Positions 1 to 64,000 of a stretch of DNA of 64,000 bases are shown piece by piece; position 1 is the stretch's first letter, and each line of letters begins with the position of its first letter. Where the stretch lies: positions 62,001-126,000 of the forward strand of contig CAINED010000013.1 in the NCBI GenBank assembly GCA_903847605.1, given 5' to 3'. This DNA comes from an uncultured Hyphomicrobiales bacterium. GTDB lineage: Bacteria; Pseudomonadota; Alphaproteobacteria; Rhizobiales; Beijerinckiaceae. A program made the translations under genes and the position numbers. The notes below the pieces were generated by a model, which saw nothing but the letters and a program-made list of their open reading frames with translations, searched no databases and was not told the origin of the DNA.

Positions 1-873
1 GCGCAGCGCGGTCAGCCGATCCTGCGGCAGGCCGGGCGGACCGGCGAAGGGCCGCGTCATTTCGGACACGCCGAAGACGAGGCGCGCCATCTGCACGTCC
101 TCGTCGGTCTTCAGCAGCTTGTAGAGATTGGTCGCGTTCTTGAAATAGGGAACGTCGCGCTTGTAGCCAGTCTGCACGAAGAGAACTAGATCGCCTCGCT
201 CGTAGTCCTGCGCATAGGAACCGCGCACCGTCGATTCGAACATGCCGCAGGAGCCTCCCGCCTCGCCCGATTGCATGGCGAGATTGATCTCGCGCGTGCC
301 CTTATAGCCGGCGACGACTTTCAGATTTGCGCCGAGCACGTTCTTCATGAAGAGCGGCCAGCGCGTCAGCGGCGCGTCGCCACCGTCCGAGCCGAAGACG
401 ACGGTTTGTTTGGCAGCGATCAGATCTTCCAGCGATTTGATGTTCTGCCCCGCGCCCTTCCACACGCCGCAGGCCAACGTGTCGCGATGGATGTTGCCAA
501 TCCACGAGAATTTTAGCGTTTCGAACTTCGCCTTGGGGTCCCCGTAGAGCGGCAGCATGGCGACCGTGGAGGAGAATATGCCAAGGACCGTGCCGTCCTT
601 CGGCGCGATATTGTAGAGATTGTTGGCGGCCAGCAGGCTGCCGGCGCCGGGCACGTTCTGCACGAGGACATTGGGATTGCCGGGGATGTGCTTGCCAATG
701 TGACGCCCGACAAGCCGCGCCGTCGTGTCGTAGCCGCCGCCGGTGCCATAACCGACCCAGATCGTGAGGTTCTTGCCCTTGTAGAAATCCGCGACGGGAT
801 CTGCGGAGGCGGGCGCCATCCCTCCGGCCAGACCAAGGCCTAGTACCGCGGCAGTCAAGCTTGTCTTTTTCAT
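1..873 (-). CDS. TTT-family tricarboxylate-type solute-binding protein (3' end outside window)
   Basis: This is a periplasmic solute-binding protein of the Bug/TctC type. The gene reads right to left from ATG at 873 and is still open at the window edge, so 291 codons are visible and the stop is missing. The N terminus is a signal peptide (MKKTSLTAAVLGLGLAGG, cleavage near ASA|DP). It is followed by the family's opening FYKGKNLTIWVGYGTGGGYD and an NVPGAGSLLAAN motif typical of the class. GGGGAGA lies just upstream of the ATG. The ligand cannot be read from sequence; relatives bind carboxylates and other small organic anions. No tctA/tctB membrane genes are in view, though they could lie to the left. 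It is divergent from the export operon that begins at 1017. Confidence 0.85.
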   Translation of the reverse strand, partial: MKKTSLTAAVLGLGLAGGMAPASADPVADFYKGKNLTIWVGYGTGGGYDTTARLVGRHIGKHIPGNPNVLVQNVPGAGSLLAANNLYNIAPKDGTVLGIFSSTVAMLPLYGDPKAKFETLKFSWIGNIHRDTLACGVWKGAGQNIKSLEDLIAAKQTVVFGSDGGDAPLTRWPLFMKNVLGANLKVVAGYKGTREINLAMQSGEAGGSCGMFESTVRGSYAQDYERGDLVLFVQTGYKRDVPYFKNATNLYKLLKTDEDVQMARLVFGVSEMTRPFAGPPGLPQDRLTALR

Positions 874-1016
874 CGTATGTCTCCCCTGCCACCACCTTTA
901 TTGCGTTCCAGTGGCATTTCAAGCGTTCGCGATTGACCAATCGCAATGGAGCTTCGTGTGTCGCGCGGCTAACCTCGTCGTTCGTCAGGAAAGGCTGGCG
1001 CGCCGGAGGACTTTGA

Positions 1017-1775
1017 ATGGACGAAGGGCAAATTGCGGCGGCAGGCACGGCGACAGCCGGCGACGCCGTTACGCCTCCAGTCTTCGTCGCGCGCGACCTC
1101 GCCAAGACCTATGGCAGCGGCAAAGCCGCAGTGCATGCCCTACGCGATGTGAATCTCGAAATTCATGCTGGCGAATTCGTCGTATTGCTCGGGCCTTCCG
1201 GATCCGGCAAATCGACGTTGCTCAATATTCTAGGAGGTCTCGACGCGCCGACATCCGGGACGGCCTGCTGGCGCGACCATCAATTGACCGGGGCAAGCGA
1301 AAGCGAACTGACCGCCTATCGCCGCGAACATGTGGGCTTCGTGTTCCAATTCTATAATCTCATTCCAAGCCTCACGGTCCGCGAGAACGTGCAACTCGTG
1401 GCGGAGATTGCCGACAATCCCATGGATATTGCGCAGGCGATTGAACTGGTCGGGCTGACGCCGCAGATTGACCGCTTCCCCTCGCAATTATCTGGCGGCG
1501 AGCAACAGCGTGTCGCCGTCGCGCGCGCCATCGTCAAGCGGCCGGACATATTGCTGTGCGACGAACCGACCGGCGCGCTCGATTTCGATACGGGGCGCAT
1601 TGTCCTTGCGGCGATCCAGCGGGTGAACGCGGAACTCGGCACGACCACGATTGTCATCACGCATAATTCGGCCATCGCTGACATGGCTCACCGGGTGCTA
1701 CGCCTGCGCGGCGGACGCATCGCTTCGGAAGAACGCAACTCGAAGCGGCTCGACGCCATGGAGATCTCCTGGTGA
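1017..1775 (+). CDS. ABC transporter ATP-binding protein, LolD/MacB/DevA type
   Basis: This is the 252-residue cytoplasmic ATPase of a three-gene exporter. Walker A is GPSGSGKST (about residues 59-67), the signature is [14 protein letters not shown], and Walker B is [13 protein letters not shown], followed by the H-loop in VITHNSA. The phrase [18 protein letters not shown] is characteristic of the LolD/MacB/DevA branch that drives FtsX-type permeases. The ATG at 1017 has GGAGGA upstream. Its TGA overlaps the GTG of the permease by 4 bases, which implies translational coupling. The family powers extrusion of lipids, peptides or macrolides, or mechanotransmission across the envelope; the substrate here is unknown. 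Confidence 0.92.
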
Positions 1776-4135
1776 GCATGCTCGACCGGAAACTGCTTCG
1801 CGACCTGTGGAAGCTCCGCACGCAGGCGCTAGCGATCATTCTCCTGATTGCCTCCGGCGTCGCCATGTTCGAAATGGCGCTCTCAAACTACCTGACGCTG
1901 CGCTCGATGCAGGTGCGGCATTACGAGCGCGAAGCATTCGCCGACATTTTTGCTGACCTGAAGCGCGCGCCAGCAAGTCTCGCCGCACATATCTCCGGCA
2001 TCGACGGCGTTGCAGCAGCAGAGGCGCGAATCGTGCAGCCGGTACGCATAATGCGAGAAGACGGCGATGCGTCGGTGTCCGGACGCATAGTATCGTTACC
2101 GCCAACCGGACAGCCGGAACTGAATCGCCTGCGCCTGACGCGGGGACGATGGATCGAGGCCGGCAAACGCAATGAAGCCATCGTCAACGCAGCCTTCGCC
2201 GATGCGCGGCATGTGCGTACTGGCGATACGATCGATGTGATCCTCAACGGGCGGCTGGAGAAGTTCACCATCGCAGGAATCGCCCTGTCGCCGGAATTTG
2301 TGTTCGCAACGCGCTCCGGCCTGCCACTCCCCGACGACCACGCTTATGCGATCCTCTGGGCCGAGCGTTCGTCCGTCGCCGCAGCCTTCAACATGGAAGG
2401 CGCCTTCAACAATCTCACCGTGCGACTTGCACCGGGCGCCAGCGAAGCCGCTGTCATTTCCGGGATCGACCGAAAGCTCGAAGCGTATGGCGGCACAGGC
2501 GCTATCGGCAGGCGCGACCACCCCTCGCATCGCTTTGTCGAGGACGAATTGGCGGAACAGCGAACGATGTCTGTGGTCATGCCGCTGATCTTTCTCGGCA
2601 TCGCTAGCTTTCTTTTGAATGTGGTCATCGGTCGTCTGGTCACTGCGCAGCGCGAGCAGATCGCATCGCTGAAAGCGCTAGGATACCCAAATGCGCCGAT
2701 CCTGCTGCACTATCTCAAACTGACAGCGGCGCTCGTTCTAGCAGGCACAGTTGCGGGCGGCCTCGCCGGCGCATGGCTCGCCGCGCAGATGATCGAGATG
2801 TACCGGCCATTCTTCCGCTTTCCCGACTGGGCTTTCGAGTTCAGGCTATGGTTGCCGCTCGCCTCGGGCGCGATGGCCTTCGCGGCCGCGATGATTGGTG
2901 TCGTCCTTTCCGTAGCCGATGTCGTGCGTCTGCCGGCAGCCGTTGCCCTGCGGCCGAGTACACCCGGCACCGCAAGCACGACGGCGTTCAAATCGTTGCG
3001 CCACCTCGGCCTTGCGGGGCCGCGCAGTATGATGATCGTTCGAACGATTGTCGGACGTCCCGCACGCACGCTGATGACAATCTGCGGCCTGATGCTGGCC
3101 GTTCCGCTTGCGACAATGGGGCTCTTCTGGTGGGATTCCCTTGGCTACATGATCGACTTCAATTTCGAGCGTGTCGAACGCAGCGATGCGCAGGTGACGC
3201 TGATCCACGCACTGCCGTCGCGCGCCGTCCGCGAAGTCTCACGCATGCCGGGTGTCTTCACGGCCGAAGGTTCGCGCCTGATACCGGTACGTCTCGTCAA
3301 TGGCCATCGCAGTTATCGCACTGTGCTGCAGGGAGTTTCTGAAGGCAGCGAACTGCGGGTACCGCGCGAAAGCGATTTACAGCCGGTCGCCATTCCGCCC
3401 GAAGGCGTCGTTCTTTCGCGCCGGCTGGCGGCAAAACTGTGGTTGTCCAAGGGCGACATGCTCACCGTCGAAGTCCAGGAAGGCGGGCGTCCGTTGCGCC
3501 AGATCGCCGTTGCGGGACTGGCCGACGATATTCTAGGATTAAGCGCCTATATTGCGCGCCCCGCTCTGAACCGACTCATGCGGGAAGGCGATCTCGTCAA
3601 TTCCATCGCGCTACGCATCGATCCACGCGAAGCGGCGGGCGTCTGGTCCAGATTGCAACAAACGGCGAAAGTCGAGGCGGTCGCCATCCGTTCCAGTCTG
3701 CTGCGTAGTTTCGATGAGAAAATATCGGGGCTCATCAACGTCAGCGCATTCATCCTCACCGGGTTCGGCATCCTCATCGCCTTCGGCGTCGTCTACAACG
3801 CGGCGCGCGTCGCTTATCAGGAGCGTGCCTGGGAACTGGCGACCTTGCGCATACTCGGGTTCACTCGACGCGAAACCCTCACCGTGCTGTTCGGAGAACT
3901 TGCCATCGTTGTCGCCATCGCTGTTCCCCTCGGTCTCGTCCTGGCGCATTGGCTTATCGCGCTCATCCTGAGATTGCGCGACAACGAGAGTTTCCAGTTG
4001 CCGGCGATCATTTCTCCGGCAACCTTCGCCCTTTCGGCGCTCGTCATCATTGCAGCCTCGGTTACAAGCGCCATACTCGTGCGGCGTTTGGTCGAAAAGC
4101 TCGATCTCGTCGCCGTTCTCAAGACTCGGGACTAG
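1772..4135 (+). CDS. FtsX-family ABC transporter permease
   Basis: This is an integral membrane permease of 787 residues, starting with GTG in the GTGA overlap with the ATPase gene. One membrane helix lies near residues 15-35, then a large periplasmic segment. Two FtsX-type blocks of three helices follow (about 265-385 and about 660-780), with a further helix near 435-455. This long duplicated form resembles DevC/YbbP-like permeases more than the four-helix MacB. The next gene, 2 bases on, is an HlyD adaptor, so the three products probably form a tripartite exporter with an outer-membrane channel encoded elsewhere. The substrate is not deducible. Confidence 0.9.
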
Positions 4136-4137
4136 GC

Positions 4138-5337
4138 ATGAGCGCGCGTAAAATTGCATCCTGGATTGTCGCCGCGCTCGCCGTAGGTGGCGGCGCGTGG
4201 TGGATCTTCCGCCCGGCGACGATCGCGGTCGAAACGGCGATCGTCAACAGGGGCGAGTTCATCGCGAAGATCGAAGAGGACGGGCGCACACGCGTGCGCG
4301 ACCGATTCACGATTGCTGCGCCTCTGACCGGCCGCCTCACACGCATTTCGCTACGTCCTGGCGACAACATAGAGCAGGATCGGATCGTCGCCGTTCTGCA
4401 ACCGGCGCTGCCGCCCTTGCGCGATCCGCGCACGCGCAAAGAGTTCGAGGAGCGCGTCGGCGCTGCCGAGGCTTCTCTCGAGGAAGCCATTGCAACGCAC
4501 GAACGCCTGAAGCTTTCCCTCGCCAAGTCGCAAGCCGATTATGTACGCGCCCGGCAATTGCGCGAACGCGGCGTGATCTCGCAGGCTCAGATCGAACGGG
4601 ACACGCTTGCATTCGAGGCTGCAGGACGCGACGCCACGGCCGCGGAACGCCGCCGCCACGCGGCGGAACATTCCTTGTCCGAAGCGCGCGTAGCGCTGCA
4701 ACTCACCGCAGAATCCGATACGCGCGCGGCCGAACGGCTGAATATCATAGCGCCGGTTGCAGGGCGCGTGCTGCGTGTTCATCAGGAGAGCGAAGGCGTA
4801 GTCAACGCCGGCGCACTGCTCATGGAAATCGGCGATCCCACCAACATCGAAATCATCACCGATGTGCTGACGACTGACGCGGTGCGGATACCGCCGGGCG
4901 CCGACGTCACAATCGACCGCTGGGGCGGAGACTTGCCGCTGAAAGGCAAGGTCCGCCGCGTCGAACCTTCGGGCTTTACAAAGGTCTCAGCGCTCGGCGT
5001 CGAGGAACAGCGCGTTTGGACGATTATAGATATCATCTCGCCACCGGACATCTGGCGCAATCTAGCGGACGGGTTTCGCGTTGAGGTAAGCATTGTCATC
5101 GAGCGTCTCGATGACGCAACGATCACGCCGGTAGCGAGCCTGTTCCGGCGCAGCGACAGCTGGTACGTATTTGCTGTTGAAAACGCGCGCGCCAAAGCGA
5201 GGCGCGTCGAAGTCATGCGCAGCTCCGGGCGGAATGCCGCCATATCATCCGGACTCACGGACGGCGACCACGTGATCGTCTATCCGCCGTCTTCACTGAG
5301 CGAGGGCGCACGCATCCGCGAACTACAGCAGAAGTGA
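4138..5337 (+). CDS. HlyD/RND-type periplasmic adaptor (membrane fusion protein)
   Basis: This 399-residue adaptor subunit belongs to the ABC exporter encoded just upstream. A single N-terminal membrane anchor (IASWIVAALAVGGGAWWIF) is followed by a lipoyl/barrel-sandwich half (FTIAAPLTGRLTRISLRPGD). Next comes a helical hairpin rich in Glu, Ala and Arg (about residues 100-195), the second lipoyl half (IIAPVAGRVLRVHQESEG) and beta-barrel domains. The ATG at 4138 was chosen because it lies 2 bases after the permease stop; the frame stays open further upstream, but only inside the permease gene. The stop is 3 bases from the stop of the convergent dioxygenase gene. Confidence 0.9.
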   Translation: MSARKIASWIVAALAVGGGAWWIFRPATIAVETAIVNRGEFIAKIEEDGRTRVRDRFTIAAPLTGRLTRISLRPGDNIEQDRIVAVLQPALPPLRDPRTRKEFEERVGAAEASLEEAIATHERLKLSLAKSQADYVRARQLRERGVISQAQIERDTLAFEAAGRDATAAERRRHAAEHSLSEARVALQLTAESDTRAAERLNIIAPVAGRVLRVHQESEGVVNAGALLMEIGDPTNIEIITDVLTTDAVRIPPGADVTIDRWGGDLPLKGKVRRVEPSGFTKVSALGVEEQRVWTIIDIISPPDIWRNLADGFRVEVSIVIERLDDATITPVASLFRRSDSWYVFAVENARAKARRVEVMRSSGRNAAISSGLTDGDHVIVYPPSSLSEGARIRELQQK

Positions 5338-5340
5338 AGG

Positions 5341-6306
5341 TTACACCTTCTTCGGCGCATGTCCCGCATAATTGCCCTGAAATTCTTCCGGCTTGCGCGC
5401 CTTGCGGTTGCGCACAAACTTCAGATCGGCGGCGGGAAATGCGGGCAGCGGCTGCGTACCCGCGATCGTCACGCGCTCCATGTAGCGGCGCTTGGGGAAA
5501 TAATCGTGCACGGCGTAATGCTGGGTCGAACGGTTGTCCCAGAAGATGAGCGTGTTGTTTTTCCAGCGGTGGCGATACTGGTATTCCGGCACTTTTACGA
5601 GATCGTAAAGCTGCGTGAGGAGCGCCGTCGACTCCGCTTCCTCCATGCCCTTGATGCGCACAGTGAATTGCGGGTTCACGAAGATGACATTCCTGCCGGT
5701 GACCGGATGTTTCGTCACCACGGGATGCAGCGCTGGCGGATAATCGTCCTCGTAATCGCGCAATTGCTTGCGTCCCTCGGCGCTCTCGCCGAACAGCGGC
5801 TTGAACACTTTAAAGTCGTGCCAGGCTTCGAGGCCCGAGATGAAATGCTGCATGCGGTCCGACAGGCCTTCCCATGCGGCGCTCATCGAGGCGAACATCG
5901 TGTCGCCGCCGAACGCGGGCACATCGGTGGCGCGCAGCATCGTGCCCATGGGCGGGGCAATGCGGAACGTCTCGTCGGAATGCCAGCAGTCCGTGCCGAA
6001 AGGCGGGTTCTTGTCGTCGTTGCGGAAGGTGATGAGTTCGGGCTTCACGCCGGAATTCGGCGCGAAGGGATGCACGCTCAGCGTGCCGAAGCGGTTGCCG
6101 AAGGCGATGAGATCGTCGGCGCTCATGTCCTGATCGCGGAAGATCAGCAGGCCATATTCGGCATGGGCGCGCCCGAGCGCCTCGATGTCGGCGTCGCTGA
6201 CCGGCTTCGACAGGTCGATACCCGTGACAAAGGCGCCAAGATAGGCGCCATCCTGTTCGATGCGGAGCGTGGACGTTTGAGCAGGGCGTTCGGCGAGCGC
6301 GGACAT
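5341..6306 (-). CDS. TauD/TfdA-family Fe(II)/2-oxoglutarate dioxygenase
   Basis: This is a 321-residue cytosolic non-haem iron oxygenase. The facial triad is visible as His109-Ser-Asp111 (in CWHSDETF) and His263 (in TQHYAVHDY), with Arg278 placed to bind the 2-oxoglutarate carboxylate. Members hydroxylate taurine, alkyl sulfates, aryloxyalkanoates or similar substrates, releasing succinate and CO2. Here the true substrate is unknown and no sulfonate transporter is adjacent, so I do not call it tauD. The start at 6306 has a strong GGGAGG five bases upstream. The same frame runs open to about 6831 but has no better start. It is convergent with the HlyD gene. Confidence 0.85.
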   Translation of the reverse strand: MSALAERPAQTSTLRIEQDGAYLGAFVTGIDLSKPVSDADIEALGRAHAEYGLLIFRDQDMSADDLIAFGNRFGTLSVHPFAPNSGVKPELITFRNDDKNPPFGTDCWHSDETFRIAPPMGTMLRATDVPAFGGDTMFASMSAAWEGLSDRMQHFISGLEAWHDFKVFKPLFGESAEGRKQLRDYEDDYPPALHPVVTKHPVTGRNVIFVNPQFTVRIKGMEEAESTALLTQLYDLVKVPEYQYRHRWKNNTLIFWDNRSTQHYAVHDYFPKRRYMERVTIAGTQPLPAFPAADLKFVRNRKARKPEEFQGNYAGHAPKKV

Positions 6307-6963
6307 TGGGGCCTCCCATTTGTGGCGCAGATTACCCCATGCGGGTGAATTGTTGAACACGAACATGCGCCAATAGCCCGTAACGCTGGCGCGTCCGGGG
6401 TGATGAGTTTGTGGCTCCTCTCGCGAATGAGAGAGGCGCGGGATGCCGGACATTCCCCCGCTTCCGGGAAAATGTTGGGTAGAAGAACCGAAAGCGCGGA
6501 GAATCTCCGGCACCCCGGCGGAGCATGCTGCTCGCGCAACACGCCCCGATTTTTCGCGCGGAGTTTGAGGCTTGCTTCGTGTGACCCCTGGATGGCTCGC
6601 GCTTGTTTCCATCCACTCTTGCCGATGACCTCTTCCCGGCATGCTCGATCCGTTTCCGGAAATCGGAACCCGGCCCGTTGCCTGCAGCTTTCCGGGCCGC
6701 AGGCGGAAGAACTCCCGAACTGTTCCCGCCGGCACTGTGACGGGAAGGACCACACGACTTGGGCCGCCATGATCCGCGCTGCGTGACGGCGCTGCAATCA
6801 TGGCCTCCGCTCCCGGCCCGCCCGCTCTCACGCAAGAGCAGACCCCTCAGGCTGTGACACCCTTAGGCCGGGACGCGCGCAGTGTGGGGCAGGTCAGGAG
6901 GGAGGGGGAGAAATGAGGCGGGAAAATATTTTTTTATTTTCTCAAAGAATTTCGCGAGTAAAA
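6307..6963. other. 657-base region without recognised gene
   Basis: The region holds the upstream sequence of the dioxygenase gene. I see no convincing coding sequence, RNA gene or mobile element. The open frames that cross it read as low-complexity Arg/Ser/Pro protein typical of GC-rich non-coding DNA. Near its right end (about 6921-6942) is a run of A and T next to a purine-rich stretch. Confidence 0.5.
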
Positions 6964-7032
6964 CCTTCTCCCCTTGCGGGAGAAGGTGGCCTGCGGAGCA
7001 GGCCGGATGAGGGGTGAGCGCGAAGCGCTTTC
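6964..7032 (+). repeat. REP-like palindromic element, copy A
   Basis: The element begins with an imperfect palindrome, ccttctccccttgcgggag followed by aagg. It continues through a second small palindrome, gcctgcggagcaggc, then ggatgagggg and cgaagcgctttc. The same modules recur at 7613-7680 in the same direction and at 7098-7166 and 7746-7809 in inverted orientation. Elements of this build are scattered in many Hyphomicrobiales genomes. Confidence 0.85.
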
Positions 7033-7097
7033 CTGCGAAGATCTGGCGAACCTAAGTGCATCACCTCTTCTTCGTGCCCCATGTGACGAGATACCGA

Positions 7098-7166
7098 GCC
7101 CTGCGGGCTACCCCTCATCCGACCTTGCCTTCGGCAAGGCCACCTTCTCCCGCAAGGGGAGAAGGA
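7098..7166 (-). repeat. REP-like palindromic element, copy B (inverted)
   Basis: This is an inverted relative of copy A. On the plus strand it reads gccctgcgggctacccctc, then atccgacc, a tcggcaagg module, and finally the closing palindrome ctcccgcaaggggagaagg. With copy A it forms a head-to-head pair of about 200 bases (6964-7166) with a 65-base spacer. Confidence 0.85.
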
Positions 7167-7198
7167 AACGCGCTGCGAGATTTCAATCAATGCCTTAG

Positions 7199-7552
7199 TC
7201 AGTTTTTTTTCAGCGCCGCTTCGACCTTCTGCAAGGCCATGCCGAGATCGCCGACAAGTTCATCGCCGGTCAGTCTCAAGACACGAAAACCCTGGCCCTG
7301 CAGCCAGGCATCGCGGACGGTATCGTGTCCGATCTGGTTTTCGCGCCGATGATGCGGGCCGTCGGCTTCTACGACAAGCCTTGCTTCGAAGCATACGAAG
7401 TCGACGACATAGGCGCCTACAACGACTTGCCGGCGGAACTTGTGATCGAGGAGCCCGCGGGAGCGCAGCGCCTTCCACAGGCGTGCCTCTAGCGCCGTCA
7501 TGCGACGGCGCTGCGATCTGGCAAACTGCAGTTTGTCTTTTGATGCTGGCAT
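7199..7552 (-). CDS. DUF559 domain protein (Vsr/restriction-endonuclease-like fold)
   Basis: This 117-residue protein has the DUF559 pattern: ARSQRRRMTALEARLWKALR, then a catalytic-type core with FRRQVVVGAYVVDFVC, an acidic residue in VVEADGPHH, and QGFRVLRLTGDEL. DUF559 proteins share the fold of very-short-patch repair nucleases, and the Asp/Glu in VDF and VEADG are the likely metal ligands. A nuclease activity is inferred, not shown. The gene sits alone between two inverted pairs of REP-like elements (6964-7166 and 7613-7809), which is the striking feature. The ATG at 7552 is the only reasonable start. Confidence 0.8.
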   Translation of the reverse strand: MPASKDKLQFARSQRRRMTALEARLWKALRSRGLLDHKFRRQVVVGAYVVDFVCFEARLVVEADGPHHRRENQIGHDTVRDAWLQGQGFRVLRLTGDELVGDLGMALQKVEAALKKN

Positions 7553-7612
7553 TAGCCGGGATTGGCACGAATTGGCCTAATCAACTTATATCGCAAACCG
7601 TTGCGGGTATAA

Positions 7613-7680
7613 CCTTCTCCCCTTGCGGGAGAAGGTGGCCTGCGGAGCAGGCCGGATGAGGGGTAGCGCGAAGCGCTTTC
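7613..7680 (+). repeat. REP-like palindromic element, copy C
   Basis: This copy is nearly identical to copy A at 6964. It has the ccttctcccc/ggagaagg palindrome, gcctgcggagcaggc, ggatgagggg and gcgcgaagcgctttc. It begins 60 bases upstream of the DUF559 start codon. Confidence 0.85.
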
Positions 7681-7745
7681 TTCGCGACTTCAATAATTCT
7701 GCGATTGGTATTTCTTGGAGGTCGCCTATTTGGCAAGTTGGATAG

Positions 7746-7809
7746 CCCTGCGGGCTACCCCTCATCCGCCTCGCATTCGCTCGGCACCTTCTCCCGCAAG
7801 GGGAGAAGG
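7746..7809 (-). repeat. REP-like palindromic element, copy D (inverted)
   Basis: This is an inverted partner of copy C, with the modules ccctgcgggctacccctc, atccgcctcg and the closing palindrome ctcccgcaaggggagaagg. C and D form a second head-to-head pair of about 200 bases. The pair lies just after the lepA stop. Confidence 0.85.
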
Positions 7810-7844
7810 ACTCCGCTGAGGTTTCGCTTTCCGATTGCTGACCT

Positions 7845-9650
7845 TCACCCATCCATCTTCAGCGCCGCGATAAACGCTTCCTGGGGTATCTCGACCTTGC
7901 CGAACTGGCGCATGCGCTTCTTGCCCTCTTTTTGCTTGTCGAGGAGCTTGCGCTTGCGGCTGGCGTCGCCGCCGTAGCATTTGGCGGTCACGTCCTTGCG
8001 CAGGGCGCGGACGGTTTCGCGGGCGATGATCTTGCCGCCGATCGCCGCCTGGATGGGGATCTGGAACATGTGCGGGGGAATGAGATCCTTCAGTTTTTCC
8101 ACCATGCCGCGGCCGCGCGCATCGGCGCGCGTGCGATGCACCAGCATGGAAAGCGCATCGACCGGCTCGGCATTGACGAGGATCGACATTTTTACCAGAT
8201 CGCCCTCGCGATAGTCGGTGATCTGGTAGTCGAAGCTGGCATAGCCCTTCGAAATCGATTTCAGGCGGTCGTAGAAATCGAACACGACTTCGTTGAGCGG
8301 CAGATCGTAAACGACCATGGCGCGCTTGCCGACGTAGTTGAGATCGATCTGCGTGCCACGCCGCTCCTGACACAGCTTCAGCACCGAGCCGAGATATTCG
8401 TCGGGGGTGAGGATGGTCGCGCGAATCCAAGGCTCATGGATTTCCTTGATCTTCACGACATCGGGCATGTCGACGGGATTGTGCATGTCGAGCGTCGTGC
8501 CGTCGTTCAGATAGATTTTATAGATGACGCTCGGCGCAGTCGCGATGAGATCGAGATCGAATTCGCGGCTGAGGCGTTCCTGAATGATTTCGAGATGTAG
8601 CAGGCCCAGAAAGCCGCAGCGGAAGCCGAAGCCGAGAGCGGCCGAGGATTCCATCTCGTAGGAGAAGCTGGCGTCGTTGAGGCGCAGGCGCGCCATCGCA
8701 TTGCGCAAGTCTTCGAATTCCGCGGCGTCGACAGGAAATAGACCACAGAACACGACGGGCTGTGCGGGCTTGAAGCCGGGCAGCGCCGTGGCGCAGGGTT
8801 TTTTCTCGTCGGTGATGGTGTCGCCGACGCGCGTGTCGGCCACCTGCTTGATCTGCGCGGTGATGAAGCCGACCTCGCCGGGGCCGAGCATCTCCACGTC
8901 CTGCATCTTCGGCTTGAAGACGCCGATCTTCTCGATCTCGTAACGAGCGTCGGCGCCCATCATCTTTATCTTCTGGTGGCGCTTCATCGTGCCGTCGATC
9001 ACGCGCACGAGCACGACGACGCCGAGATAGGCGTCGTACCAGCTGTCGACCAGCAAGGCCTTCAGCGGCGCGGTCTCGTCGCCCTTGGGGGGCGGCAGAC
9101 GCGTGACGATGGCTTCCAGCACCAGGTCGATGCCAATGCCGGTTTTCGCCGAAATCGGCACGGCGTTCGAAGCGTCAAGGCCGATCACGTCCTCGATCTG
9201 CTCCTTCACGCGGTCGGGCTCGGCGGCGGGGAGGTCGATCTTGTTGAGCACAGGCACGATTTCGTGGCCGGCGTCGAGCGCATGATAGACGTTGGCGAGG
9301 GTCTGCGCCTCGACGCCCTGCGAGGCGTCGACGACCAGCAGCGAGCCCTCGCAGGCGGCCAGCGAACGGGAGACCTCGTAGGCGAAGTCGACGTGGCCGG
9401 GCGTATCCATCAGGTTGAGAATATAGGTCTTGCCGTCCAGCGCCGTGTATTCGAGGCGGACCGTCTGCGCCTTGATGGTAATGCCGCGCTCGCGCTCGAT
9501 ATCCATGGAATCGAGCATCTGCTCCTCCATGTCGCGCGCCGCCACGGTTCCAGTCTCCTGGATCAGCCGGTCGGCCAGCGTGGATTTGCCGTGGTCGATA
9601 TGGGCGACGATGGAGAAGTTGCGGATATTGTCGATGCTATGCGTGGTCAT
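7845..9650 (-). CDS. lepA: Elongation factor 4 (LepA), back-translocating GTPase
   Basis: LepA is a ribosome-associated GTPase that can back-translocate stalled ribosomes and helps ribosome assembly. The 601-residue length is normal for the family. The GTPase motifs are all present near the N terminus: AHIDHGKST (G1), DTPGHVDF (G3) and NKIDLP (G4). They are followed by domain 2, the EF-G-like domains, and the LepA-specific C-terminal domain ending in [21 protein letters not shown] at 9650 has AGGA upstream. It is transcribed alone, away from the MFS gene. REP-like copies C and D lie immediately downstream. Confidence 0.98.
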
Positions 9651-9821
9651 GGTGAATCCTTAGCGCGGGGGCATACCAGCGCGGGCCAGCGGGGGGAAGG
9701 GGTTGCAGCGCACACCGGGCGGCCATGCGGCCGGCGGCATCGACATCGCCGCGCGAAGCGTATTGAGATACGCGCTGCGCCCCTTATGTGATCCGATGCC
9801 AGCCCGCACTGCCTTCCCGAC

Positions 9822-11018
9822 ATGACCGCTCCTCACGACACGGCTGCCGATCCGGCAGCCTTGCGGCGCGTGCTGCTGACGCTGGCGCCGGTCATGGCGG
9901 TTCTGTTCGTGGCCTATGTGATCGTCGGCATCGCCATGCCGGTGCTGCCGCTGCACCTGAACCTCGGCCTTGGGCAGAGCGCTTTCGTCGTCGGCATCGT
10001 CGGCAGCATGCAATACATCACAGCCCTGTTTTCGCGGATGTGGGCTGGGGTTTATTCCGACGCGCACGGCGCGAAACAGGCGATGATCCTCGGCCAGATC
10101 GCGGTCATCGCGGGCGGGCTCGCCTATTTCCTGTCGTTGCTGTTCGTCGACAGCCCGCAGGTCTCCGTGGCGATCCTGATGGCGGCGCGCGCGCTGCTGG
10201 GCGTCGCGCAGAGTTTCGTCGTGATGGGCTCGATGAGCTGGGGGCTGGCGCTGGCGGGGCCGGCAAATGCCGGCAAGGTACTCGCGTGGATGGGCATTTC
10301 GCTCTATGCGGCCTTCGCGCTCGGCGCGCCGATCGGCACGTCGCTGTTCGCCGCCTATGGCTTCAAGGCCATCGCGCTGGCGACGGTGATCGCCCCGGCG
10401 CTGACCCTGCTGCTGATCCTGCCGATGAAGCCGGTTCCGGGCGTGCCGCAGCCGCGCGGAGGGTTTTCCGCCGTTGCGGGCGCAGTGTGGATGCCCGGCG
10501 TCGGGCTGGCGCTCGGCTGCGTCGGCTTCGGCGCGATCTCGACCTTTATCGCTTTGCTCTATGTCGAGCGCGGCTGGGACCAGGTCTGGCTCGCCTTTTC
10601 CACATCGAGCCTCGCTTTCGTGTTCGGGCGCATCACGCTGGGCCATCTGCCTGACAGGGTCGGCGGCGCGAAGATCGCCGCCATCTGCGTGCTGGTGGAG
10701 GCGCTGGGGCAGGCGCTGATCTGGCAGGCCCAAACGCCGGCGCTGGCGCTGGCTGGCATCGCCATGACGGGATTTGGCTATGCGCTGGTCTATCCGGGCC
10801 TCGGCGTCGATGCCATCAGGCGCGCGCCCGCGCAAAACCGCGGGCTGGCGATGGGGGCGTTCACGGCCTTCTACGACCTGTCGCTGGCGATAACAGGACC
10901 GCTGCTCGGCATTCTGGCCGGTGCGGCGGGCATTGCGTCGGTTTTTCTGGCGAGCGCGGTGGCGGCGGTGGCGGCGTCGATGCTCGCCGCGTGGCTGGTA
11001 TGGCGTCCGCCAGGCTGA
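9822..11018 (+). CDS. Major facilitator superfamily transporter
   Basis: This 398-residue inner-membrane carrier has about twelve hydrophobic helices in two six-helix halves. The N-terminal loop between helices 2 and 3 carries RMWAGVYSDAHGAKQAM, and the second half repeats it as GRITLGHLPDRVGGAK, the usual MFS cytoplasmic-loop motif. The overall composition resembles the YhhS/arabinose-efflux-like group, which suggests efflux of small molecules, but the substrate is not predictable. The start is the ATG at 9822. It is divergent from lepA, and the following gene begins about 100 bases on. Confidence 0.85.
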   Translation: MTAPHDTAADPAALRRVLLTLAPVMAVLFVAYVIVGIAMPVLPLHLNLGLGQSAFVVGIVGSMQYITALFSRMWAGVYSDAHGAKQAMILGQIAVIAGGLAYFLSLLFVDSPQVSVAILMAARALLGVAQSFVVMGSMSWGLALAGPANAGKVLAWMGISLYAAFALGAPIGTSLFAAYGFKAIALATVIAPALTLLLILPMKPVPGVPQPRGGFSAVAGAVWMPGVGLALGCVGFGAISTFIALLYVERGWDQVWLAFSTSSLAFVFGRITLGHLPDRVGGAKIAAICVLVEALGQALIWQAQTPALALAGIAMTGFGYALVYPGLGVDAIRRAPAQNRGLAMGAFTAFYDLSLAITGPLLGILAGAAGIASVFLASAVAAVAASMLAAWLVWRPPG

Positions 11019-11121
11019 TAGCGGTCCCGACACATGACCGCCGAATTCATCTCCGCGCGTCTTGCGCTGAAATGGCGCGTGGTTTTGAAGTAGCGACATA
11101 TTTCATGAGGAGACGCCAGAC

Positions 11122-11562
11122 ATGACGGCATTCGCCAATCGCCGCCTATTTGTTCAAGGACTGCTGCTCGCGGCGTTCACTGGCGCTGCGCAGGCGCAGG
11201 CCGACGAACCCGTCGCCATCGTGCAGCGGATTTTCGAGACCTATGCCAAGGACGGCATTCCCCGCGTTCCATGGTCCCCTGCTGTCGCGGCGCGAATCAA
11301 GCGGGAAAGGCTCGAGGCGGATCCCATTCTCGAGGCTCAGGACACGGACGTTAAGGGTTTCGCCGTCCGGGAAGTCTCGCGCGGCGCCGACCGTGCCGTC
11401 GTGGAGGCGAATTTCACGAGTTTCAACCGCAAGATGCGTTCGCAGTTCGATTTCCGGCTCGTCGACGGGAAGTGGGTGATCGGCAATTACCGCATCCTCG
11501 CCGGCGTCGAATTCACGCCGACGGATTTCCGCCGCTCGCTGAAAATGCCGCCATTGAACTGA
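11122..11562 (+). CDS. Small exported protein of unknown function
   Basis: This 146-residue protein starts at an ATG preceded by GAGGAGA. The N terminus has a signal peptide (NRRLFVQGLLLAAFTGAAQAQA); the Arg pair makes Tat export possible but not certain. The mature part is soluble and mixed alpha/beta, with a C-terminal segment VDGKWVIGNYRILAGVEF. That layout is like DUF3828-type periplasmic proteins, which have an NTF2-like fold; this assignment is tentative. There are no catalytic motifs, and the neighbours give no functional hint. Confidence 0.7.
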   Translation: MTAFANRRLFVQGLLLAAFTGAAQAQADEPVAIVQRIFETYAKDGIPRVPWSPAVAARIKRERLEADPILEAQDTDVKGFAVREVSRGADRAVVEANFTSFNRKMRSQFDFRLVDGKWVIGNYRILAGVEFTPTDFRRSLKMPPLN

Positions 11563-11639
11563 TTGCGCTCACATTTGTGATCGCTGGTATGTGCATGTTC
11601 ACACTTGCGGACCGGCGCGCCCGCCCATAGTCTGCCGCC

Positions 11640-12542
11640 ATGGCCGCCGTCTGCGAAGTCGGAATTTTATTTGCTGATATTGCCGGTAGCACGCGCATTT
11701 ATGAGCGTCTCGGCGATACGCGGGCCCATGCCGTCATCAACCAGTGTTTCCAGATCATGGGCGAATGCGTGCAGGCGCATCGCGGCGTGGTGGTGAAAAC
11801 CATCGGCGACGAGCTGATGGCGGCGTTCAGCGCCGCGAACCAGCCCTTTTCCTGCGCCATCGACATACGCCGCAAGTTCGGTGAAATGCCGCCGCTGCCG
11901 TTGAGCGAGGGCAGCATGCGCGTTGCCGTGCGCATCGGCTTTCATTTCGGCAATGCGTTGCGCGAGCAGGAAGACTTTTTCGGCGACACCGTAAACATCG
12001 CCGCACGCATGGTCGGCCTCGCCAAGGCGAACCAGATTCTGACCACGGGCGACGTGATGGATCTCCTGCCGGCCTCGCAAAAGGCGATGGGAATGGAGTT
12101 CGGCCAGATCGAGGTGCGCGGCCGCGACGTGCCTGTGCGCATTGCGCAGATACCCCTGGAAATGCCGCAACAGAACGCGACGGTTCTGCGCTTCGGCGAT
12201 GCAGCTGAACAGGTTGCTGCCGGTCCGGAGATCAAACTCGTCTTCGAAACACGCGAATGGGCGGTGCCGGCGAGCGTGAGGACCATCGTTTTCGGCCGCG
12301 ATCCCGCGAGCGACATGATTTTGAAGAGCCCGCATGTTTCCCGCAGCCATGCCACCATCGAGCGGCGGCGCGACAAGTTTTTCCTCGTCGACCACAGCAC
12401 CAATGGCACTTCGCTCATCGTCGGCAGGCAAAGGCCGATCATGCTGTTGCGCGAGGAATTCGGTCTCGTCGAAAGCGGGCGCATCGCGTTCGGCAAGGCG
12501 GGAACGGCGGAATCCGACATCGTGGATTTCTATATTTCCTGA
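11640..12542 (+). CDS. Class III nucleotidyl cyclase with C-terminal FHA domain
   Basis: This 300-residue cytosolic fusion starts with a class III cyclase domain (residues about 5-160). It keeps the two metal-binding aspartates (Asp13 in LFADIAGST, Asp57 in KTIGDELM), the adenine-selecting Lys53, and the Asn119/Arg123 pair in FFGDTVNIAARM, so it should make cAMP as a homodimer. The second part (about 205-295) is a forkhead-associated domain with the canonical GRDP, SRSHA and STNGT motifs that bind phosphothreonine. No kinase is encoded nearby. The ATG at 11640 has no obvious Shine-Dalgarno, which leaves the exact start open. Confidence 0.9.
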   Translation: MAAVCEVGILFADIAGSTRIYERLGDTRAHAVINQCFQIMGECVQAHRGVVVKTIGDELMAAFSAANQPFSCAIDIRRKFGEMPPLPLSEGSMRVAVRIGFHFGNALREQEDFFGDTVNIAARMVGLAKANQILTTGDVMDLLPASQKAMGMEFGQIEVRGRDVPVRIAQIPLEMPQQNATVLRFGDAAEQVAAGPEIKLVFETREWAVPASVRTIVFGRDPASDMILKSPHVSRSHATIERRRDKFFLVDHSTNGTSLIVGRQRPIMLLREEFGLVESGRIAFGKAGTAESDIVDFYIS

Positions 12543-12618
12543 AGGACCGCCGCATTCCATGCGGCGTTCAAACGCCTGCGCATTGAGATTGCGCCGGACC
12601 CGCGCTATTCGAGAAATC

Positions 12619-13194
12619 ATGGTTCGCAGCAAGAAGACCGCAGCTTCCGCCAAACCGCTCGGACGCGAGGACTGGACGGAAGCGGCGTGGCAGATGCTGG
12701 GACGCGGCAGCCTCGACCAGGTGCGCGTCGATACGCTGGCGCGCCATCTCAAGGTCACGCGCGGCAGCTTCTACTGGCATTTTCGCGACCGCAACGATCT
12801 GATCGAGGCGATCCTCGAACGCTGGTTCGCGGCCCTCGGCCTCGACCAATCGATGATGCCCGCGCTCCGCAACATTGCCGATCCCAGAGAGCGCCTTTGG
12901 ACAATCAGCGAGCGCGTAATCCGCCAGGTCGACAACAACCAGTTCGTTGCCTTGCGACTGTGGGCGCGGGGCAATGCAGCCGCGCGAAAGAGGCTCGAAA
13001 CTGAAGACCGCAAACGGCTCGAACATATCGTGCAGCAGTTTCGAGATCTCGGCTTTCCGCAGACCGAAGCCACGGTTCGCGGCGACATCTACCACGCGCT
13101 GGTGCAAGGCGAATTCATGCGCAGTGGTTGGCTGCCTCTACTAGACCGGCTTGAGCGGGCGCGCGCTCGGCACGATCTCCTGACTAGACGGTAA
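12619..13194 (+). CDS. TetR/AcrR-family transcriptional repressor
   Basis: This is a 191-residue regulator. The N-terminal helix-turn-helix is clear (VDTLARHLKVTRGSFYWHF, about residues 33-51), followed by the variable ligand-binding domain. The start at 12619 was chosen because the sequence before it is a non-coding gap after the cyclase gene and the HTH then sits at the normal distance from the N terminus. Two near-identical palindromes lie only 7 bases after its stop, in front of the next gene, and are its probable operators. It therefore most likely represses the downstream hydrolase unit until an inducer binds. Confidence 0.92.
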   Translation: MVRSKKTAASAKPLGREDWTEAAWQMLGRGSLDQVRVDTLARHLKVTRGSFYWHFRDRNDLIEAILERWFAALGLDQSMMPALRNIADPRERLWTISERVIRQVDNNQFVALRLWARGNAAARKRLETEDRKRLEHIVQQFRDLGFPQTEATVRGDIYHALVQGEFMRSGWLPLLDRLERARARHDLLTRR

Positions 13195-13200
13195 GCCTAG

Positions 13201-13263
13201 ATCCATACACAACTGTATTGACAACGACTGTCTTTCGTCCTATCCATACACTACTGTATGGAT
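13201..13263 (+). promoter_or_regulatory. Sigma70-type promoter bracketed by two TetR operators
   Basis: A perfect inverted repeat, ATCCATACA and TGTATGGAT with a 4-base spacer, lies at 13242-13263. A related copy (ATCCATACA, spacer CAAC, TGTATTGAC) lies at 13201-13222, with start-to-start spacing of 41 bases, about four helical turns. Between and overlapping them is TTGACA (13218-13223), a 17-base spacer and TATCCA (13241-13246), a good promoter. Operator 1 covers the -35 and operator 2 covers the -10 and expected start site, so a bound repressor would block the promoter. Only about 17 bases of leader would precede the ATG at 13270. Confidence 0.8.
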
Positions 13264-13269
13264 TGACCG

Positions 13270-13908
13270 ATGCTGCTTTCTGAAGCCAACCGCCTGCTCG
13301 ACTCGCACTATCTGCCGCTTGAAAGCGGCTGGATCCGGCATGAGGACGGCCGCGCCCATGTGGCTGCGCGTACCCACATGATCGGTGTCAGCGGCAAGAT
13401 GTTCGAATGGTGGTTCGGCTATGTCCACACGACAGAGCACTACAAATGGTGGCATCCGCGCGATCATGTGTTCAGCGACTGGATCGGTCCGCGCGGGACC
13501 GGCGAATATGTCGGCGGCACACATATCGTACATGAGTATTTCGGCGGCGGTCCGACGCTGTTCAAGCTGAAAATCAACTTTCGCGATCCCGGCGCGATCC
13601 TCGACAAGTCGCGCTTTGCTCAGGCAGGCGTCAGCGCCGCAATCTATGCGCGCACAGGACCGCTGGACCACGATCTATGGGTCGGACACACGCTGCACCT
13701 CGTGCACACCACGCCGGAAGGCTGCATCGTGCGTTCGCGTTTCTGGCTTGGTGAAATCGATCCGATGCCCAAAGCTGTTTCGCGCGACGAGATGATCAAG
13801 CTTGTGCCCGACGAACGGGTGGCGGGTCTTCATCAGCACGCGAGCGAAGAAATGAGCATTCTCGGCGGCTTTCTGCCGACCCTTTATCGCATGCATAATT
13901 CTGCCTGA
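13270..13908 (+). CDS. DAPG-hydrolase (PhlG)-like C-C hydrolase
   Basis: This 212-residue protein resembles the family of 2,4-diacetylphloroglucinol hydrolase, a zinc enzyme that cleaves a carbon-carbon bond between an aromatic ring and an acyl group. The recognisable block is EHYKWWHPRDH (about residues 56-66). A C-terminal segment with histidines and a HxxxE arrangement (LHQHASEEM) could supply the metal ligands. It is shorter than classical PhlG (about 290 residues), so the true substrate may be another acyl phenol or a beta-diketone. It is the first gene after the TetR operators and probably the main regulated target. Confidence 0.65.
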   Translation: MLLSEANRLLDSHYLPLESGWIRHEDGRAHVAARTHMIGVSGKMFEWWFGYVHTTEHYKWWHPRDHVFSDWIGPRGTGEYVGGTHIVHEYFGGGPTLFKLKINFRDPGAILDKSRFAQAGVSAAIYARTGPLDHDLWVGHTLHLVHTTPEGCIVRSRFWLGEIDPMPKAVSRDEMIKLVPDERVAGLHQHASEEMSILGGFLPTLYRMHNSA

Positions 13909-13932
13909 CACGACAGCAGAAGGGCTCACGGC

Positions 13933-14763
13933 ATGAAACTCACCATGCTCGGCACCGGCCTCCCTATGCCGAACCCTACGCGCAAGGGACCGTCGCAGGT
14001 GATCAGTCTCGGCGACGCACATATTCTCGCCGACTGCGGACCGGGTGCTGTTCATCGCTTGAGCGAGGCGCATATCATGCCACGCGATATCCACCATGTG
14101 ATGATTACGCATCATCATGCCGATCACTATTTAGATCTCGGCTACTTCATTCTCATTCGCTGGCTGATGGGGGTGGATCGGACGCTGCACGTGTATGGTC
14201 CGACCGGCCAAAGGCATATGATCGAAAGGCTGCTGGCGCTACATGATTTCGATTTCCGAAACAGGCTCGGCGTCATGGCGCCCAATAGGAGTCTACCCGA
14301 CATATCCGTCACGGAGTTCGAGGAAGGACCGGTCGCGGAAATCTCCGGTATGAAGGTCGGAGCCTTCGTCACGCCGCACCTGCCGGACGGACTCTCTTAC
14401 GGCTTCCGCTTCGTGAGCCGCGACAAGACCATCGTCCTTTCTGGGGATACTGCTCCGAGCGAAAATGTCATCCGCCATGCTCATGGCGCGGACATACTTG
14501 TACACGAGTGCGTGGACTCCCGGAAATCCAACCTCTCGGTCTCTCCAGCCTTTGCTTCACTTGAAGAACGTCTGAGGCATATGGCGGCGATTCACACCTT
14601 CCCGGAATTTCTGGGCCCGATAGCGCGCGACGCTTCGGTGAAGACACTCGTCACCACACACATGGTGCCGGCGAGCGTGCCCGAAGAACTGATCGCGACA
14701 ATCGCACGAGACTTCCTGGGCGAAATCGTCATCGGTGAAGATCTGATGCAACTCGAGCGATAG
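13933..14763 (+). CDS. Metallo-beta-lactamase-fold hydrolase, RNase Z/arylsulfatase-like branch
   Basis: This 276-residue hydrolase has the metal-binding signature THHHADH (about residues 56-62). A further ligand aspartate lies in LSGDTAPSE and a late histidine in VTTHMVP. The opening MKLTMLGTGLPMPNPTRKG is typical of the RNase Z-like branch, which includes lactonases, phosphodiesterases and sulfatases. It follows the PhlG-like gene by 24 bases and is probably co-transcribed, so a role in breaking down the same TetR-controlled substrate is inferred rather than tRNA processing. Confidence 0.85.
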   Translation: MKLTMLGTGLPMPNPTRKGPSQVISLGDAHILADCGPGAVHRLSEAHIMPRDIHHVMITHHHADHYLDLGYFILIRWLMGVDRTLHVYGPTGQRHMIERLLALHDFDFRNRLGVMAPNRSLPDISVTEFEEGPVAEISGMKVGAFVTPHLPDGLSYGFRFVSRDKTIVLSGDTAPSENVIRHAHGADILVHECVDSRKSNLSVSPAFASLEERLRHMAAIHTFPEFLGPIARDASVKTLVTTHMVPASVPEELIATIARDFLGEIVIGEDLMQLER

Positions 14764-14796
14764 GCAACGCCATCGCAAATGACGGAGGAGACGTAA

Positions 14797-15780
14797 ATGC
14801 GAAAGCTCATTCTGGTTTCAATGGCAGTCGCTGCTGCTGCTGCTTCGCTACCAGCGCAGGCTCAGGACTATCCCTCACGTACGATCAGCGTCATTGTACC
14901 TTTTCCGCCCGGTGGTGTGCTCGATGGCATCACCCGACAGGTCACCGAGCGTCTGCGGCCCATTCTAAATCAGGCTGTCATTCTGGAAAACAAGGGTGGC
15001 GCAGGCGGCACGATCGGCCTTGAAGCGTGCCGGCGGGCCGCGCCGGATGGCTACACTTTTTGTGCGGTGACAGTGGAGCAAGTCACTTCGCGCGCGTGGC
15101 TCGAGCCGGATCAATGGGAAAAGTACAAGGATCTCTATCCGGTCACGCAGCTCGTGCAGAGCAAGGGTGTGGTCTATGCGCGGGCTGACCTGTCGGCGAA
15201 TTCTCTCGACGAACTCGCGAAGCTTGCGGCCGGTCAGCCGGGCAAGCTCAATTACGCGAGCTTTGGCTGGGGCAGCGCGCCACATCTCTTCTTCGAGTGG
15301 CTGAATGCGCAGAAGAAAATCGACATCTACCACGTGCCGATGAAGAGCGCGGCGGACATCATGAACGAGACCATAGCGGGGCGGATGGATCTCAGCTACG
15401 TGACGACGGGCTTTGCGCGCCCGCAAATCGAGGCAGGGAAGATCAAGGCGCTCGCCGTTCTCGGGGCAAATCGCTCGCCTTTGCTGCCGAATGTTCCCTC
15501 GCTCGGCGAACTGGGCATGGACTTCCCCTATGAAGGTGGCTGGTTCGCGCTGATGGCGCCGCAAGGCATTCCTGCCCCCGTGATGAAGAAATTCCACGAC
15601 GCGGTTCGCGCCGTGCTGGCGAGTGACGATTACCGGCAAAAGTTTCTTGAGCCGCAGGCCTATGAAGCGATCGGCAATACGCCGGAAGAATTCGCCGCGG
15701 CTTTGCAGCGGGATCGCGAAAAGGCGCAGGCGCTGGTCAAGACCGCCAATGCCAAACCACGCCGGGAGGAAAATCGCTAG
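14797..15780 (+). CDS. TTT-family solute-binding protein
   Basis: This periplasmic binding protein of the Bug/TctC type has 327 residues. The signal peptide is MRKLILVSMAVAAAAASLPA, ending AQAQ|DYP, and the mature protein opens with YPSRTISVIVPFPPGG, a hallmark of the family, followed by LENKGGAGGTIGLEA. GGAGGAG precedes the ATG. It lies 33 bases after the metallo-hydrolase gene and is likely the last gene of the TetR-controlled unit, so it may deliver or sense the compound that is degraded. No TctA/TctB membrane partners are nearby. Confidence 0.92.
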   Translation: MRKLILVSMAVAAAAASLPAQAQDYPSRTISVIVPFPPGGVLDGITRQVTERLRPILNQAVILENKGGAGGTIGLEACRRAAPDGYTFCAVTVEQVTSRAWLEPDQWEKYKDLYPVTQLVQSKGVVYARADLSANSLDELAKLAAGQPGKLNYASFGWGSAPHLFFEWLNAQKKIDIYHVPMKSAADIMNETIAGRMDLSYVTTGFARPQIEAGKIKALAVLGANRSPLLPNVPSLGELGMDFPYEGGWFALMAPQGIPAPVMKKFHDAVRAVLASDDYRQKFLEPQAYEAIGNTPEEFAAALQRDREKAQALVKTANAKPRREENR

Positions 15781-15793
15781 ACCTGAGCGCGAC

Positions 15794-16882
15794 TCACCCC
15801 CGCTCCATCAGCCTCGACACGACGCGCGCGGTGTAATCGACGAGCGGCACGATGCGCGCATAGTTGAGGCGCGTCGGGCCGATGACGCCGAGCGCGCCGA
15901 TGATCTTCTGATTGCCGTCGCGGAAGGGCGCGACGATGGTGGACGAGCCGGACATCGAGAACAGCTTGTTTTCCGAGCCGATGAAGATGCGCACGCCATC
16001 GCCGCTTTCCGCGCGATGCAGGAGATCGGCGACTTCGGTCTTGGTTTCTAGATCGGAAAAGAGTTTGCGGATCCGTTCGAGGTCGTCGGTGGCCCGGAGG
16101 TCTTCCAGCAGATTGGCCTGGCCGCGCACGATGAGCTGGCGGTCGCTGCCTTCCGGCCCGGCCCAGCTCGCAAGGCCTGCGTCGATTAGTTTCGCGGTGA
16201 GTTCGTCGAGTTCGCGCGCGGCCGTGGCGCGGGAATTTTCGACATCGGCGCGCAGGTCCGCCAGCGTGCGGCCACGAATGCGCGCGTTGAGATAGTTCGC
16301 TGCTTCGGCGAGCGCGGAGGCCGGCAGGTCCGGCGGGATCGCGAGGATGCGATTTTCGACCGCGCCGTTTTCCGCCACGAGGATGGCGAGCGCGCGGCCC
16401 GCTTCGAGCCGCACGAATTCGATCTGCTTGAGGCGCGCATTGTCCTTCGACGCCAGCACGACCGCTGCGCCGCGCGTCAGGCCGGAAAGCAGAGAGCCCG
16501 CCTCGCCCAATACGTTTTCAAGCGTTCGGCCGGTGGCGGCGGCCTTGATCTCCGCCTCGATCTTCGCCCGGTCCTCCGAGGAAACGTCGCCGACTTCCAT
16601 CATGGCGTCGACGAAGAAGCGCAGGCCGAGTTCGGTCGGCAGGCGGCCGGCGCTGGTGTGCGGCGCGTAGACGAGGCCGAGTTCCTCGAGATCCTGCATC
16701 ACGTTGCGCACCGAGGCCGGCGACAGAGTCATGGGCAGGTGGCGCGAAAGCTGGCGCGACCCCGTGGGTTCGCCGGTCGCCAGGTAGGAATCGACAATCT
16801 GCCGAAATATCTCGCGGGCGCGTTCATTGAGGCCGCTGAGGCTGGCGGCGTCGGGCGCTGGTCTTTCGATGCGGCTGGACAT
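15794..16882 (-). CDS. hrcA: Heat-inducible transcription repressor HrcA
   Basis: HrcA represses groESL/dnaK-type genes by binding CIRCE elements. The 362-residue length is normal for alphaproteobacteria. The N-terminal winged helix includes [20 protein letters not shown] and [20 protein letters not shown]. The GAF-like middle and the C-terminal segment [19 protein letters not shown] are classic HrcA. In many relatives hrcA lies beside rph and grpE; here its neighbours are a binding-protein gene and an acyl-CoA ligase. No CIRCE inverted repeat is visible upstream of it or elsewhere in the window. Confidence 0.96.
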
Positions 16883-16927
16883 GGGGGGAAGATGGCGATG
16901 GCGGCGCCCGCTGGCAAGACGCTCGCT

Positions 16928-18550
16928 TTACCCCGGCAGCCTGTAATCCGCGAACTGCTTGCGCAATGTCACCTTGTTGATCTTGCCAGTGGCCGTATGC
17001 GGGATCTCCGCGACAACCTGAACATCGTCGGGCATCCACCATTTTGCGATCTTGCCCTGCATGTATTCGAGCACGGCATCGCGCGAGACGGTGCGGCCTT
17101 CCTTGGGGACAATCACGAGAAGCGGGCGCTCGTCCCATTTGGGATGGGCGATGCCGATCACGGCGGCTTCCGCGACATCGGGATGGCCGACGGCGAGATT
17201 TTCCAAATCGATGGAGGAAATCCATTCGCCGCCGGATTTGATGACATCCTTCGAGCGGTCGGTGATCTGCATGTAGCCGTTGGCGTCGATGGTAGCGACA
17301 TCGCCTGTGTCGAAGAAGCCGTTGGCGTCGAGGATGTTTTCATCGACTCGGAAGTAGGCTTTCGCCACGGCCGGTCCCGCCACCTTCAACCGGCCGAAGG
17401 TCTTGCCGTCCCACGGCAATTCCTTGTCGTGATCATCAGTGATCTTCATTTCGACGGTGAAGGGCGCATAGCCCTGCTTCACCTTGACGTCATAAAGCGC
17501 TTCGCCCTGCAGATTGGCGGTGCAGGCTTTCATCGAGCCGAGCGAGCCCAGCGGACTCATCTCCGTCATGCCCCATGCGTGTAGCACTTCAATTCCATAC
17601 TGCTTTTCGAAAGCCTCGATCATGGCACGCGGCGCGGCAGAGCCACCGACGACGAGCCGCTTCAGATCAGGCAGCGTCTTGCCCTCCTTCTGCATGTATT
17701 GCAGCAGCATCAGCCATACCGTGGGAACGCCCGCCGTGCAGGTGACTTTTTCGGTCGAGAGCATTTCATGCACGGACGCGCCATCGAGTTTCGCGCCGGG
17801 CATCACGAGTTTCGCGCCCATCATCGGCGCCGAGAATGCAATCGACCATGAATTGGCGTGAAACAGAGGCACTACAGGCAGAATGGTCGTCGTCGAACCG
17901 ATAGTGAGCGCATCGACGCCGGAAGCAGCCAGCGAATGCAGTACGTTCGAGCGATGCGAATAGAGAACGCCCTTGGGATTGCCCGTCGTGCCTGATGTAT
18001 AGCAAAGGCCTGCTGCGGCGTTCTCCTCGACATCGAGCCATTTGAAATCGCCATCGGCTTCATCGAGCCATGTCTCATAGGCCACGGCGTTGCGCAGTTT
18101 CGTTGCGGGCATATGCGCAGCATCGGTGAGGACGATGTAGCGCTCGACCTTCGGCAGTTTTTCGGCCAGCGCTTCGAGCAATGGCACGAAAGTGATGTCC
18201 GTCATGATCACGCGGTCTTCGGCGTGATTGGCGATCCAGGCGATCTGCTCGGGAAACAGGCGCGGATTGATGGTGTGATAGACCGCGCCGGCGCCGGTGA
18301 TGCCGTACCAGGATTCGAGGTGACGCGCGGTGTTCCAGGCCATGGTCGCGACTCGGTCGCCCGGTTTGACGCCCTCGCGCACGAGACGCTGCGCGACTTT
18401 CAGCGCGCGCTGACAGATGGCCGCGTAGTTCGTTCGCGTGATCGGCCCTTCGACCGAGCGCGTCACCACTTCCTGTGTGGCGTGCTGGCGCGCGGCGTGA
18501 TCGATGATCCGATGAATCAGCAGCGGCCAATCCTGCATCAATCCGAGCAT
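16928..18550 (-). CDS. Medium/long-chain fatty acyl-CoA ligase
   Basis: This 540-residue ANL-superfamily enzyme activates a fatty acid with ATP to acyl-AMP and then acyl-CoA. The P-loop is YTSGTTGNPKGVLYSHRS, the adenylate motif is HAWGMTEMSPLG, the hinge is GFFDTGDVATID, and the C-terminal catalytic lysine lies in HTATGKINKVTL. The sequence is closest to the AlkK/DmdB-like branch (medium-chain, long-chain or methylmercaptopropionate ligases). The ATG at 18550 has a strong GGAGGAAA upstream. The specific acid is not readable. It stands alone on the minus strand upstream of hrcA. Confidence 0.93.
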   Translation of the reverse strand: MLGLMQDWPLLIHRIIDHAARQHATQEVVTRSVEGPITRTNYAAICQRALKVAQRLVREGVKPGDRVATMAWNTARHLESWYGITGAGAVYHTINPRLFPEQIAWIANHAEDRVIMTDITFVPLLEALAEKLPKVERYIVLTDAAHMPATKLRNAVAYETWLDEADGDFKWLDVEENAAAGLCYTSGTTGNPKGVLYSHRSNVLHSLAASGVDALTIGSTTTILPVVPLFHANSWSIAFSAPMMGAKLVMPGAKLDGASVHEMLSTEKVTCTAGVPTVWLMLLQYMQKEGKTLPDLKRLVVGGSAAPRAMIEAFEKQYGIEVLHAWGMTEMSPLGSLGSMKACTANLQGEALYDVKVKQGYAPFTVEMKITDDHDKELPWDGKTFGRLKVAGPAVAKAYFRVDENILDANGFFDTGDVATIDANGYMQITDRSKDVIKSGGEWISSIDLENLAVGHPDVAEAAVIGIAHPKWDERPLLVIVPKEGRTVSRDAVLEYMQGKIAKWWMPDDVQVVAEIPHTATGKINKVTLRKQFADYRLPG

Positions 18551-18693
18551 GGGGTTTCCTCCGTCTATTGGGACGATCCTAACGCGGCTGTACGGGCGGC
18601 GTCACGCGACAAAATACGCACGGCCTTCGGGCTTTCAATTCACCCGGGCGCGATACACGACAGCGGCGCCGATGGATGCGGAGGCGCAGGAGC

Positions 18694-18719
18694 AAAAAAA
18701 AGCGCCGGAGAACCGGCGC
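18694..18719 (-). terminator. Rho-independent terminator of the gene at 18745
   Basis: Read on the minus strand, a 7-base-pair stem GCGCCGG/CCGGCGC with a TTCT loop (18702-18719) is followed by eight consecutive T (18701-18694). It begins 26 bases after the stop of the small exported protein gene and is the clearest intrinsic terminator in the window. Confidence 0.85.
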
Positions 18720-18744
18720 GAAAAATATCCGAAGTTTGGAAAAG

Positions 18745-19104
18745 TCAGGCCTTCACGGCCGACCAGCTGCCCGAGCAGTTCTTGCTCGGCGACGACCACG
18801 AGCCCGTGGCGACCGCGCCGCTGATCCTGCCGCGCGCGTTCAGCGAATCCGAGCCGCGCAAAACTTGCAGCGACACGGCTCCATTCGAATTCACGCCGCC
18901 GACTATGCGGGCGACGATCAGGTTCTCGTCCACGCGGCCCTGCCGCACTTCGATGCGCGAGCGGACGGACGGATCGCAATCGCCCGCTTTCGTGACAAGC
19001 GACACCGCCCAGGTTCCATCGTGCTGTGAAGCAAGGGCCGGCGCGGACACAACCGCAGCCGAGGAAAAAGCAGCCGCGAACAAAGCGGCATATGCCTTGG
19101 GCAT
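18745..19104 (-). CDS. Small exported protein of unknown function
   Basis: This 119-residue protein has a signal peptide (MPKAYAALFAAAFSSAAV, ending APALA|SQ). The mature domain runs HDGTWAVSLVTKAGDCDPSV, then short beta-rich repeats ending GSWSSPSKNCSGSWSAVKA. It is a common small secreted type in Hyphomicrobiales, with two cysteines that could pair, and its function is unknown. The start at 19104 is preferred over upstream in-frame codons because GGAGAGAAG directly precedes it. A strong terminator follows. Confidence 0.75.
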   Translation of the reverse strand: MPKAYAALFAAAFSSAAVVSAPALASQHDGTWAVSLVTKAGDCDPSVRSRIEVRQGRVDENLIVARIVGGVNSNGAVSLQVLRGSDSLNARGRISGAVATGSWSSPSKNCSGSWSAVKA

Positions 19105-19231
19105 TCTTCTCTCCATGTCAGTTGAAGCAGCGGGTTTGCCCGCCTCTATTCCCGACATGGGGAGGCTTATTGCGTTGCACCAGAGCGGGAAGGCGTGAAA
19201 ACGCAGTCATGCGCGCGTCAATAGCGCGCAG

Positions 19232-19885
19232 TCAGGGAACCGCCTGATGGCGCGCGGCCAATTTTTCGAAAACCAGCACTGCAACTGCGCCGTAGATGAC
19301 ATGGCCAGCCCAGCTCATGAAAGACAGGGGTGCGAATTCCGTCAGCAGCAGGAATGACTGCGCTGCAAGCGGAGCAAAAATGCCCAGCGCATTGAACCAG
19401 GTGAAGGAACCCCAGCTCAGCGCATCGGCCGTGACGGCGTTGCGATTGAAACAGCGGGTCGCAGAGAGAAAAGTGACCAGCACCCAGAAGAAGGCGATGA
19501 AGCCCGTCGCCTTGCCGCTCATCGCCATCCAGAGAACGTAGGCCGAAAAGATGAGCCATACCGCCACATCCAGAATGAGACCCCAGCTGCGCAAACCGCG
19601 CGAAACAATCCAGTAGGCGATGGGATAGCCGACGACGCCGACCGCATAATGCAGGATGGTGGCCAATGTCAGGGAGATCGTGATGCCGGTCTGATGTTCG
19701 ATGAGGCTGCGCACGAGTTCGGGCGGCTCGAGCGGAAAGCCCGCGACCGGCGGCGTCGCGTAACGCGCCCATAATTCCCAAACCAGCAATCCCACGAGAC
19801 CGCCCGCGAAGAGGCGCAGCAGGGTCTGCACATCGGGAATAGACGGCATGGAGATTAACGGCGCGCGGGCTGTGACAGTGTTCAT
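19232..19885 (-). CDS. Multi-pass membrane protein of unknown function
   Basis: This is a 217-residue inner-membrane protein. I count about six hydrophobic segments, for example LLRLFAGGLVGLLVWELW, ITISLTLATILHYAVGVVG, LILDVAVWLIFSAYVLWMA, GFIAFFWVLVTFLSA, ALGIFAPLAAQSFLLL and the last near AGHVIYGAVAVLVF. I do not recognise the family. ATG at 19885 follows GGGAGGGAT. A GC-rich palindrome (19905-19921) lies just upstream of the ribosome-binding site. Confidence 0.75.
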   Translation of the reverse strand: MNTVTARAPLISMPSIPDVQTLLRLFAGGLVGLLVWELWARYATPPVAGFPLEPPELVRSLIEHQTGITISLTLATILHYAVGVVGYPIAYWIVSRGLRSWGLILDVAVWLIFSAYVLWMAMSGKATGFIAFFWVLVTFLSATRCFNRNAVTADALSWGSFTWFNALGIFAPLAAQSFLLLTEFAPLSFMSWAGHVIYGAVAVLVFEKLAARHQAVP

Positions 19886-19904
19886 TAATCCCTCCCTGCC
19901 GGCT

Positions 19905-19921
19905 GCTCTGCCGGGCAGAGC
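19905..19921. promoter_or_regulatory. Palindrome upstream of the membrane-protein gene
   Basis: GCTCTGC and GCAGAGC, separated by 3 bases, form a perfect 7-base inverted repeat just upstream of the start of the 19232-19885 gene. A TATAAC hexamer (minus strand, about 19923-19928) lies next to it. It could be an operator or a leader hairpin; sequence alone does not decide. Confidence 0.35.
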
Positions 19922-19981
19922 CGTTATAGTCGAACGCGCAAAAAAGCTGCGTCACAATGCGATCAAGGCTCATCATGCCCA

Positions 19982-20009
19982 CGTGATCGCGGCTCGCGAT
20001 GCGATCACG
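19982..20009. promoter_or_regulatory. Inverted repeat in the intergenic region before the FAH-family gene
   Basis: CGTGATCGC and GCGATCACG are exact inverted copies 10 bases apart, and a third half-site, GCGATCA, lies at about 19960. A possible -35, TTGACT, lies at 20049-20054 towards the FAH-family gene. The layout suits a dimeric regulator that controls the FAH gene, its divergent neighbour, or both. No regulator gene is adjacent. Confidence 0.4.
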
Positions 20010-20152
20010 CTGCGGTGAGAATTGCCCATGCCAAGGGCGTCCGTGCGCTTGACTTGCGGGGGCCGTTAGGGATGATCGCGCCATCGGAAAGGCGCCCGGC
20101 CGCCGTGTCAAAAATCCCCGCGGGATCAATCCTGCGGCTTTGGGAGGATGAA

Positions 20153-21076
20153 ATGAAACTCGCATTTTTCAACGACTGGCGTCTCGGCGTCGTCAATGGC
20201 GACGAAATCGTCGATGTCATGGACGCTGTCAGCCTTGTGCCGCGCGTCGGCCCGCACGACGTGATCAACGGCGTGATCGAGCGCTGGAGCGAATACAAGG
20301 GCAAGATCGAGGCCGCCGCCAAGGGCAAGGGCGTGCCGCTCGCCAGCGTTACCCTGCGTCCGCCGCTGCCGCGCCCCATCAACATCGACTGCATGGCCGT
20401 GAACTACATGGAAGACGGCACGCGCACCGAGCCCGCGCCGATCAACGGCTTTCCCAAATCGGCGAACTGCATCATCGGCCCGGGCCAGCAGATGATCATG
20501 ACCGACATTCCCATGACCGCCTTCGAGGCGGAGGCCGAACTCGGCCTCGTCATCGGCAAGAAGGGCCACAACATTCCCGCCGCCAACTGGCGCGAGCATG
20601 TGTTCGGCTATGTCAATTTCATCGACGGTTCGGCCCGCGGCCTGCCGCCGCCGGGCGCGGTCTTCTACCAGATGAAGAATCGTGAAACCTTCGCGCCGAT
20701 CGGACCGTGGATCGTCACCGCCGACGAGGTGCCGGATCCGCAACAATTGCAGGTGCGCCTGTGGGTGAATGGCGAACTGCGCCAAAACTTCAACACATCC
20801 GATATGGCGCACAAGATCCCGCGCAGCATCGAATGGGTGAGCGCGATGCATACGCTCAACCCCGGCGACATCATCGCGACCGGCACCAACCACGGCGGCC
20901 TCTCTTCTCTGATGGACGGCGACAAGGTGGAACTGGAATGCGACCATTGCGGCCGCCTCGCCGTGACGGTGAAGGACGATCTCAAGCGCAAGTGGCCGAG
21001 TGTGACACGCCTGCAGGGCGGCGACCGTTCGAAGGCTTCCGTGCAGATCGGCGGCAAATACGCGCCGGCTAAATAA
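20153..21076 (+). CDS. Fumarylacetoacetate hydrolase (FAH) family protein
   Basis: This 307-residue enzyme of the FAH superfamily acts on acyl pyruvates or 2-hydroxydienoates, by C-C cleavage, decarboxylation or hydration. The metal-binding core is visible: acidic residues in FEAEAELGLVIGKKG, then FGYVNFIDGSARG, FAPIGPWIV and the closing PGDIIATGTNHGG. The ATG at 20153 has GGGAGGA upstream. The frame is open further left but without a start signal. The next gene, 11 bases on, is a TTT-type binding protein, so the pair probably imports and processes an organic acid. Confidence 0.88.
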   Translation: MKLAFFNDWRLGVVNGDEIVDVMDAVSLVPRVGPHDVINGVIERWSEYKGKIEAAAKGKGVPLASVTLRPPLPRPINIDCMAVNYMEDGTRTEPAPINGFPKSANCIIGPGQQMIMTDIPMTAFEAEAELGLVIGKKGHNIPAANWREHVFGYVNFIDGSARGLPPPGAVFYQMKNRETFAPIGPWIVTADEVPDPQQLQVRLWVNGELRQNFNTSDMAHKIPRSIEWVSAMHTLNPGDIIATGTNHGGLSSLMDGDKVELECDHCGRLAVTVKDDLKRKWPSVTRLQGGDRSKASVQIGGKYAPAK

Positions 21077-21087
21077 GGAGAAGGGCG

Positions 21088-22155
21088 ATGCGTGGCATGG
21101 ACAGGCATCGCACCTTGAAGATTGCAGCGGCTGCGCTTCTTGGCGCGGCCGTTTTGCTATCCGGCCCAGCGCGGGCGCAAACCCAGCAGGACGCCGTTGC
21201 GCAATTCTACAAGGGCAAGACGATCAGGCTGATCGTCGGCGCGGCAGCGGGCGCGGCCTATGATTTCATGGCGCGCGTGCTCGCCACGCATTACGGAAAA
21301 TACATTCCCGGCCATCCGACCTTTGTCGTTGAGAACATGCCGGGTGCCGGCTCCATTGTGATGCTGAACTATCTCGCCGTGCGCGCGCCGCAGGACGGAA
21401 CCGCCATCGGCCTGTCGCTCGGCGGCGTCATCCACGAACCACGGCTCAATGCGTTGTCGCGCGACGGCAAGAACGTGCAGTTCGACGCCACGAAATTCGG
21501 CTGGCTCGGCTCGCCGGCGCAACAGCCGCTGATCTATGTCGTCTGGCACCAGACTCCGTTCCAGACTTTCGCCGACATACAAAAGCAGGAAGCGACGTTC
21601 GCGACGACGTCGCGTTCCGGCGACAATTTCGTGATCCCAGTCTTCACCAATCAGGCGCTCGGCACCAAGCTGAAACTGGTGCAGGGCTACAAGGGCGTGA
21701 ACGACATCTTTCACGCGATGGAACAGGGCGAAGTACAGGGCACGGGCATGATCCTGGCGAGCCTTCTCGCCAAGCAGGACTGGATCAGGGACAGGAAGGC
21801 GCGCGTGCTCATGCAATTCGGTGCGACACGCAACCGGCTCATTCCGGATGTTCCCACTGCCATCGAAGTGCTGCAGGACGAGAAGACGAAGCAGATGCTG
21901 CGCATCTACGCGCAGAAATATGCAACGACCTATCCGTTCATGCTGCCATCAGGCACGCCGCCGGAGAGATTGCGCGCGCTGCAACAGGCCTTCGACGCGG
22001 CGATGAAGGACGAAGCCCTTATCGCGGACGCGCGCAAGTTCGGCATCGACATCGATCCGGTGCGCGGCGAAGAGATCGAGAAGATCGTTGCGGAAGTGGC
22101 GAAGCTGCCCGGGGATGTGGTCGAGCAGTTGCGCGGGCTGATCAATCCGCCGTGA
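21088..22155 (+). CDS. TTT-family solute-binding protein
   Basis: This 355-residue periplasmic binding protein carries a signal peptide (LKIAAAALLGAAVLLSG, ending ARAQ|TQ). It then has the family opening FYKGKTIRLIVGAAAGAAYD and the motif ENMPGAGSIVMLNYLA. AAGGAGAAGG precedes the ATG at 21088. It resembles the protein at the left window edge (FYKGKxxxxxVG, NxPGAGS) more than the one at 14797, so at least two subtypes are present. It is co-transcribed with the FAH-family gene; membrane subunits are absent here. Confidence 0.9.
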   Translation: MRGMDRHRTLKIAAAALLGAAVLLSGPARAQTQQDAVAQFYKGKTIRLIVGAAAGAAYDFMARVLATHYGKYIPGHPTFVVENMPGAGSIVMLNYLAVRAPQDGTAIGLSLGGVIHEPRLNALSRDGKNVQFDATKFGWLGSPAQQPLIYVVWHQTPFQTFADIQKQEATFATTSRSGDNFVIPVFTNQALGTKLKLVQGYKGVNDIFHAMEQGEVQGTGMILASLLAKQDWIRDRKARVLMQFGATRNRLIPDVPTAIEVLQDEKTKQMLRIYAQKYATTYPFMLPSGTPPERLRALQQAFDAAMKDEALIADARKFGIDIDPVRGEEIEKIVAEVAKLPGDVVEQLRGLINPP

Positions 22156-22209
22156 GTGGCGCAGCATGTGTGGACAGGATAACTGGTATTCTGTCTCCGC
22201 AAACAAACT

Positions 22210-23199
22210 TCAATCCCAGATTTCATCCGGCGGCGCGCGGCCGGCCAGAAATGCCAGAATGTTATCCGCGGCCCTGTGTTCGATGGCGAGCCTTACGCTG
22301 GCGACGGCAGAGCCCAGATGCGGCGTGAACAGGGTCGCGGGATGCTCGCCCAAGGCTGGCGGGATATGCTTCGGGCGGTCGGCCAGAGCCCAATCCTCGA
22401 AAGCGAAGACATCCGCTGCATAACCGCCAAGGGCGCCTGACGACAGCGCGCCTGCAATGGCCGTTTCGTCCACGACGGAGCCTCGCCCCACGTTGACGAT
22501 GAACTGTCCGGGCTTTGCCTGCGAAAGATATTGCCGGCCTATCATTTCGCGTGTGGCGGCGTTCAGCGGCGCGGCAAGGAAAACATAATCAGCATCCGCG
22601 CCAGCAGCCTGCAGGCTCGCCATCTCCACGCGCGGATCGCATTCCCGGGGATCGACGCCCATAATGCGCGCGCAACCAAAGCCCGCAAGTCTGTCGACGA
22701 TCGCGCGGCCAACCTTGCCGAGACCGACGACCGCCACCGTCGCCCGATGCAGGCCGGCTCCATAGAGCACAGGCTGCCAACCCGCGAAAGCGCCGCTGCG
22801 CACCCGCGCGTCGCCCATGCGAACGTGGCGAGTCAAACCGATGGCCAGCCCGATAGCGAGTTCAGCGGTGGGCTCGGTCAACAGATCCGGCACGATGGAA
22901 ACGCGAACACCGGCTTTGACAGCAGCCGCAATATCGAAATTGTCGTAACCTTTGAGGGCGCAGGCCAGCATCTTGAGCCGGCCGGGACTTGCGAAGAAGG
23001 CGGCGTCCAAGCGGTCCGGCATGAATGCCATAACGGCGTCGCAGTCGCGGGCATGGGCTTCGACCTCTTCGCGGGTCCAGGGATCGATCCCTGGATTGAT
23101 GACGACTTCCCCAGCCTTGCGCAGCCTGTCCGCAACGGCTTCGTGTATTTGCGCTGTCACGAGAATGCGGCGCTGCGGAAGCCCTTCGGACTCTGTCAT
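22210..23199 (-). CDS. ptxD: Phosphite dehydrogenase PtxD (NAD-dependent)
   Basis: PtxD oxidises phosphite to phosphate with NAD. The 329-residue protein belongs to the D-2-hydroxyacid dehydrogenase superfamily but carries the phosphite-specific signature throughout. It has MAFMPDR (Met60), CALKGYDNFD (Lys83), GWQPVLYGAGL (Trp141, Tyr146), GRGSVVDE (Arg239), FEDWALADRP (Glu268) and TPHLGS (His294). These match Met53, Lys76, Trp134, Tyr139, Arg237, Glu266 and His292 of the Pseudomonas stutzeri enzyme, as I recall that sequence. The Rossmann GxGxxG is at 159-164 and Asp183 after strand 2 favours NAD over NADP. It is the last gene of a four-gene operon, with a 4-base overlap with the permease. 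Confidence 0.93.
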   Translation of the reverse strand: MTESEGLPQRRILVTAQIHEAVADRLRKAGEVVINPGIDPWTREEVEAHARDCDAVMAFMPDRLDAAFFASPGRLKMLACALKGYDNFDIAAAVKAGVRVSIVPDLLTEPTAELAIGLAIGLTRHVRMGDARVRSGAFAGWQPVLYGAGLHRATVAVVGLGKVGRAIVDRLAGFGCARIMGVDPRECDPRVEMASLQAAGADADYVFLAAPLNAATREMIGRQYLSQAKPGQFIVNVGRGSVVDETAIAGALSSGALGGYAADVFAFEDWALADRPKHIPPALGEHPATLFTPHLGSAVASVRLAIEHRAADNILAFLAGRAPPDEIWD

Positions 23200-24002
23200 T
23201 TCAGCAACTGTCGCAAGCGACCGCCGATTGTATCGACCACGACGACGCAGGCCAGGATGGTCAGCAAGATTGCGGACACCTCGTCGTATTTGATCAGCCT
23301 GAGCGCCGCCATCAATTCAAAGCCGATGCCGCCCGCCCCAACGATGCCCAGAACTGCCGATGCGCGGAAGTGATATTCGGTCCGGTATATCGTCACATCG
23401 GCCAGTTGCGGCAGAACCTGCGGCAGGATCGCGTGGGTGATGACCTGGAACCGCGTGGCGCCAGCGGCACGAGCCGCTTCAAGCGGTTTGGGATCGACGT
23501 GTTCGATGGCTTCGGCATAGAATTTTCCGACCATGCCCACGGAATGAAGGCCCAGGGCCAGCACGCCCGGCAGTGCGCCGAAACCGACCGCGGCGACGAA
23601 CAGAATACCCAGAATGATTTCCGGAACGGAACGCAGCAAAGCCAACAATGCACGCGCGCATTCGTAGACGATGCGGTGCGGCGATGTATTCCTCGCAGCG
23701 CACAGGGCGAGCGGCAGCGAGAAGAAGATGGCAACCGCCGTTCCGGCAATCGACATCGCCAGCGTGTCGAGCAACGGACGCAGCCAGCTTTGCCAGCGGG
23801 CGAAATTGGGCGGGACCATTTCGCTGGCCAGCTGTTTGATCGCCGGCCCGCTTTCGATAAAGCGCTGCGCGTCGAAAAATCCGGTGATCCACAGAGCGGC
23901 GCCGGTGACCGCCAGTATGGCGCCCAGCGTGCCAGCGTGACGCCATGCGGCGCGCCGGTCCTGCGCAAGGATAGCTGCATATTGCGCGACGCTGCCGCTC
24001 AT
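23196..24002 (-). CDS. ptxC: Phosphite/phosphonate ABC transporter permease (PtxC/PhnE)
   Basis: This 268-residue inner-membrane permease of the PhnE family has about six hydrophobic helices. The cytoplasmic EAA loop is EAARAAGATRFQVITHAILP. The family moves phosphonates, phosphite or hypophosphite; phosphite is inferred from the ptxD gene that overlaps it by ATGA. Its start also overlaps the binding-protein stop by 4 bases. The gene order (ATPase, binding protein, permease, dehydrogenase) is that of ptxABCD. Confidence 0.9.
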   Translation of the reverse strand: MSGSVAQYAAILAQDRRAAWRHAGTLGAILAVTGAALWITGFFDAQRFIESGPAIKQLASEMVPPNFARWQSWLRPLLDTLAMSIAGTAVAIFFSLPLALCAARNTSPHRIVYECARALLALLRSVPEIILGILFVAAVGFGALPGVLALGLHSVGMVGKFYAEAIEHVDPKPLEAARAAGATRFQVITHAILPQVLPQLADVTIYRTEYHFRASAVLGIVGAGGIGFELMAALRLIKYDEVSAILLTILACVVVVDTIGGRLRQLLK

Positions 24003-24868
24003 TTCATGGACGCAAGATCGAGCTGAAGTATTTTTGCGGTTTCGCGCAGCACGTCATAGGTCTGGTCGTTCGCGGCGACAAATCCTTCGACGCGGAAGGA
24101 CTTCAGAACGTCCTTGTCTTTGTTTTCGAGGAAAGCCTTGCGGATCGCGTCTTTCAGAGCGGGCGCGAGATCGCCCTGCATGACAATGGGATAGTTCGGA
24201 ATTTTTTCCGAAAGCGCGAGGATCGTCAGTTTATCCGCGTCAATCGTCTTGCGTTCGACGAGCACATCGAAGATCGATTTCGACAGCGCGCCCGCAGGCA
24301 CCTGCCCTGCCTGAACCGCGCGCGCGACCGCGTCATGCGTACCCAGATGAACGGGCTTGTAATCCTTCGCCCCATCAAGGCCGGCTTTGCTCAACAACAG
24401 CGCCCGCGGCGAAAGATGGCTCGATGTCGAAGCCTGGTCGCCAAAGCCGAAGGGCTTGCCGCGCACATCTTCCAGCGTCTTCACGGGACCGGCCTTGTTG
24501 GCGATCAGCACCGAATTGTAGAATGGCGCGCCGCGCTCGACCCCGACCGCAAAGGGCTCGATGTTAGGCGCCTTCGATTTTGCAAGGACGTAAGAAAATG
24601 GCCCGAAATAGGCCACTTCGATCCGGCCAAACCGCATTGCCTCGATCATCGAGGAATAATCGGTCGTCACGATGATCTCGATGTCCTTCTTGAGAACATT
24701 CGCGAGATAGGTCTTGAGCGGCTGGGCATTTTGAATGAGCGTCGAAGCGTTTTCGTCCGGTAGCAACGCCACCCGCAGTCTGGCCGGGTCTTTTCCCTGC
24801 GCGAAGGCAGGCGTTGCGGCGCAAACCGCGCTGGCGGCGACGATGCGAATAAAGTCTCTGCGTTTCAT
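23999..24868 (-). CDS. ptxB: Phosphite/phosphonate-binding protein (PtxB/PhnD)
   Basis: This 289-residue periplasmic binding protein of the PhnD family has a signal peptide containing KRRDFIRIV, which fits Tat export, and cleavage near AFAQ|GK. Ligand-site motifs of the family are clear: TDYSSMIEAMRFG, VAYFGPFSYVLA and GDQASTSSHLSPR. PhnD-type and PtxB-type proteins cannot be told apart with certainty by eye; the assignment to phosphite rests on the linked ptxD. Both ends overlap neighbours by 4 bases (ATGA). Confidence 0.9.
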   Translation of the reverse strand: MKRRDFIRIVAASAVCAATPAFAQGKDPARLRVALLPDENASTLIQNAQPLKTYLANVLKKDIEIIVTTDYSSMIEAMRFGRIEVAYFGPFSYVLAKSKAPNIEPFAVGVERGAPFYNSVLIANKAGPVKTLEDVRGKPFGFGDQASTSSHLSPRALLLSKAGLDGAKDYKPVHLGTHDAVARAVQAGQVPAGALSKSIFDVLVERKTIDADKLTILALSEKIPNYPIVMQGDLAPALKDAIRKAFLENKDKDVLKSFRVEGFVAANDQTYDVLRETAKILQLDLASMK

Positions 24869-25665
24869 GAAGCTACTCCCAAGGCCGGCGTGTTCTGGAT
24901 GGATGCGCGTTTGATTGGCCGTGCGCCGGCCGGAACGATGTTGCCGTAAATCGCCGAGACAGCGTTCTCATCGAGTTGGGAAGGCGGACCGTCGAAGACA
25001 ATTTTTCCGGCATGAAGACCGACTATCCGGTCTGCGAACTTCCTGGCGAATTCGAGCTGATGCAAACTAACTACCGCGGTAAGCCCGTCGCTCCTGCATA
25101 TGCCGTGCAGCATCGACAGCACTTGCTCCGAAGTCGCCGGATCCAGCGATGCGACCGGCTCGTCGGCAAGAATAGTCTTCGGCGATTGCACCAGTGCGCG
25201 GGCAATGCCGACGCGCTGTTGTTGCCCGCCGGACAATTCGTCGGCGCGGCGCAAGGCCTCGTTCAGCAAGCCGACGCGGTCGATCGCCCTCAGGGCCAAT
25301 TCCTTTTCGGCCCGCGAGAAGCCGAACAGCGTCCTCAGCTGCGAATGATAGGCAAGCCGGCCCGTCAGTACATTCGCCAACACATTCAATCGGCCGATCA
25401 AATGATGTTGCTGGAAGACCATGCCGGTCTGGCGCCGGTGCATGCGCAATCGCTTGCTGTCGGAGATGTCGCCGATGCCTGCAACTTCGATTCGCCCGCC
25501 GGTCAGTTGCACGAGGCCATTGAAGGAGCGCAACAATGTGGACTTGCCGGCGCCCGATGGACCCAGCAAGACGGTAAACCTGCCGGGCTCGATCGCCAGC
25601 GACGTTGCAGTCAGCGCCAACGTGCCGTTGGAATAGGTTACTTCGGCGGCTACAGCTGTGAGCAT
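24865..25665 (-). CDS. ptxA: Phosphite/phosphonate ABC transporter ATPase (PtxA/PhnC)
   Basis: This 266-residue ATPase of the PhnC family has Walker A GPSGAGKST, Q-loop QTGMVFQQHHLIGRLNVL, signature ELSGGQQQRVGIARAL and Walker B TILADEPVASLDP. The start at 25665 gives the usual family length; the frame is open much further left, but that part is non-coding in character. It is the first gene of the operon, so the promoter must lie in the 25666-25976 gap. Expression under phosphate limitation is expected from known ptx/phn systems but is not proven by a good Pho box. Confidence 0.9.
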   Translation of the reverse strand: MLTAVAAEVTYSNGTLALTATSLAIEPGRFTVLLGPSGAGKSTLLRSFNGLVQLTGGRIEVAGIGDISDSKRLRMHRRQTGMVFQQHHLIGRLNVLANVLTGRLAYHSQLRTLFGFSRAEKELALRAIDRVGLLNEALRRADELSGGQQQRVGIARALVQSPKTILADEPVASLDPATSEQVLSMLHGICRSDGLTAVVSLHQLEFARKFADRIVGLHAGKIVFDGPPSQLDENAVSAIYGNIVPAGARPIKRASIQNTPALGVAS

Positions 25666-25976
25666 TGTCCCGGCACCCCGAGGGGTCGCTAGGCTTGCGA
25701 AATGACGGGCGCGTGAATTTTTTGCGACGAATGCTTGCCGGGGCCGTTTGGCGCCGGGACAGCTGGTCCATGCCCGCGGCTCATCGCCTCCGCCGTGAGA
25801 CACTGTCACCCCGGACGCCGAAAGCGATCCGGGGCCGCAACAGACCATTACCTCGCAAACGATCCCGGCTCTCTGCTTCGCTCTGGCCGGGACGGCATCC
25901 AGGCCTCCCACTTGCCAATCAGCTTTCGCTGCCGCAAATCTCCAGCAAATCCTGACCCTGCCTGCCGGAGAGCCCG
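25666..25976. other. Divergent intergenic region between ptxA and gcdH, with hairpins
   Basis: It must contain the promoters for both operons. Two GC-rich stems are visible: CCCCGG...CCGGGG at about 25809-25836, and a longer one built on gatcccggctctctgcttc with gccgggac at about 25860-25894. The second is of a kind dispersed in Hyphomicrobiales genomes. A weak Pho-box-like pair on the minus strand lies at 25702-25719 (CCGTCAT next to the poorer AATTCAC, 4 bases apart). It is only a candidate. Confidence 0.35.
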
Positions 25977-27170
25977 ATGACCAGCCACGCCCGCAATGAA
26001 TTCGTCTGGGACGACCCCTTCCTCTTCGAAAGCCAGCTTTCCGAAGACGAGCGGATGATCCGCGACACGGCTCGCGACTTTGCCCAGGACGAACTGCTGC
26101 CCAAGGTGGTCAAAGCCTACGAGAACGAGACTGTCGATCGCGAGGTCTTTCCGGCCATGGGCCGGCTTGGCCTTCTCGCGGTGACCCTGCCCGAACAATA
26201 TGGCGGCGTCGGCGCGAACTACGTGTCCTACGGCCTCGTGGCGCGCGAGATCGAGCGGGTGGATTCTGGCTATCGGTCCATGCTCTCGGTGCAATCCTCG
26301 CTGGTGATGCATCCGATCAACGCCTTCGGCAGCGAGGAGCAGAAGCGCAAATACCTGCCGAAACTGGCGACCGGCGAATGGATCGGCTGCTTCGGTCTGA
26401 CCGAACCGGATTCGGGCTCCGATCCCGGCTCGATGACGACGCGGGCCGAAAAGGTGCAGGGCGGCTATCGCATCACCGGCCAAAAGATGTGGATTTCCAA
26501 CGCCCCGATCGCCGACGTCTTCGTGATCTGGGCGAAGTCCGATGCGCACAAGGGCGCGATCAGGGGCTTCATTCTCGAAAAAGGCATGGCCGGGCTTTCC
26601 GCGCCGAAGGTCGAGGGCAAACTGTCGCTGCGCGTCTCGGTGACCGGCGAAGTCGTCATGGACGGTGTCGAAGTCTCCGAAGAGCAGATGCTGCCGAATG
26701 TGAGCGGCCTCAAGGGGCCGTTCGAATGCCTCAACCGTGCGCGCTTTGGCATTTCATGGGGCGCTCTCGGTGCGGCCGAGGATTGCTGGCATCGCGCGCG
26801 TCAATATACGCTCGACCGCAAGCAGTTCGGCCGCCCGCTCGCCGCCAACCAGCTCATCCAGAAGAAGCTCGCGGACATGCAGACGGAAATCACGCTGGGC
26901 CTGCAGGGCTCGCTGCGCGTCGGCCGGTTGTTCGACGAGGGCCGCATCGCACCGGAGATGATCTCCATGATGAAGCGCAACAATGCCGGCAAGGCGCTGG
27001 ATATCGCACGCGTCGCGCGCGACATGCACGGCGGCAACGGCATTCATGGCGAGTTTCACGTCATCCGCCACATGATCAATCTCGAAACCGTCAACACCTA
27101 CGAAGGCACGCATGACGTGCATGCGCTGATTCTCGGGCGCGCGCAGACCGGCATTCAGGCCTTTTTCTGA
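25977..27170 (+). CDS. gcdH: Glutaryl-CoA dehydrogenase
   Basis: This is a 397-residue flavoprotein of the acyl-CoA dehydrogenase family that converts glutaryl-CoA to crotonyl-CoA and CO2, a step in lysine, tryptophan and glutarate breakdown. The decisive motif is [19 protein letters not shown] with catalytic Glu376, almost the same as in mitochondrial [19 protein letters not shown] and [14 protein letters not shown] are the flavin and substrate motifs. GGAGAG precedes the ATG. The CoA-transferase gene downstream supports the pathway. Confidence 0.95.
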
Positions 27171-27178
27171 GCGGGGAC

Positions 27179-27622
27179 TTGAACGAGCCTGCGCAAGAGA
27201 CGCCGCCACTCGATCCGCTCCTGCAGGTCTGGCGGGCGATCCTGATCTACGGGACGCTCGCCTTCGCGGCGGGTTTTGTCTTCGGCGTCGTGCGCGAATT
27301 GCTGCTGATTCCGTGGCTCGGACGCGGCGCAGGAAAATCGCTGGAATTCACGATCATGCTTGCGATCACGTTTGCGCTTGCACGCTACGCAACAAGAAGG
27401 ATCGCGCAACCCACGAGAGGGCATCTCATTGCGCTCGGTATCGGCGGCATGGTTATCCTGCTGGCGCTCGAGGCGATGTTCGCCCTTTATGTCGTGCAAT
27501 TGCCGCTGGAAAAATATCTCGACTCCTTCAATGTGCTGAAGGGCGAGCTTTTTCCCTGGGGACTTTTAGCGATGGCAATAGCACCACTTCTTGTGGCCAG
27601 GGTGATGACAGGCAGACCATGA
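27179..27622 (+). CDS. Small four-helix membrane protein of unknown function
   Basis: This 147-residue protein has four hydrophobic segments: ILIYGTLAFAAGFVFGVV, FTIMLAITFALARYA, LIALGIGGMVILLALEAMF and GLLAMAIAPLLVARV. It starts with TTG at 27179, 8 bases after the gcdH stop, with GCGGGGA as ribosome-binding site. Its TGA overlaps the ATG of the CoA-transferase gene, so it is part of the operon. I do not recognise the family. Confidence 0.7.
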   Translation: MNEPAQETPPLDPLLQVWRAILIYGTLAFAAGFVFGVVRELLLIPWLGRGAGKSLEFTIMLAITFALARYATRRIAQPTRGHLIALGIGGMVILLALEAMFALYVVQLPLEKYLDSFNVLKGELFPWGLLAMAIAPLLVARVMTGRP

Positions 27623-28794
27623 CAGCCCCCCTTAAAAACATTCGCGTTCTCGAACTCGCACGCATTCTTGCAGGGCCATGGTGCGGGCAATTGCTTGCCG
27701 ATCTGGGCGCGGATGTCGTGAAAGTGGAGCGCAAGGGCGCGGGCGACGATACGCGTCACTGGGGTCCGCCGTGGGTGGAAGGAACCGACGGCAAGCCGCT
27801 TGGCGCGGCCTATTTCTATGGCTGCAATCGCGGCAAGCGGTCCGTCGAGGCGGATTTCGAAACGCCGGAGGGGCAGGCGCTGGTGCGCAAGCTGGCAGCG
27901 CATGCGGATGTGGTGATCGAGAATTTCAAACTCGACGGTCTTAAAAAATACGGGCTCGACTACGAGTCTCTGAAAAAGATCAATCCGCGCATCGTCTATT
28001 GCTCGATCACCGGCTTCGGCCAAACCGGGCCCTACGCGCCGCGCGCCGGCTACGATTTTCTGATTCAGGGCATGGGCGGGGCGATGCATCTGACGGGAAC
28101 GCCCGATGGCCCGCCCTCGAAATCCGGCATCGCCATCGCCGACATCTTTACGGGACTTTACGCAGCCAATGCGGTGCAGGCGGCGCTGCTGCGCCGGCAT
28201 GACACCGGCGAGGGCGCCTATATCGATTGCGCTTTGCTCGACACGATGGCGGGCGTGCTCGGCTATCAGGCGCTGAACTATTTCGTCGGCGGCGTGGCGC
28301 CCAAGCGCATGGGCAATGGTCATCCGAATATCGTGCCCTACGACGTATTCCCCGTCGCGGACGGCGACATCATCATCGCGACAGGCAATGACGGCCAGTA
28401 TCGCAAGCTCTGCGATGTGATGGATGTTTCAGAACTCGCCGACGATCCGCGGTTCAAAACGGTGAAGGACCGCGCTACAAATCGCGCCGTCTTCAACGAC
28501 GTATTTCATCCGATCACGCGCCGCTTCAAGCGCGCGGATTTGCTGCCGAAGCTCGATGTCGCCGGCGTGCCTGCCGGTCCGATCAACACGGTCGAAGACG
28601 TGTTCAACGATCCGCAGATTCGCGAGCGCGGCATCCGCATCGACACGCCGAACGCAAAAGCCAAAAAGGGCTCGACGCCGGGACTGCGCTCGCCGCTGAT
28701 TATGGATGGCGCAGCGACTGCATCGCCACGGCCGGCGCCCGCGCTGGGCGAGCACACCGACGAAGTGCTGCGCGACAAGGACTGGGGAGGATGA
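27619..28794 (+). CDS. CaiB/BaiF-family CoA-transferase, probably glutarate CoA-transferase
   Basis: This 391-residue class III CoA-transferase has the family motifs IRVLELARILAGPWCGQLL, DVVIENFKLDGLKKYG, GYDFLIQGMGG and GEGAYIDCALLD. Class III enzymes form an aspartyl-CoA intermediate. In many bacteria a member next to gcdH transfers CoA from succinyl-CoA to glutarate (GcdG; SUGCT in animals), so that role is inferred from the operon. The ATG at 27619 overlaps the preceding stop as ATGA; the longer upstream frame lies inside the membrane-protein gene and is not the start. Confidence 0.9.
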   Translation: MTAPLKNIRVLELARILAGPWCGQLLADLGADVVKVERKGAGDDTRHWGPPWVEGTDGKPLGAAYFYGCNRGKRSVEADFETPEGQALVRKLAAHADVVIENFKLDGLKKYGLDYESLKKINPRIVYCSITGFGQTGPYAPRAGYDFLIQGMGGAMHLTGTPDGPPSKSGIAIADIFTGLYAANAVQAALLRRHDTGEGAYIDCALLDTMAGVLGYQALNYFVGGVAPKRMGNGHPNIVPYDVFPVADGDIIIATGNDGQYRKLCDVMDVSELADDPRFKTVKDRATNRAVFNDVFHPITRRFKRADLLPKLDVAGVPAGPINTVEDVFNDPQIRERGIRIDTPNAKAKKGSTPGLRSPLIMDGAATASPRPAPALGEHTDEVLRDKDWGG

Positions 28795-28795
28795 A

Positions 28796-30472
28796 TTGAG
28801 CACCACATCCAACGCGCGCACCGGCGCGCAGATACTCGTGGATCAACTGACCGTGCAGGGCGTTGAGCACGTCTTCTGCGTGCCCGGCGAATCCTATCTC
28901 GCCGTGCTCGACGCCTTTCACGATGCGAAGATCGAAATCACCGTTGCCCGGCAGGAAACCGGCGCGGGTATCATGGCCGACGCCTATGCGCGGCTGACCG
29001 GCAAGGTCGGCGTTTTCTTCACGACGCGCGGCCCGGGCGCAATGAATGGCGCGCATGCCATCCACATCGCCGAGCACGACAGCGTGCCGCTCATCATGTT
29101 CGTCGGCCAGATCGAGCGCTCGATGCGCGGGCGCGGCGCGTTTCAGGAAGTCGACTACGAAAAGGTCTTCGGCTCGATGGCCAAATGGGCGGTCGAGGTG
29201 AACGATCCCGCGCGTATTCCCGAAATCGTATCGCGCGCCTTTCATGTCGCGATGCAGGGCCGCCCGGGGCCGGTGGTTATTTCACTCCCTGAGGACATGC
29301 TGGTCGAGAAGGCCGATGTTCCCGACGCCCTGCGTGCAGAAGCCGTGGAGACGGAGCCCGGCGCGCACGCGCTGGCGAAATTCAAGGCTTTGCTCGATAC
29401 TGCGAAACGTCCCATCGCCATTGTCGGCGGCGGCGGATGGAACGAAACGGCGGTCAAACAGTTCGGCGAATTCGCGCAGCGTTATGCGCTGCCTGTCGCC
29501 TGCTCTTTCAGGCGCACGAGTCTATTCGATGCCGAACACGAATGCTATGCGGGCGAACTCGCGCTTTCGACAAATCCGAAACTGCTGGAGCGCATCAAGT
29601 CGAGCGATCTCGTGATACTCGTCGGCGGGCGGCTCGCGGAAGTACCCTCGCAAAGCTACACGCTCATCGATCTTCCCAATCCGCGCCAGACCTTCGTGCA
29701 TGTTCATGCCGACCCGGAGGAGTTGGGGCGCGTCTATCGTCCGCATCTCGGCATCAATGCGACGCCGAAGGGCTTTTGTGCCGCGCTGGAGACACTGTCG
29801 CCAATCTCCGCGCCATCCTGGGTGAGCGAGACTGCACAGGCGCACAGGGGTTATCTCGCCTTCTCGGACAATGCGCCTGATATTCCCGGCGACGTGCAGC
29901 TTTCCAGGATCATGTTGTGGCTGCGCGAGCGGCTGCCTCAGAACGCCATCGTCACCAATGGCGCGGGCAATTACACCATCTGGAACGGGCGCTACCTGCG
30001 CATGCGTCATTGGCAGAACCTGCTCGCGCCTGTGTCGGGCTCGATGGGCTACGGACTGCCGGCGGCCGTCGGCGCCAAACGCGTCTTGCGCAACCGCATG
30101 GTCGTGAGTTTTAACGGCGATGGCTGCTTTCTGATGAACGGGCAGGAATTCGCGACAGCCGTTCAATACGATTGTCCTGTTATCGCCATCGTGATCGACA
30201 ATTCGATCTACGGCACAATCCGCATGCATCAGGAGCGCGAATATCCGGGGCGCGTGAGCGCAACGTCGATGCGCTCGCCGGATTTCGCGGCGCTGGCGCG
30301 CGGTTATGGCGGACACGGTGAGACTGTCGAGAAAACCGAAGATTTTGCGCCGGCTTTCGAGCGCGCCGTCGCCTCGGGACTTCCCGCTTTGCTACATGTG
30401 AAAATATCGAGCGATGCGATCTCGCCTGTCACGACGCTCACTGCGATCAGGGAGAAGGCGCTGAAGGGATGA
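28796..30472 (+). CDS. Thiamine-diphosphate-dependent enzyme, acetolactate-synthase-like
   Basis: This 558-residue three-domain ThDP enzyme has the catalytic glutamate in CVPGESYLAVLD (near the N terminus), a Rossmann-like middle domain (VGGRLAEVPSQS), and the ThDP/Mg motif NGDGCFLMNGQEFATAV near the C terminus. It resembles the large subunit of acetolactate synthase and also relatives such as glyoxylate carboligase and 2-hydroxyacyl-CoA lyase. The sequence alone does not fix the reaction. It starts with TTG at 28796, 1 base after the CoA-transferase stop, with GGAGG five bases upstream. It ends the gcdH operon. Confidence 0.88.
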   Translation: MSTTSNARTGAQILVDQLTVQGVEHVFCVPGESYLAVLDAFHDAKIEITVARQETGAGIMADAYARLTGKVGVFFTTRGPGAMNGAHAIHIAEHDSVPLIMFVGQIERSMRGRGAFQEVDYEKVFGSMAKWAVEVNDPARIPEIVSRAFHVAMQGRPGPVVISLPEDMLVEKADVPDALRAEAVETEPGAHALAKFKALLDTAKRPIAIVGGGGWNETAVKQFGEFAQRYALPVACSFRRTSLFDAEHECYAGELALSTNPKLLERIKSSDLVILVGGRLAEVPSQSYTLIDLPNPRQTFVHVHADPEELGRVYRPHLGINATPKGFCAALETLSPISAPSWVSETAQAHRGYLAFSDNAPDIPGDVQLSRIMLWLRERLPQNAIVTNGAGNYTIWNGRYLRMRHWQNLLAPVSGSMGYGLPAAVGAKRVLRNRMVVSFNGDGCFLMNGQEFATAVQYDCPVIAIVIDNSIYGTIRMHQEREYPGRVSATSMRSPDFAALARGYGGHGETVEKTEDFAPAFERAVASGLPALLHVKISSDAISPVTTLTAIREKALKG

Positions 30473-30579
30473 TCAGAATCTTCCCTACATGCCGCTGACC
30501 CAAATGTCATCGATAGGAATCGTTTGATATCGAACAGGATCGGCATGTCTCGGGGAGCTGGAGATACGCCATATCTCCG

Positions 30580-32199
30580 TTATTGCCGCGCATCCTCGAT
30601 CACGCATGTCGCGCCTTTCTCGCCGATCATCATGGAGGGCGCATTCGTGTTTCCGCCGATGATCGTCGGCATGATCGAGGAATCGACAACACGTAACCTC
30701 TCGATGCCACGCACGCGCAGGCGCTCGTCGACGACACTGCCGGGATCGCTCGCAGGCGCCATCTTGCAGGTGCCGACAGGATGATAGCTCGTCATGATGC
30801 TGGCCTTGATCGCGTCGGCGATCTCCTCGAAGCTTTGCTTCTCCACGCCGGGAATCGTTTCCCGGCCGCAATATCTTTTCATCGCAGGCGCTGACAGAAT
30901 CTGGCGGCCGATCTGCGTTCCGCGCACCAATGCTTTCGTGTCGTCTTCATTGTCGAGAAAGTTCGGGTGCAGGATCGGCTTGTCTGATGGGTCGGATGAC
31001 GCCAGTTCCATATAGCCGCGGCTTTTTGGGCGAAGCAGAACCGGCATAAGCGTAAAGCCGTGCGTGCGCGGCATGAACTGGCCTGGCGCGCGCCGCGCGG
31101 GCATGAAGACATACTGAATGTCGCAGCGCTCCAGTCCCGGTTCCGTGCGTACGAAACCCCCGGCTTCGACGGCGTTCGACGTCAGCGGCCCCGTCTTGAA
31201 GAAGGCATATTGCAGCGCCGCCACGGTATAGCGCGGCAAGGTCTTCCAGTTCAGCGCCGCGCTGTCGCCTGTGGGATCTTCGAACTCGATCCATGCTGTC
31301 GGATGATCCTGCAGGTTCTGACCGACGCCCGGCAAATGATGAACGCTGGCGATACCGTGCGTGGCCAGCGTAGCGGCATCCCCTATACCTGAGAGCATGA
31401 GCAGCTTCGGCGAATTATAGGCGCCCGCGCAAAGGATGATCTCGCCGCGCGCCTTCAAAATGGCTTCTGCGCCCTCGTGGCGAATGAGAAGGCCGGTTGC
31501 GCGCCTACCCTCGAAAAGAATGCGCAATGTCTCGCAGTCGTTGACGACGCGAAGGTTCGGCCTGTCGAGAACGGGATGAAGAAAGGCGCGCGCGCTGTTC
31601 CAGCGCTGGCCGCCCTTTTGCGTGACATCCCACGAACCGAAACCCTGCTGGTCCGCGCCGTTGAAATCGTCGTTGATGCGAAACTGGGTTTCGACGGCGG
31701 AATCGAGAAAGGCTTTGGAGACCGGGTTTTGCGTGCGCAGGCGCGTGACGTTCAGTTCGCCGCCGACGCCATGCAACTCGTTGGCGCCGTGTTCGCGGTT
31801 TTCCTGTTTCTTGAAGATCGGCAGAACATCCGCCCAGTTCCAGCCCGCATTTCCCTGCGCTGCCCAGTCGTCGTAATCGCGGGGATGGCCGCGCATGTAG
31901 AGCATGCCGTTGACCGAGCTCGAACCACCGGAAACGCGACCGCGATGGGTCGGGATCGGCCGGTCTTTTAGATTCTGGCCGCCTTTGAAGAAATAACCCC
32001 AGTTCGTTGCCGGCGAAGGCAGGAGAAAGACCGAACCAATGGGAATGCGCGTCTTGAACGCCGTCAGCCCGCTCCGGTCGGATGGTCCGGCTTCCAGCAG
32101 GCAAACCTTGATTTTCGGGTCGGCCGAAAGCCGGTTGGCGACGACGCTGCCGCTCGATCCCGCGCCGACGACGATGTAATCGAATTCCGCATTTTCCAT
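30580..32199 (-). CDS. GMC-family FAD-dependent alcohol/choline dehydrogenase
   Basis: This 539-residue flavoprotein of the glucose-methanol-choline family has the FAD-binding motif YIVVGAGSSGSVVANRL at the N terminus. GMC signature 1 spans GGSSSVNGMLYMRGHPRDYD. The C-terminal block has the active-site His in SYHPVGTCKM and an Asn in IGGNTNAPSMM. Members oxidise alcohols or choline. No betaine aldehyde dehydrogenase is adjacent, so choline is unlikely to be the proven substrate. The start at 32199 follows GGAGGAAACGC. Confidence 0.92.
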   Translation of the reverse strand: MENAEFDYIVVGAGSSGSVVANRLSADPKIKVCLLEAGPSDRSGLTAFKTRIPIGSVFLLPSPATNWGYFFKGGQNLKDRPIPTHRGRVSGGSSSVNGMLYMRGHPRDYDDWAAQGNAGWNWADVLPIFKKQENREHGANELHGVGGELNVTRLRTQNPVSKAFLDSAVETQFRINDDFNGADQQGFGSWDVTQKGGQRWNSARAFLHPVLDRPNLRVVNDCETLRILFEGRRATGLLIRHEGAEAILKARGEIILCAGAYNSPKLLMLSGIGDAATLATHGIASVHHLPGVGQNLQDHPTAWIEFEDPTGDSAALNWKTLPRYTVAALQYAFFKTGPLTSNAVEAGGFVRTEPGLERCDIQYVFMPARRAPGQFMPRTHGFTLMPVLLRPKSRGYMELASSDPSDKPILHPNFLDNEDDTKALVRGTQIGRQILSAPAMKRYCGRETIPGVEKQSFEEIADAIKASIMTSYHPVGTCKMAPASDPGSVVDERLRVRGIERLRVVDSSIMPTIIGGNTNAPSMMIGEKGATCVIEDARQ

Positions 32200-32346
32200 G
32201 CGTTTCCTCCAAGCCGCGTTTGTAGCATCGCGGCTTCGCGTTGTCGCTTGGGATGCTGCCATCCAAGCGCCAGATCAAGCGCCCCTTGCCGCTGCTGTCC
32301 CGCCGCGATAAGCAAAGAAAAACAGAATGTCGTACCGGGAGGCAAC

Positions 32347-33507
32347 ATGCCAAGCGCGCTTTTCACGCCAATCCGAATGCGCGGTCTCGAATTGCCCAAT
32401 CGCGTCGTGCTTTCGCCGCTCTGCCAGTTCATGGCGAAGGACGGTACCGCGCAGCCCTGGCACTTCATGAACGCCAGTCAATATGCGGTATCAGGCGCCG
32501 GACTCGTCATTCTCGAGGCGACGGCGGTGGAAGACATAGGCCGCATCACGCTTGGCTGCCTCGGCCTCTATTCGGACGAGAACGAGAAGGCGCTCACCGA
32601 TTATGTGAAGGGGATGCGCAGCTATTCGAATACGCCTATCGGCATCCAGCTTTCGCACGCAGGGCGAAAGGCCTCGACGCGCCCGACATGGGAATTGCAC
32701 AAGGGACATAACCTGAAGCCCGAAGAAGGCGCCTGGGATGTGGTCGGTCCTACGGCCGAGGCTTTCGGCGAGGGCTGGCCGGTTCCGAAAGAACTCAATG
32801 CACAGGGCCTCACGCATATTCTCGACTGTTTCGTTGACTCGACGCGCCGCGCCCATCGCTGCGGCTTCGACATGATCGAAGTGCATGTGGCGCATGGATA
32901 TCTGCTGCACCAGTTTCTCTCGCCGCTCGCCAACAAGCGCAGCGACAAATATGGCGGGTCGCTGGAAAACCGCATGCGCTTCCCGCTGGAAGTGATCGCG
33001 GCGATGCGCGCAGCGTTTCCGGACGACAAGCCGATCGGCGTGCGCATTACGGGCCGCGATCTCAATGTCGGCGGTCTCGAACTCGACGATGCCGTCATCT
33101 TCTCGCGCGAATTGCAGAAGCTCGGCATCGATTATGTCACGCCCTCGGCTGGCAATGTCGCGCCGGGCATGATCCTGCCCAAGATCGAGCCGGGCTATCT
33201 CGTGCCCTTCGCCGAGCGCATCAAGAAGGATGTGCCTGATCTCAACGTGATGACGGTCGGCCTCATCGTTCTGCCGGAACAGGCGAACGAGATCATCGCC
33301 TCTGGCAAGGCTGATATGGTCGCCATCGGCCGCGCCTTCATGGACGATCCCCGCTGGGCCTGGCATGCGGCCGTGGCGCTCGGCGATGCGCCCGCCATTC
33401 CGCCGGCTTGGAACCGCGCCAATCCCAAAGTGTGGCCCGCCTATCCCATGGTGCATGGCGCTTCGCGCGAACTCGCCACGGGCATGGGTCACATGACCCG
33501 CGAATAG
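32347..33507 (+). CDS. NADH:flavin oxidoreductase (Old Yellow Enzyme family, YqjM-like)
   Basis: This 386-residue FMN-dependent ene-reductase has a beta8/alpha8 barrel. Motifs include VVLSPLCQFMAKDG at the N terminus, GIQLSHAGRKAST for FMN and substrate binding, and HVAHGYLLHQFLSPLANKR, the family signature that follows. The class reduces activated C=C bonds or 2,4-dienoyl-CoA. GGGAGGCAAC precedes the ATG at 32347. It starts a run of five same-strand catabolic genes, of which the next three are hydrolase, Rieske oxygenase and binding protein. Confidence 0.92.
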   Translation: MPSALFTPIRMRGLELPNRVVLSPLCQFMAKDGTAQPWHFMNASQYAVSGAGLVILEATAVEDIGRITLGCLGLYSDENEKALTDYVKGMRSYSNTPIGIQLSHAGRKASTRPTWELHKGHNLKPEEGAWDVVGPTAEAFGEGWPVPKELNAQGLTHILDCFVDSTRRAHRCGFDMIEVHVAHGYLLHQFLSPLANKRSDKYGGSLENRMRFPLEVIAAMRAAFPDDKPIGVRITGRDLNVGGLELDDAVIFSRELQKLGIDYVTPSAGNVAPGMILPKIEPGYLVPFAERIKKDVPDLNVMTVGLIVLPEQANEIIASGKADMVAIGRAFMDDPRWAWHAAVALGDAPAIPPAWNRANPKVWPAYPMVHGASRELATGMGHMTRE

Positions 33508-33520
33508 GATTACTTGATTC

Positions 33521-34426
33521 ATGACTTCGACAGCATTGCCGACCGACGCCTATCAACCCAGGCGCAAGTCCCGCACGCAGACCATGAACGTCAGAGGCAT
33601 TGCCTATAATGTGAGGCAATGGGGCCCTGAAAATGCGCCGCTTCTCTTCATGGTGCATGGCCATCGCGACGCCTCCATCACCTGGCAATTCGTGATCGAC
33701 AACTTTGCGCAAGATTGGCGCATCGTCTCGCCGGACTGGCGCGGATTCGGCCTTACCGAATGGGCGCAGCAGGGCTACTGGCATCAGGACTATCTTGCCG
33801 ATCTCGATACGCTGGCGGAACACTTTTCCCCGAACGACCCAATCAACCTCGTCGGCCACAGCATGGGCGGCAATATCTCGAACAGCTATGCCGGCGTGCG
33901 GCCGGACCGCGTGAAAAAGCTCGTCGCCATCGACGGCTTCGGACTGCGCAATCGCGGCCCCGGCGAATTGCCGGAACATCTCGCGAAATGGCTGAAAAGC
34001 TGGCGCGAGCCGCTGCCGGGCGCACGTCCCTACAAGACACTGCATGAAATGGCTGATCGTCTCGTGCAGGGAAATCCGAAACTCGACAGGGAACGCGCGC
34101 TCCTTCTCGCCTGGGGCCAGCATCGCGTGAATGGCGATGGCACGCTGTCTTGGAGCTTCGATCCCGGACATGCGCGCCCCTTCGGCACATTGCACCGCGT
34201 CGAGGAATGGGTCGCGTGCTGGAAACACATCACCTGCCCGACCCTCTGGGTCGCTTCCGGCCGTCCGTTTCCGCCGAATATCGAGGGCGACACGCATCCT
34301 TTGGAATGGCGGCGTCAACAGGTCCCGCATGCACAATTCCACGTCATGGAAGGCACGGGCCATAACGTGCAGCATGATGCGCCTGACAGGCTCGCAAAAA
34401 TGATCGAAGAGTTCTTGCTGACCTGA
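33521..34426 (+). CDS. Alpha/beta-fold hydrolase
   Basis: This 301-residue hydrolase has the nucleophile elbow GHSMGG (Ser at about residue 117), an oxyanion HGHRD near the N terminus and a late catalytic histidine in GTGHNVQHDAPDRL. The frame DWRGFGLTEW is common in epoxide hydrolases, haloalkane dehalogenases and esterases. It follows the ene-reductase gene by 13 bases. The substrate is unknown; an ester or lactone generated in the same catabolic cluster is a reasonable guess. Confidence 0.9.
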   Translation: MTSTALPTDAYQPRRKSRTQTMNVRGIAYNVRQWGPENAPLLFMVHGHRDASITWQFVIDNFAQDWRIVSPDWRGFGLTEWAQQGYWHQDYLADLDTLAEHFSPNDPINLVGHSMGGNISNSYAGVRPDRVKKLVAIDGFGLRNRGPGELPEHLAKWLKSWREPLPGARPYKTLHEMADRLVQGNPKLDRERALLLAWGQHRVNGDGTLSWSFDPGHARPFGTLHRVEEWVACWKHITCPTLWVASGRPFPPNIEGDTHPLEWRRQQVPHAQFHVMEGTGHNVQHDAPDRLAKMIEEFLLT

Positions 34427-34502
34427 CGCTCCTTTCGCATTTGAACTCTCTGCAGACCCTCGCTACACTCTCGAAAAAAGCGATGATCGGGAGGACGTTC
34501 TC

Positions 34503-35543
34503 ATGCCATTTCTGCGCAACGCCTGGTACGCCGCCGCGCTGTCCAGCGAAGTGAGCGAAAAACCGCTCGCGCGGCAATTGCTCGGTGAAAACATCGCCCT
34601 GTTCCGCACCGCGGAGGGCGTCGGCGCGGTGGAAGATCGCTGCCCCCACCGCTTCGCGCCCCTGTCCCTGGGCAAGGTGCAGGCCGAGAGCATCGAATGC
34701 GGCTATCATGGCCTGCGCTTTGCGAAAGATGGCAAGTGCGTCCTCAATCCGCATGGAAACAAGGCGATTGCGCCGAACGCGCATGTCAGGGGCTATCCTG
34801 CGCATGAGCGCTACGGCTTCATCTGGTTCTGGCCCGGCGATCCCGCGCGCGCGAACATTGCCGATATTCCGGCCTTTCCTTTCAACGAAGACCCGCAGAA
34901 TTTCACGCCGGTTTTCGGCTATCTCGACGTCGCCGCGAATTATCAACTTGTCGTCGATAATCTTCTCGATCTCAGCCATGTCGAATGGCTTCATCCGATG
35001 TTCGCGCAATCGGGCGGCGTCGATGCGCACAAGACCGAATATGCTGTCGATGGCGTGACAGTTCATGCGCGGCGCGCGAAGCCGAACGTGGAACTGCAGG
35101 GGCTCGCGCGCCTCTACTGGACATCGCCGTCGCAGCGCTTCGACGCACGTTCCAACATGACCTGGATGCCGCCATCGAACATGAGTTTCGATCTGGGAGC
35201 GACGGAATGCGGCGCGCCGGTCGAAGAGGGCGTCTGCCTGCCGAACGCCCATCTCGTGACGCCCGCCACCGAATATCGCGCGCATTATTTCTGGTCGATC
35301 GCGCGCAACCGGCAGGTCAACGACGAAGCCGCCAGCGCCAAGTTGCAAGCTATCGCACAGCGCATCTTCACGACCGAAGACATACCGATGATCGAGGCGC
35401 AGCAGCGCAACATCGGCAATGTCACGGACATTCTTTCGCTGAAGCCGGTGTCGATCGATCCCGACATTCCGGCGGTGCGTGCGCGGCGCATTCTGGCCGA
35501 ACTCATTCGCGGCGAAGAGACAAAAGCGCAGGCCGCCGAATAA
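34503..35543 (+). CDS. Rieske-type aromatic oxygenase, VanA-like
   Basis: This 346-residue terminal oxygenase has the Rieske 2Fe-2S ligands CPHRFAPLSLG and CGYHGLRF near residues 45-70. The mononuclear iron motif is DNLLDLSHVEWLHPMF, giving Asp-x2-His-x4-His. Length and composition match the vanillate O-demethylase / dicamba monooxygenase group. Such enzymes need a ferredoxin-reductase partner (VanB), which is not adjacent. The ATG at 34503 follows GGGAGGACGTTC. Confidence 0.92.
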   Translation: MPFLRNAWYAAALSSEVSEKPLARQLLGENIALFRTAEGVGAVEDRCPHRFAPLSLGKVQAESIECGYHGLRFAKDGKCVLNPHGNKAIAPNAHVRGYPAHERYGFIWFWPGDPARANIADIPAFPFNEDPQNFTPVFGYLDVAANYQLVVDNLLDLSHVEWLHPMFAQSGGVDAHKTEYAVDGVTVHARRAKPNVELQGLARLYWTSPSQRFDARSNMTWMPPSNMSFDLGATECGAPVEEGVCLPNAHLVTPATEYRAHYFWSIARNRQVNDEAASAKLQAIAQRIFTTEDIPMIEAQQRNIGNVTDILSLKPVSIDPDIPAVRARRILAELIRGEETKAQAAE

Positions 35544-35607
35544 ACGCCGAACTGGCGCACGATGCAATCAGGACGGGGCCTGTTGTCCGTCAATTGGGGA
35601 GTTCAAA

Positions 35608-36597
35608 ATGAAATTGCAGATCGCATTCGTCGTCGCAGCGGCGCTGTTCGGCGGAATTGGGGCAAGCGCGCAAACGCGTACGCCGGTCAATGTCGTGCTG
35701 TTCGCCGGCGGCAATTCCATGCAGGTCTATGTCGCGCAGGACAAGGATTTTTTCGCGCGCGAAGGGCTCACCGTCAACGTCAGGGCGACGCCGAGTTCCG
35801 GCTACCAGATGCAGAACCTCGTCAATGGCCAGTTCGACATAGCCGCAACGGCCCTCGACAACCAGATCGCCTATATGGAGGGGCAGGGCACCGCCAAGGT
35901 TGAGGGAATGCCGGATTTCATTACGTTCATGGGCGGCTCTTCGATCGAGCTGGGGCTGATGGCGCAGTCGGAGATCAAGACCGTCGCCGAACTCAAGGGC
36001 AAGGAACTGGCGCTCGATTCGATTTCGACGGGCTTCGCCTTCGTCCTGCGCCGCATTCTCGAAAAGAACAATCTCGGTCCCGAAGATTTCAAATTCGTGC
36101 CGGCTGGCGGCACGCGCGAGCGCGTCGTGGCGCTGCGCCAGAAAAAGGCCGCGGCGGCGTTGATCAACGAACCTTTCACGACGCAATTGCGTTCGGAAGG
36201 TTTTAGTTTTCTTGCCGAAGGTCTCGACTATGTCGGCGCGTACCAGGGTGTCGTGCATATCGCCAATCGCTCTTGGGCAAAGCAAAACGACGAAACCATC
36301 GTGCGCTTCATCCGCGCGATGATTGCGGCGACAGACTGGCTTTACGATCCCGCCAATCGCGACGAAGCGGTGAAAATTCTCGCCGGGCGTGTGCGTATTT
36401 CGGAGGCTGTGGCGCGGCCGAGCTTCGAAGGTCTGGTGAAGGGCCGCGCAGCGCTTGCGCGCAAGGGCGAACTCGATCTTGAGGGCGTACGCACGGTCAT
36501 TGCATTGCGGGAGCAATACGGTCAGCCGCAACGCAAGATGGGGCCGATCGAAAAATATGTCGACCTAAGCCACTACAATCGCGCCGTGGGCAAATAG
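35608..36597 (+). CDS. NMT1/THI5-like ABC transporter substrate-binding protein
   Basis: This 329-residue periplasmic binding protein has a signal peptide (MKLQIAFVVAAALFGGIGA, cleavage near ASA|QT). It opens VNVVLFAGGNSMQVYVAQDK and has the conserved AREGLTVNV layout of the sulfonate/nitrate/thiamine-precursor (SsuA/TauA/ThiY) superfamily. Ligand unknown. The cognate permease and ATPase are not in the cluster. It lies between the Rieske oxygenase and amidohydrolase genes, so it may bind an aromatic or related carbon source. Confidence 0.85.
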   Translation: MKLQIAFVVAAALFGGIGASAQTRTPVNVVLFAGGNSMQVYVAQDKDFFAREGLTVNVRATPSSGYQMQNLVNGQFDIAATALDNQIAYMEGQGTAKVEGMPDFITFMGGSSIELGLMAQSEIKTVAELKGKELALDSISTGFAFVLRRILEKNNLGPEDFKFVPAGGTRERVVALRQKKAAAALINEPFTTQLRSEGFSFLAEGLDYVGAYQGVVHIANRSWAKQNDETIVRFIRAMIAATDWLYDPANRDEAVKILAGRVRISEAVARPSFEGLVKGRAALARKGELDLEGVRTVIALREQYGQPQRKMGPIEKYVDLSHYNRAVGK

Positions 36598-36713
36598 AGC
36601 GCCGGCTTTTCAGGTTCGACCAGCAGGTTGCCCATTGCGTATGGCTGCATTCCGCGCTTCAATGACGGCGGGGGAAACAGGCGCTTTTGCGCCAACATGA
36701 GGGAGGGAAAAGA

Positions 36714-37811
36714 ATGTCGCGATTTTTTGCGTCTTCGACGGATCTGAATAGTGCGGAGTGCACGGGGCCCTGCTGCGGCGTTTCCCGTCGTGGATTTTTG
36801 AAAGCTTTCGGCGCGGCGGGGGCTGCCATTGCGGCTCCCAATGTCAGCATTGCGCCAGCGCAGGCGCAGGAAAAGCGTCGCGTCATCGACGTTCACCTGC
36901 ATTACTTTCCCGACGCCTTCAAGGAGTCTTCCGGGCGTGAAGGTTCCTTGCCGCCGATGGTGAAAAACTGGTCTCCGGCCATGATGGTCGAGGAGATGGA
37001 TAAGAACAATATCGAACAGGGCGTACTGTCGCTCGCAACCGTGCCGGTTGGCTGGTTCAAGATGAAGAACGAGGAGCTGCGTCCTCTCATCCGCGGCATT
37101 AACGAATACGGCGCGAAGCTCGTGCAGGACAAGCCGAAGCGTCACGGCCTCTTCGCCTATATATCCGGCCTCGATGTCGAGGGCTCGCTGAAGGAAATCG
37201 AATACGCCTTCGACACGCTGAAAGCCGACGGCATCGAAATGTCGACGAGCTTCGGCAACAAATGGCCGGGCGATCCGGAGTTCGATCCGGTCTACGCGGA
37301 GCTCAACCGCCGCAAGGCCATCGTTTACTTCCACCCGATTGCGCCGGACTGCTGCGGCAGCCTCAACAAGGCGGTGCCGCCGTCGTGGATCGAATATCCT
37401 TACGATTCCGGCCGCGCGATCACCAATCTTCTGTTCACCGGCACGTTGGCGAAGTATCGCGACATCCGCTGGATCTTCTCCCATTCGGGCGGCGCCATTC
37501 CCTATCTTGCCCATCGCATCGATTGGCAGTCGCGCCCGCTGATGCGCAACAAGAAGGAAATCGCGCCGGACGGCGTGCTCGCCGAATTGCAGCGCCTCTA
37601 TTATGAAACCGCCAACGCGGCATCCGCGCCGACCATCGCGGCGCTGTTAAAATTCGTGAACCCGTCGCAGGTGATGTACGGCTCCGATCATCCCTATGTC
37701 ACGTCGGAATACAATCTCGGCAACCTGCGCGGACAGGGCCTGAGCGAGGATGTGATCAAGGCCATCGAATATCAGAATGCGGAAAGGCTTATTCCACGCC
37801 TGAAGGGATAG
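36714..37811 (+). CDS. Tat-exported amidohydrolase (Amidohydro_2, ACMSD-like)
   Basis: This 365-residue metal-dependent hydrolase or decarboxylase begins with a twin-arginine signal (SRRGFLKAFGAAGAAIAAP), so it is folded before export. The metal motif is VIDVHLHYFPD, further histidines occur in FSHSGGAIPYL, and YGSDHPYVT holds the catalytic aspartate. The family includes ACMSD, gamma-resorcylate decarboxylase and 4-oxalomesaconate hydratase. The start at 36714 is preceded by GGGAAAAGA. A strong hairpin lies 35 bases after the stop. Confidence 0.88.
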   Translation: MSRFFASSTDLNSAECTGPCCGVSRRGFLKAFGAAGAAIAAPNVSIAPAQAQEKRRVIDVHLHYFPDAFKESSGREGSLPPMVKNWSPAMMVEEMDKNNIEQGVLSLATVPVGWFKMKNEELRPLIRGINEYGAKLVQDKPKRHGLFAYISGLDVEGSLKEIEYAFDTLKADGIEMSTSFGNKWPGDPEFDPVYAELNRRKAIVYFHPIAPDCCGSLNKAVPPSWIEYPYDSGRAITNLLFTGTLAKYRDIRWIFSHSGGAIPYLAHRIDWQSRPLMRNKKEIAPDGVLAELQRLYYETANAASAPTIAALLKFVNPSQVMYGSDHPYVTSEYNLGNLRGQGLSEDVIKAIEYQNAERLIPRLKG

Positions 37812-37846
37812 GCCGATCAGCTGGCTGCATTTGTTTTGGAATCATC

Positions 37847-37880
37847 ATCCCCGGGTGCGCAGAGCGAGCCCGGGGATTTT
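37847..37880 (+). terminator. Rho-independent terminator after the amidohydrolase gene
   Basis: ATCCCCGGG (37847-37855) pairs with CCCGGGGAT (37869-37877) across a 13-base loop, followed by TTT. The stem could serve the amidohydrolase gene on the plus strand. It is also placed between that gene and the convergent aceA. Confidence 0.7.
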
Positions 37881-37946
37881 GTTGAAAGAGGCCGGGCCCC
37901 TTCTCCGATTGCGCCTAACCGAACCGGAGACAGCGCCGTCAATCGT

Positions 37947-39221
37947 TCATTCCGCCGCCTGAGCATGCGGCATCGCGAACTGTTCGGCTTCCGTCGAGCC
38001 GGCCATCGCCGTCGTCGAGGACTTGCCGCCTGAGATCGCCATCGCCACGGCGTCGAAATAGCCGGTGCCGACTTCGCGCTGGTGACGCACCGCCGTGAAG
38101 CCCTGTTGCTGCGCCGCGAATTCGCGCTGCTGCAACTCCGTATAAGCGCCCATGCCGCGCAGCGAATAGCCCTTCGCCAGTTCGAACATGGAGAGGTTCA
38201 GCGAGTGGAACCCGGCCAGAGTGACGAACTGGAAGCGATAGCCCATGTCGGCAATCGTCTCCTGGAACTTCGTCGCCTCGGTCACACTCATCTTCGCCAG
38301 CCAGTTGAACGAGGGCGAGCAGTTGTAGGCCATCAGCTTGTCCGGGTTCTGGCGCTTGAACTCCTGAGCGAATTCGTGGGCTTCGCCGAGATCGGGCTCG
38401 GAGGTTTCCCACCACACGAGATCGGAATAGGGCGCATAGGCGACGCCACGCGCGATGGCGTGTTCCACCGAATGATGCTTGCCCTGCTTGAGATGGAAGA
38501 AGCCTTCCGGCGTACGCCTGTTGCGGTCGATGAACGGATGATCGTAGTCGTCTACATCGGACGTGATCAGCGTCGCCGAATGCGCATCCGTGCGCGCGAT
38601 GACCAGCGTATCCGTGCCGCAGACGTCGGCTGCGAGGCGCGCCGCGTTCAGCGTGCGCAGGAATGTCTGCGTCGGCACCAGAACCTTGCCGCCGAGATGG
38701 CCGCACTTCTTTTCAGCCGCGAGCTGATCCTCGAAGTGAACGCCCGCAGCGCCCGCCTCGATCATCGACTTCATCAGCTCGAAGGCGTTGAGCGGGCCGC
38801 CGAAGCCGGCTTCCGCATCGGCCACGATGGGCGCGAAATAGTCGATGGACGTATCGCCTTCCATCTTCGCAATCTGGTCGGCGCGGATGAGCGTGTTGTT
38901 GATCCGGCGCACGACATCGGGCACCGACGACGCCGGATAGAGCGACTGGTCCGGATACATCTGTCCGGCGTTGTTGGCGTCGGCCGCCACCTGCCAACCC
39001 GAGAGATAGATTGCCCCTAGGCCAGCCTTCACCTGCTGCAATGCCTGGTTGCCGGTGAGCGCGCCAAGCGAGCGCACGAAGGGCTTTTGCGCGAGGTCGC
39101 GCCGCAGGCGGGCCGCGCCGCGCATGGCGAGGGTATGCTCGATGTGCAGCGTGCCGGAGAGGCGCTCGACATCGGCATCGGTATAGTCCCTGCGAACTTT
39201 TGGGCGGTAGGTGGCAGTCAT
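37947..39221 (-). CDS. aceA: Isocitrate lyase
   Basis: Isocitrate lyase opens the glyoxylate bypass by splitting isocitrate into succinate and glyoxylate. It is needed for growth on acetate, fatty acids or other C2 sources. The 424-residue protein has the active-site motif KKCGHLGGK with Cys173, and upstream [20 protein letters not shown] and [11 protein letters not shown]. The start is the ATG at 39221. It is transcribed divergently from a ScfR/RamB-type regulator, with RamB-like sites between them. Malate synthase is not in the window. Confidence 0.97.
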
Positions 39222-39375
39222 TGGCTTTTACTCCGTGTTGTAAATCCTGTTGCACCGACGGTTTCAGCGGTTGAAATCCGTGACTGGACTGATGCTGCAG
39301 GTGCGAATGATAGGCAATAACTAACTGTAATATATGGTGATAAGCCGAAAATGATCGACTTATTTACATACTCTA

Positions 39376-39404
39376 TTTTGCAAATTGTTAAAACTTGCAA
39401 ATTA
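39376..39404. promoter_or_regulatory. Candidate ScfR/RamB operators between aceA and its regulator
   Basis: TTTTGCAAATT (39376-39386) and AAAACTTGCAAATTA (39390-39404) are two copies of a TTGCAAATT core in tandem. The second closely resembles the RamB site AAAACTTTGCAAA of Corynebacterium glutamicum. They sit immediately before the regulator gene and about 155 bases from the aceA start, in an AT-rich divergent promoter region. The assignment is inference from motif and place. Confidence 0.5.
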
Positions 39405-39448
39405 CAGTAAAGCTCCTGCATCTCGTCTGCGACATTGGGGCTTCCGGT

Positions 39449-40879
39449 ATGAAAGCGGCGCGGATCGGCGGACGGCTGCGGCGGCTGCGGCAAGAGCGGC
39501 GGCTCAACCAGGTGCAAATGGCGGCGGAGCTCGGCATTTCGCCGAGCTATCTCAACCTGATCGAATCGAACCAACGCCCGGTCACGGTCAATGTGCTGCT
39601 GCGGCTGGCGGAAAAATTTCAGTTCGACGTGAGTTCGTTGGGCGCAGGCGACGATGCCCAGCTCGCCAGCGATCTCATGGAGGCGCTGTCGGACCCCATC
39701 TTCGACACCCAGGATGTACGCGCCAACGACGTGCGTGATCTCGTCTCGACATTGCCCGGCGTCGGCCGCGCCCTGCTCTCGCTCTACCAGGCCTGGCGCA
39801 ATGGCGCGCCGCGGCTTGCGCCCGGCGATACCGAAGATGCGATGGGCGAAAGCGCGCCGGCCGGGCTGCCGTCCGAAGAGGTCACGGACTTCCTGCAGCA
39901 GAAGGCGAATTATTTCGGCGAGATCGAACGCATCGCGGAGAACCTCTGGCTGGAAAATTCCTTCGGCCTGCTCAACCTGCAGCAGGATCTCGTGCGTCTG
40001 CTGTCGCAGCGCTTCGCTGTCGATGTCGAAATTGCGCCGGCAAGCGCCATGCCGGGTCTGCTGCGCAATTACAATGCGCTCAATCGCAAGCTCCAACTCT
40101 CCGAAATGATGAGCGTCGCCAGCCGCACGTTCCAGCTCGCGCATCAGATCGGCCTGCTCGGCTATCGCGCCGATATCGAACGGATCGTCTCTTCCGGAAA
40201 ATTCACGACGCCCGAAGCCGACGCGCTCGCGCGCGTTGCTGTCGCCAATTACTTCGCGGCGGCGGTCTTGCTGCCGTACGACCGCTTCATAGCCTCTGCG
40301 CGCGAGACGCGCTACGACATCAACGTGCTGCAACACCGCTTCGGCGTTTCTTTCGAGCAGGTGTGCCATCGCCTCACGACTTTGAAGCGGCCGGGTAACG
40401 AAGGCGTGCCCTTTCATCTCATCCGCGTCGATATCGCCGGCAACATATCCAAGCGCTTCTCGGCGTCCGGCATCAACATCGCGCGCTTCGGCGCGGCCTG
40501 CCCGCGCTGGAACGTCTACGACGCCTTCACGACACCCGGCATGTTGCGGGTGCAGCTGTCGAAAATGCCCGATGGCGCAAGCTATTTCTGCGTGGCGCGC
40601 ACCATCGACACGCCGGCGCGGGCGGGTTCGCGCGGCGGGTTGCCGACGCGCGCAGGACAGCTCGCTGTAGGGCTCGGCTGCGCGCTGCACCATGCGCGCG
40701 AACTGGTTTATTCGGACGGCCTCGATCTCGACGATGCGCAGATTTTTACGCAGATCGGCGTTTCATGCCGCACCTGCCCGCGGAGCGATTGCTCCGACCG
40801 CGCCATGCCCTCGCTCGCGCAACGGCTCGAAATCGACGAGAATCGTCGCGGCTTTTCAACCTATGCGGAAGTGACGTAA
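39449..40879 (+). CDS. ScfR/RamB-type XRE-family regulator with degenerate ImmA/IrrE domain
   Basis: This 476-residue regulator has an N-terminal lambda-repressor-like HTH (NQVQMAAELGISPSYLNLIES, about residues 20-40). It then has a long helical part, an ImmA/IrrE-like domain in which the usual zinc HExxH is replaced by FQLAHQIGLL, and a C-terminal Cys motif CRTCPRSDC. These proteins act as short-chain-fatty-acid or acetate-linked regulators, RamB being the model. The start at 39449 was chosen over an upstream TTG at 39395 that would lie inside the operator. It is the presumed regulator of aceA. Confidence 0.88.
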   Translation: MKAARIGGRLRRLRQERRLNQVQMAAELGISPSYLNLIESNQRPVTVNVLLRLAEKFQFDVSSLGAGDDAQLASDLMEALSDPIFDTQDVRANDVRDLVSTLPGVGRALLSLYQAWRNGAPRLAPGDTEDAMGESAPAGLPSEEVTDFLQQKANYFGEIERIAENLWLENSFGLLNLQQDLVRLLSQRFAVDVEIAPASAMPGLLRNYNALNRKLQLSEMMSVASRTFQLAHQIGLLGYRADIERIVSSGKFTTPEADALARVAVANYFAAAVLLPYDRFIASARETRYDINVLQHRFGVSFEQVCHRLTTLKRPGNEGVPFHLIRVDIAGNISKRFSASGINIARFGAACPRWNVYDAFTTPGMLRVQLSKMPDGASYFCVARTIDTPARAGSRGGLPTRAGQLAVGLGCALHHARELVYSDGLDLDDAQIFTQIGVSCRTCPRSDCSDRAMPSLAQRLEIDENRRGFSTYAEVT

Positions 40880-40985
40880 GATTTACTGCGCGGCGGCATA
40901 CGTCGGTAGAATCCTGTGGACGGCGAGATGCGGGAAACTTTCACTTTGAGGCCTAACGAAGCGATTCTGACGGTAACCAAAAATC

Positions 40986-41636
40986 TTAGCCCGCACTCCA
41001 GTTGTCGTTCAAACCGTTGGCTGTTGTAACGCCGGGCAAGCTCCTACCGCCCGGGTTAAGAACAGGAACAGTTGATCGGTCTCCGCGCACCGTAGCGATT
41101 CTTACGAACATTTTCTCGCAAACTAACGTCCATTGATTGGTCCCTCTTGCTTTGGAATTGGGATATTTTTTTAACCAGAAAACCCCCTTCCCTGGATCTG
41201 GGGCAACCGGTAAAATTTTGACGATCTGTTCAGGCCCAATGCGAACGTTCATTTTCGAAGTTTCAACATTCATGAATTTTGCAAGATAAGCGTCAACCGA
41301 GAGTTCGTCGTTACTTAACCGTTTGCCCAATTCGGCGCGAAACAGATCGAAAGCTTGTGCATAGTAACTTTCTTCGCCATCGCGGGTCAGGCCACTATCC
41401 AGCCTCCACCCTCCGGAAAACAAGGTTTGATCCTTCCATATGAAATCGCGAGGAAAGACCTTTTCGCACAGCTTGTAGATATCATACCCGTAAGCGAGGC
41501 GGCCCGTCTCGTAGCCGATACGATACTCAAGCTCCCATGAACTCAACCCGCGGTAAGCGCCCATTGTGCTAACGTCACCGCGCAAACGCATGATGTCCCG
41601 CTTCATCGGAGGAATTTTCGATTTGATCGAAGCCAT
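40986..41636 (-). CDS. Protein of unknown function in an AT-richer patch
   Basis: This 216-residue protein has no motif I recognise. It is soluble and mixed, with clusters of aromatic and charged residues (SWELEYRIGYETGRLAYGYD, FLWKD-like and GVFWLKKYP segments) and no signal peptide or membrane helix. GGAGAA lies 4 bases before the ATG at 41636, which supports a real start. The base composition is clearly less GC-rich than in the flanking genes, which suggests recent acquisition. It lies 234 bases downstream of the Hsp70-like gene on the same strand. Confidence 0.6.
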   Translation of the reverse strand: MASIKSKIPPMKRDIMRLRGDVSTMGAYRGLSSWELEYRIGYETGRLAYGYDIYKLCEKVFPRDFIWKDQTLFSGGWRLDSGLTRDGEESYYAQAFDLFRAELGKRLSNDELSVDAYLAKFMNVETSKMNVRIGPEQIVKILPVAPDPGKGVFWLKKYPNSKARGTNQWTLVCEKMFVRIATVRGDRSTVPVLNPGGRSLPGVTTANGLNDNWSAG

Positions 41637-41870
41637 CGCGTTCTCCGTTTGCGCTACGTCAAGATAAGTATCCCCGGTAAAGTTGGGCTGCAGAATTGGC
41701 TTCGTTCGAAGCCGCTAACGGGGGCCGCTGATGCGGTCCGCACTCTCAACCACCTGAAGGTAGCATATCGACGCCACAGATTGAGCCGTTCAGATCGCAG
41801 GTCTTCTCCGGTTTGCGGATATAGGCCTCGGGAGGCTCTCGCTTACGCTAGTAGTGAAGCCGTAGCTTGG
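41637..41870. other. 234-base spacer between the Hsp70-like gene and the unknown gene
   Basis: No coding sequence is seen. A small perfect palindrome, GGCTTCG and CGAAGCC with a 2-base spacer, lies at 41698-41713. It may mark a terminator-like hairpin after the Hsp70-like gene, but no T-run follows on the minus strand. Confidence 0.3.
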
Positions 41871-43148
41871 TCAAGCCGCCCATTGCGCGTAGTCCTCGCG
41901 CGCGCCGATCAACGCGAGGCCGTTGGCGATGGAGACGAGTTCGTCGCCGGAATTGATTTTCGACTCGCCGAAACGGCCTGCGAAAAGCGCCCGCACAGCA
42001 GGTACGAAACTGCTACCGCCGGTGAGAAAAACCTGATCGATGCTGCTTTCGCCAAGACCGCTCTTATCCAGTGTTGCCTGCAAAGCGCGTTCGATGCGCT
42101 CAAGATCGTCCGCTATCCAGCTTTCGAAATCGGCGCGCGATATCTGCGCCTCGAAATCGTCGCCGAGCGGCGCGAAGCGCAAGGTCGCGCTCTCGGCTCG
42201 CGAAAGCTGCATCTTCACATCGGAAATCGCCCGGTAGAGCGGGTAGCCCTGATCTTCGTCCACCAAGGATATGAAACGCGCGATCTCTTCACGGGCTCTT
42301 GCGCGCGGCAATAGTTTCTTCATCTCGCGAAATTCGGGCGACGCCTTCAGGATGGACAGCGAGTTCCAGCGCGAGAAGGAGTTGAACCAGCTGTCGGGAA
42401 AGTCCTCGTCCTTGAACAACCCGCGAAACCGCGTGCCCTTGCCGAGGCGCGGCAGCACTGCGTGATTGACGATGCGATAGTCGAACTGGTCGCCGGCTAT
42501 GCCGACGCCGCCGTGGCCCAGCGCAAAGGCCCGCAAAGCGCCGTTCTCGCGCTCGAACCGCATGATGGAAAAATCGGTCGTGCCGCCGCCGAAATCGGCG
42601 ACGAGGATTGTTGCTGGCCGGATCAGATCGCGCGCGAAGAAAAACGCGGCGGCCACCGGCTCATGGACGTAAACGATTTCTTCGAAGCCCAGTGCGCGCA
42701 GGGCTTTCTCGTAGCGCTGTGTCGCAAGCCCGGGATCCGGATCGGCGCCGGCGAAGGCGACGGGACGCCCGACGACGACGCGGCGCGGCAGTTCCGGCAG
42801 ATCCGCCTTCGCGTGATCGAACGTGCGCGCGAGAAATGTCTCAAGCAGCGCTTCGAACGTGTAGCGCTTGCCGAAAATGTAGGTGCCCGGAAAGTGCGGA
42901 CTCGCTGCGAATGTCTTGAACGACTGGATGAAGCGCACCTCTTCCGGGTCGTCGATGAATTTCTCGATGGCGAATGGCCCGGCTTCCACGCCAATCCCGT
43001 TTGCGTCGCGCCAGAAGCACAAGGCGGAGCGCAGCGTTTCCAGTCTTTCGCCGCCAAGATCGAGCGAAATCGCGCGCGCGCGCGACCCGTCCGGCACGGC
43101 CATGACAGTGTTGGTCGTGCCGAAATCGAGGCCGAGGACCGATGACAT
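41871..43148 (-). CDS. Short Hsp70-family ATPase, YegD-like
   Basis: This 425-residue actin/Hsp70-fold ATPase lacks the normal substrate-binding and lid domains. The phosphate-1 motif is VLGLDFGTTNTVMAVPDG at the N terminus. Phosphate 2 is LVADFGGGTTDFSIMRF and the adenosine motif is FLTGGSSFVPAV. This size fits the YegD group of uncharacterised chaperone-like proteins. It faces away from the upstream ppdK gene end. A frameshifted relative of its first 50 residues occurs at 50440-50586, in the opposite orientation. Confidence 0.9.
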   Translation of the reverse strand: MSSVLGLDFGTTNTVMAVPDGSRARAISLDLGGERLETLRSALCFWRDANGIGVEAGPFAIEKFIDDPEEVRFIQSFKTFAASPHFPGTYIFGKRYTFEALLETFLARTFDHAKADLPELPRRVVVGRPVAFAGADPDPGLATQRYEKALRALGFEEIVYVHEPVAAAFFFARDLIRPATILVADFGGGTTDFSIMRFERENGALRAFALGHGGVGIAGDQFDYRIVNHAVLPRLGKGTRFRGLFKDEDFPDSWFNSFSRWNSLSILKASPEFREMKKLLPRARAREEIARFISLVDEDQGYPLYRAISDVKMQLSRAESATLRFAPLGDDFEAQISRADFESWIADDLERIERALQATLDKSGLGESSIDQVFLTGGSSFVPAVRALFAGRFGESKINSGDELVSIANGLALIGAREDYAQWAA

Positions 43149-43204
43149 CTTTTGGAGAATCGCCTTGCAGAAGCCGCCGCTTATGGGCTTTGCAAGCTAT
43201 CCTA

Positions 43205-45883
<2,679 letters not shown>

Positions 45884-46118
45884 GATTGCTTCCCGAATGA
45901 GCGCGCCAACAGCCGCCGCCGATGCCGCGCCAGCCTGTCCGTTTCCACCCTGATGAAAGCAGCGTGCAAACCGATGCGCCGCGCGCCGCGAGATTTGTCC
46001 GAAAGACTTTCTTACGCGACTTATTTGAAGACCAGCGGCTTATCCCGCCCGGGCCTGAATTTCAAATGAACGCCGCGCGCCTGCGGCAATTTCCCCCGAA
46101 TATCGCGGTGGGAAGCTT

Positions 46119-46448
46119 TCACGCTGCGCGCGGCGTAATGGCTGCGAGTTCAGGTCCCAGACGTTCACTTTCCGCCTGCAGATCGTATTTGGCCTGCATG
46201 TTGAGGAACCATTGCGGGTCAACTCCGAAAGAGCGGCCCAGCCGGAGCGCGATATTGGCCGAAATTCCCTGCGTTCCCCTGCAAATTTCATTCATCCGGC
46301 TGCGCGGCACATGAATGGCTTTTGCCAACGCATAGACCGAAAGCCCCATAGGCTCGAGAAATTCTTCGCGCAGGATCTCGCCGGGATGCGGAACAGGAAT
46401 AACCCTTTGCCGCGCGCCCTTAATGGTAGTCGACGAATTCAACGTCAT
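46119..46448 (-). CDS. HigA-type XRE antitoxin, without an adjacent toxin
   Basis: This 109-residue HTH protein has the HigA signature HPGEILREEFLEPMGLSVYALAKAI, then VPRSRMNEICRG and FGVDPQWFLNMQAKYDL. In HigBA modules a RelE-like toxin usually lies directly upstream on the same strand. Here that place is taken by a DUF308 membrane-protein gene, 6 bases away. I see no HigB-like frame on either side, so it is an orphan antitoxin or now a free regulator. Extra residues at the C terminus are not conserved in the family. Confidence 0.85.
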   Translation of the reverse strand: MTLNSSTTIKGARQRVIPVPHPGEILREEFLEPMGLSVYALAKAIHVPRSRMNEICRGTQGISANIALRLGRSFGVDPQWFLNMQAKYDLQAESERLGPELAAITPRAA

Positions 46449-46454
46449 GGCGGT

Positions 46455-47042
46455 TCACCGCTTCTCCAGGATCATCCCGAGCGCCACCCATGTCCAGCCG
46501 CGCACCAGCATCTCGCCTGCCAGCATCAGGCCCGCCAGCAGCGGATCGTTGGCGCCCCAGCGCAGGATCAGCAGCAGCGCAACGACGCTGGTGATGCCCG
46601 CCGAGAGGGGAATGACGCCCGTCTGATACTTTTCCGGCATGGCGAACCCCATGCGCAGCCATGTGACACCCGCCCCCAGCAGCGCCGCGCCGATCAGTGT
46701 CACAAGCACCCAGCCCGGCAACACGCCCGGCCCGAAAATCGTGATGACGCCGGCGACAAGATGCAGCATGCCCGCCGTCTGCCACGGATTGCCGTTCGGC
46801 CCGCCCGCCCGCGCCAGATGCCCGATGCCGCTCTCGAAGAGCCCTGCCAGGGCCATGAAGATGCCGACAGGGGCCAGAGAGGTCGAGCGCATCAGGAGCA
46901 CGCTGGCCATCGCGGCGGAGGCCATCAGCACCAGCAGCCCGCCGACGACGAAGAAGACGCGCAGGCGCGGCTTCAGCACGCCGATCGCCTCGTCCAGAAT
47001 TTCCCTGCGGCGCAGCAGCGCGACGACGCGCGGATCGGCCAT
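46455..47042 (-). CDS. DUF308/HdeD-like membrane protein
   Basis: This 195-residue inner-membrane protein has about six hydrophobic segments, such as [35 protein letters not shown] and [17 protein letters not shown]. The repeated Gly-rich helix pattern with single charged residues is typical of HdeD/DUF308 proteins (acid resistance in E. coli, otherwise unknown). The start at 47042 has a perfect GGAGGAAGTC before ATG. The ATG 17 codons upstream lacks one. It is followed by the orphan HigA gene with a 6-base gap. Confidence 0.75.
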
Positions 47043-47211
47043 GACTTCCTCCGGTTTCGCCCGCTTCTTTAACGACCTGCCCAGCGCCCGCAAGTCAGTA
47101 GAAGTCCCGGTCGAGGTTGCCAGTGCGGCAGGGGGGGACTATCTGGAACAGACCAGCCGGAGACGGATTCGCCCGCCCCAAAGGTCCGCACGGCGACTTC
47201 AGGGGACCAGA

Positions 47212-49140
47212 TTGTCCAAAACCCCGCTGCTCGATACCATTCAGACGCCCGCCGGACTGCGCTCCCTGCCCGAAAGCGCCCTGCGCCAGTTGGCGGACGA
47301 ATTGCGCGCCGAAACTATCGACGCGGTTTCCGTGACGGGCGGTCATCTCGGCGCAGGCCTCGGCGTGGTCGAACTCACGGTCGCCCTGCATTACGTCTTC
47401 AACACCCCGGCCGACCGGCTCATCTGGGATGTCGGCCACCAGGCCTATCCGCACAAGATTCTGACCGGACGGCGCGCGCGCATCCGCACCCTGCGCCAGG
47501 CGGGCGGCCTCTCTGGATTTACGAAGCGCAGCGAAAGCGAATACGACCCCTTCGGCGCGGCGCATTCCTCCACGTCGATTTCCGCCGGGCTCGGCATGGC
47601 CGTCGCGCGGGATCTGCAGCACGGCGCGAACAAGGTGATCGCCGTCATCGGCGATGGCGCGATGAGCGCCGGCATGGCCTATGAAGCGATGAACAATGCG
47701 GGCCACATGCATTCGCGGCTCGTGGTCATCCTCAACGACAACGACATGTCCATCGCCCCGCCGACGGGCGCGATGTCGGCCTATCTCGCGCGGCTCGTTT
47801 CCGGCGGCTTTTATCAGACGATCCGCCATGTCGGCAGCCAGCTTGCCAAGAAGCTGCCGAAGTTCTTCTACGACAAGGCCAAGAAGGCGGAAGAATTCTC
47901 GCGCGGCTACTGGATGGGCGGCACGCTGTTCGAGGAAATGGGCTTTTACTACGTCGGCCCCATCGACGGCCACAACATCGACCATCTCCTGCCCGTGCTG
48001 AAAAACGTGCGCGACAAGTCGACCGGCCCGGTGCTGATTCACGTCGTCACGAAGAAGGGCAAGGGCTATGCGCCCGCCGAGAATTCGGAAGACAAATATC
48101 ACGGCGTCAACACGTTCGATGTCATCACCGGCAAGCAGGCCAAACCCAAGGCCAATGCGCCCAGCTATACGAAGGTCTTCGCCGAAAGCTTGATCAAGGC
48201 GGCCGAGAAGGACGAGAAGATCATCGCCATCACCGCGGCCATGCCTTCGGGCACCGGGCTCGACGATTTCGCGCAAAAATTTCCCGCGCGCACCTTCGAC
48301 ACCGGCATTGCCGAACAGCATGCGGTGACATTCGCGGCGGGCCTTGCGACCGAGGGCTACAAGCCCTTCTGCGCGATCTATTCCACCTTCCTGCAGCGCG
48401 GCTACGATCAGGTCGTGCACGATGTCGCCATCCAGAATCTGCCCGTGCGCTTCGCGCTCGATCGCGCGGGCCTCGTCGGCGCGGACGGGCCGACCCATGC
48501 GGGCGCTTTCGACATCGCCTATCTCGGCTGCCTGCCGAACATGACGATCATGGCCGCCGCCGACGAGGCCGAACTCGTCCACATGGTCGCGACCTCAGCC
48601 GCCCATGACGGCGGCCCCATCGCCTTGCGCTATCCGCGCGGCGAGGGCGTCGGCGTCGATATGCCCGAACAGGGCGAAGTGCTGGAGATCGGCAAGGGCC
48701 GCTATGTGCGCGGCGCGCCGGGCAAGCCCGCACAGATCGCCATTCTCTCGCTCGGCACGCGCCTCGCGGAAGCGCTGAAGGCCGCCGAAGATCTGTCTGC
48801 ACGCGGCCTGCCGACGACGGTTGCCGACGCACGCTTTGCCAAGCCGCTCGACCGCGAGATGATCCGCGATCTCGCCCGCCATCACGCCGTGCTCATCACG
48901 GCGGAGGAAGGCTCCGTCGGCGGCTTCGGCAGTTTTGTATCGCAGGCGCTGCTGGAAGACGGATTGCTCGATTCAGGCGCGCTGAAATTCCGCGCGCTGT
49001 TCTTGCCGGATATTTATATCGAGCAGGACAAGCCCGAGAAAATGTACGCCGCTGCGGGGCTGGACGCGAAGGGCATCGTCGCCAAGGCGCTGGACGCGCT
49101 GGGGCGGGGGGAGAGTGGTGTGGGGAAGGTGAGGGCTTGA
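47212..49140 (+). CDS. dxs: 1-deoxy-D-xylulose-5-phosphate synthase
   Basis: DXS joins pyruvate and glyceraldehyde 3-phosphate in the first step of the MEP isoprenoid pathway and also supplies thiamine and pyridoxal synthesis. The 642-residue protein begins with TTG at 47212, with AGGGGA upstream, matching the family N terminus ([16 protein letters not shown]). Key motifs are [16 protein letters not shown], the ThDP motif [15 protein letters not shown], and [18 protein letters not shown] in the transketolase-like part. It is on the plus strand, divergent from the DUF308 gene. The coding frame is open further left without a start. Confidence 0.98.
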
Positions 49141-49169
49141 CTTTTAGTAGGCCTTGTTTTCAGCAAAGA

Positions 49170-49195
49170 CGTTAATTAGCATTGAAAAATTAACG
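49170..49195. promoter_or_regulatory. Inverted repeat upstream of the AT-rich membrane-protein gene
   Basis: CGTTAATT and AATTAACG are exact inverted copies separated by 10 bases, ending 2 bases before the GGAGG of the 49210 gene. It could be an operator or a leader hairpin. It shares the AT-rich character of the gene behind it. Confidence 0.45.
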
Positions 49196-49209
49196 TGGAG
49201 GATTTCGAA

Positions 49210-50115
49210 ATGAGTGAAACTGTTCAATCTAATACGGGTCGAGATGTGCATCCCGTAGAAGAAAAAATTGAAAAACCGTTAGAGAAAAATAGTACTATTT
49301 TACATGAACAATTGACTTCAAGAATTGTTATTCCGCCAAATTCGCCGCTACCGAAATATTTCCGCGTCAATCTTTCTGATTCTTCGGATTTGGAGTACGA
49401 GATTACTAACATCGAAGCAAAAGATATTCCTGTCGAAGCACGTCAATTCATGGCACGCGCGGATGCGGCTGTCTATCAAGTGCAGAAACTGGTTGATCAA
49501 AAACGTGATCATTTCAAAAGATATTTAAGGGAAATTGAAGGCTACGCGAAGACTGCCCTAGAGCGAGGTGATATTGAAATTGCCAACATAGGCATGGACA
49601 CCTTCGAGACCCTATTTGTGGATTTCGAAGGTCCGCGCCTGAGAAAACATTATATAACTACTATGCTCATCTGGGCAGTTTCAATTGCTTGCGTAGCTCT
49701 CGTTTCAACGCTTCTATTTCAAAAAGTGCAAACAATCGATGTATTGACAGGCGTCGCAGAAAGCAGAAATCACTTCCTCATGCCAGCGCTATTCATAATA
49801 GTTGGAGTATCTCTTGGGGTAACGTTCTCCGCATTTGCCAGAAACTTGGAACTGCATTTTAAAACTCTAGGGCGATTTGATGCATCAGGCCTAGATCCAA
49901 TGGCAAGATTTGTGTACTGCACTATTATAGCGGCTGTTTTTTCTATCTTTCTAAAGGATGGCTTTTTAAAAGTCTGTGTAAGCAACTACTGCCTGGACAA
50001 TGAATTCTCCACCAATTATCTTAAATGTATCGTTATTGGTATCCTCTGTGGTTTCAGTGATATAATCATCTCAAGATTGTTAAGTGATACAATGGGAAAG
50101 GCTGCCACAAAATAA
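49210..50115 (+). CDS. Four-helix membrane protein of unknown function (AT-rich)
   Basis: This 301-residue protein has a soluble N-terminal part (about 1-150) that includes a charged helical stretch (ARADAAVYQVQKLVDQKRDH). Four membrane helices follow: MLIWAVSIACVALVSTLLF, PALFIIVGVSLGVTFSAF, FVYCTIIAAVFSIFL and IVIGILCGFSDIIIS. GGAGG sits 8 bases before the ATG at 49210. I do not recognise the family. The base composition and codon choice (many AAA, ATT, TTA) differ sharply from dxs just upstream, which suggests horizontal transfer. Confidence 0.75.
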   Translation: MSETVQSNTGRDVHPVEEKIEKPLEKNSTILHEQLTSRIVIPPNSPLPKYFRVNLSDSSDLEYEITNIEAKDIPVEARQFMARADAAVYQVQKLVDQKRDHFKRYLREIEGYAKTALERGDIEIANIGMDTFETLFVDFEGPRLRKHYITTMLIWAVSIACVALVSTLLFQKVQTIDVLTGVAESRNHFLMPALFIIVGVSLGVTFSAFARNLELHFKTLGRFDASGLDPMARFVYCTIIAAVFSIFLKDGFLKVCVSNYCLDNEFSTNYLKCIVIGILCGFSDIIISRLLSDTMGKAATK

Positions 50116-50244
50116 GCGAGTAATCTTTTTCCAGACGGACCTTGGACTTAGTTTGCTTCTACATTCTACGCAGAATTCGTCTCCCATGCTGAGGAGCGCG
50201 CCGCGGGCAAGCGTCTCGAAGCACGAGGGGCAAGCCTTCTGCAT
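50080..50244 (-). CDS. Possible small zinc-ribbon protein
   Basis: This 54-residue minus-strand frame reads MQKACPSCFETLARG..., with four cysteines spaced C-x2-C-x16-C-x2-C (CPSC and CVEC), as in a zinc ribbon. GGAGGAG lies about 11 bases before the ATG at 50244. Its last codons overlap the end of the membrane-protein gene on the other strand. Such spacing by chance is unlikely but possible. It could also be a remnant of a longer gene, since the frame runs open to 50334. Confidence 0.4.
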   Translation of the reverse strand: MQKACPSCFETLARGALLSMGDEFCVECRSKLSPRSVWKKITRLFCGSLSHCIT

Positions 50245-50439
50245 TTGGAGCAAATCTCCTCCTCCTCCGAGACGCAGCGACCTATTGTTTGCATCAAACT
50301 CTCCGAAAAGTCTCCAACTTTTCGGGTATTGCACGCTCGCTCGTCAGGATGTGGAGATTTAGTGGGAGCGCCCTCTATCATTTGTATTCCCTCTCCCCTC
50401 CCCCCAATATTCCGCGCTCCCCGCAACGCGATTCCTCAA

Positions 50440-50586
50440 ATGTCCTCCGTTGTCGGCCTCGACTTCGGCGCGACAAATACTGTCGTAGCGCTGCCGGAAG
50501 GCGAGCGCGCGCGCGGTTGCGCTTGATGTCGGCGGGGCAAGGATGGCGACGCTGAGCTCGGTGCTTTGCTTCTTGCGCGCCTCTCG
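50440..50586 (+). pseudogene. Frameshifted 5' remnant of a second Hsp70-like (YegD-type) gene
   Basis: The first 25 codons read MSSVVGLDFGATNTVVALPE then GERAR, closely similar to the start of the intact Hsp70-like protein at 41871-43148. After a CG-dinucleotide tract (about 50506-50514) the match continues in another frame as VALDVGGARMATLSSVLCF and LRA, parallel to the intact protein's SLDLGGERLETLRSALCF. The similarity then stops. A two-base loss in the tract would explain the shift. At DNA level the two copies are diverged, so this is an old paralogue rather than a fresh duplicate. Confidence 0.8.
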
Positions 50587-50628
50587 GACCTCGGCGCACA
50601 TGACGATTCAACCTGCCCCCGAGCTGAT

Positions 50629-51390
50629 CTACCCCACAGGTCCGGCAAAGCGGCGGGTGAGCCAAGCGCCGAGCCGATCGATGAAAAAATAGAGCGCAAC
50701 GGTGAAGGCCGCGAGCACGATGAGCGCGGCGAACATCAGATCGGTTTGCGCTCGGCCGTTGGCCAGCAGCATGAGGTGACCGAGGCCGCGCGATGCGCCG
50801 ACCCATTCGCCGATGACAGCGCCAAACGGGGCGGACACGGCGGCGAGGCGCAGGCCGGACGCGAAGGCGGGCATGGCGTGCGGCACGCGCAGGCGGAAAA
50901 TCGTGCGCAGGGGCGAAGCGCCCATCACACGCGCTAGGTCGAGATAGCCCTGCGGCGTCGCCATCAATCCGTCATAGAAGGCCGAGGCGACAGGAAAATA
51001 GATGATCAACACGACCGTCAGGATTTTCGACGCCATCCCGTAGCCGAGCCACAGGGTCAGCACGGGGGCCAGCGCGAAAACGGGTATCGCCTGCGCGAAT
51101 ACAATCAGCGGCCGCATCAACAGGCGCGACAGCGGCGACATCGCCAGTTGCAGCGCGGTCGAAACGCCGAGCGCGGTGCCGAGAATCATGCCAATGATGA
51201 TCTGCGTGATTGTGACGAGCGCATTTTCGGCGATGAGTTCGCGCATCTCCCACAATTTGCTGAAGACCCGCGCAGGCCCCGGCAGGATGAAAGGGGGAGC
51301 GCCTGTGGCCCAGACGACGAATTGCCAGAGGCCGAGGCCGAATACGAGCGCAAATGCGCCGCGCAGGAAGGAACCGGCGATAGCGTTCAT
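50629..51390 (-). CDS. ABC transporter permease, ThiX/SsuC-like
   Basis: This 253-residue inner-membrane permease has about six hydrophobic helices and the cytoplasmic EAA loop LARVMGASPLRTIFRLRVPHA. It belongs to the binding-protein-dependent family that moves sulfonates, nitrate or thiamine precursors. The ATG at 51390 overlaps the stop of the ATPase gene. With the ATPase and the THI5-like binding protein upstream it completes a three-gene uptake system. The substrate is inferred from the binding protein. Confidence 0.88.
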   Translation of the reverse strand: MNAIAGSFLRGAFALVFGLGLWQFVVWATGAPPFILPGPARVFSKLWEMRELIAENALVTITQIIIGMILGTALGVSTALQLAMSPLSRLLMRPLIVFAQAIPVFALAPVLTLWLGYGMASKILTVVLIIYFPVASAFYDGLMATPQGYLDLARVMGASPLRTIFRLRVPHAMPAFASGLRLAAVSAPFGAVIGEWVGASRGLGHLMLLANGRAQTDLMFAALIVLAAFTVALYFFIDRLGAWLTRRFAGPVG

Positions 51391-52112
51391 GCGGCGCTCC
51401 GCAGGCGACGGAACATTTCCGCCTGGGCGGCAAGCGTATCCTGCGCATCGACAGCGCGCACCGGAGACGAAGGCGGCAGCGGCAATTCGCTGAGGCCGTG
51501 CGCGTTCATGAGAAACGCCTGATGGCTGAGACGCGCCGCCTCGCCGGGCTCGTGCGTCACAAGCAGGACCGTGCGATCCGCCAGCAATTCGCCAGCCAGT
51601 TCCTGGATGTCGGCGCGCGATTGCGCATCCAGACTGGAGAAGGGTTCATCCAGCAGGACGACAGGCCGGTCTTCCATCAATGTGCGGGCGAGCGAGGCGC
51701 GCTGGCGCTGTCCGCCGGATAGCGTATGGGGAAACTGCCGCGCATGTGCGGCGAGGCCGACTCTCGCAATCAACGCGTTTGCGCGTTGCATGTCGGGCTT
51801 CTCGCCACGCAATCGCGCGCCCAGAATGACATTGCCTGTTACGTCGAGCCATGGGGCCAGCAGGTCGTTCTGCGACATGAAGGCGACGCGGCCGGTGAGG
51901 GGCGCGCCGTCGCCCGCGGCAATCGCGCCGTCGAAGTCGGCTCCGGTATCAAGGCCGGCCATCAGACGCAGCAGCGTGCTCTTGCCGACGCCGGAGGCGC
52001 CGAGCAGGCTCGTCCAGCGGCCTGCCGGCAATTCAAGCCGCAGTTTTGAGAAAAGGCGCGCGCCCGCAATCGACGCCTCGCCTTCCAGCACGATAGAAGG
52101 CGGCCGAACCAT
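51387..52112 (-). CDS. ABC transporter ATPase, ThiZ/SsuB-like
   Basis: This 241-residue ATPase has Walker A GASGVGKST, Q-loop AFMSQNDLLAPWLDV, signature TLSGGQRQRASLARTL and Walker B VVLLDEPFSSLD. Its length and the LLAPWLDVTGN segment fit the SsuB/TauB/ThiZ group. The start at 52112 gives MVRPPSIVLEGEAS; the frame runs further left into the binding-protein gene and is not used. It is the middle gene of the three-gene uptake operon. Confidence 0.9.
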   Translation of the reverse strand: MVRPPSIVLEGEASIAGARLFSKLRLELPAGRWTSLLGASGVGKSTLLRLMAGLDTGADFDGAIAAGDGAPLTGRVAFMSQNDLLAPWLDVTGNVILGARLRGEKPDMQRANALIARVGLAAHARQFPHTLSGGQRQRASLARTLMEDRPVVLLDEPFSSLDAQSRADIQELAGELLADRTVLLVTHEPGEAARLSHQAFLMNAHGLSELPLPPSSPVRAVDAQDTLAAQAEMFRRLRSAA

Positions 52113-52135
52113 CCGCACTCGCTCGCTGTTGATAC

Positions 52136-53089
52136 TCAGGGCGCTGTCACGTCGATGGCAAGCTTGCTCACCGGCGTGCGTGAGGGCACCGCGCCCATCT
52201 TGTGCATGAACTCGTCGAAGGCTTCGTAACGGCCATAGTCCATCGCTGCAGGCCGTGTCGCGAAACGATGAAACGTATCCTGCCATGCGCGGCGGTTGAG
52301 TTCGTTCGTCAATTCCTTCGACGTGGCCGAAAAGATGTCCCAGCTTTCCTTGGGATTATTGCGGATAAAGAGCGTGGCGCGCTCGGTCGCAGCGATGAAG
52401 CGCCTGATGGCCGGCTTGTTCATCCGTGTGGCATGGGCCACGTAGATCAACTCGTCGTAGGATGGAACGCCCTCGAGTTCTGGATAGAAGCAGCGGCCGG
52501 CTGAGCCCTCGATTGCGAGCTGGTTGAGTTCGAAATTCCTGAAGGCGCCGATCACGCCGTCAACCTGGCGGCTCATCAGCGCGGGCGAAATCGAAAATCC
52601 GATATTGATCTTCTCGACCTTCGAAGGATCGACGCCGTTGTGACGCAGCATCGCCGCGAGCAACACTTCCTGCACGCCCGCGACCGCGAAACCGACCTTC
52701 TTGCCGGCCAGATCGCGAACCGACTTGATCGGCCCGGCTTCAAGCGTCACGAGGCAGGTGAGAGGTGTCGAAACCAGCGTTCCCACGCGCAGGAGTTCCA
52801 TGCCTTCATGGACGGCGAGGTGCAATTGCGGCTGGTAGGAGACAGCGATATCCGCGCGGCCCGCGGCGACGAGTTTCGGCGGGTCCGTCGGATTCGCCGG
52901 CGCGACGATCTCGACCTGGAGATTTGCATCCTTGAAGTAGCCGCGTTCGCGCGCGACGATGATCGGCCCGTGGTCTGGATTGACGAACCAGTCGAGGATC
53001 ACGCTGAGCTTGTCCTGCGCCGCCGCGCCCTGCGCAAGGGCCATCGACAGGGTGACGGGAAACAGCAGTCGCAGAAGAGTTTTTTTCAC
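52136..53089 (-). CDS. THI5/ThiY-like substrate-binding protein
   Basis: This 317-residue periplasmic protein begins with a signal peptide (MKKTLLRLLFPVTLSMALA, ending AAA|QDK) if the GTG at 53089, preceded by AGGGA, is the start. The mature N terminus ILDWFVNPDHGPIIVARERG is the hallmark of ThiY/THI5-type proteins that bind hydroxymethylpyrimidine or its formyl-amino precursor. The set is thus ThiXYZ-like. No TPP riboswitch is visible before it, so thiamine control is unsupported and the ligand remains an inference. Confidence 0.85.
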   Translation of the reverse strand: MKKTLLRLLFPVTLSMALAQGAAAQDKLSVILDWFVNPDHGPIIVARERGYFKDANLQVEIVAPANPTDPPKLVAAGRADIAVSYQPQLHLAVHEGMELLRVGTLVSTPLTCLVTLEAGPIKSVRDLAGKKVGFAVAGVQEVLLAAMLRHNGVDPSKVEKINIGFSISPALMSRQVDGVIGAFRNFELNQLAIEGSAGRCFYPELEGVPSYDELIYVAHATRMNKPAIRRFIAATERATLFIRNNPKESWDIFSATSKELTNELNRRAWQDTFHRFATRPAAMDYGRYEAFDEFMHKMGAVPSRTPVSKLAIDVTAP

Positions 53090-53173
53090 CTGGGCATCCC
53101 TGTTTTGCGGGCGAGTGGGGTGATGGATCATTGCCATCATGCTTGTTGGGGAACGAACCGAACCCGTCGTCTT

Positions 53174-54685
53174 TCACTTGTAGAGATTGGCATAAGTCTC
53201 GCGCAGCGCCGCCTTCTGCACCTTGCCCATGGTGTTGCGCGGCAACTCCTCGACGAAGATCACCTTTTTCGGCAGCTTGAATTTCGCGAGGCGGCCATCG
53301 AGCGCCGTCAGCACTTTTTTCTCGTCGATATCGGCGCCCTTGTGCGGCACGATGACGGCCGTGACGCCTTCGCCGAAGTCGGGATGATTGACGCCGATAA
53401 TGGCGCTTTCGACGACGCCGGGCAGCGCGTCGATCTCGCTCTCGACCTCGACGGGATAGACGTTGAAGCCGCCGGTTATGACGAGATCCTTGCCGCGGCC
53501 GACGATGTGGACATAGCCGCGCTCGTCGATCTTGCCGAGATCGCCGGTGATGAAGAAACCGTCGTCGCGGAATTCGGCCTTCGTCTTCTCGGGCATCTGC
53601 CAGTAGCCCTTGAACACGTTCGGGCCCTTCACCTCGATCATGCCGATCTCGCCCTGCGCCAGCACCTTGCCGGTGTCGGGATCGGCGATGCGCGCCGAAA
53701 CACCCGGCAGTGGAAAGCCCACAGTGCCGGCGACACGGTCGCCGTCATAGGGGTTGGATGTGTTCATGTTCGTCTCGGTCATGCCGTAGCGCTCGAGGAT
53801 GGCGTGGCCGGTCTTCTCGCGCCATTCGCGATGTGTCTCGGCGAGCAGCGGCGCGGAGCCCGAGATGAACAGGCGCATGTGCTTCGTCGCCTCCTTGTTG
53901 AGGCCGGGATGCTGCAACAGGCGCGTGTAGAAGGTCGGTACGCCCATCATGCTCGTCGCGCGCGGCATGAGTTTCATGATCGCGTCGGCGTCGAGTTTCG
54001 GCAGGAAGAACATCGAGCCGCCCGCGAGCAGCAGCGTGTTCATCGCCACGAAGAGGCCGTGCGTGTGATAGATCGGCAGCGCATGGATGAGCACGTCGTC
54101 GCGCGTGAAACGCCAGTAATCGACGAGCGTCAGCGCGTTGGACGCAAGATTGTCCTGCGTGAGCATGGCGCCCTTGGAGCGGCCCGTCGTGCCCGATGTG
54201 TAGAGAATGGCGGCGAGATCGTCCTGGCCGCGCGCGGCATCCTTGAAGCTCGCAGGCTGCGCCTTCGCTTTCTCCATCAGCGAGCCGTCCTGCTTCACGC
54301 CGAGCGTCTCGATGGCCGCGCCCGCGCCAGCGGCGACGGAGGCGAGCTTGTCCTTCGTGGCGGGATCGCAGACGAAGACGCGCGGCCTGGCGTCGCCGAG
54401 GAAGTATTCGATTTCGGCAGGCGTATAGGCCGTATTCAAAGGCAGAAACACCCCGCCGGTGCGCAGGCAGGCGAGATAGAGCAGGATGGCTTCCGGCGAC
54501 TTTTCAACTTGCACGGCGACGCGATCGCCCGGCACGACCCCGAGGGATGCAAGCGCATTGGCGAAGCGCGCCGAGCCATCGAGCAGATCGCCGTAAGTGA
54601 TTTTGCGGCTATCGAGCGTTTCGATGAAGACCTTGTCCGTCGAAGGAATGCGGCTCGTGATGAGGTCGAAGAGATAGGATGCCAT
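53174..54685 (-). CDS. matB: Malonyl-CoA synthetase
   Basis: MatB activates malonate with ATP and CoA to malonyl-CoA. The 503-residue ANL enzyme has P-loop YTSGTTGRSKGAMLTQ, adenylate motif ERYGMTETNMNTSNPYDG, hinge motif GRGKDLVITGGFNVYP and the catalytic lysine in NTMGKVQKAALRE. TSNPYDG is a good marker for MatB. It lies 29 bases downstream of the malonyl-CoA decarboxylase gene on the same strand, the usual matA-matB pair, which converts malonate to acetyl-CoA and CO2. Confidence 0.93.
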   Translation of the reverse strand: MASYLFDLITSRIPSTDKVFIETLDSRKITYGDLLDGSARFANALASLGVVPGDRVAVQVEKSPEAILLYLACLRTGGVFLPLNTAYTPAEIEYFLGDARPRVFVCDPATKDKLASVAAGAGAAIETLGVKQDGSLMEKAKAQPASFKDAARGQDDLAAILYTSGTTGRSKGAMLTQDNLASNALTLVDYWRFTRDDVLIHALPIYHTHGLFVAMNTLLLAGGSMFFLPKLDADAIMKLMPRATSMMGVPTFYTRLLQHPGLNKEATKHMRLFISGSAPLLAETHREWREKTGHAILERYGMTETNMNTSNPYDGDRVAGTVGFPLPGVSARIADPDTGKVLAQGEIGMIEVKGPNVFKGYWQMPEKTKAEFRDDGFFITGDLGKIDERGYVHIVGRGKDLVITGGFNVYPVEVESEIDALPGVVESAIIGVNHPDFGEGVTAVIVPHKGADIDEKKVLTALDGRLAKFKLPKKVIFVEELPRNTMGKVQKAALRETYANLYK

Positions 54686-54714
54686 GTTCGCTTGCGTTTC
54701 CGTTTTGAAGGTGC

Positions 54715-56112
54715 TCAGGCCGTTGCCTGTTTTGCGATAGCCTTGTCCTGCGTTCCGCCATTCGTCTCCGGCGGCTTGATGCGGCCAGCCGAGCGCAAGG
54801 CGCGCCGCACCGCCGAGGAGGCGGCAATGACGCCCTGGTTTGCATAGGCCTCATGGTTCTTCTCGATCTCGCCGAGATCGTAGAGATAGTTCACCATGAC
54901 ACCCGCGGATTCCTTCAGTCCTTTCGGCGAGGTATCGCCGAGCCAGTTGATGCGTTCGAGGCTCGCGCCATTGCCAAGATGGAAACGCGCGACCGGATCG
55001 CGCGCGCGGCCATTGCTCGAACGCGCCTCGAGAAAATAATAAGCGGCCAAGGATTCGATGAGCGGACGCACCTGGCTCTTGTAGGCCTCGTCCGCGATCC
55101 ATGTTTCATCGTCGAGAAAGCCCAGCAACGCCTGATCTTCCGGCGTCAGCAAGGGCTTCGCGTCCGTTTGCAGCCAACGCATGAAGCCCGGCACGGGCGA
55201 GAGCGTCACGAAGGTTTCAAGGCGCGGCAGTTCGCGGCGCAATTCCTCGACCACCTGTTTGATGAGGAAATTGCCGAAGGACACACCGGCAAGGCCCTGC
55301 TGGCAGTTGGAGATCGAATAGAAGACGGCGGTGCGCGCGTCTTTCAGCGGAACCGTCTTGCGGCCCGGCGCCAGCAGCGGCTGCACAGCGGCGGGAATCT
55401 CCGGCGTCAGCGCAACCTCGACGAAGATCAGCGGTTCGTCGTTCAGCGCAGGATGGAAGAAGGCGTAGCAGCGCCGGTCCACGGGATCGATGCGGCGGCG
55501 CAGGTCGTCCCAGTCACGGATTTCATGCACCGCCTCGTAGCGGATGATCTTTTCCAGCACGATGGCAGGCGATGACCAGTCGATCCGGCGCAGGACGAGA
55601 AAGCCCCGGTTAAACCACGACGACAGCAGATGGGAGAAATCGCGGTCGACGCCTTTCAGGGACGTTTCCTTGCGGGTGGCTTCCAGCAATTGCTCGCGCA
55701 TATGGACGAGGGCGGCGGTGCCGCCCGGCGCGCGGTTGAGGCGGCGGAACAATTCCTGCCGGCGCGGCTCGGAGCTGAAATGGATGTCGGCGGCGTGCCG
55801 GTCCGAGCCGTCTTTCGCGAAGGCCTCGACCGCCGCGGCCAGCTTCGCCTTGTCCGGCCCGAATTTTTCGGACAGCGCTGCGAAAAAGGTTTTCCGGGCG
55901 GTTTCGTCGAGGGTGGCGTAGCGCTCGAGCACCTCCCGCGCGAGGGCGGCGCCGGACGCCTCGCCGCGCCCGGACAGGAGCTGCTCGCAGAGATCGATCA
56001 GCGTCGCCGCGCGCTTGACCGGGTCTTTTTCCGCCTCGGCAAGGCCGAGAAGGCTGCGGCCGCGGTCGGCGATGCTTGAAAGCAGGTCGGAAAAGAATGC
56101 CGATGAGGCCAT
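54715..56112 (-). CDS. matA: Malonyl-CoA decarboxylase
   Basis: This 465-residue enzyme decarboxylates malonyl-CoA to acetyl-CoA. The N-terminal part is helical and oligomerising. The catalytic C-terminal part shows VFYSISNCQQGLAGVSFGN, FVTLSPVPGF and ARFHLGNGA. In the human enzyme the corresponding Ser and His form the catalytic pair, and both appear here (Ser in SISNCQQG, His in FHLGNGA). The ATG at 56112 has no strong Shine-Dalgarno in view. With matB it allows growth on malonate; no MatR or malonate carrier is adjacent. Confidence 0.94.
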   Translation of the reverse strand: MASSAFFSDLLSSIADRGRSLLGLAEAEKDPVKRAATLIDLCEQLLSGRGEASGAALAREVLERYATLDETARKTFFAALSEKFGPDKAKLAAAVEAFAKDGSDRHAADIHFSSEPRRQELFRRLNRAPGGTAALVHMREQLLEATRKETSLKGVDRDFSHLLSSWFNRGFLVLRRIDWSSPAIVLEKIIRYEAVHEIRDWDDLRRRIDPVDRRCYAFFHPALNDEPLIFVEVALTPEIPAAVQPLLAPGRKTVPLKDARTAVFYSISNCQQGLAGVSFGNFLIKQVVEELRRELPRLETFVTLSPVPGFMRWLQTDAKPLLTPEDQALLGFLDDETWIADEAYKSQVRPLIESLAAYYFLEARSSNGRARDPVARFHLGNGASLERINWLGDTSPKGLKESAGVMVNYLYDLGEIEKNHEAYANQGVIAASSAVRRALRSAGRIKPPETNGGTQDKAIAKQATA

Positions 56113-56368
56113 GGGATGCCGGTCGTCTTCTGGATCTTCGCAGCGAATACTCGTTCCTATCTAGACGAAAGACCGCCGGAATTGAATGCCGATTGTGCAG
56201 CGCGCGAGGGCTTTGCGCCGAATTCAAATTCGCTTGCTGACCGCCCTTCGAACTTGCGCCGGGGGCTTGGGTGGCCCAGATAGACGTAGAGCCGCAAATG
56301 GCCGATATAGGGGGCCGACGAAGGCCCGTTTCGGGCACAATGCCCCTCGAAAGCTTCAGGTTGCGCTG

Positions 56369-57091
56369 ATGAGCGATACATTCGATGTGACCACGATCAT
56401 TTTTGCGGCGCTGGCGCTGTTCGTGGTCTGGAAACTGCGCTCGGTGCTGGGAACCCGCACCGGCAACGAGCCCCGGCCCGATCCGAATTCGCTGGCCCGC
56501 AACGGGCGGCCGGCGCCCGGTCCCGGTGCGAACGACGAGGGCAACGTGGTGCGTCTTCCCGGGGCCGCGCCCGAGCGGCGGCCTGCCGGCGCGCCCGCAG
56601 CCAAGGCGCGGGACGAGAACCGCTGGGACGGACTTGCCGAAAAGGGCTCGCCCATGTGGGACGCCCTCGATCAGGCCGTCGCCGCCGACCCGTCCTTCGA
56701 TCCGCGCACGTTCCTCGAGGGCGCGAAATCCGCCTACGAGATGATCATCACCGCCTTTGCCCGCGGCGACCGGCAGGCGCTGAAAGGCCTGCTCTCGAAG
56801 GAAGTGTTCGACAGTTTCTCGCAGGCTCTGGCCGACCGCGAGGCGCAGGGCAACCGCGTCGACACAACCTTCGTCTCCATCGACAAGGCGGATATCAGCG
56901 ACGTGCAGGTGCGCGGCAAGATGCTGCAAGTCGCCGTGGCCTTTTCGTCCAAGCTGATCACCGCGACGTTCGACAAGAGCAACAACGTCATCGACGGCAA
57001 TCCGGACAAGGTCGTCGATGTCGCCGATCTCTGGACCTTCGCGCATGACGTGACATCGCGCGATCCGAACTGGGCCCTCGTCGCCACCTGA
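56369..57091 (+). CDS. Tim44-like domain protein
   Basis: This 240-residue membrane-anchored protein has one N-terminal helix (VTTIIFAALALFVVWKL), a proline/alanine-rich linker (about 35-80), and a Tim44-like domain ending in AHDVTSRDPNWALVAT. The bacterial relatives (TimA) are thought to act at the inner membrane in protein handling or envelope function. In many Hyphomicrobiales it stands directly before mltA, as it does here, 8 bases apart. The start at 56369 was taken because the earlier open frame lies in the intergenic region after the malonyl-CoA decarboxylase start. Confidence 0.88.
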   Translation: MSDTFDVTTIIFAALALFVVWKLRSVLGTRTGNEPRPDPNSLARNGRPAPGPGANDEGNVVRLPGAAPERRPAGAPAAKARDENRWDGLAEKGSPMWDALDQAVAADPSFDPRTFLEGAKSAYEMIITAFARGDRQALKGLLSKEVFDSFSQALADREAQGNRVDTTFVSIDKADISDVQVRGKMLQVAVAFSSKLITATFDKSNNVIDGNPDKVVDVADLWTFAHDVTSRDPNWALVAT

Positions 57092-57099
57092 GCGGGCGA

Positions 57100-58332
57100 A
57101 TGCTGCGCGCCGCCATCGCATTCGCGCTGCCGGCGTTTCTTGCGGTTGCGCCTTTAGCTATTGTCCCTGCAATGGCGAACGAGGATTTCATCAAAAAGCT
57201 GGCGGAACGCGCGACGCTGCGGTCCGTCTCCTTTGATGCTCTGGCGGGGTGGAACGGCGACGATCATCTCGCGGCCTGGCGCGTCTTTCACGATCATTGC
57301 CGCGCGACGGCCAACCGGCTCGAACCCCTGCGCGCCGGAATCGTCGCAAGTCCTGAATTGTTGAAAGCGTGTGCGCAGGCTCTCGATCTTCCCGAAGCGC
57401 GGACGAAGGCCGTTGCGCGCGCGCATTTCGAATCGCTGTTTGCGCCGTTCGAGATCGAGCCCCTCGCGGGCAGAAATCCCTACGATCAAGGCTTTCTCAC
57501 CGGCTACTACGAGCCTGTCGTTGCGGGTTCGCTGACGCAAAGCGCAGAATATGTCGAGCCGGTGCTGGGGCGACCTTCCGACCTCGTGACGCTGACGGCC
57601 GACAACACACCGAAGGATTTTCCCTCCGGGCTCGCCAGCGCGCGCCGTCAAGCAGACGGCTCACTTGTCCCCCATCCCGAGCGCGCCACCATCGAGAACG
57701 AGAGCGATGCCGGCGACGCCATGCCACTGCTCTATGTCCGCGACGGCATCGAGCTCTTCATGATGCAGGTGCAGGGCTCGGCGCGCATCCGTCTGCCGGA
57801 CGGACGCCTGATGCGCCTCACATACGCGGGCCGCAATGGTCAGCCCTACACGTCCATCGGCCGCATTCTGGTCGAGCGCGGCGACATTCCGGCGAAGGAA
57901 ATGTCGCTGGCGCGGCTGAAGGCCTGGGTGCGCGCGAACGGCCAAGAGCGCGGCGAGGCCGGACGCCGTCTGATGCAGGAAAACAAATCCTATGTTTTCT
58001 TCCGCATCGATGGCGCGCTCGATGAAAAATCCGGACCGGTCGGCGCGGCTTCCATTCCACTCACACGCCTGCGCTCCATCGCAGTGGACCGCAACCTCTG
58101 GCCGTACGGCTTGCCGATGTGGATCGATGCGGACATTCCCTGGCGCAGCAATGGGAACGAGCCTTTTCAGCGGTTGATGATCGCGCAGGATACGGGATCG
58201 GCCATTCTCGGTGCGGCGCGCGCCGATATATTCTTCGGCACGGGCGCGCGCGCGGGAAGGCTCGCCGGCAATATCAGGCATCGCGCGCGCATGTTCGTGC
58301 TGCTGCCGAAAGGAGACGGGGTCAAGCCGTGA
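57100..58332 (+). CDS. mltA: Membrane-bound lytic murein transglycosylase A
   Basis: MltA cleaves peptidoglycan with formation of 1,6-anhydromuramic ends. The 410-residue protein has an N-terminal signal (LRAAIAFALPAFLAVAPLA), then the MltA barrel with NPYDQGFLTGYYEPVVAGS. The closing 3D domain MWIDADIPWRSNG...FQRLMIAQDTGSAILGAARADIFFG contains the catalytic aspartate. No lipobox cysteine is evident, so it may be soluble or only loosely anchored. The TGA overlaps the next start as GTGA. Confidence 0.95.
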   Translation: MLRAAIAFALPAFLAVAPLAIVPAMANEDFIKKLAERATLRSVSFDALAGWNGDDHLAAWRVFHDHCRATANRLEPLRAGIVASPELLKACAQALDLPEARTKAVARAHFESLFAPFEIEPLAGRNPYDQGFLTGYYEPVVAGSLTQSAEYVEPVLGRPSDLVTLTADNTPKDFPSGLASARRQADGSLVPHPERATIENESDAGDAMPLLYVRDGIELFMMQVQGSARIRLPDGRLMRLTYAGRNGQPYTSIGRILVERGDIPAKEMSLARLKAWVRANGQERGEAGRRLMQENKSYVFFRIDGALDEKSGPVGAASIPLTRLRSIAVDRNLWPYGLPMWIDADIPWRSNGNEPFQRLMIAQDTGSAILGAARADIFFGTGARAGRLAGNIRHRARMFVLLPKGDGVKP

Positions 58333-58904
58333 AGACGCGACGCCAACTCTCCAGCGAAGAACACGAGCTTTGGACCCATGTCACGAAAAGCGTGAAGCGG
58401 CTGAAGCCTGCGCCGCGCAAGATCGCCACAGCACCTGCGCCGGCTCCCGAAATGAAGCCCGCGGAAAGCGCGCCCAAGAAGGCGGCGAAAACAGTGCGCG
58501 CTGTCGTTCCGCCGCCTTCGCCATCCAAGCCTGCATTGAAACCACTTACGCCGCTCGAACCCAAGGTCAAACGCAAGCTCAATCGCGGGAAGGCGGATGT
58601 CGCCGCGCGGATCGACTTGCACGGCATGCGGCAGCACGAAGCGCACGAGGCGCTCGTACGTTTCATATTCGATGCTCACGCCAATGATGCCCGACTTGTT
58701 CTGGTCATCACCGGAAAAGGAAAAGCCACGCGTGAAGACGGTGTGATGAGCGAGCGTGAAGTGGGCGTTCTCAGGCGCATGGCGCCGCACTGGCTCAGCG
58801 AGCCCTCGCTGCGGCACATCGTGCTGGGCTATGAAGCAGCGACGGCCCGGCACGGCGGCGAAGGCGCGATTTACGTGCGCCTGCGCAAGAGATCCGCGAC
58901 ATGA
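58329..58904 (+). CDS. Smr-domain protein
   Basis: This 191-residue protein has a basic, Pro/Ala-rich N-terminal region (about 25-85) and a C-terminal Smr domain. The Smr domain is recognised from ARIDLHGMRQHEAHEAL, then LVLVITGKGK, and HIVLGYEAATARHGGEGAIYV at the end. Smr domains nick DNA or cleave RNA in relatives such as MutS2 C-termini. Its cellular role in this stand-alone form is unknown. It starts with GTG overlapping the mltA stop and ends with an overlap with the HTH gene. Confidence 0.9.
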   Translation: MKTRRQLSSEEHELWTHVTKSVKRLKPAPRKIATAPAPAPEMKPAESAPKKAAKTVRAVVPPPSPSKPALKPLTPLEPKVKRKLNRGKADVAARIDLHGMRQHEAHEALVRFIFDAHANDARLVLVITGKGKATREDGVMSEREVGVLRRMAPHWLSEPSLRHIVLGYEAATARHGGEGAIYVRLRKRSAT

Positions 58905-59275
58905 CACCCTTGGGCAAAAAGCTGCGGGAAATGCGCGCGGAACGCGGTATCGCGCTAAAGAACATGGCCCATGCCATCGGCGTTTCGCCCGCCTATCTCT
59001 CGGCGCTGGAACATGGGCATCGCGGTCAGCCCACCTTTTATCTCGTCCAGAGAATCATCGGCTTCTTCAACGTGATCTGGGACGAGGCGGAAGAACTCGA
59101 GCGGCTCGCGGGTCTGTCCCATCCGCGTGCGCAGATCGACACGGCGGGCCTGCCGGAGCGCGCGACGGAACTTGCAAACCTTCTTGCCCAACATATCCGC
59201 AAGCTCGAAGTCGAGGATCTCGATGCGCTCGTCGCGCTGTTACGCGAGCGGCTGCGCGGGCGGATCAGCGACTGA
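58901..59275 (+). CDS. XRE-family helix-turn-helix protein
   Basis: This 124-residue regulator begins at an ATG that overlaps the Smr-gene stop (ATGA). The HTH is KLREMRAERGIALKNMAHAI followed by VSPAYLSALEHG (about residues 6-40). The C-terminal half is a charged helical dimerisation region (ATELANLLAQHIRKLEVEDL). It is the last gene of a four-gene run (Tim44-like, mltA, Smr, HTH) and its target is not indicated. Confidence 0.9.
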   Translation: MTPLGKKLREMRAERGIALKNMAHAIGVSPAYLSALEHGHRGQPTFYLVQRIIGFFNVIWDEAEELERLAGLSHPRAQIDTAGLPERATELANLLAQHIRKLEVEDLDALVALLRERLRGRISD

Positions 59276-59391
59276 GCGAGCAGCCAAAAAAGCCCTGAAA
59301 ACTTGACCTGCACGCCCTTCAATGCGAGAGGGCGGGCCGATTGGCGGGCCAGCATTTCGGCCGCGCCGTTAGGGCTCAAGGAGAAGTGTTC

Positions 59392-60393
59392 ATGGCCAAT
59401 GCGAAATTCGACATCACCGGCATCGGCAATGCGATCGTCGATACGCTCGCGCAGACCGATGACGACGTGCTGGCGCGCGAAGGCCTGAACAAGGGCGGCA
59501 TGATGCTGGTGGACGAGGCGCGCGCCAACGCGCTCTACAACGCCATGGGCCAGACCACGGTCATCTCGGGCGGCTCGGGCGCGAACACCATTGTCGGCGC
59601 GGCGAGCTTCGGCGCGAAGACGGCATTCATCGGCAAGGTGAAGGACGATGCAGCCGGCCAGGAATTCACCCATGACATCCGCGCCATCGGCGTTCACTTC
59701 ACGACCCCGCCGGCGAAGGACGGCGCGGCGACGGCGCGCTGCCTCGTTTTCGTGACGCCGGACGGCGAGCGCACGATGAACACCTTTCTCGGCGCATGCC
59801 AGGCGCTGAATGCGAACGATGTCGATCCCGCGCTCATCCGCGATAGCGCCATCACCTATCTCGAAGGCTATCTCTGGGATCCGCCGGCGGCGAAGGAAGC
59901 CTTCATCAAGGCGGCGGACATCGCGCATGCCGCGGGACGGCAAGTGGCGCTGACCCTCTCGGACTCTTTCTGCGTCGACCGCTACCGCGCGGAATTCCTC
60001 AAGCTGATGCGTGACAAGAAAGTCGATATCGTTTTCGCCAACCAGCACGAATTGCGCTCCCTTTACGAGACCGCGGATTTCGACACGGCCGTCACAGCCT
60101 TCCGCAACGAAGGGGTACTGGGCGTCGTCACGCGCTCCGAACTCGGCTCGATCGTCGTCACGCGCGACGAGACCAAGTCAGTGCCGGCTTTCCCGATCGA
60201 AAAGCTGGTCGATACGACCGGCGCTGGCGATCTCTTCGCCGCCGGCTTTCTCGCCGGACTCACGATGGGCAAGGATCTCGCGGATTGTGCGCGCCTCGGC
60301 GCGCTCGCGGCGGCGGAAGTCATCCAGCATGTCGGCGCGCGCCCGCAGGTGAACCTCGGCAACCTCGCCCGCCAGAACGGCCTGTTGCCGTAA
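59392..60393 (+). CDS. PfkB-family sugar/nucleoside kinase, adenosine-kinase-like
   Basis: This 333-residue ribokinase-fold enzyme has the first PfkB motif ISGGSGANTIVGAASFG, the active-site aspartate in DTTGAGDLFAAGFLAG, and ANQHELRSLYE. Length and N terminus (FDITGIGNAIVDTLAQ) fit the adenosine kinase branch of alphaproteobacteria, which salvages adenosine to AMP. A ribokinase-like substrate cannot be excluded. The ATG at 59392 follows AAGGAGAAG. It is convergent with the Pro-rich protein gene. Confidence 0.9.
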   Translation: MANAKFDITGIGNAIVDTLAQTDDDVLAREGLNKGGMMLVDEARANALYNAMGQTTVISGGSGANTIVGAASFGAKTAFIGKVKDDAAGQEFTHDIRAIGVHFTTPPAKDGAATARCLVFVTPDGERTMNTFLGACQALNANDVDPALIRDSAITYLEGYLWDPPAAKEAFIKAADIAHAAGRQVALTLSDSFCVDRYRAEFLKLMRDKKVDIVFANQHELRSLYETADFDTAVTAFRNEGVLGVVTRSELGSIVVTRDETKSVPAFPIEKLVDTTGAGDLFAAGFLAGLTMGKDLADCARLGALAAAEVIQHVGARPQVNLGNLARQNGLLP

Positions 60394-60405
60394 CATCTCG
60401 CGCCG

Positions 60406-60798
60406 TCAGTTCGATTGCTGCGGCCCCTGAACCTCATCGGCAGGGGTTACCGGCGGCATGCAATTGTCGCTGGTTCCGTCTGGCGTGGCCGTGCCGGGGC
60501 GGTCCGGTGAAGCCGCTTCGCAATTGCGCTGCATGGTCGGCGCGGCGGAATTTACGTAGCCTGAAGCAGAAGGCAGAATCACGCGCTGGTCCGTCGGTGG
60601 AGTGGGCGCAGCCTGTGCGCCGGTCGGACCGCCGCCCGTCGGCGCAGCCGGTTGAGTGGCCCCCGGGGGCGTTGGCGCAGCCGGAGCGGTCTGCGCGGCA
60701 GCCCAGACCGCAACAGTCAGGGTGAGCAGGGTCGTCGCCATAAAGACAGTCGCGTCGCGAGTGAAACGCGCGGCCGAATATTTGCCCATGCGATACAT
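60406..60798 (-). CDS. Proline-rich exported or membrane-anchored protein of unknown function
   Basis: This 130-residue protein has one hydrophobic segment (ATTLLTLTVAVWAAAQ) near the N terminus, serving as signal or anchor. It is followed by a low-complexity Pro/Ala/Gly/Thr region (about 45-75) and a short tail with two cysteines. The start at 60798 has AGAGG upstream; two other in-frame ATG codons lie 9 codons before and 3 after. The low complexity makes orthologue search hard; function unknown. Confidence 0.55.
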   Translation of the reverse strand: MYRMGKYSAARFTRDATVFMATTLLTLTVAVWAAAQTAPAAPTPPGATQPAAPTGGGPTGAQAAPTPPTDQRVILPSASGYVNSAAPTMQRNCEAASPDRPGTATPDGTSDNCMPPVTPADEVQGPQQSN

Positions 60799-60863
60799 GT
60801 CGAGGCCTCTGGTTGCATAACCCAAGGCTTGAACGCTCGCGCTCCCGATAGGGTTCCGGAGCT

Positions 60864-61829
60864 TTACAGCTTGCGCAGCGCGACCTTCTCGATTTTGTGA
60901 TGCTGGTCCTTGGTAAGGATCAGGCTCGCGCGCAACATGGTCGGCAGGATGTTTTCCTCGAGATTGCGCAAGTTGATGCGCGTCCAGATGCCATGCGCCG
61001 TGTCGACAGCTTCCTCATCGGTGAGGTCGGCATACTTGCGGAAAAAGGATCGCGGATCGCGGAATGCTGTCTGCCGCAGGCGCATGAAGCGCTCGATATA
61101 CCATTTCTCCAGCGCCGCCTCTTCGGCGTGCAGATAGACCGAGAAATCGAAGAAATCCGAGACGAAAGGTATTTCGCGACCGGCCTTGCCCGGCTGCAAG
61201 ACGTTCAGGCCTTCGACGATGAGAATGTCGGGCCGGTCCACGGTGATGAACTTGTCGGGCACGACATCGTAAACGAGATGCGAATAGACGGGCGCCGGCA
61301 CGTTGCGCTTGCCGGCCTTCACATCCGAAAGAAAACGAATGAGCGCCGCGCCGTCATAGCTTTCGGGAAAGCCCTTGCGCTCCATCAGACCTTCTTCCTG
61401 CAGCACGGCATTGGGGAGAAGAAAACCATCTGTCGTGACGAGTTCGACCTTCGGCGTGTTGGCCCAGCGCGAGAGCAGCGCCTGCAGCACACGGGCCGTC
61501 GTGGATTTGCCGACAGCGACGGAGCCCGCGACGCCGATGATATAGGGCATCTTGCCGCCGTCTTCCGCGCCCAGAAAACTCCGCGTCGCCTTGAAGAGAC
61601 CCTGCGTCGCGGCGACATAGAGCGCGAGCAATCGCGACAGAGGCAGATAAATCGCGATCACTTCCTCGACGGAAATCGGGTCGTTGACGGATTGCAGGCG
61701 CGCGAGATCTTCGATGGTGAGAGTCAGCGGCGTATCGGCGCGCAAGGCTGCCCATTCCGTCCGCGTGAAATGGCGGTAGGGAGAAAGCTCTGCGGGCACG
61801 TCGCCCTTTTCGACCCGGCTGTCCATCAT
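60864..61829 (-). CDS. coaA: Type I pantothenate kinase
   Basis: CoaA phosphorylates pantothenate, the first step in coenzyme A synthesis. The 321-residue length is normal. The P-loop is [17 protein letters not shown], and the family's [18 protein letters not shown] and [14 protein letters not shown] follow. A TTG at 61847 is an alternative start 6 codons upstream, but ATG gives the usual N terminus. It lies after hisE on the same strand, a common order in Hyphomicrobiales. Confidence 0.96.
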
Positions 61830-61851
61830 TGAAGATGACGCTTTCAATCCT

Positions 61852-62172
61852 TCATTTCGGCCGTGCGGCCTTTTCCTCGTGGCCGGACTGGGACGTGCGG
61901 CGCTGCAATTCGTCCATCACATCCTGCAACGGAACGCCGCCTGACTGAAGCACGACCAAAAGATGATAGAGGACATCGGCCGCCTCATTGCGCAGGTTTT
62001 CGCGGTCGCCCTGCATGCCGGCGATCACGGCTTCCACCGCCTCCTCGCCGAATTTTTTCGCGCAGCGCTGCATGCCCTCTTCGAGCAGGCTCTTGGTGTA
62101 GGACTTTTCCGCGCTCGCGGCAGCGCGGCTTTCGACGATCCTTGCGAGATCGGCGAGCGTGAATGCTGACAT
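61852..62172 (-). CDS. hisE: Phosphoribosyl-ATP diphosphatase
   Basis: HisE removes pyrophosphate from phosphoribosyl-ATP, the second step of histidine synthesis. The 106-residue helical protein has the MazG-fold acidic motif [14 protein letters not shown] followed by [14 protein letters not shown], which supplies the metal ligands. It is the stand-alone form, not fused to HisI. The start ATG at 62172 follows a GTG that is also possible. It lies 45 bases downstream of hisF on the same strand. Confidence 0.95.
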
Positions 62173-62217
62173 CACTATCCCCCGGCGCGTGCCCGGCCAT
62201 GCGGCCGCACGCCCAAT

Positions 62218-62979
62218 TCAGTCCATGCGTACGTTTACGCCCTGGGCGCGCATATGCTGCTTTGCCTGCTGGATCGTAAACTCGCCGAAATGGAAAATCG
62301 AGGCGGCCAGGACGGCCGTGGCGTGACCTTCGCGAATGCCGGCGACGAGATGATCGAGATTGCCGACGCCGCCCGAGGCTATGAGCGGTACCGAGACCGC
62401 ATCGGCGAGGGCGCGGGTGAGCGGAATGTCGAAGCCGGTTTTCGTGCCGTCCTTGTCCATGGACGTCAGCAGGATTTCGCCAGCGCCGAGCGCAACGACT
62501 TCCCTCGCGTAATCTATCGCGTCGATGCCCGTCGCCGTGCGCCCGCCGTGGGTAAAGATTTCCCATTTTCCCGGCGCGACGGATCGCGCGTCGATGGCGA
62601 TGACGACGCACTGGCTGCCGAATTTTTCAGCCGCCTCGCGCACAAGCTGGCGATTGGTCACGGCCGCGGTGTTGATCGACACCTTGTCCGCGCCTGCAAG
62701 CAGAAGCTTGCGCATGTCTTCGGTGGTGCGCACGCCGCCGCCGACGGTGAGCGGCATGAAACAGGCCTCCGCCGTGCGCTGGACGATGTCGAGAATCGTG
62801 CCGCGATTTTCATGGCTTGCCGTGATGTCCAGGAAGCAGAGCTCGTCCGCGCCCGCCGCATCATAAGCGATGGCGCATTCGACGGGATCACCGGCATCGC
62901 GCAGGCCCACGAAGTTCACGCCCTTGACGACGCGCCCGTCCTTCACATCCAGACAGGGAATGACGCGGCTTTTAAGCAT
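62218..62979 (-). CDS. hisF: Imidazole glycerol phosphate synthase, cyclase subunit HisF
   Basis: HisF is the (beta/alpha)8-barrel cyclase subunit that works with the glutaminase HisH on PRFAR. The 253-residue protein has the N-terminal motif [18 protein letters not shown] with catalytic Asp11-type residue, and the second aspartate in [18 protein letters not shown] and [15 protein letters not shown] are phosphate-binding and family motifs. ATG at 62979 lies inside the end of hisA, an 8-base overlap. Confidence 0.97.
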
Positions 62980-63718
62980 TCTGTTTCTCACGCGCGGCGC
63001 GAATCATGGCCAGCGCCTCGGTGGGATCGATGCGGCCATCATAGAGCGCGCGCCCACTGATCGCGCCGGCAAGCCGAGCGCAATCGGGCTGCAAAAGCCG
63101 CTGTATATCGGCGATCGATGCCAGACCGCCGGAGGCAATCACGGGAATGTTCACGGCATGGGCGAGTTCGAGCGTCGCCTCGACATTGAGGCCCTGCAAC
63201 GCCCCATCGCGCGATATGTCCGTGTAAACGATGGCGGCGACGCCGGCATTCTCGAACCGCCTGCCGAGTTCGCTGGCCGTCATCGTCGATACGGCGGCCC
63301 AGCCTTCCGTTGCGACCATGCCATTCTTCGCATCGATTCCGACGGCCACGCGGCCAGGATAGAGACGGCAGGCTTCTCGGACGAAATCGGGATCTTTCAC
63401 CGCAGCCGTGCCGATGATGACGCGCCGCACGCCCTTCGAAAGCCAGCCCTCGACCGTCTGCATGTTGCGGATGCCACCGCCGAGTTGCACCGGCATCTTC
63501 ACGGCTTTCAGAATGTTTTCGACAGCATCGGCGTTGATCGGACGGCCGGCAAAAGCTCCGTCGAGATCGACGACATGCAGATATTCGAAGCCCTGCTCTT
63601 CAAAGTTGCGCGCCTGCGCCGCCGGATCGGTATTGAACACGGTGGCACTGTTCATCTCGCCATGAACGAGACGCACGCATTCGCCGCCCTTCAGATCGAT
63701 TGCTGGAAACAGGATCAC
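62972..63718 (-). CDS. hisA: Phosphoribosylformimino-5-aminoimidazole carboxamide ribotide isomerase
   Basis: HisA is an Amadori isomerase with a (beta/alpha)8 barrel. The 248-residue protein has the catalytic Asp in [17 protein letters not shown] and the second in [13 protein letters not shown], plus [16 protein letters not shown] at 63718, preceded by GAGG, is preferred to a GTG 3 codons upstream because it gives the family N terminus (VILFPAIDL) and a GTGA overlap with the hisH stop. Confidence 0.97.
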
Positions 63719-64000
63719 GGCGCCCACCTCAGGAAGTTTGCAAGGAGGCCGAGACCGAGCTTCTGGCTCTTTTCCGGATGGAATTGCGTTCCGGCCATGT
63801 TGCCCCGCGCCACCATGGCGTTGACGGGACCGCCATATTCAGTCCGGGCGAGAAGACTGTCGGTGCTGCGCGGCACGAGATGATAGGAATGGACGAAATA
63901 GGCGTGCAGCCCGTTCTCGCCGGTCGGAATGTCTTTCAGAAGCGCATGATCGCGCTGCAGGTCGAGCGTGTTCCAGCCCATGTGCGGAATTTTCAGCGAC
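63715..64000 (-). CDS. hisH: Imidazole glycerol phosphate synthase, glutaminase subunit HisH (5' end outside window)
   Basis: This is the C-terminal part of HisH, with about 95 codons visible; the start lies beyond the right edge. The visible sequence opens [13 protein letters not shown], followed by FVHSYHLVP (the conserved region around the catalytic His) and [26 protein letters not shown] contains the catalytic His/Glu pair of class I amidotransferases. It heads the visible hisHAFE-coaA run. Confidence 0.95.

Follow-up and report, generated by a model that had tools for sequence, protein, structure and literature searches.

The Pseudomonas stutzeri-type phosphite operon, ptxABCDE, represented here by a P. 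mandelii plasmid (L042) and by Stutzerimonas (L117), carries its usual regulator gene, ptxE, after ptxD. A four-gene form lacking ptxE, ptxABCD, is described for Prochlorococcus in PMC5700983 and has the gene content of the locus reported here. In the betaproteobacterial ptxABCD operons of Caldimonas caldifontis (L055), Polaromonas (L060) and Roseateles puraquae (L046), a LysR-type gene whose product is 29-30% identical to PtxE lies divergently upstream of ptxA. PtxD is also used by dissimilatory phosphite oxidisers, whose known gene cluster is ptxDE-ptdFCGHI, according to PMC10746228.

We analyzed 64,000 nucleotides of a Beijerinckiaceae draft genome (hereafter the window, meaning this whole stretch of DNA). 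Four apparently intact minus-strand genes, with open frames in 4/4, occur in the order ptxA-ptxB-ptxC-ptxD and, judged by sequence, very probably constitute a complete assimilatory phosphite operon. This ptxABCD is another copy of an already known system. The operon and its surroundings comprise the following features:

20111..21076, plus strand: fumarylacetoacetate hydrolase family gene (Pfam), flanking; syntenic in G012, G019 and G029
21088..22155, plus strand: TctC-family receptor gene (Pfam TctC, 52.4 bits), low side, convergent with ptxD
22210..23199, minus strand: ptxD, phosphite dehydrogenase, probably NAD-dependent, 329 aa
23196..24002, minus strand: ptxC, permease, 268 aa
23999..24868, minus strand: ptxB, periplasmic phosphite-binding protein, 289 aa, RR-type (Tat-like) signal peptide
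24865..25665, minus strand: ptxA, ATP-binding subunit of the phosphite ABC transporter, 266 aa, first of the four genes
25702..25719, minus strand: weak Pho-box-like site (9/14 positions matching), 54 bases upstream of the ptxA start codon
25804..25892, no strand assigned: dispersed palindrome-like repeat in the intergenic region of ptxA and the acyl-CoA dehydrogenase gene, with 39 matches in its own genome including itself
25977..27170, plus strand: acyl-CoA dehydrogenase gene (Pfam), high side, divergent from ptxA; syntenic in G012, G019 and G029

Adjacent genes share an ATGA, a 4-base overlap, at 3/3 junctions (24865-24868, 23999-24002 and 23196-23199), and the coordinates, strand, order and overlaps given in the preliminary description were borne out by the open reading frames and the junction letters. 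The ptxA start is the ATG at 25665; a longer mechanical ORF opens at GTG 25911, and PtxA of a sister genome, G012, begins at a Met matching the window start. The A-B-C-D order is common to the window and the P. stutzeri-type operons, and the catalytic and ligand residues of the window proteins are those of the solved PtxD and of L117 PtxB. PtxD and PtxB of L042 are each 49% identical to their window counterparts. Unlike the P. stutzeri-type operon, the window has no ptxE after ptxD; its PtxB carries an RR-type signal that L042 and L117 lack, and its ptxC and ptxD overlap the preceding genes, whereas L042 has 8-base gaps before both. Identity to the betaproteobacterial operons is 57-60% for PtxD, 75-78% for PtxB and 73-79% for PtxC, but the window lacks their divergent LysR-type gene, which was present in 31/96 stretches among the matches listed. 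The 96 stretches include the window and one duplicate contig, and the contig scan for relatives kept the best 80, so that the sample is incomplete and biased towards close relatives. Among these matches all four ptx genes fall within 5 kb of one another in 86/96 stretches, and on one strand in 80; given this co-occurrence, the four-gene neighbourhood is not due to chance.

The families of PtxD and PtxB were decided by matches to solved structures. PtxD scored 319.9 bits to the solved phosphite dehydrogenase, to which it is only 50% identical, versus 153.7 bits to the best other enzyme, a glyoxylate reductase. A phylogenetic tree was built from 65 PtxD rows and 15 other 2-hydroxyacid dehydrogenases (2HADHs), the latter framed by tblastn and remaining from 17 outgroup loci after removal of L003, which exceeds 420 aa, and L007, which tblastn did not match at 1e-5. 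The PtxD tree omits L028 (same contig as L043), L037 (cut off at a contig end), and L029 and L102 (from one genome, in which ptxD has an internal stop), as well as 12 near-copies. The split between PtxD-like proteins and ordinary 2HADHs received 100/99 support and was recovered in 100% of 200 bootstrap trees. Placement among non-phosphite dehydrogenases had been named beforehand as a result that would overturn the phosphite reading; the window PtxD instead falls on the PtxD side.

All seven residues cited earlier for PtxD were found: Met60, Lys83, Trp141 and Tyr146, at an offset of +7 to the solved PtxD numbering, and Arg239, Glu268 and His294, at +2. The active site in P. stutzeri numbering (M53, L75, K76, R237, E266, H292 and R301) is kept in full. 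M53, L75 and K76 discriminate PtxD from the 15 other 2HADHs, but the other active-site residues do not. Met60, Leu82 and Lys83 occur in 64/64 PtxD rows and 0/15 other 2HADHs; within FEDW, the Asp-Trp insertion has D in 64/64 and W in 62/64 PtxD rows, with both in 0/15 others; and the Tyr146 position holds Y in 59/64 and F in 5/64 PtxD rows, with Tyr in 0/15 others. Of the residues and motifs cited earlier, Met60, Lys83, Tyr146 and the Asp-Trp of FEDW are thus missing from the other 2HADHs examined, but Arg239 (15/15), Glu268 (12/15), His294 (15/15) and Trp141 (11/15) are common among them and not specific to PtxD, and the Q of GWQP is rare even in PtxD (4/64 rows, with R in 58/64). At the NAD-specificity site, the window has Asp183 in place of the P. 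stutzeri Glu175, with Asp in 59/64 PtxDs, and the enzyme probably prefers NAD.

PtxB scored 265.6 bits to the solved P. stutzeri PtxB versus 88.9 to HtxB and about 69 to PhnD, and falls below the PhnD model cut-off (200.5 vs 261.1 bits), so that it does not classify as PhnD-type. It keeps 8/8 ligand and cap residues tested (cap Tyr226, Asp38, Tyr71, Tyr117, Ser147-Thr148-Ser149 and His178), corresponding to the capping tyrosine, its Asp partner, Y49, Y94 and the STS-H motif of the reference protein, positions with a role in phosphite binding according to PMC5700983. The RR-type signal lies in the N-terminus MKRRDFI. PtxA passes the PhnC equivalog TIGR02315 (298 bits vs a cut-off of 266.1, query from codon 2) and PtxC the PhnE equivalog TIGR01097 (287.3 vs 216.7 bits); on their own, these profiles do not separate phosphite from phosphonate transport subunits. 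The proposal that the operon serves phosphite uptake and oxidation is thus supported by the matches of PtxD and PtxB to solved proteins, the tree and the specificity residues. From these sequence comparisons we infer transport, catalysis, NAD preference and growth on phosphite. Periplasmic phosphite would be captured by PtxB and imported through the inner membrane by PtxC and PtxA, with ATP as the energy source, and PtxD would convert phosphite and NAD+ to phosphate and NADH; the phosphate formed would then supply the cell with phosphorus. The cell can probably use phosphite as a phosphorus source.

The preliminary description expected automatic annotation to report phosphonate transport plus a generic dehydrogenase. 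Profile scans agree: no NCBIfam model passes for the window PtxD, which a profile scan alone would miss, and for the dehydrogenase and binding protein the only Pfam families above cut-off are 2-Hacid_dh and Phosphonate-bd. Public plasmid records mostly do not: 27/30 listed relatives (48-53% identity, many near-copies) are named phosphonate dehydrogenase. The same profile results, together with the PhnC and PhnE equivalog scores, are what favor a PhnCDE-type phosphonate transporter fortuitously linked with a generic glyoxylate/hydroxypyruvate reductase. That reading is nevertheless most improbable, as PtxB is a far better match to PtxB than to PhnD, and the dehydrogenase groups with PtxD and differs from the 15 2HADHs at PtxD-specific sites. 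A phosphonate role would also leave the transporter without a C-P lyase partner, because PhnJ was not detected in the genome by a search whose control was positive in E. coli, and only one protein of the genome scores strongly for PF12974 (240.8 bits, against 50.7 for the next). Dissimilatory oxidation, in which phosphite would be an electron donor for energy, could draw on the shared use of PtxD noted above, but it is very unlikely indeed: the window PtxD is in one operon with all parts of an ATP-driven importer, an arrangement that fits assimilation, and no ptd genes of the known cluster lie beside ptxD, whose neighbors are ptxABC and the TctC, fumarylacetoacetate hydrolase and acyl-CoA dehydrogenase genes.

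The assimilatory operon could also be a silent insertion, its genes intact but unexpressed and its regulator left behind. Its usual regulator gene, ptxE, is missing from the window, where P. mandelii PtxE had no match at E 1e-8, and the system is accordingly classed as ptxABCD. The space separating ptxA from its neighbor contains the dispersed repeat. The candidate Pho box is unconvincing and not significant: its score over the 14 positions of the Pho box consensus is equalled by 35% of 300 shuffles that preserved only single-base composition. At the same distance from ptxA, G012 has a 10/14 match; five other loci have matches of 12/14, and PhoB is encoded (328.7 bits vs a cut-off of 296.2). 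We consider silence unlikely, as the four frames are intact, ptxE-like genes are also missing from 35/96 stretches among the matches listed (some ending at contig ends), including 11/11 rows of the alphaproteobacterial clade, and the comparison with G012 suggests selection. Protein identity between the ptx genes of the window and G012 is 79-95% versus 47-54% agreement at fourfold sites, which has the pattern of purifying selection. Silence concerns expression and is compatible with the phosphite identity of the operon, and the likelihoods attached to the readings do not sum to one.

G012 (L043; CANJJI010000014.1, a MAG titled Beijerinckiaceae bacterium) represents a sister species with the operon at the same site, between the TctC and acyl-CoA dehydrogenase genes; the operon is absent there in two other species of the genus, and in G019 the TctC gene is present with no ptx adjoining. 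Identity between G012 and the window is 95% for PtxB, 92-93% for PtxC, 83% for PtxA and 79-80% for PtxD. Unlike the window, G012 retains part of a TctC 3' end as a remnant upstream of its ptxA, and window DNA at about 25667-25910, separating ptxA from the acyl-CoA dehydrogenase gene, has no match in G012.

Among the starred sets of the PtxD tree that hold the window PtxD, the smallest one beyond the sister pair contains 28 rows, mostly betaproteobacterial (99/97). The ABC tree, from which L030, L040 and L098 were omitted for transporters that are not PtxB-like, also places the window on the betaproteobacterial side (90, SH-aLRT only, unstarred). In AU tests of groups named after the tree had been seen, the window PtxD with four same-genus PtxDs was rejected (p 0.0019), and the window PtxD with 11 alphaproteobacterial rows was not (p 0.082). 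A betaproteobacterial donor is not demonstrated, as the alphaproteobacterial grouping survives the AU test despite the free-tree placement. The ptx genes (G+C 0.57-0.64, GC3 0.70-0.74) gave no clear sign of foreign base composition compared with the other ORFs of the window, within whose spread they fall; GC3 of the flanking genes is somewhat higher (0.79-0.82).

The window operon leaves knowledge of the mechanism of phosphite oxidation unchanged, and contributes a well-supported candidate for phosphite use, from an alphaproteobacterial lineage represented here by draft genomes. Same-genus genomes have other ptx versions elsewhere, including one in G036 with a hypophosphite-type (HtxB) binding protein, and the comparison of occupied and empty sites suggests gain and loss of the trait inside a single genus. 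We tentatively raise the possibility, somewhat short of even likelihood, that phosphite use in this genus is an interchangeable accessory trait, with at least four ptx/htx versions gained separately, and that in the window lineage a ptxE-less operon slotted into one chromosomal site under a non-PtxE regulator. The four versions would be the window type (G000 and G012), the type of G019, G036, G022 and G006, the HtxB-linked version of G036, and the type of G029.

By its sequence, the ptxABCD operon of the window is an ordinary further example of the known phosphite system, which sections of two papers describe in detail (PMC5700983; PMC6303947). The preliminary description had proposed four genes in this order joined by ATGA overlaps, and the ORF coordinates bear out both points, with an overlap at every one of the three junctions. 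In transcription order the ORFs are:

24865-25665, minus strand, ABC ATPase (ptxA), first
23999-24868, minus strand, binding protein (ptxB), second
23196-24002, minus strand, permease (ptxC), third
22210-23199, minus strand, dehydrogenase (ptxD), last

The next gene downstream of ptxD encodes a TctC-family receptor and lies on the opposite strand; the 64-kb window contains no tRNA genes. Part of PMC5700983 names, for Prochlorococcus, a four-gene ptx form that lacks ptxE, and a passage of PMC10746228 gives ptxDE-ptdFCGHI as the cluster used by dissimilatory phosphite oxidisers. Across 86 four-gene loci, ptxD is divergent from ptxABC in six (L096, L100, L101, L103, L119 and L032). In public plasmid records, 27 of 30 relatives among the matches listed were already named phosphonate dehydrogenase.

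Identification as a phosphite operon was correct, as judged from matches of PtxD and PtxB to solved proteins, from the tree and from individual residues. In a phmmer comparison with the PDB, phosphite (phosphonate) dehydrogenases took all of the first 14 places among distinct sequences matching the window PtxD, with scores from 319.9 down to 292.1 bits, and the next match was a glyoxylate reductase at 153.7 bits. The protein is 50% identical to the solved P. stutzeri variant; its own genome contains 13 matches to it, the remaining 12 of which are at most 32% identical. A maximum-likelihood tree was constructed from 80 rows, comprising 65 PtxDs (including the solved variant) and 15 other 2-hydroxyacid dehydrogenases (2HADHs) drawn from the same genome and its relatives. 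A single branch with support of 100/99 parts the two sets, and the window PtxD, whose placement relative to non-phosphite dehydrogenases had been proposed as a check, falls on the PtxD side.

Met, Leu, Lys and Asp at the positions of P. stutzeri M53, L75, K76 and D267 are found in 64 of 64 PtxD rows, the window included, which also agrees with PtxD at Y139 (Tyr in 59 of 64 rows, Phe in five) and W268 (Trp in 62 of 64). None of the 15 other 2HADHs has these letters at those sites. The residues originally cited as diagnostic are all kept; the equivalents of M53, K76 and Y139 are PtxD-specific, while those of R237, E266, H292 and W134 are not, being shared with 15, 12, 15 and 11 of the 15 other 2HADHs, respectively. 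Arg301, likewise kept and non-discriminating, is described in a passage of PMC6303947 as non-conserved in other 2HADHs, in contrast to its presence in 12 of the 15 outgroup rows here. At the P. stutzeri Glu175 site the window has Asp183, as Asp occurs in 59 of 64 PtxDs. An acidic residue at this site suits NAD.

The window PtxB scored 265.6 bits against the solved P. stutzeri PtxB and 250.9 against the 5JVB PtxB, compared with 88.9 for HtxB and ~69 for PhnD. Phosphite binding by PtxB, as set out in part of PMC5700983, involves a capping tyrosine with an Asp partner, two more tyrosines and an STS-H motif; the window has Tyr226, Asp38, Tyr71, Tyr117, Ser147-Thr148-Ser149 and His178 in these places, and across 88 PtxB-like rows each is conserved in 86 to 88, with gaps in the rest. 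PtxA and PtxC exceed the PhnC and PhnE model cut-offs, respectively, and PtxB scores above the cut-off of the broad phosphate/phosphite/phosphonate model and below that of PhnD. A simple pattern classes the PtxB signal peptide (MKRRDFI) as twin-arginine; the 88 PtxB-like N-termini, some of them cut or late-starting, divide into 17 with a strict fit to this pattern, 33 with a loose fit and 38 with none.

The source assembly (5.34 Mb, 92 contigs) contains one strong PF12974 protein and no match to PhnJ. PtxD-like matches of at least 46% occur in seven of 51 genomes of the genus, its own included (G000, G012, G029, G036, G019, G022 and G006), with two copies in G036. Outside the genus, PtxD-like matches occur in two of ten genomes of the family (G059 at 47%; a contig-end fragment in G053 at 40%) and one of 40 of the order (G084, 48%). 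The closest ptx relative is that of the sister species, G012. In G029, ptxD (L029/L102, G029:C266) has an internal TAG in that assembly, adjoined by near full-length ptxB and ptxC matches and a ptxA match of 238 residues. The second G036 ptxD (L030, G036:C181, 1-5213) accompanies a ptxE-like gene (45%), a transporter with HtxB and not PtxB as its binding protein (423.6 versus 78.4 bits), and an adjoining ORF resembling a serine recombinase by eye. On Ciceribacter plasmid L040, too, ptxD is accompanied by a transporter of this sort (HtxB, 230.2 bits), and the fetched stretch of that plasmid has no htxA annotation.

The operon site was compared among four genomes. In G012, ptx occupies the same site, between the TctC and acyl-CoA dehydrogenase genes. 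G019 has closely similar flanks (hydrolase gene 93%, acyl-CoA dehydrogenase gene 91% identical to the window's); there TctC is followed by ~0.7 kb of unrelated DNA and then the acyl-CoA dehydrogenase gene, with no ptx in between. In the less similar G029 (69% and 80%), the hydrolase and acyl-CoA dehydrogenase genes are adjacent, with neither TctC nor ptx between them. The other ptx operons of G019 and G029 lie on different contigs, with PtxD 48-54% identical. Seventeen genomes have a strong match to the hydrolase; in the 13 besides these four, the two flanking genes were not found together. A remnant of the TctC 3' end lies on the upstream side of ptxA in G012 (L139, 7251-7331). Its match to the last 27 codons is weak (E 9e-4, 52% of residues), and over 45 bases it is 87% identical to G012's own intact TctC. 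Remnant and intact gene share one orientation and form a direct repeat flanking the operon, which, given the weak match, may be read as an insertion footprint. A dispersed palindrome-like repeat lies at 25804-25892 of the window and has 39 matches in its genome, itself included.

Grouping the window PtxD with the same-genus PtxDs of G019, G036, G022 and G006 was rejected (AU test, p = 0.0019), and grouping it with 11 alphaproteobacterial PtxDs was not (p = 0.082). In the PtxABC tree, the window and G012 stand beside a mostly betaproteobacterial set resembling that of the PtxD tree (support 90, unstarred, quick method), so transporter and dehydrogenase may have moved together. Between the two genomes the four Ptx proteins are 79-95% identical and fourfold-degenerate sites agree at 47-54%, about like the flanking acyl-CoA dehydrogenase gene (protein 90%, fourfold sites 54%). 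This combination argues for purifying selection on ptxABCD in the pair, and suggests that the operon has been present since the two species separated.

No ptxE-like gene was found in the window using P. mandelii PtxE as query (E 1e-8). Among 96 stretches, some ending at contig edges and with the G012 contig entered twice, 29 had a PtxE match of at least 40%, 32 a weaker LysR gene (26-31%) and 35, the window included, none; 31 of the 32 weaker genes lie upstream of ptxA and divergent from it. A Pho box upstream of ptxA was unsupported, the best candidate matching nine of 14 positions and being equalled by 35% of shuffles; the genome encodes one PhoB above the model cut-off.

Elsewhere in the window, a long ORF ends at 49140, and the 306-aa ORF that comes next (49195-50115) has a G+C of 0.40 and GC3 of 0.37 in surroundings of ~62% G+C, and is possibly foreign. 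A 216-aa ORF at 40986-41636 also has a lower G+C (0.50) than its surroundings.
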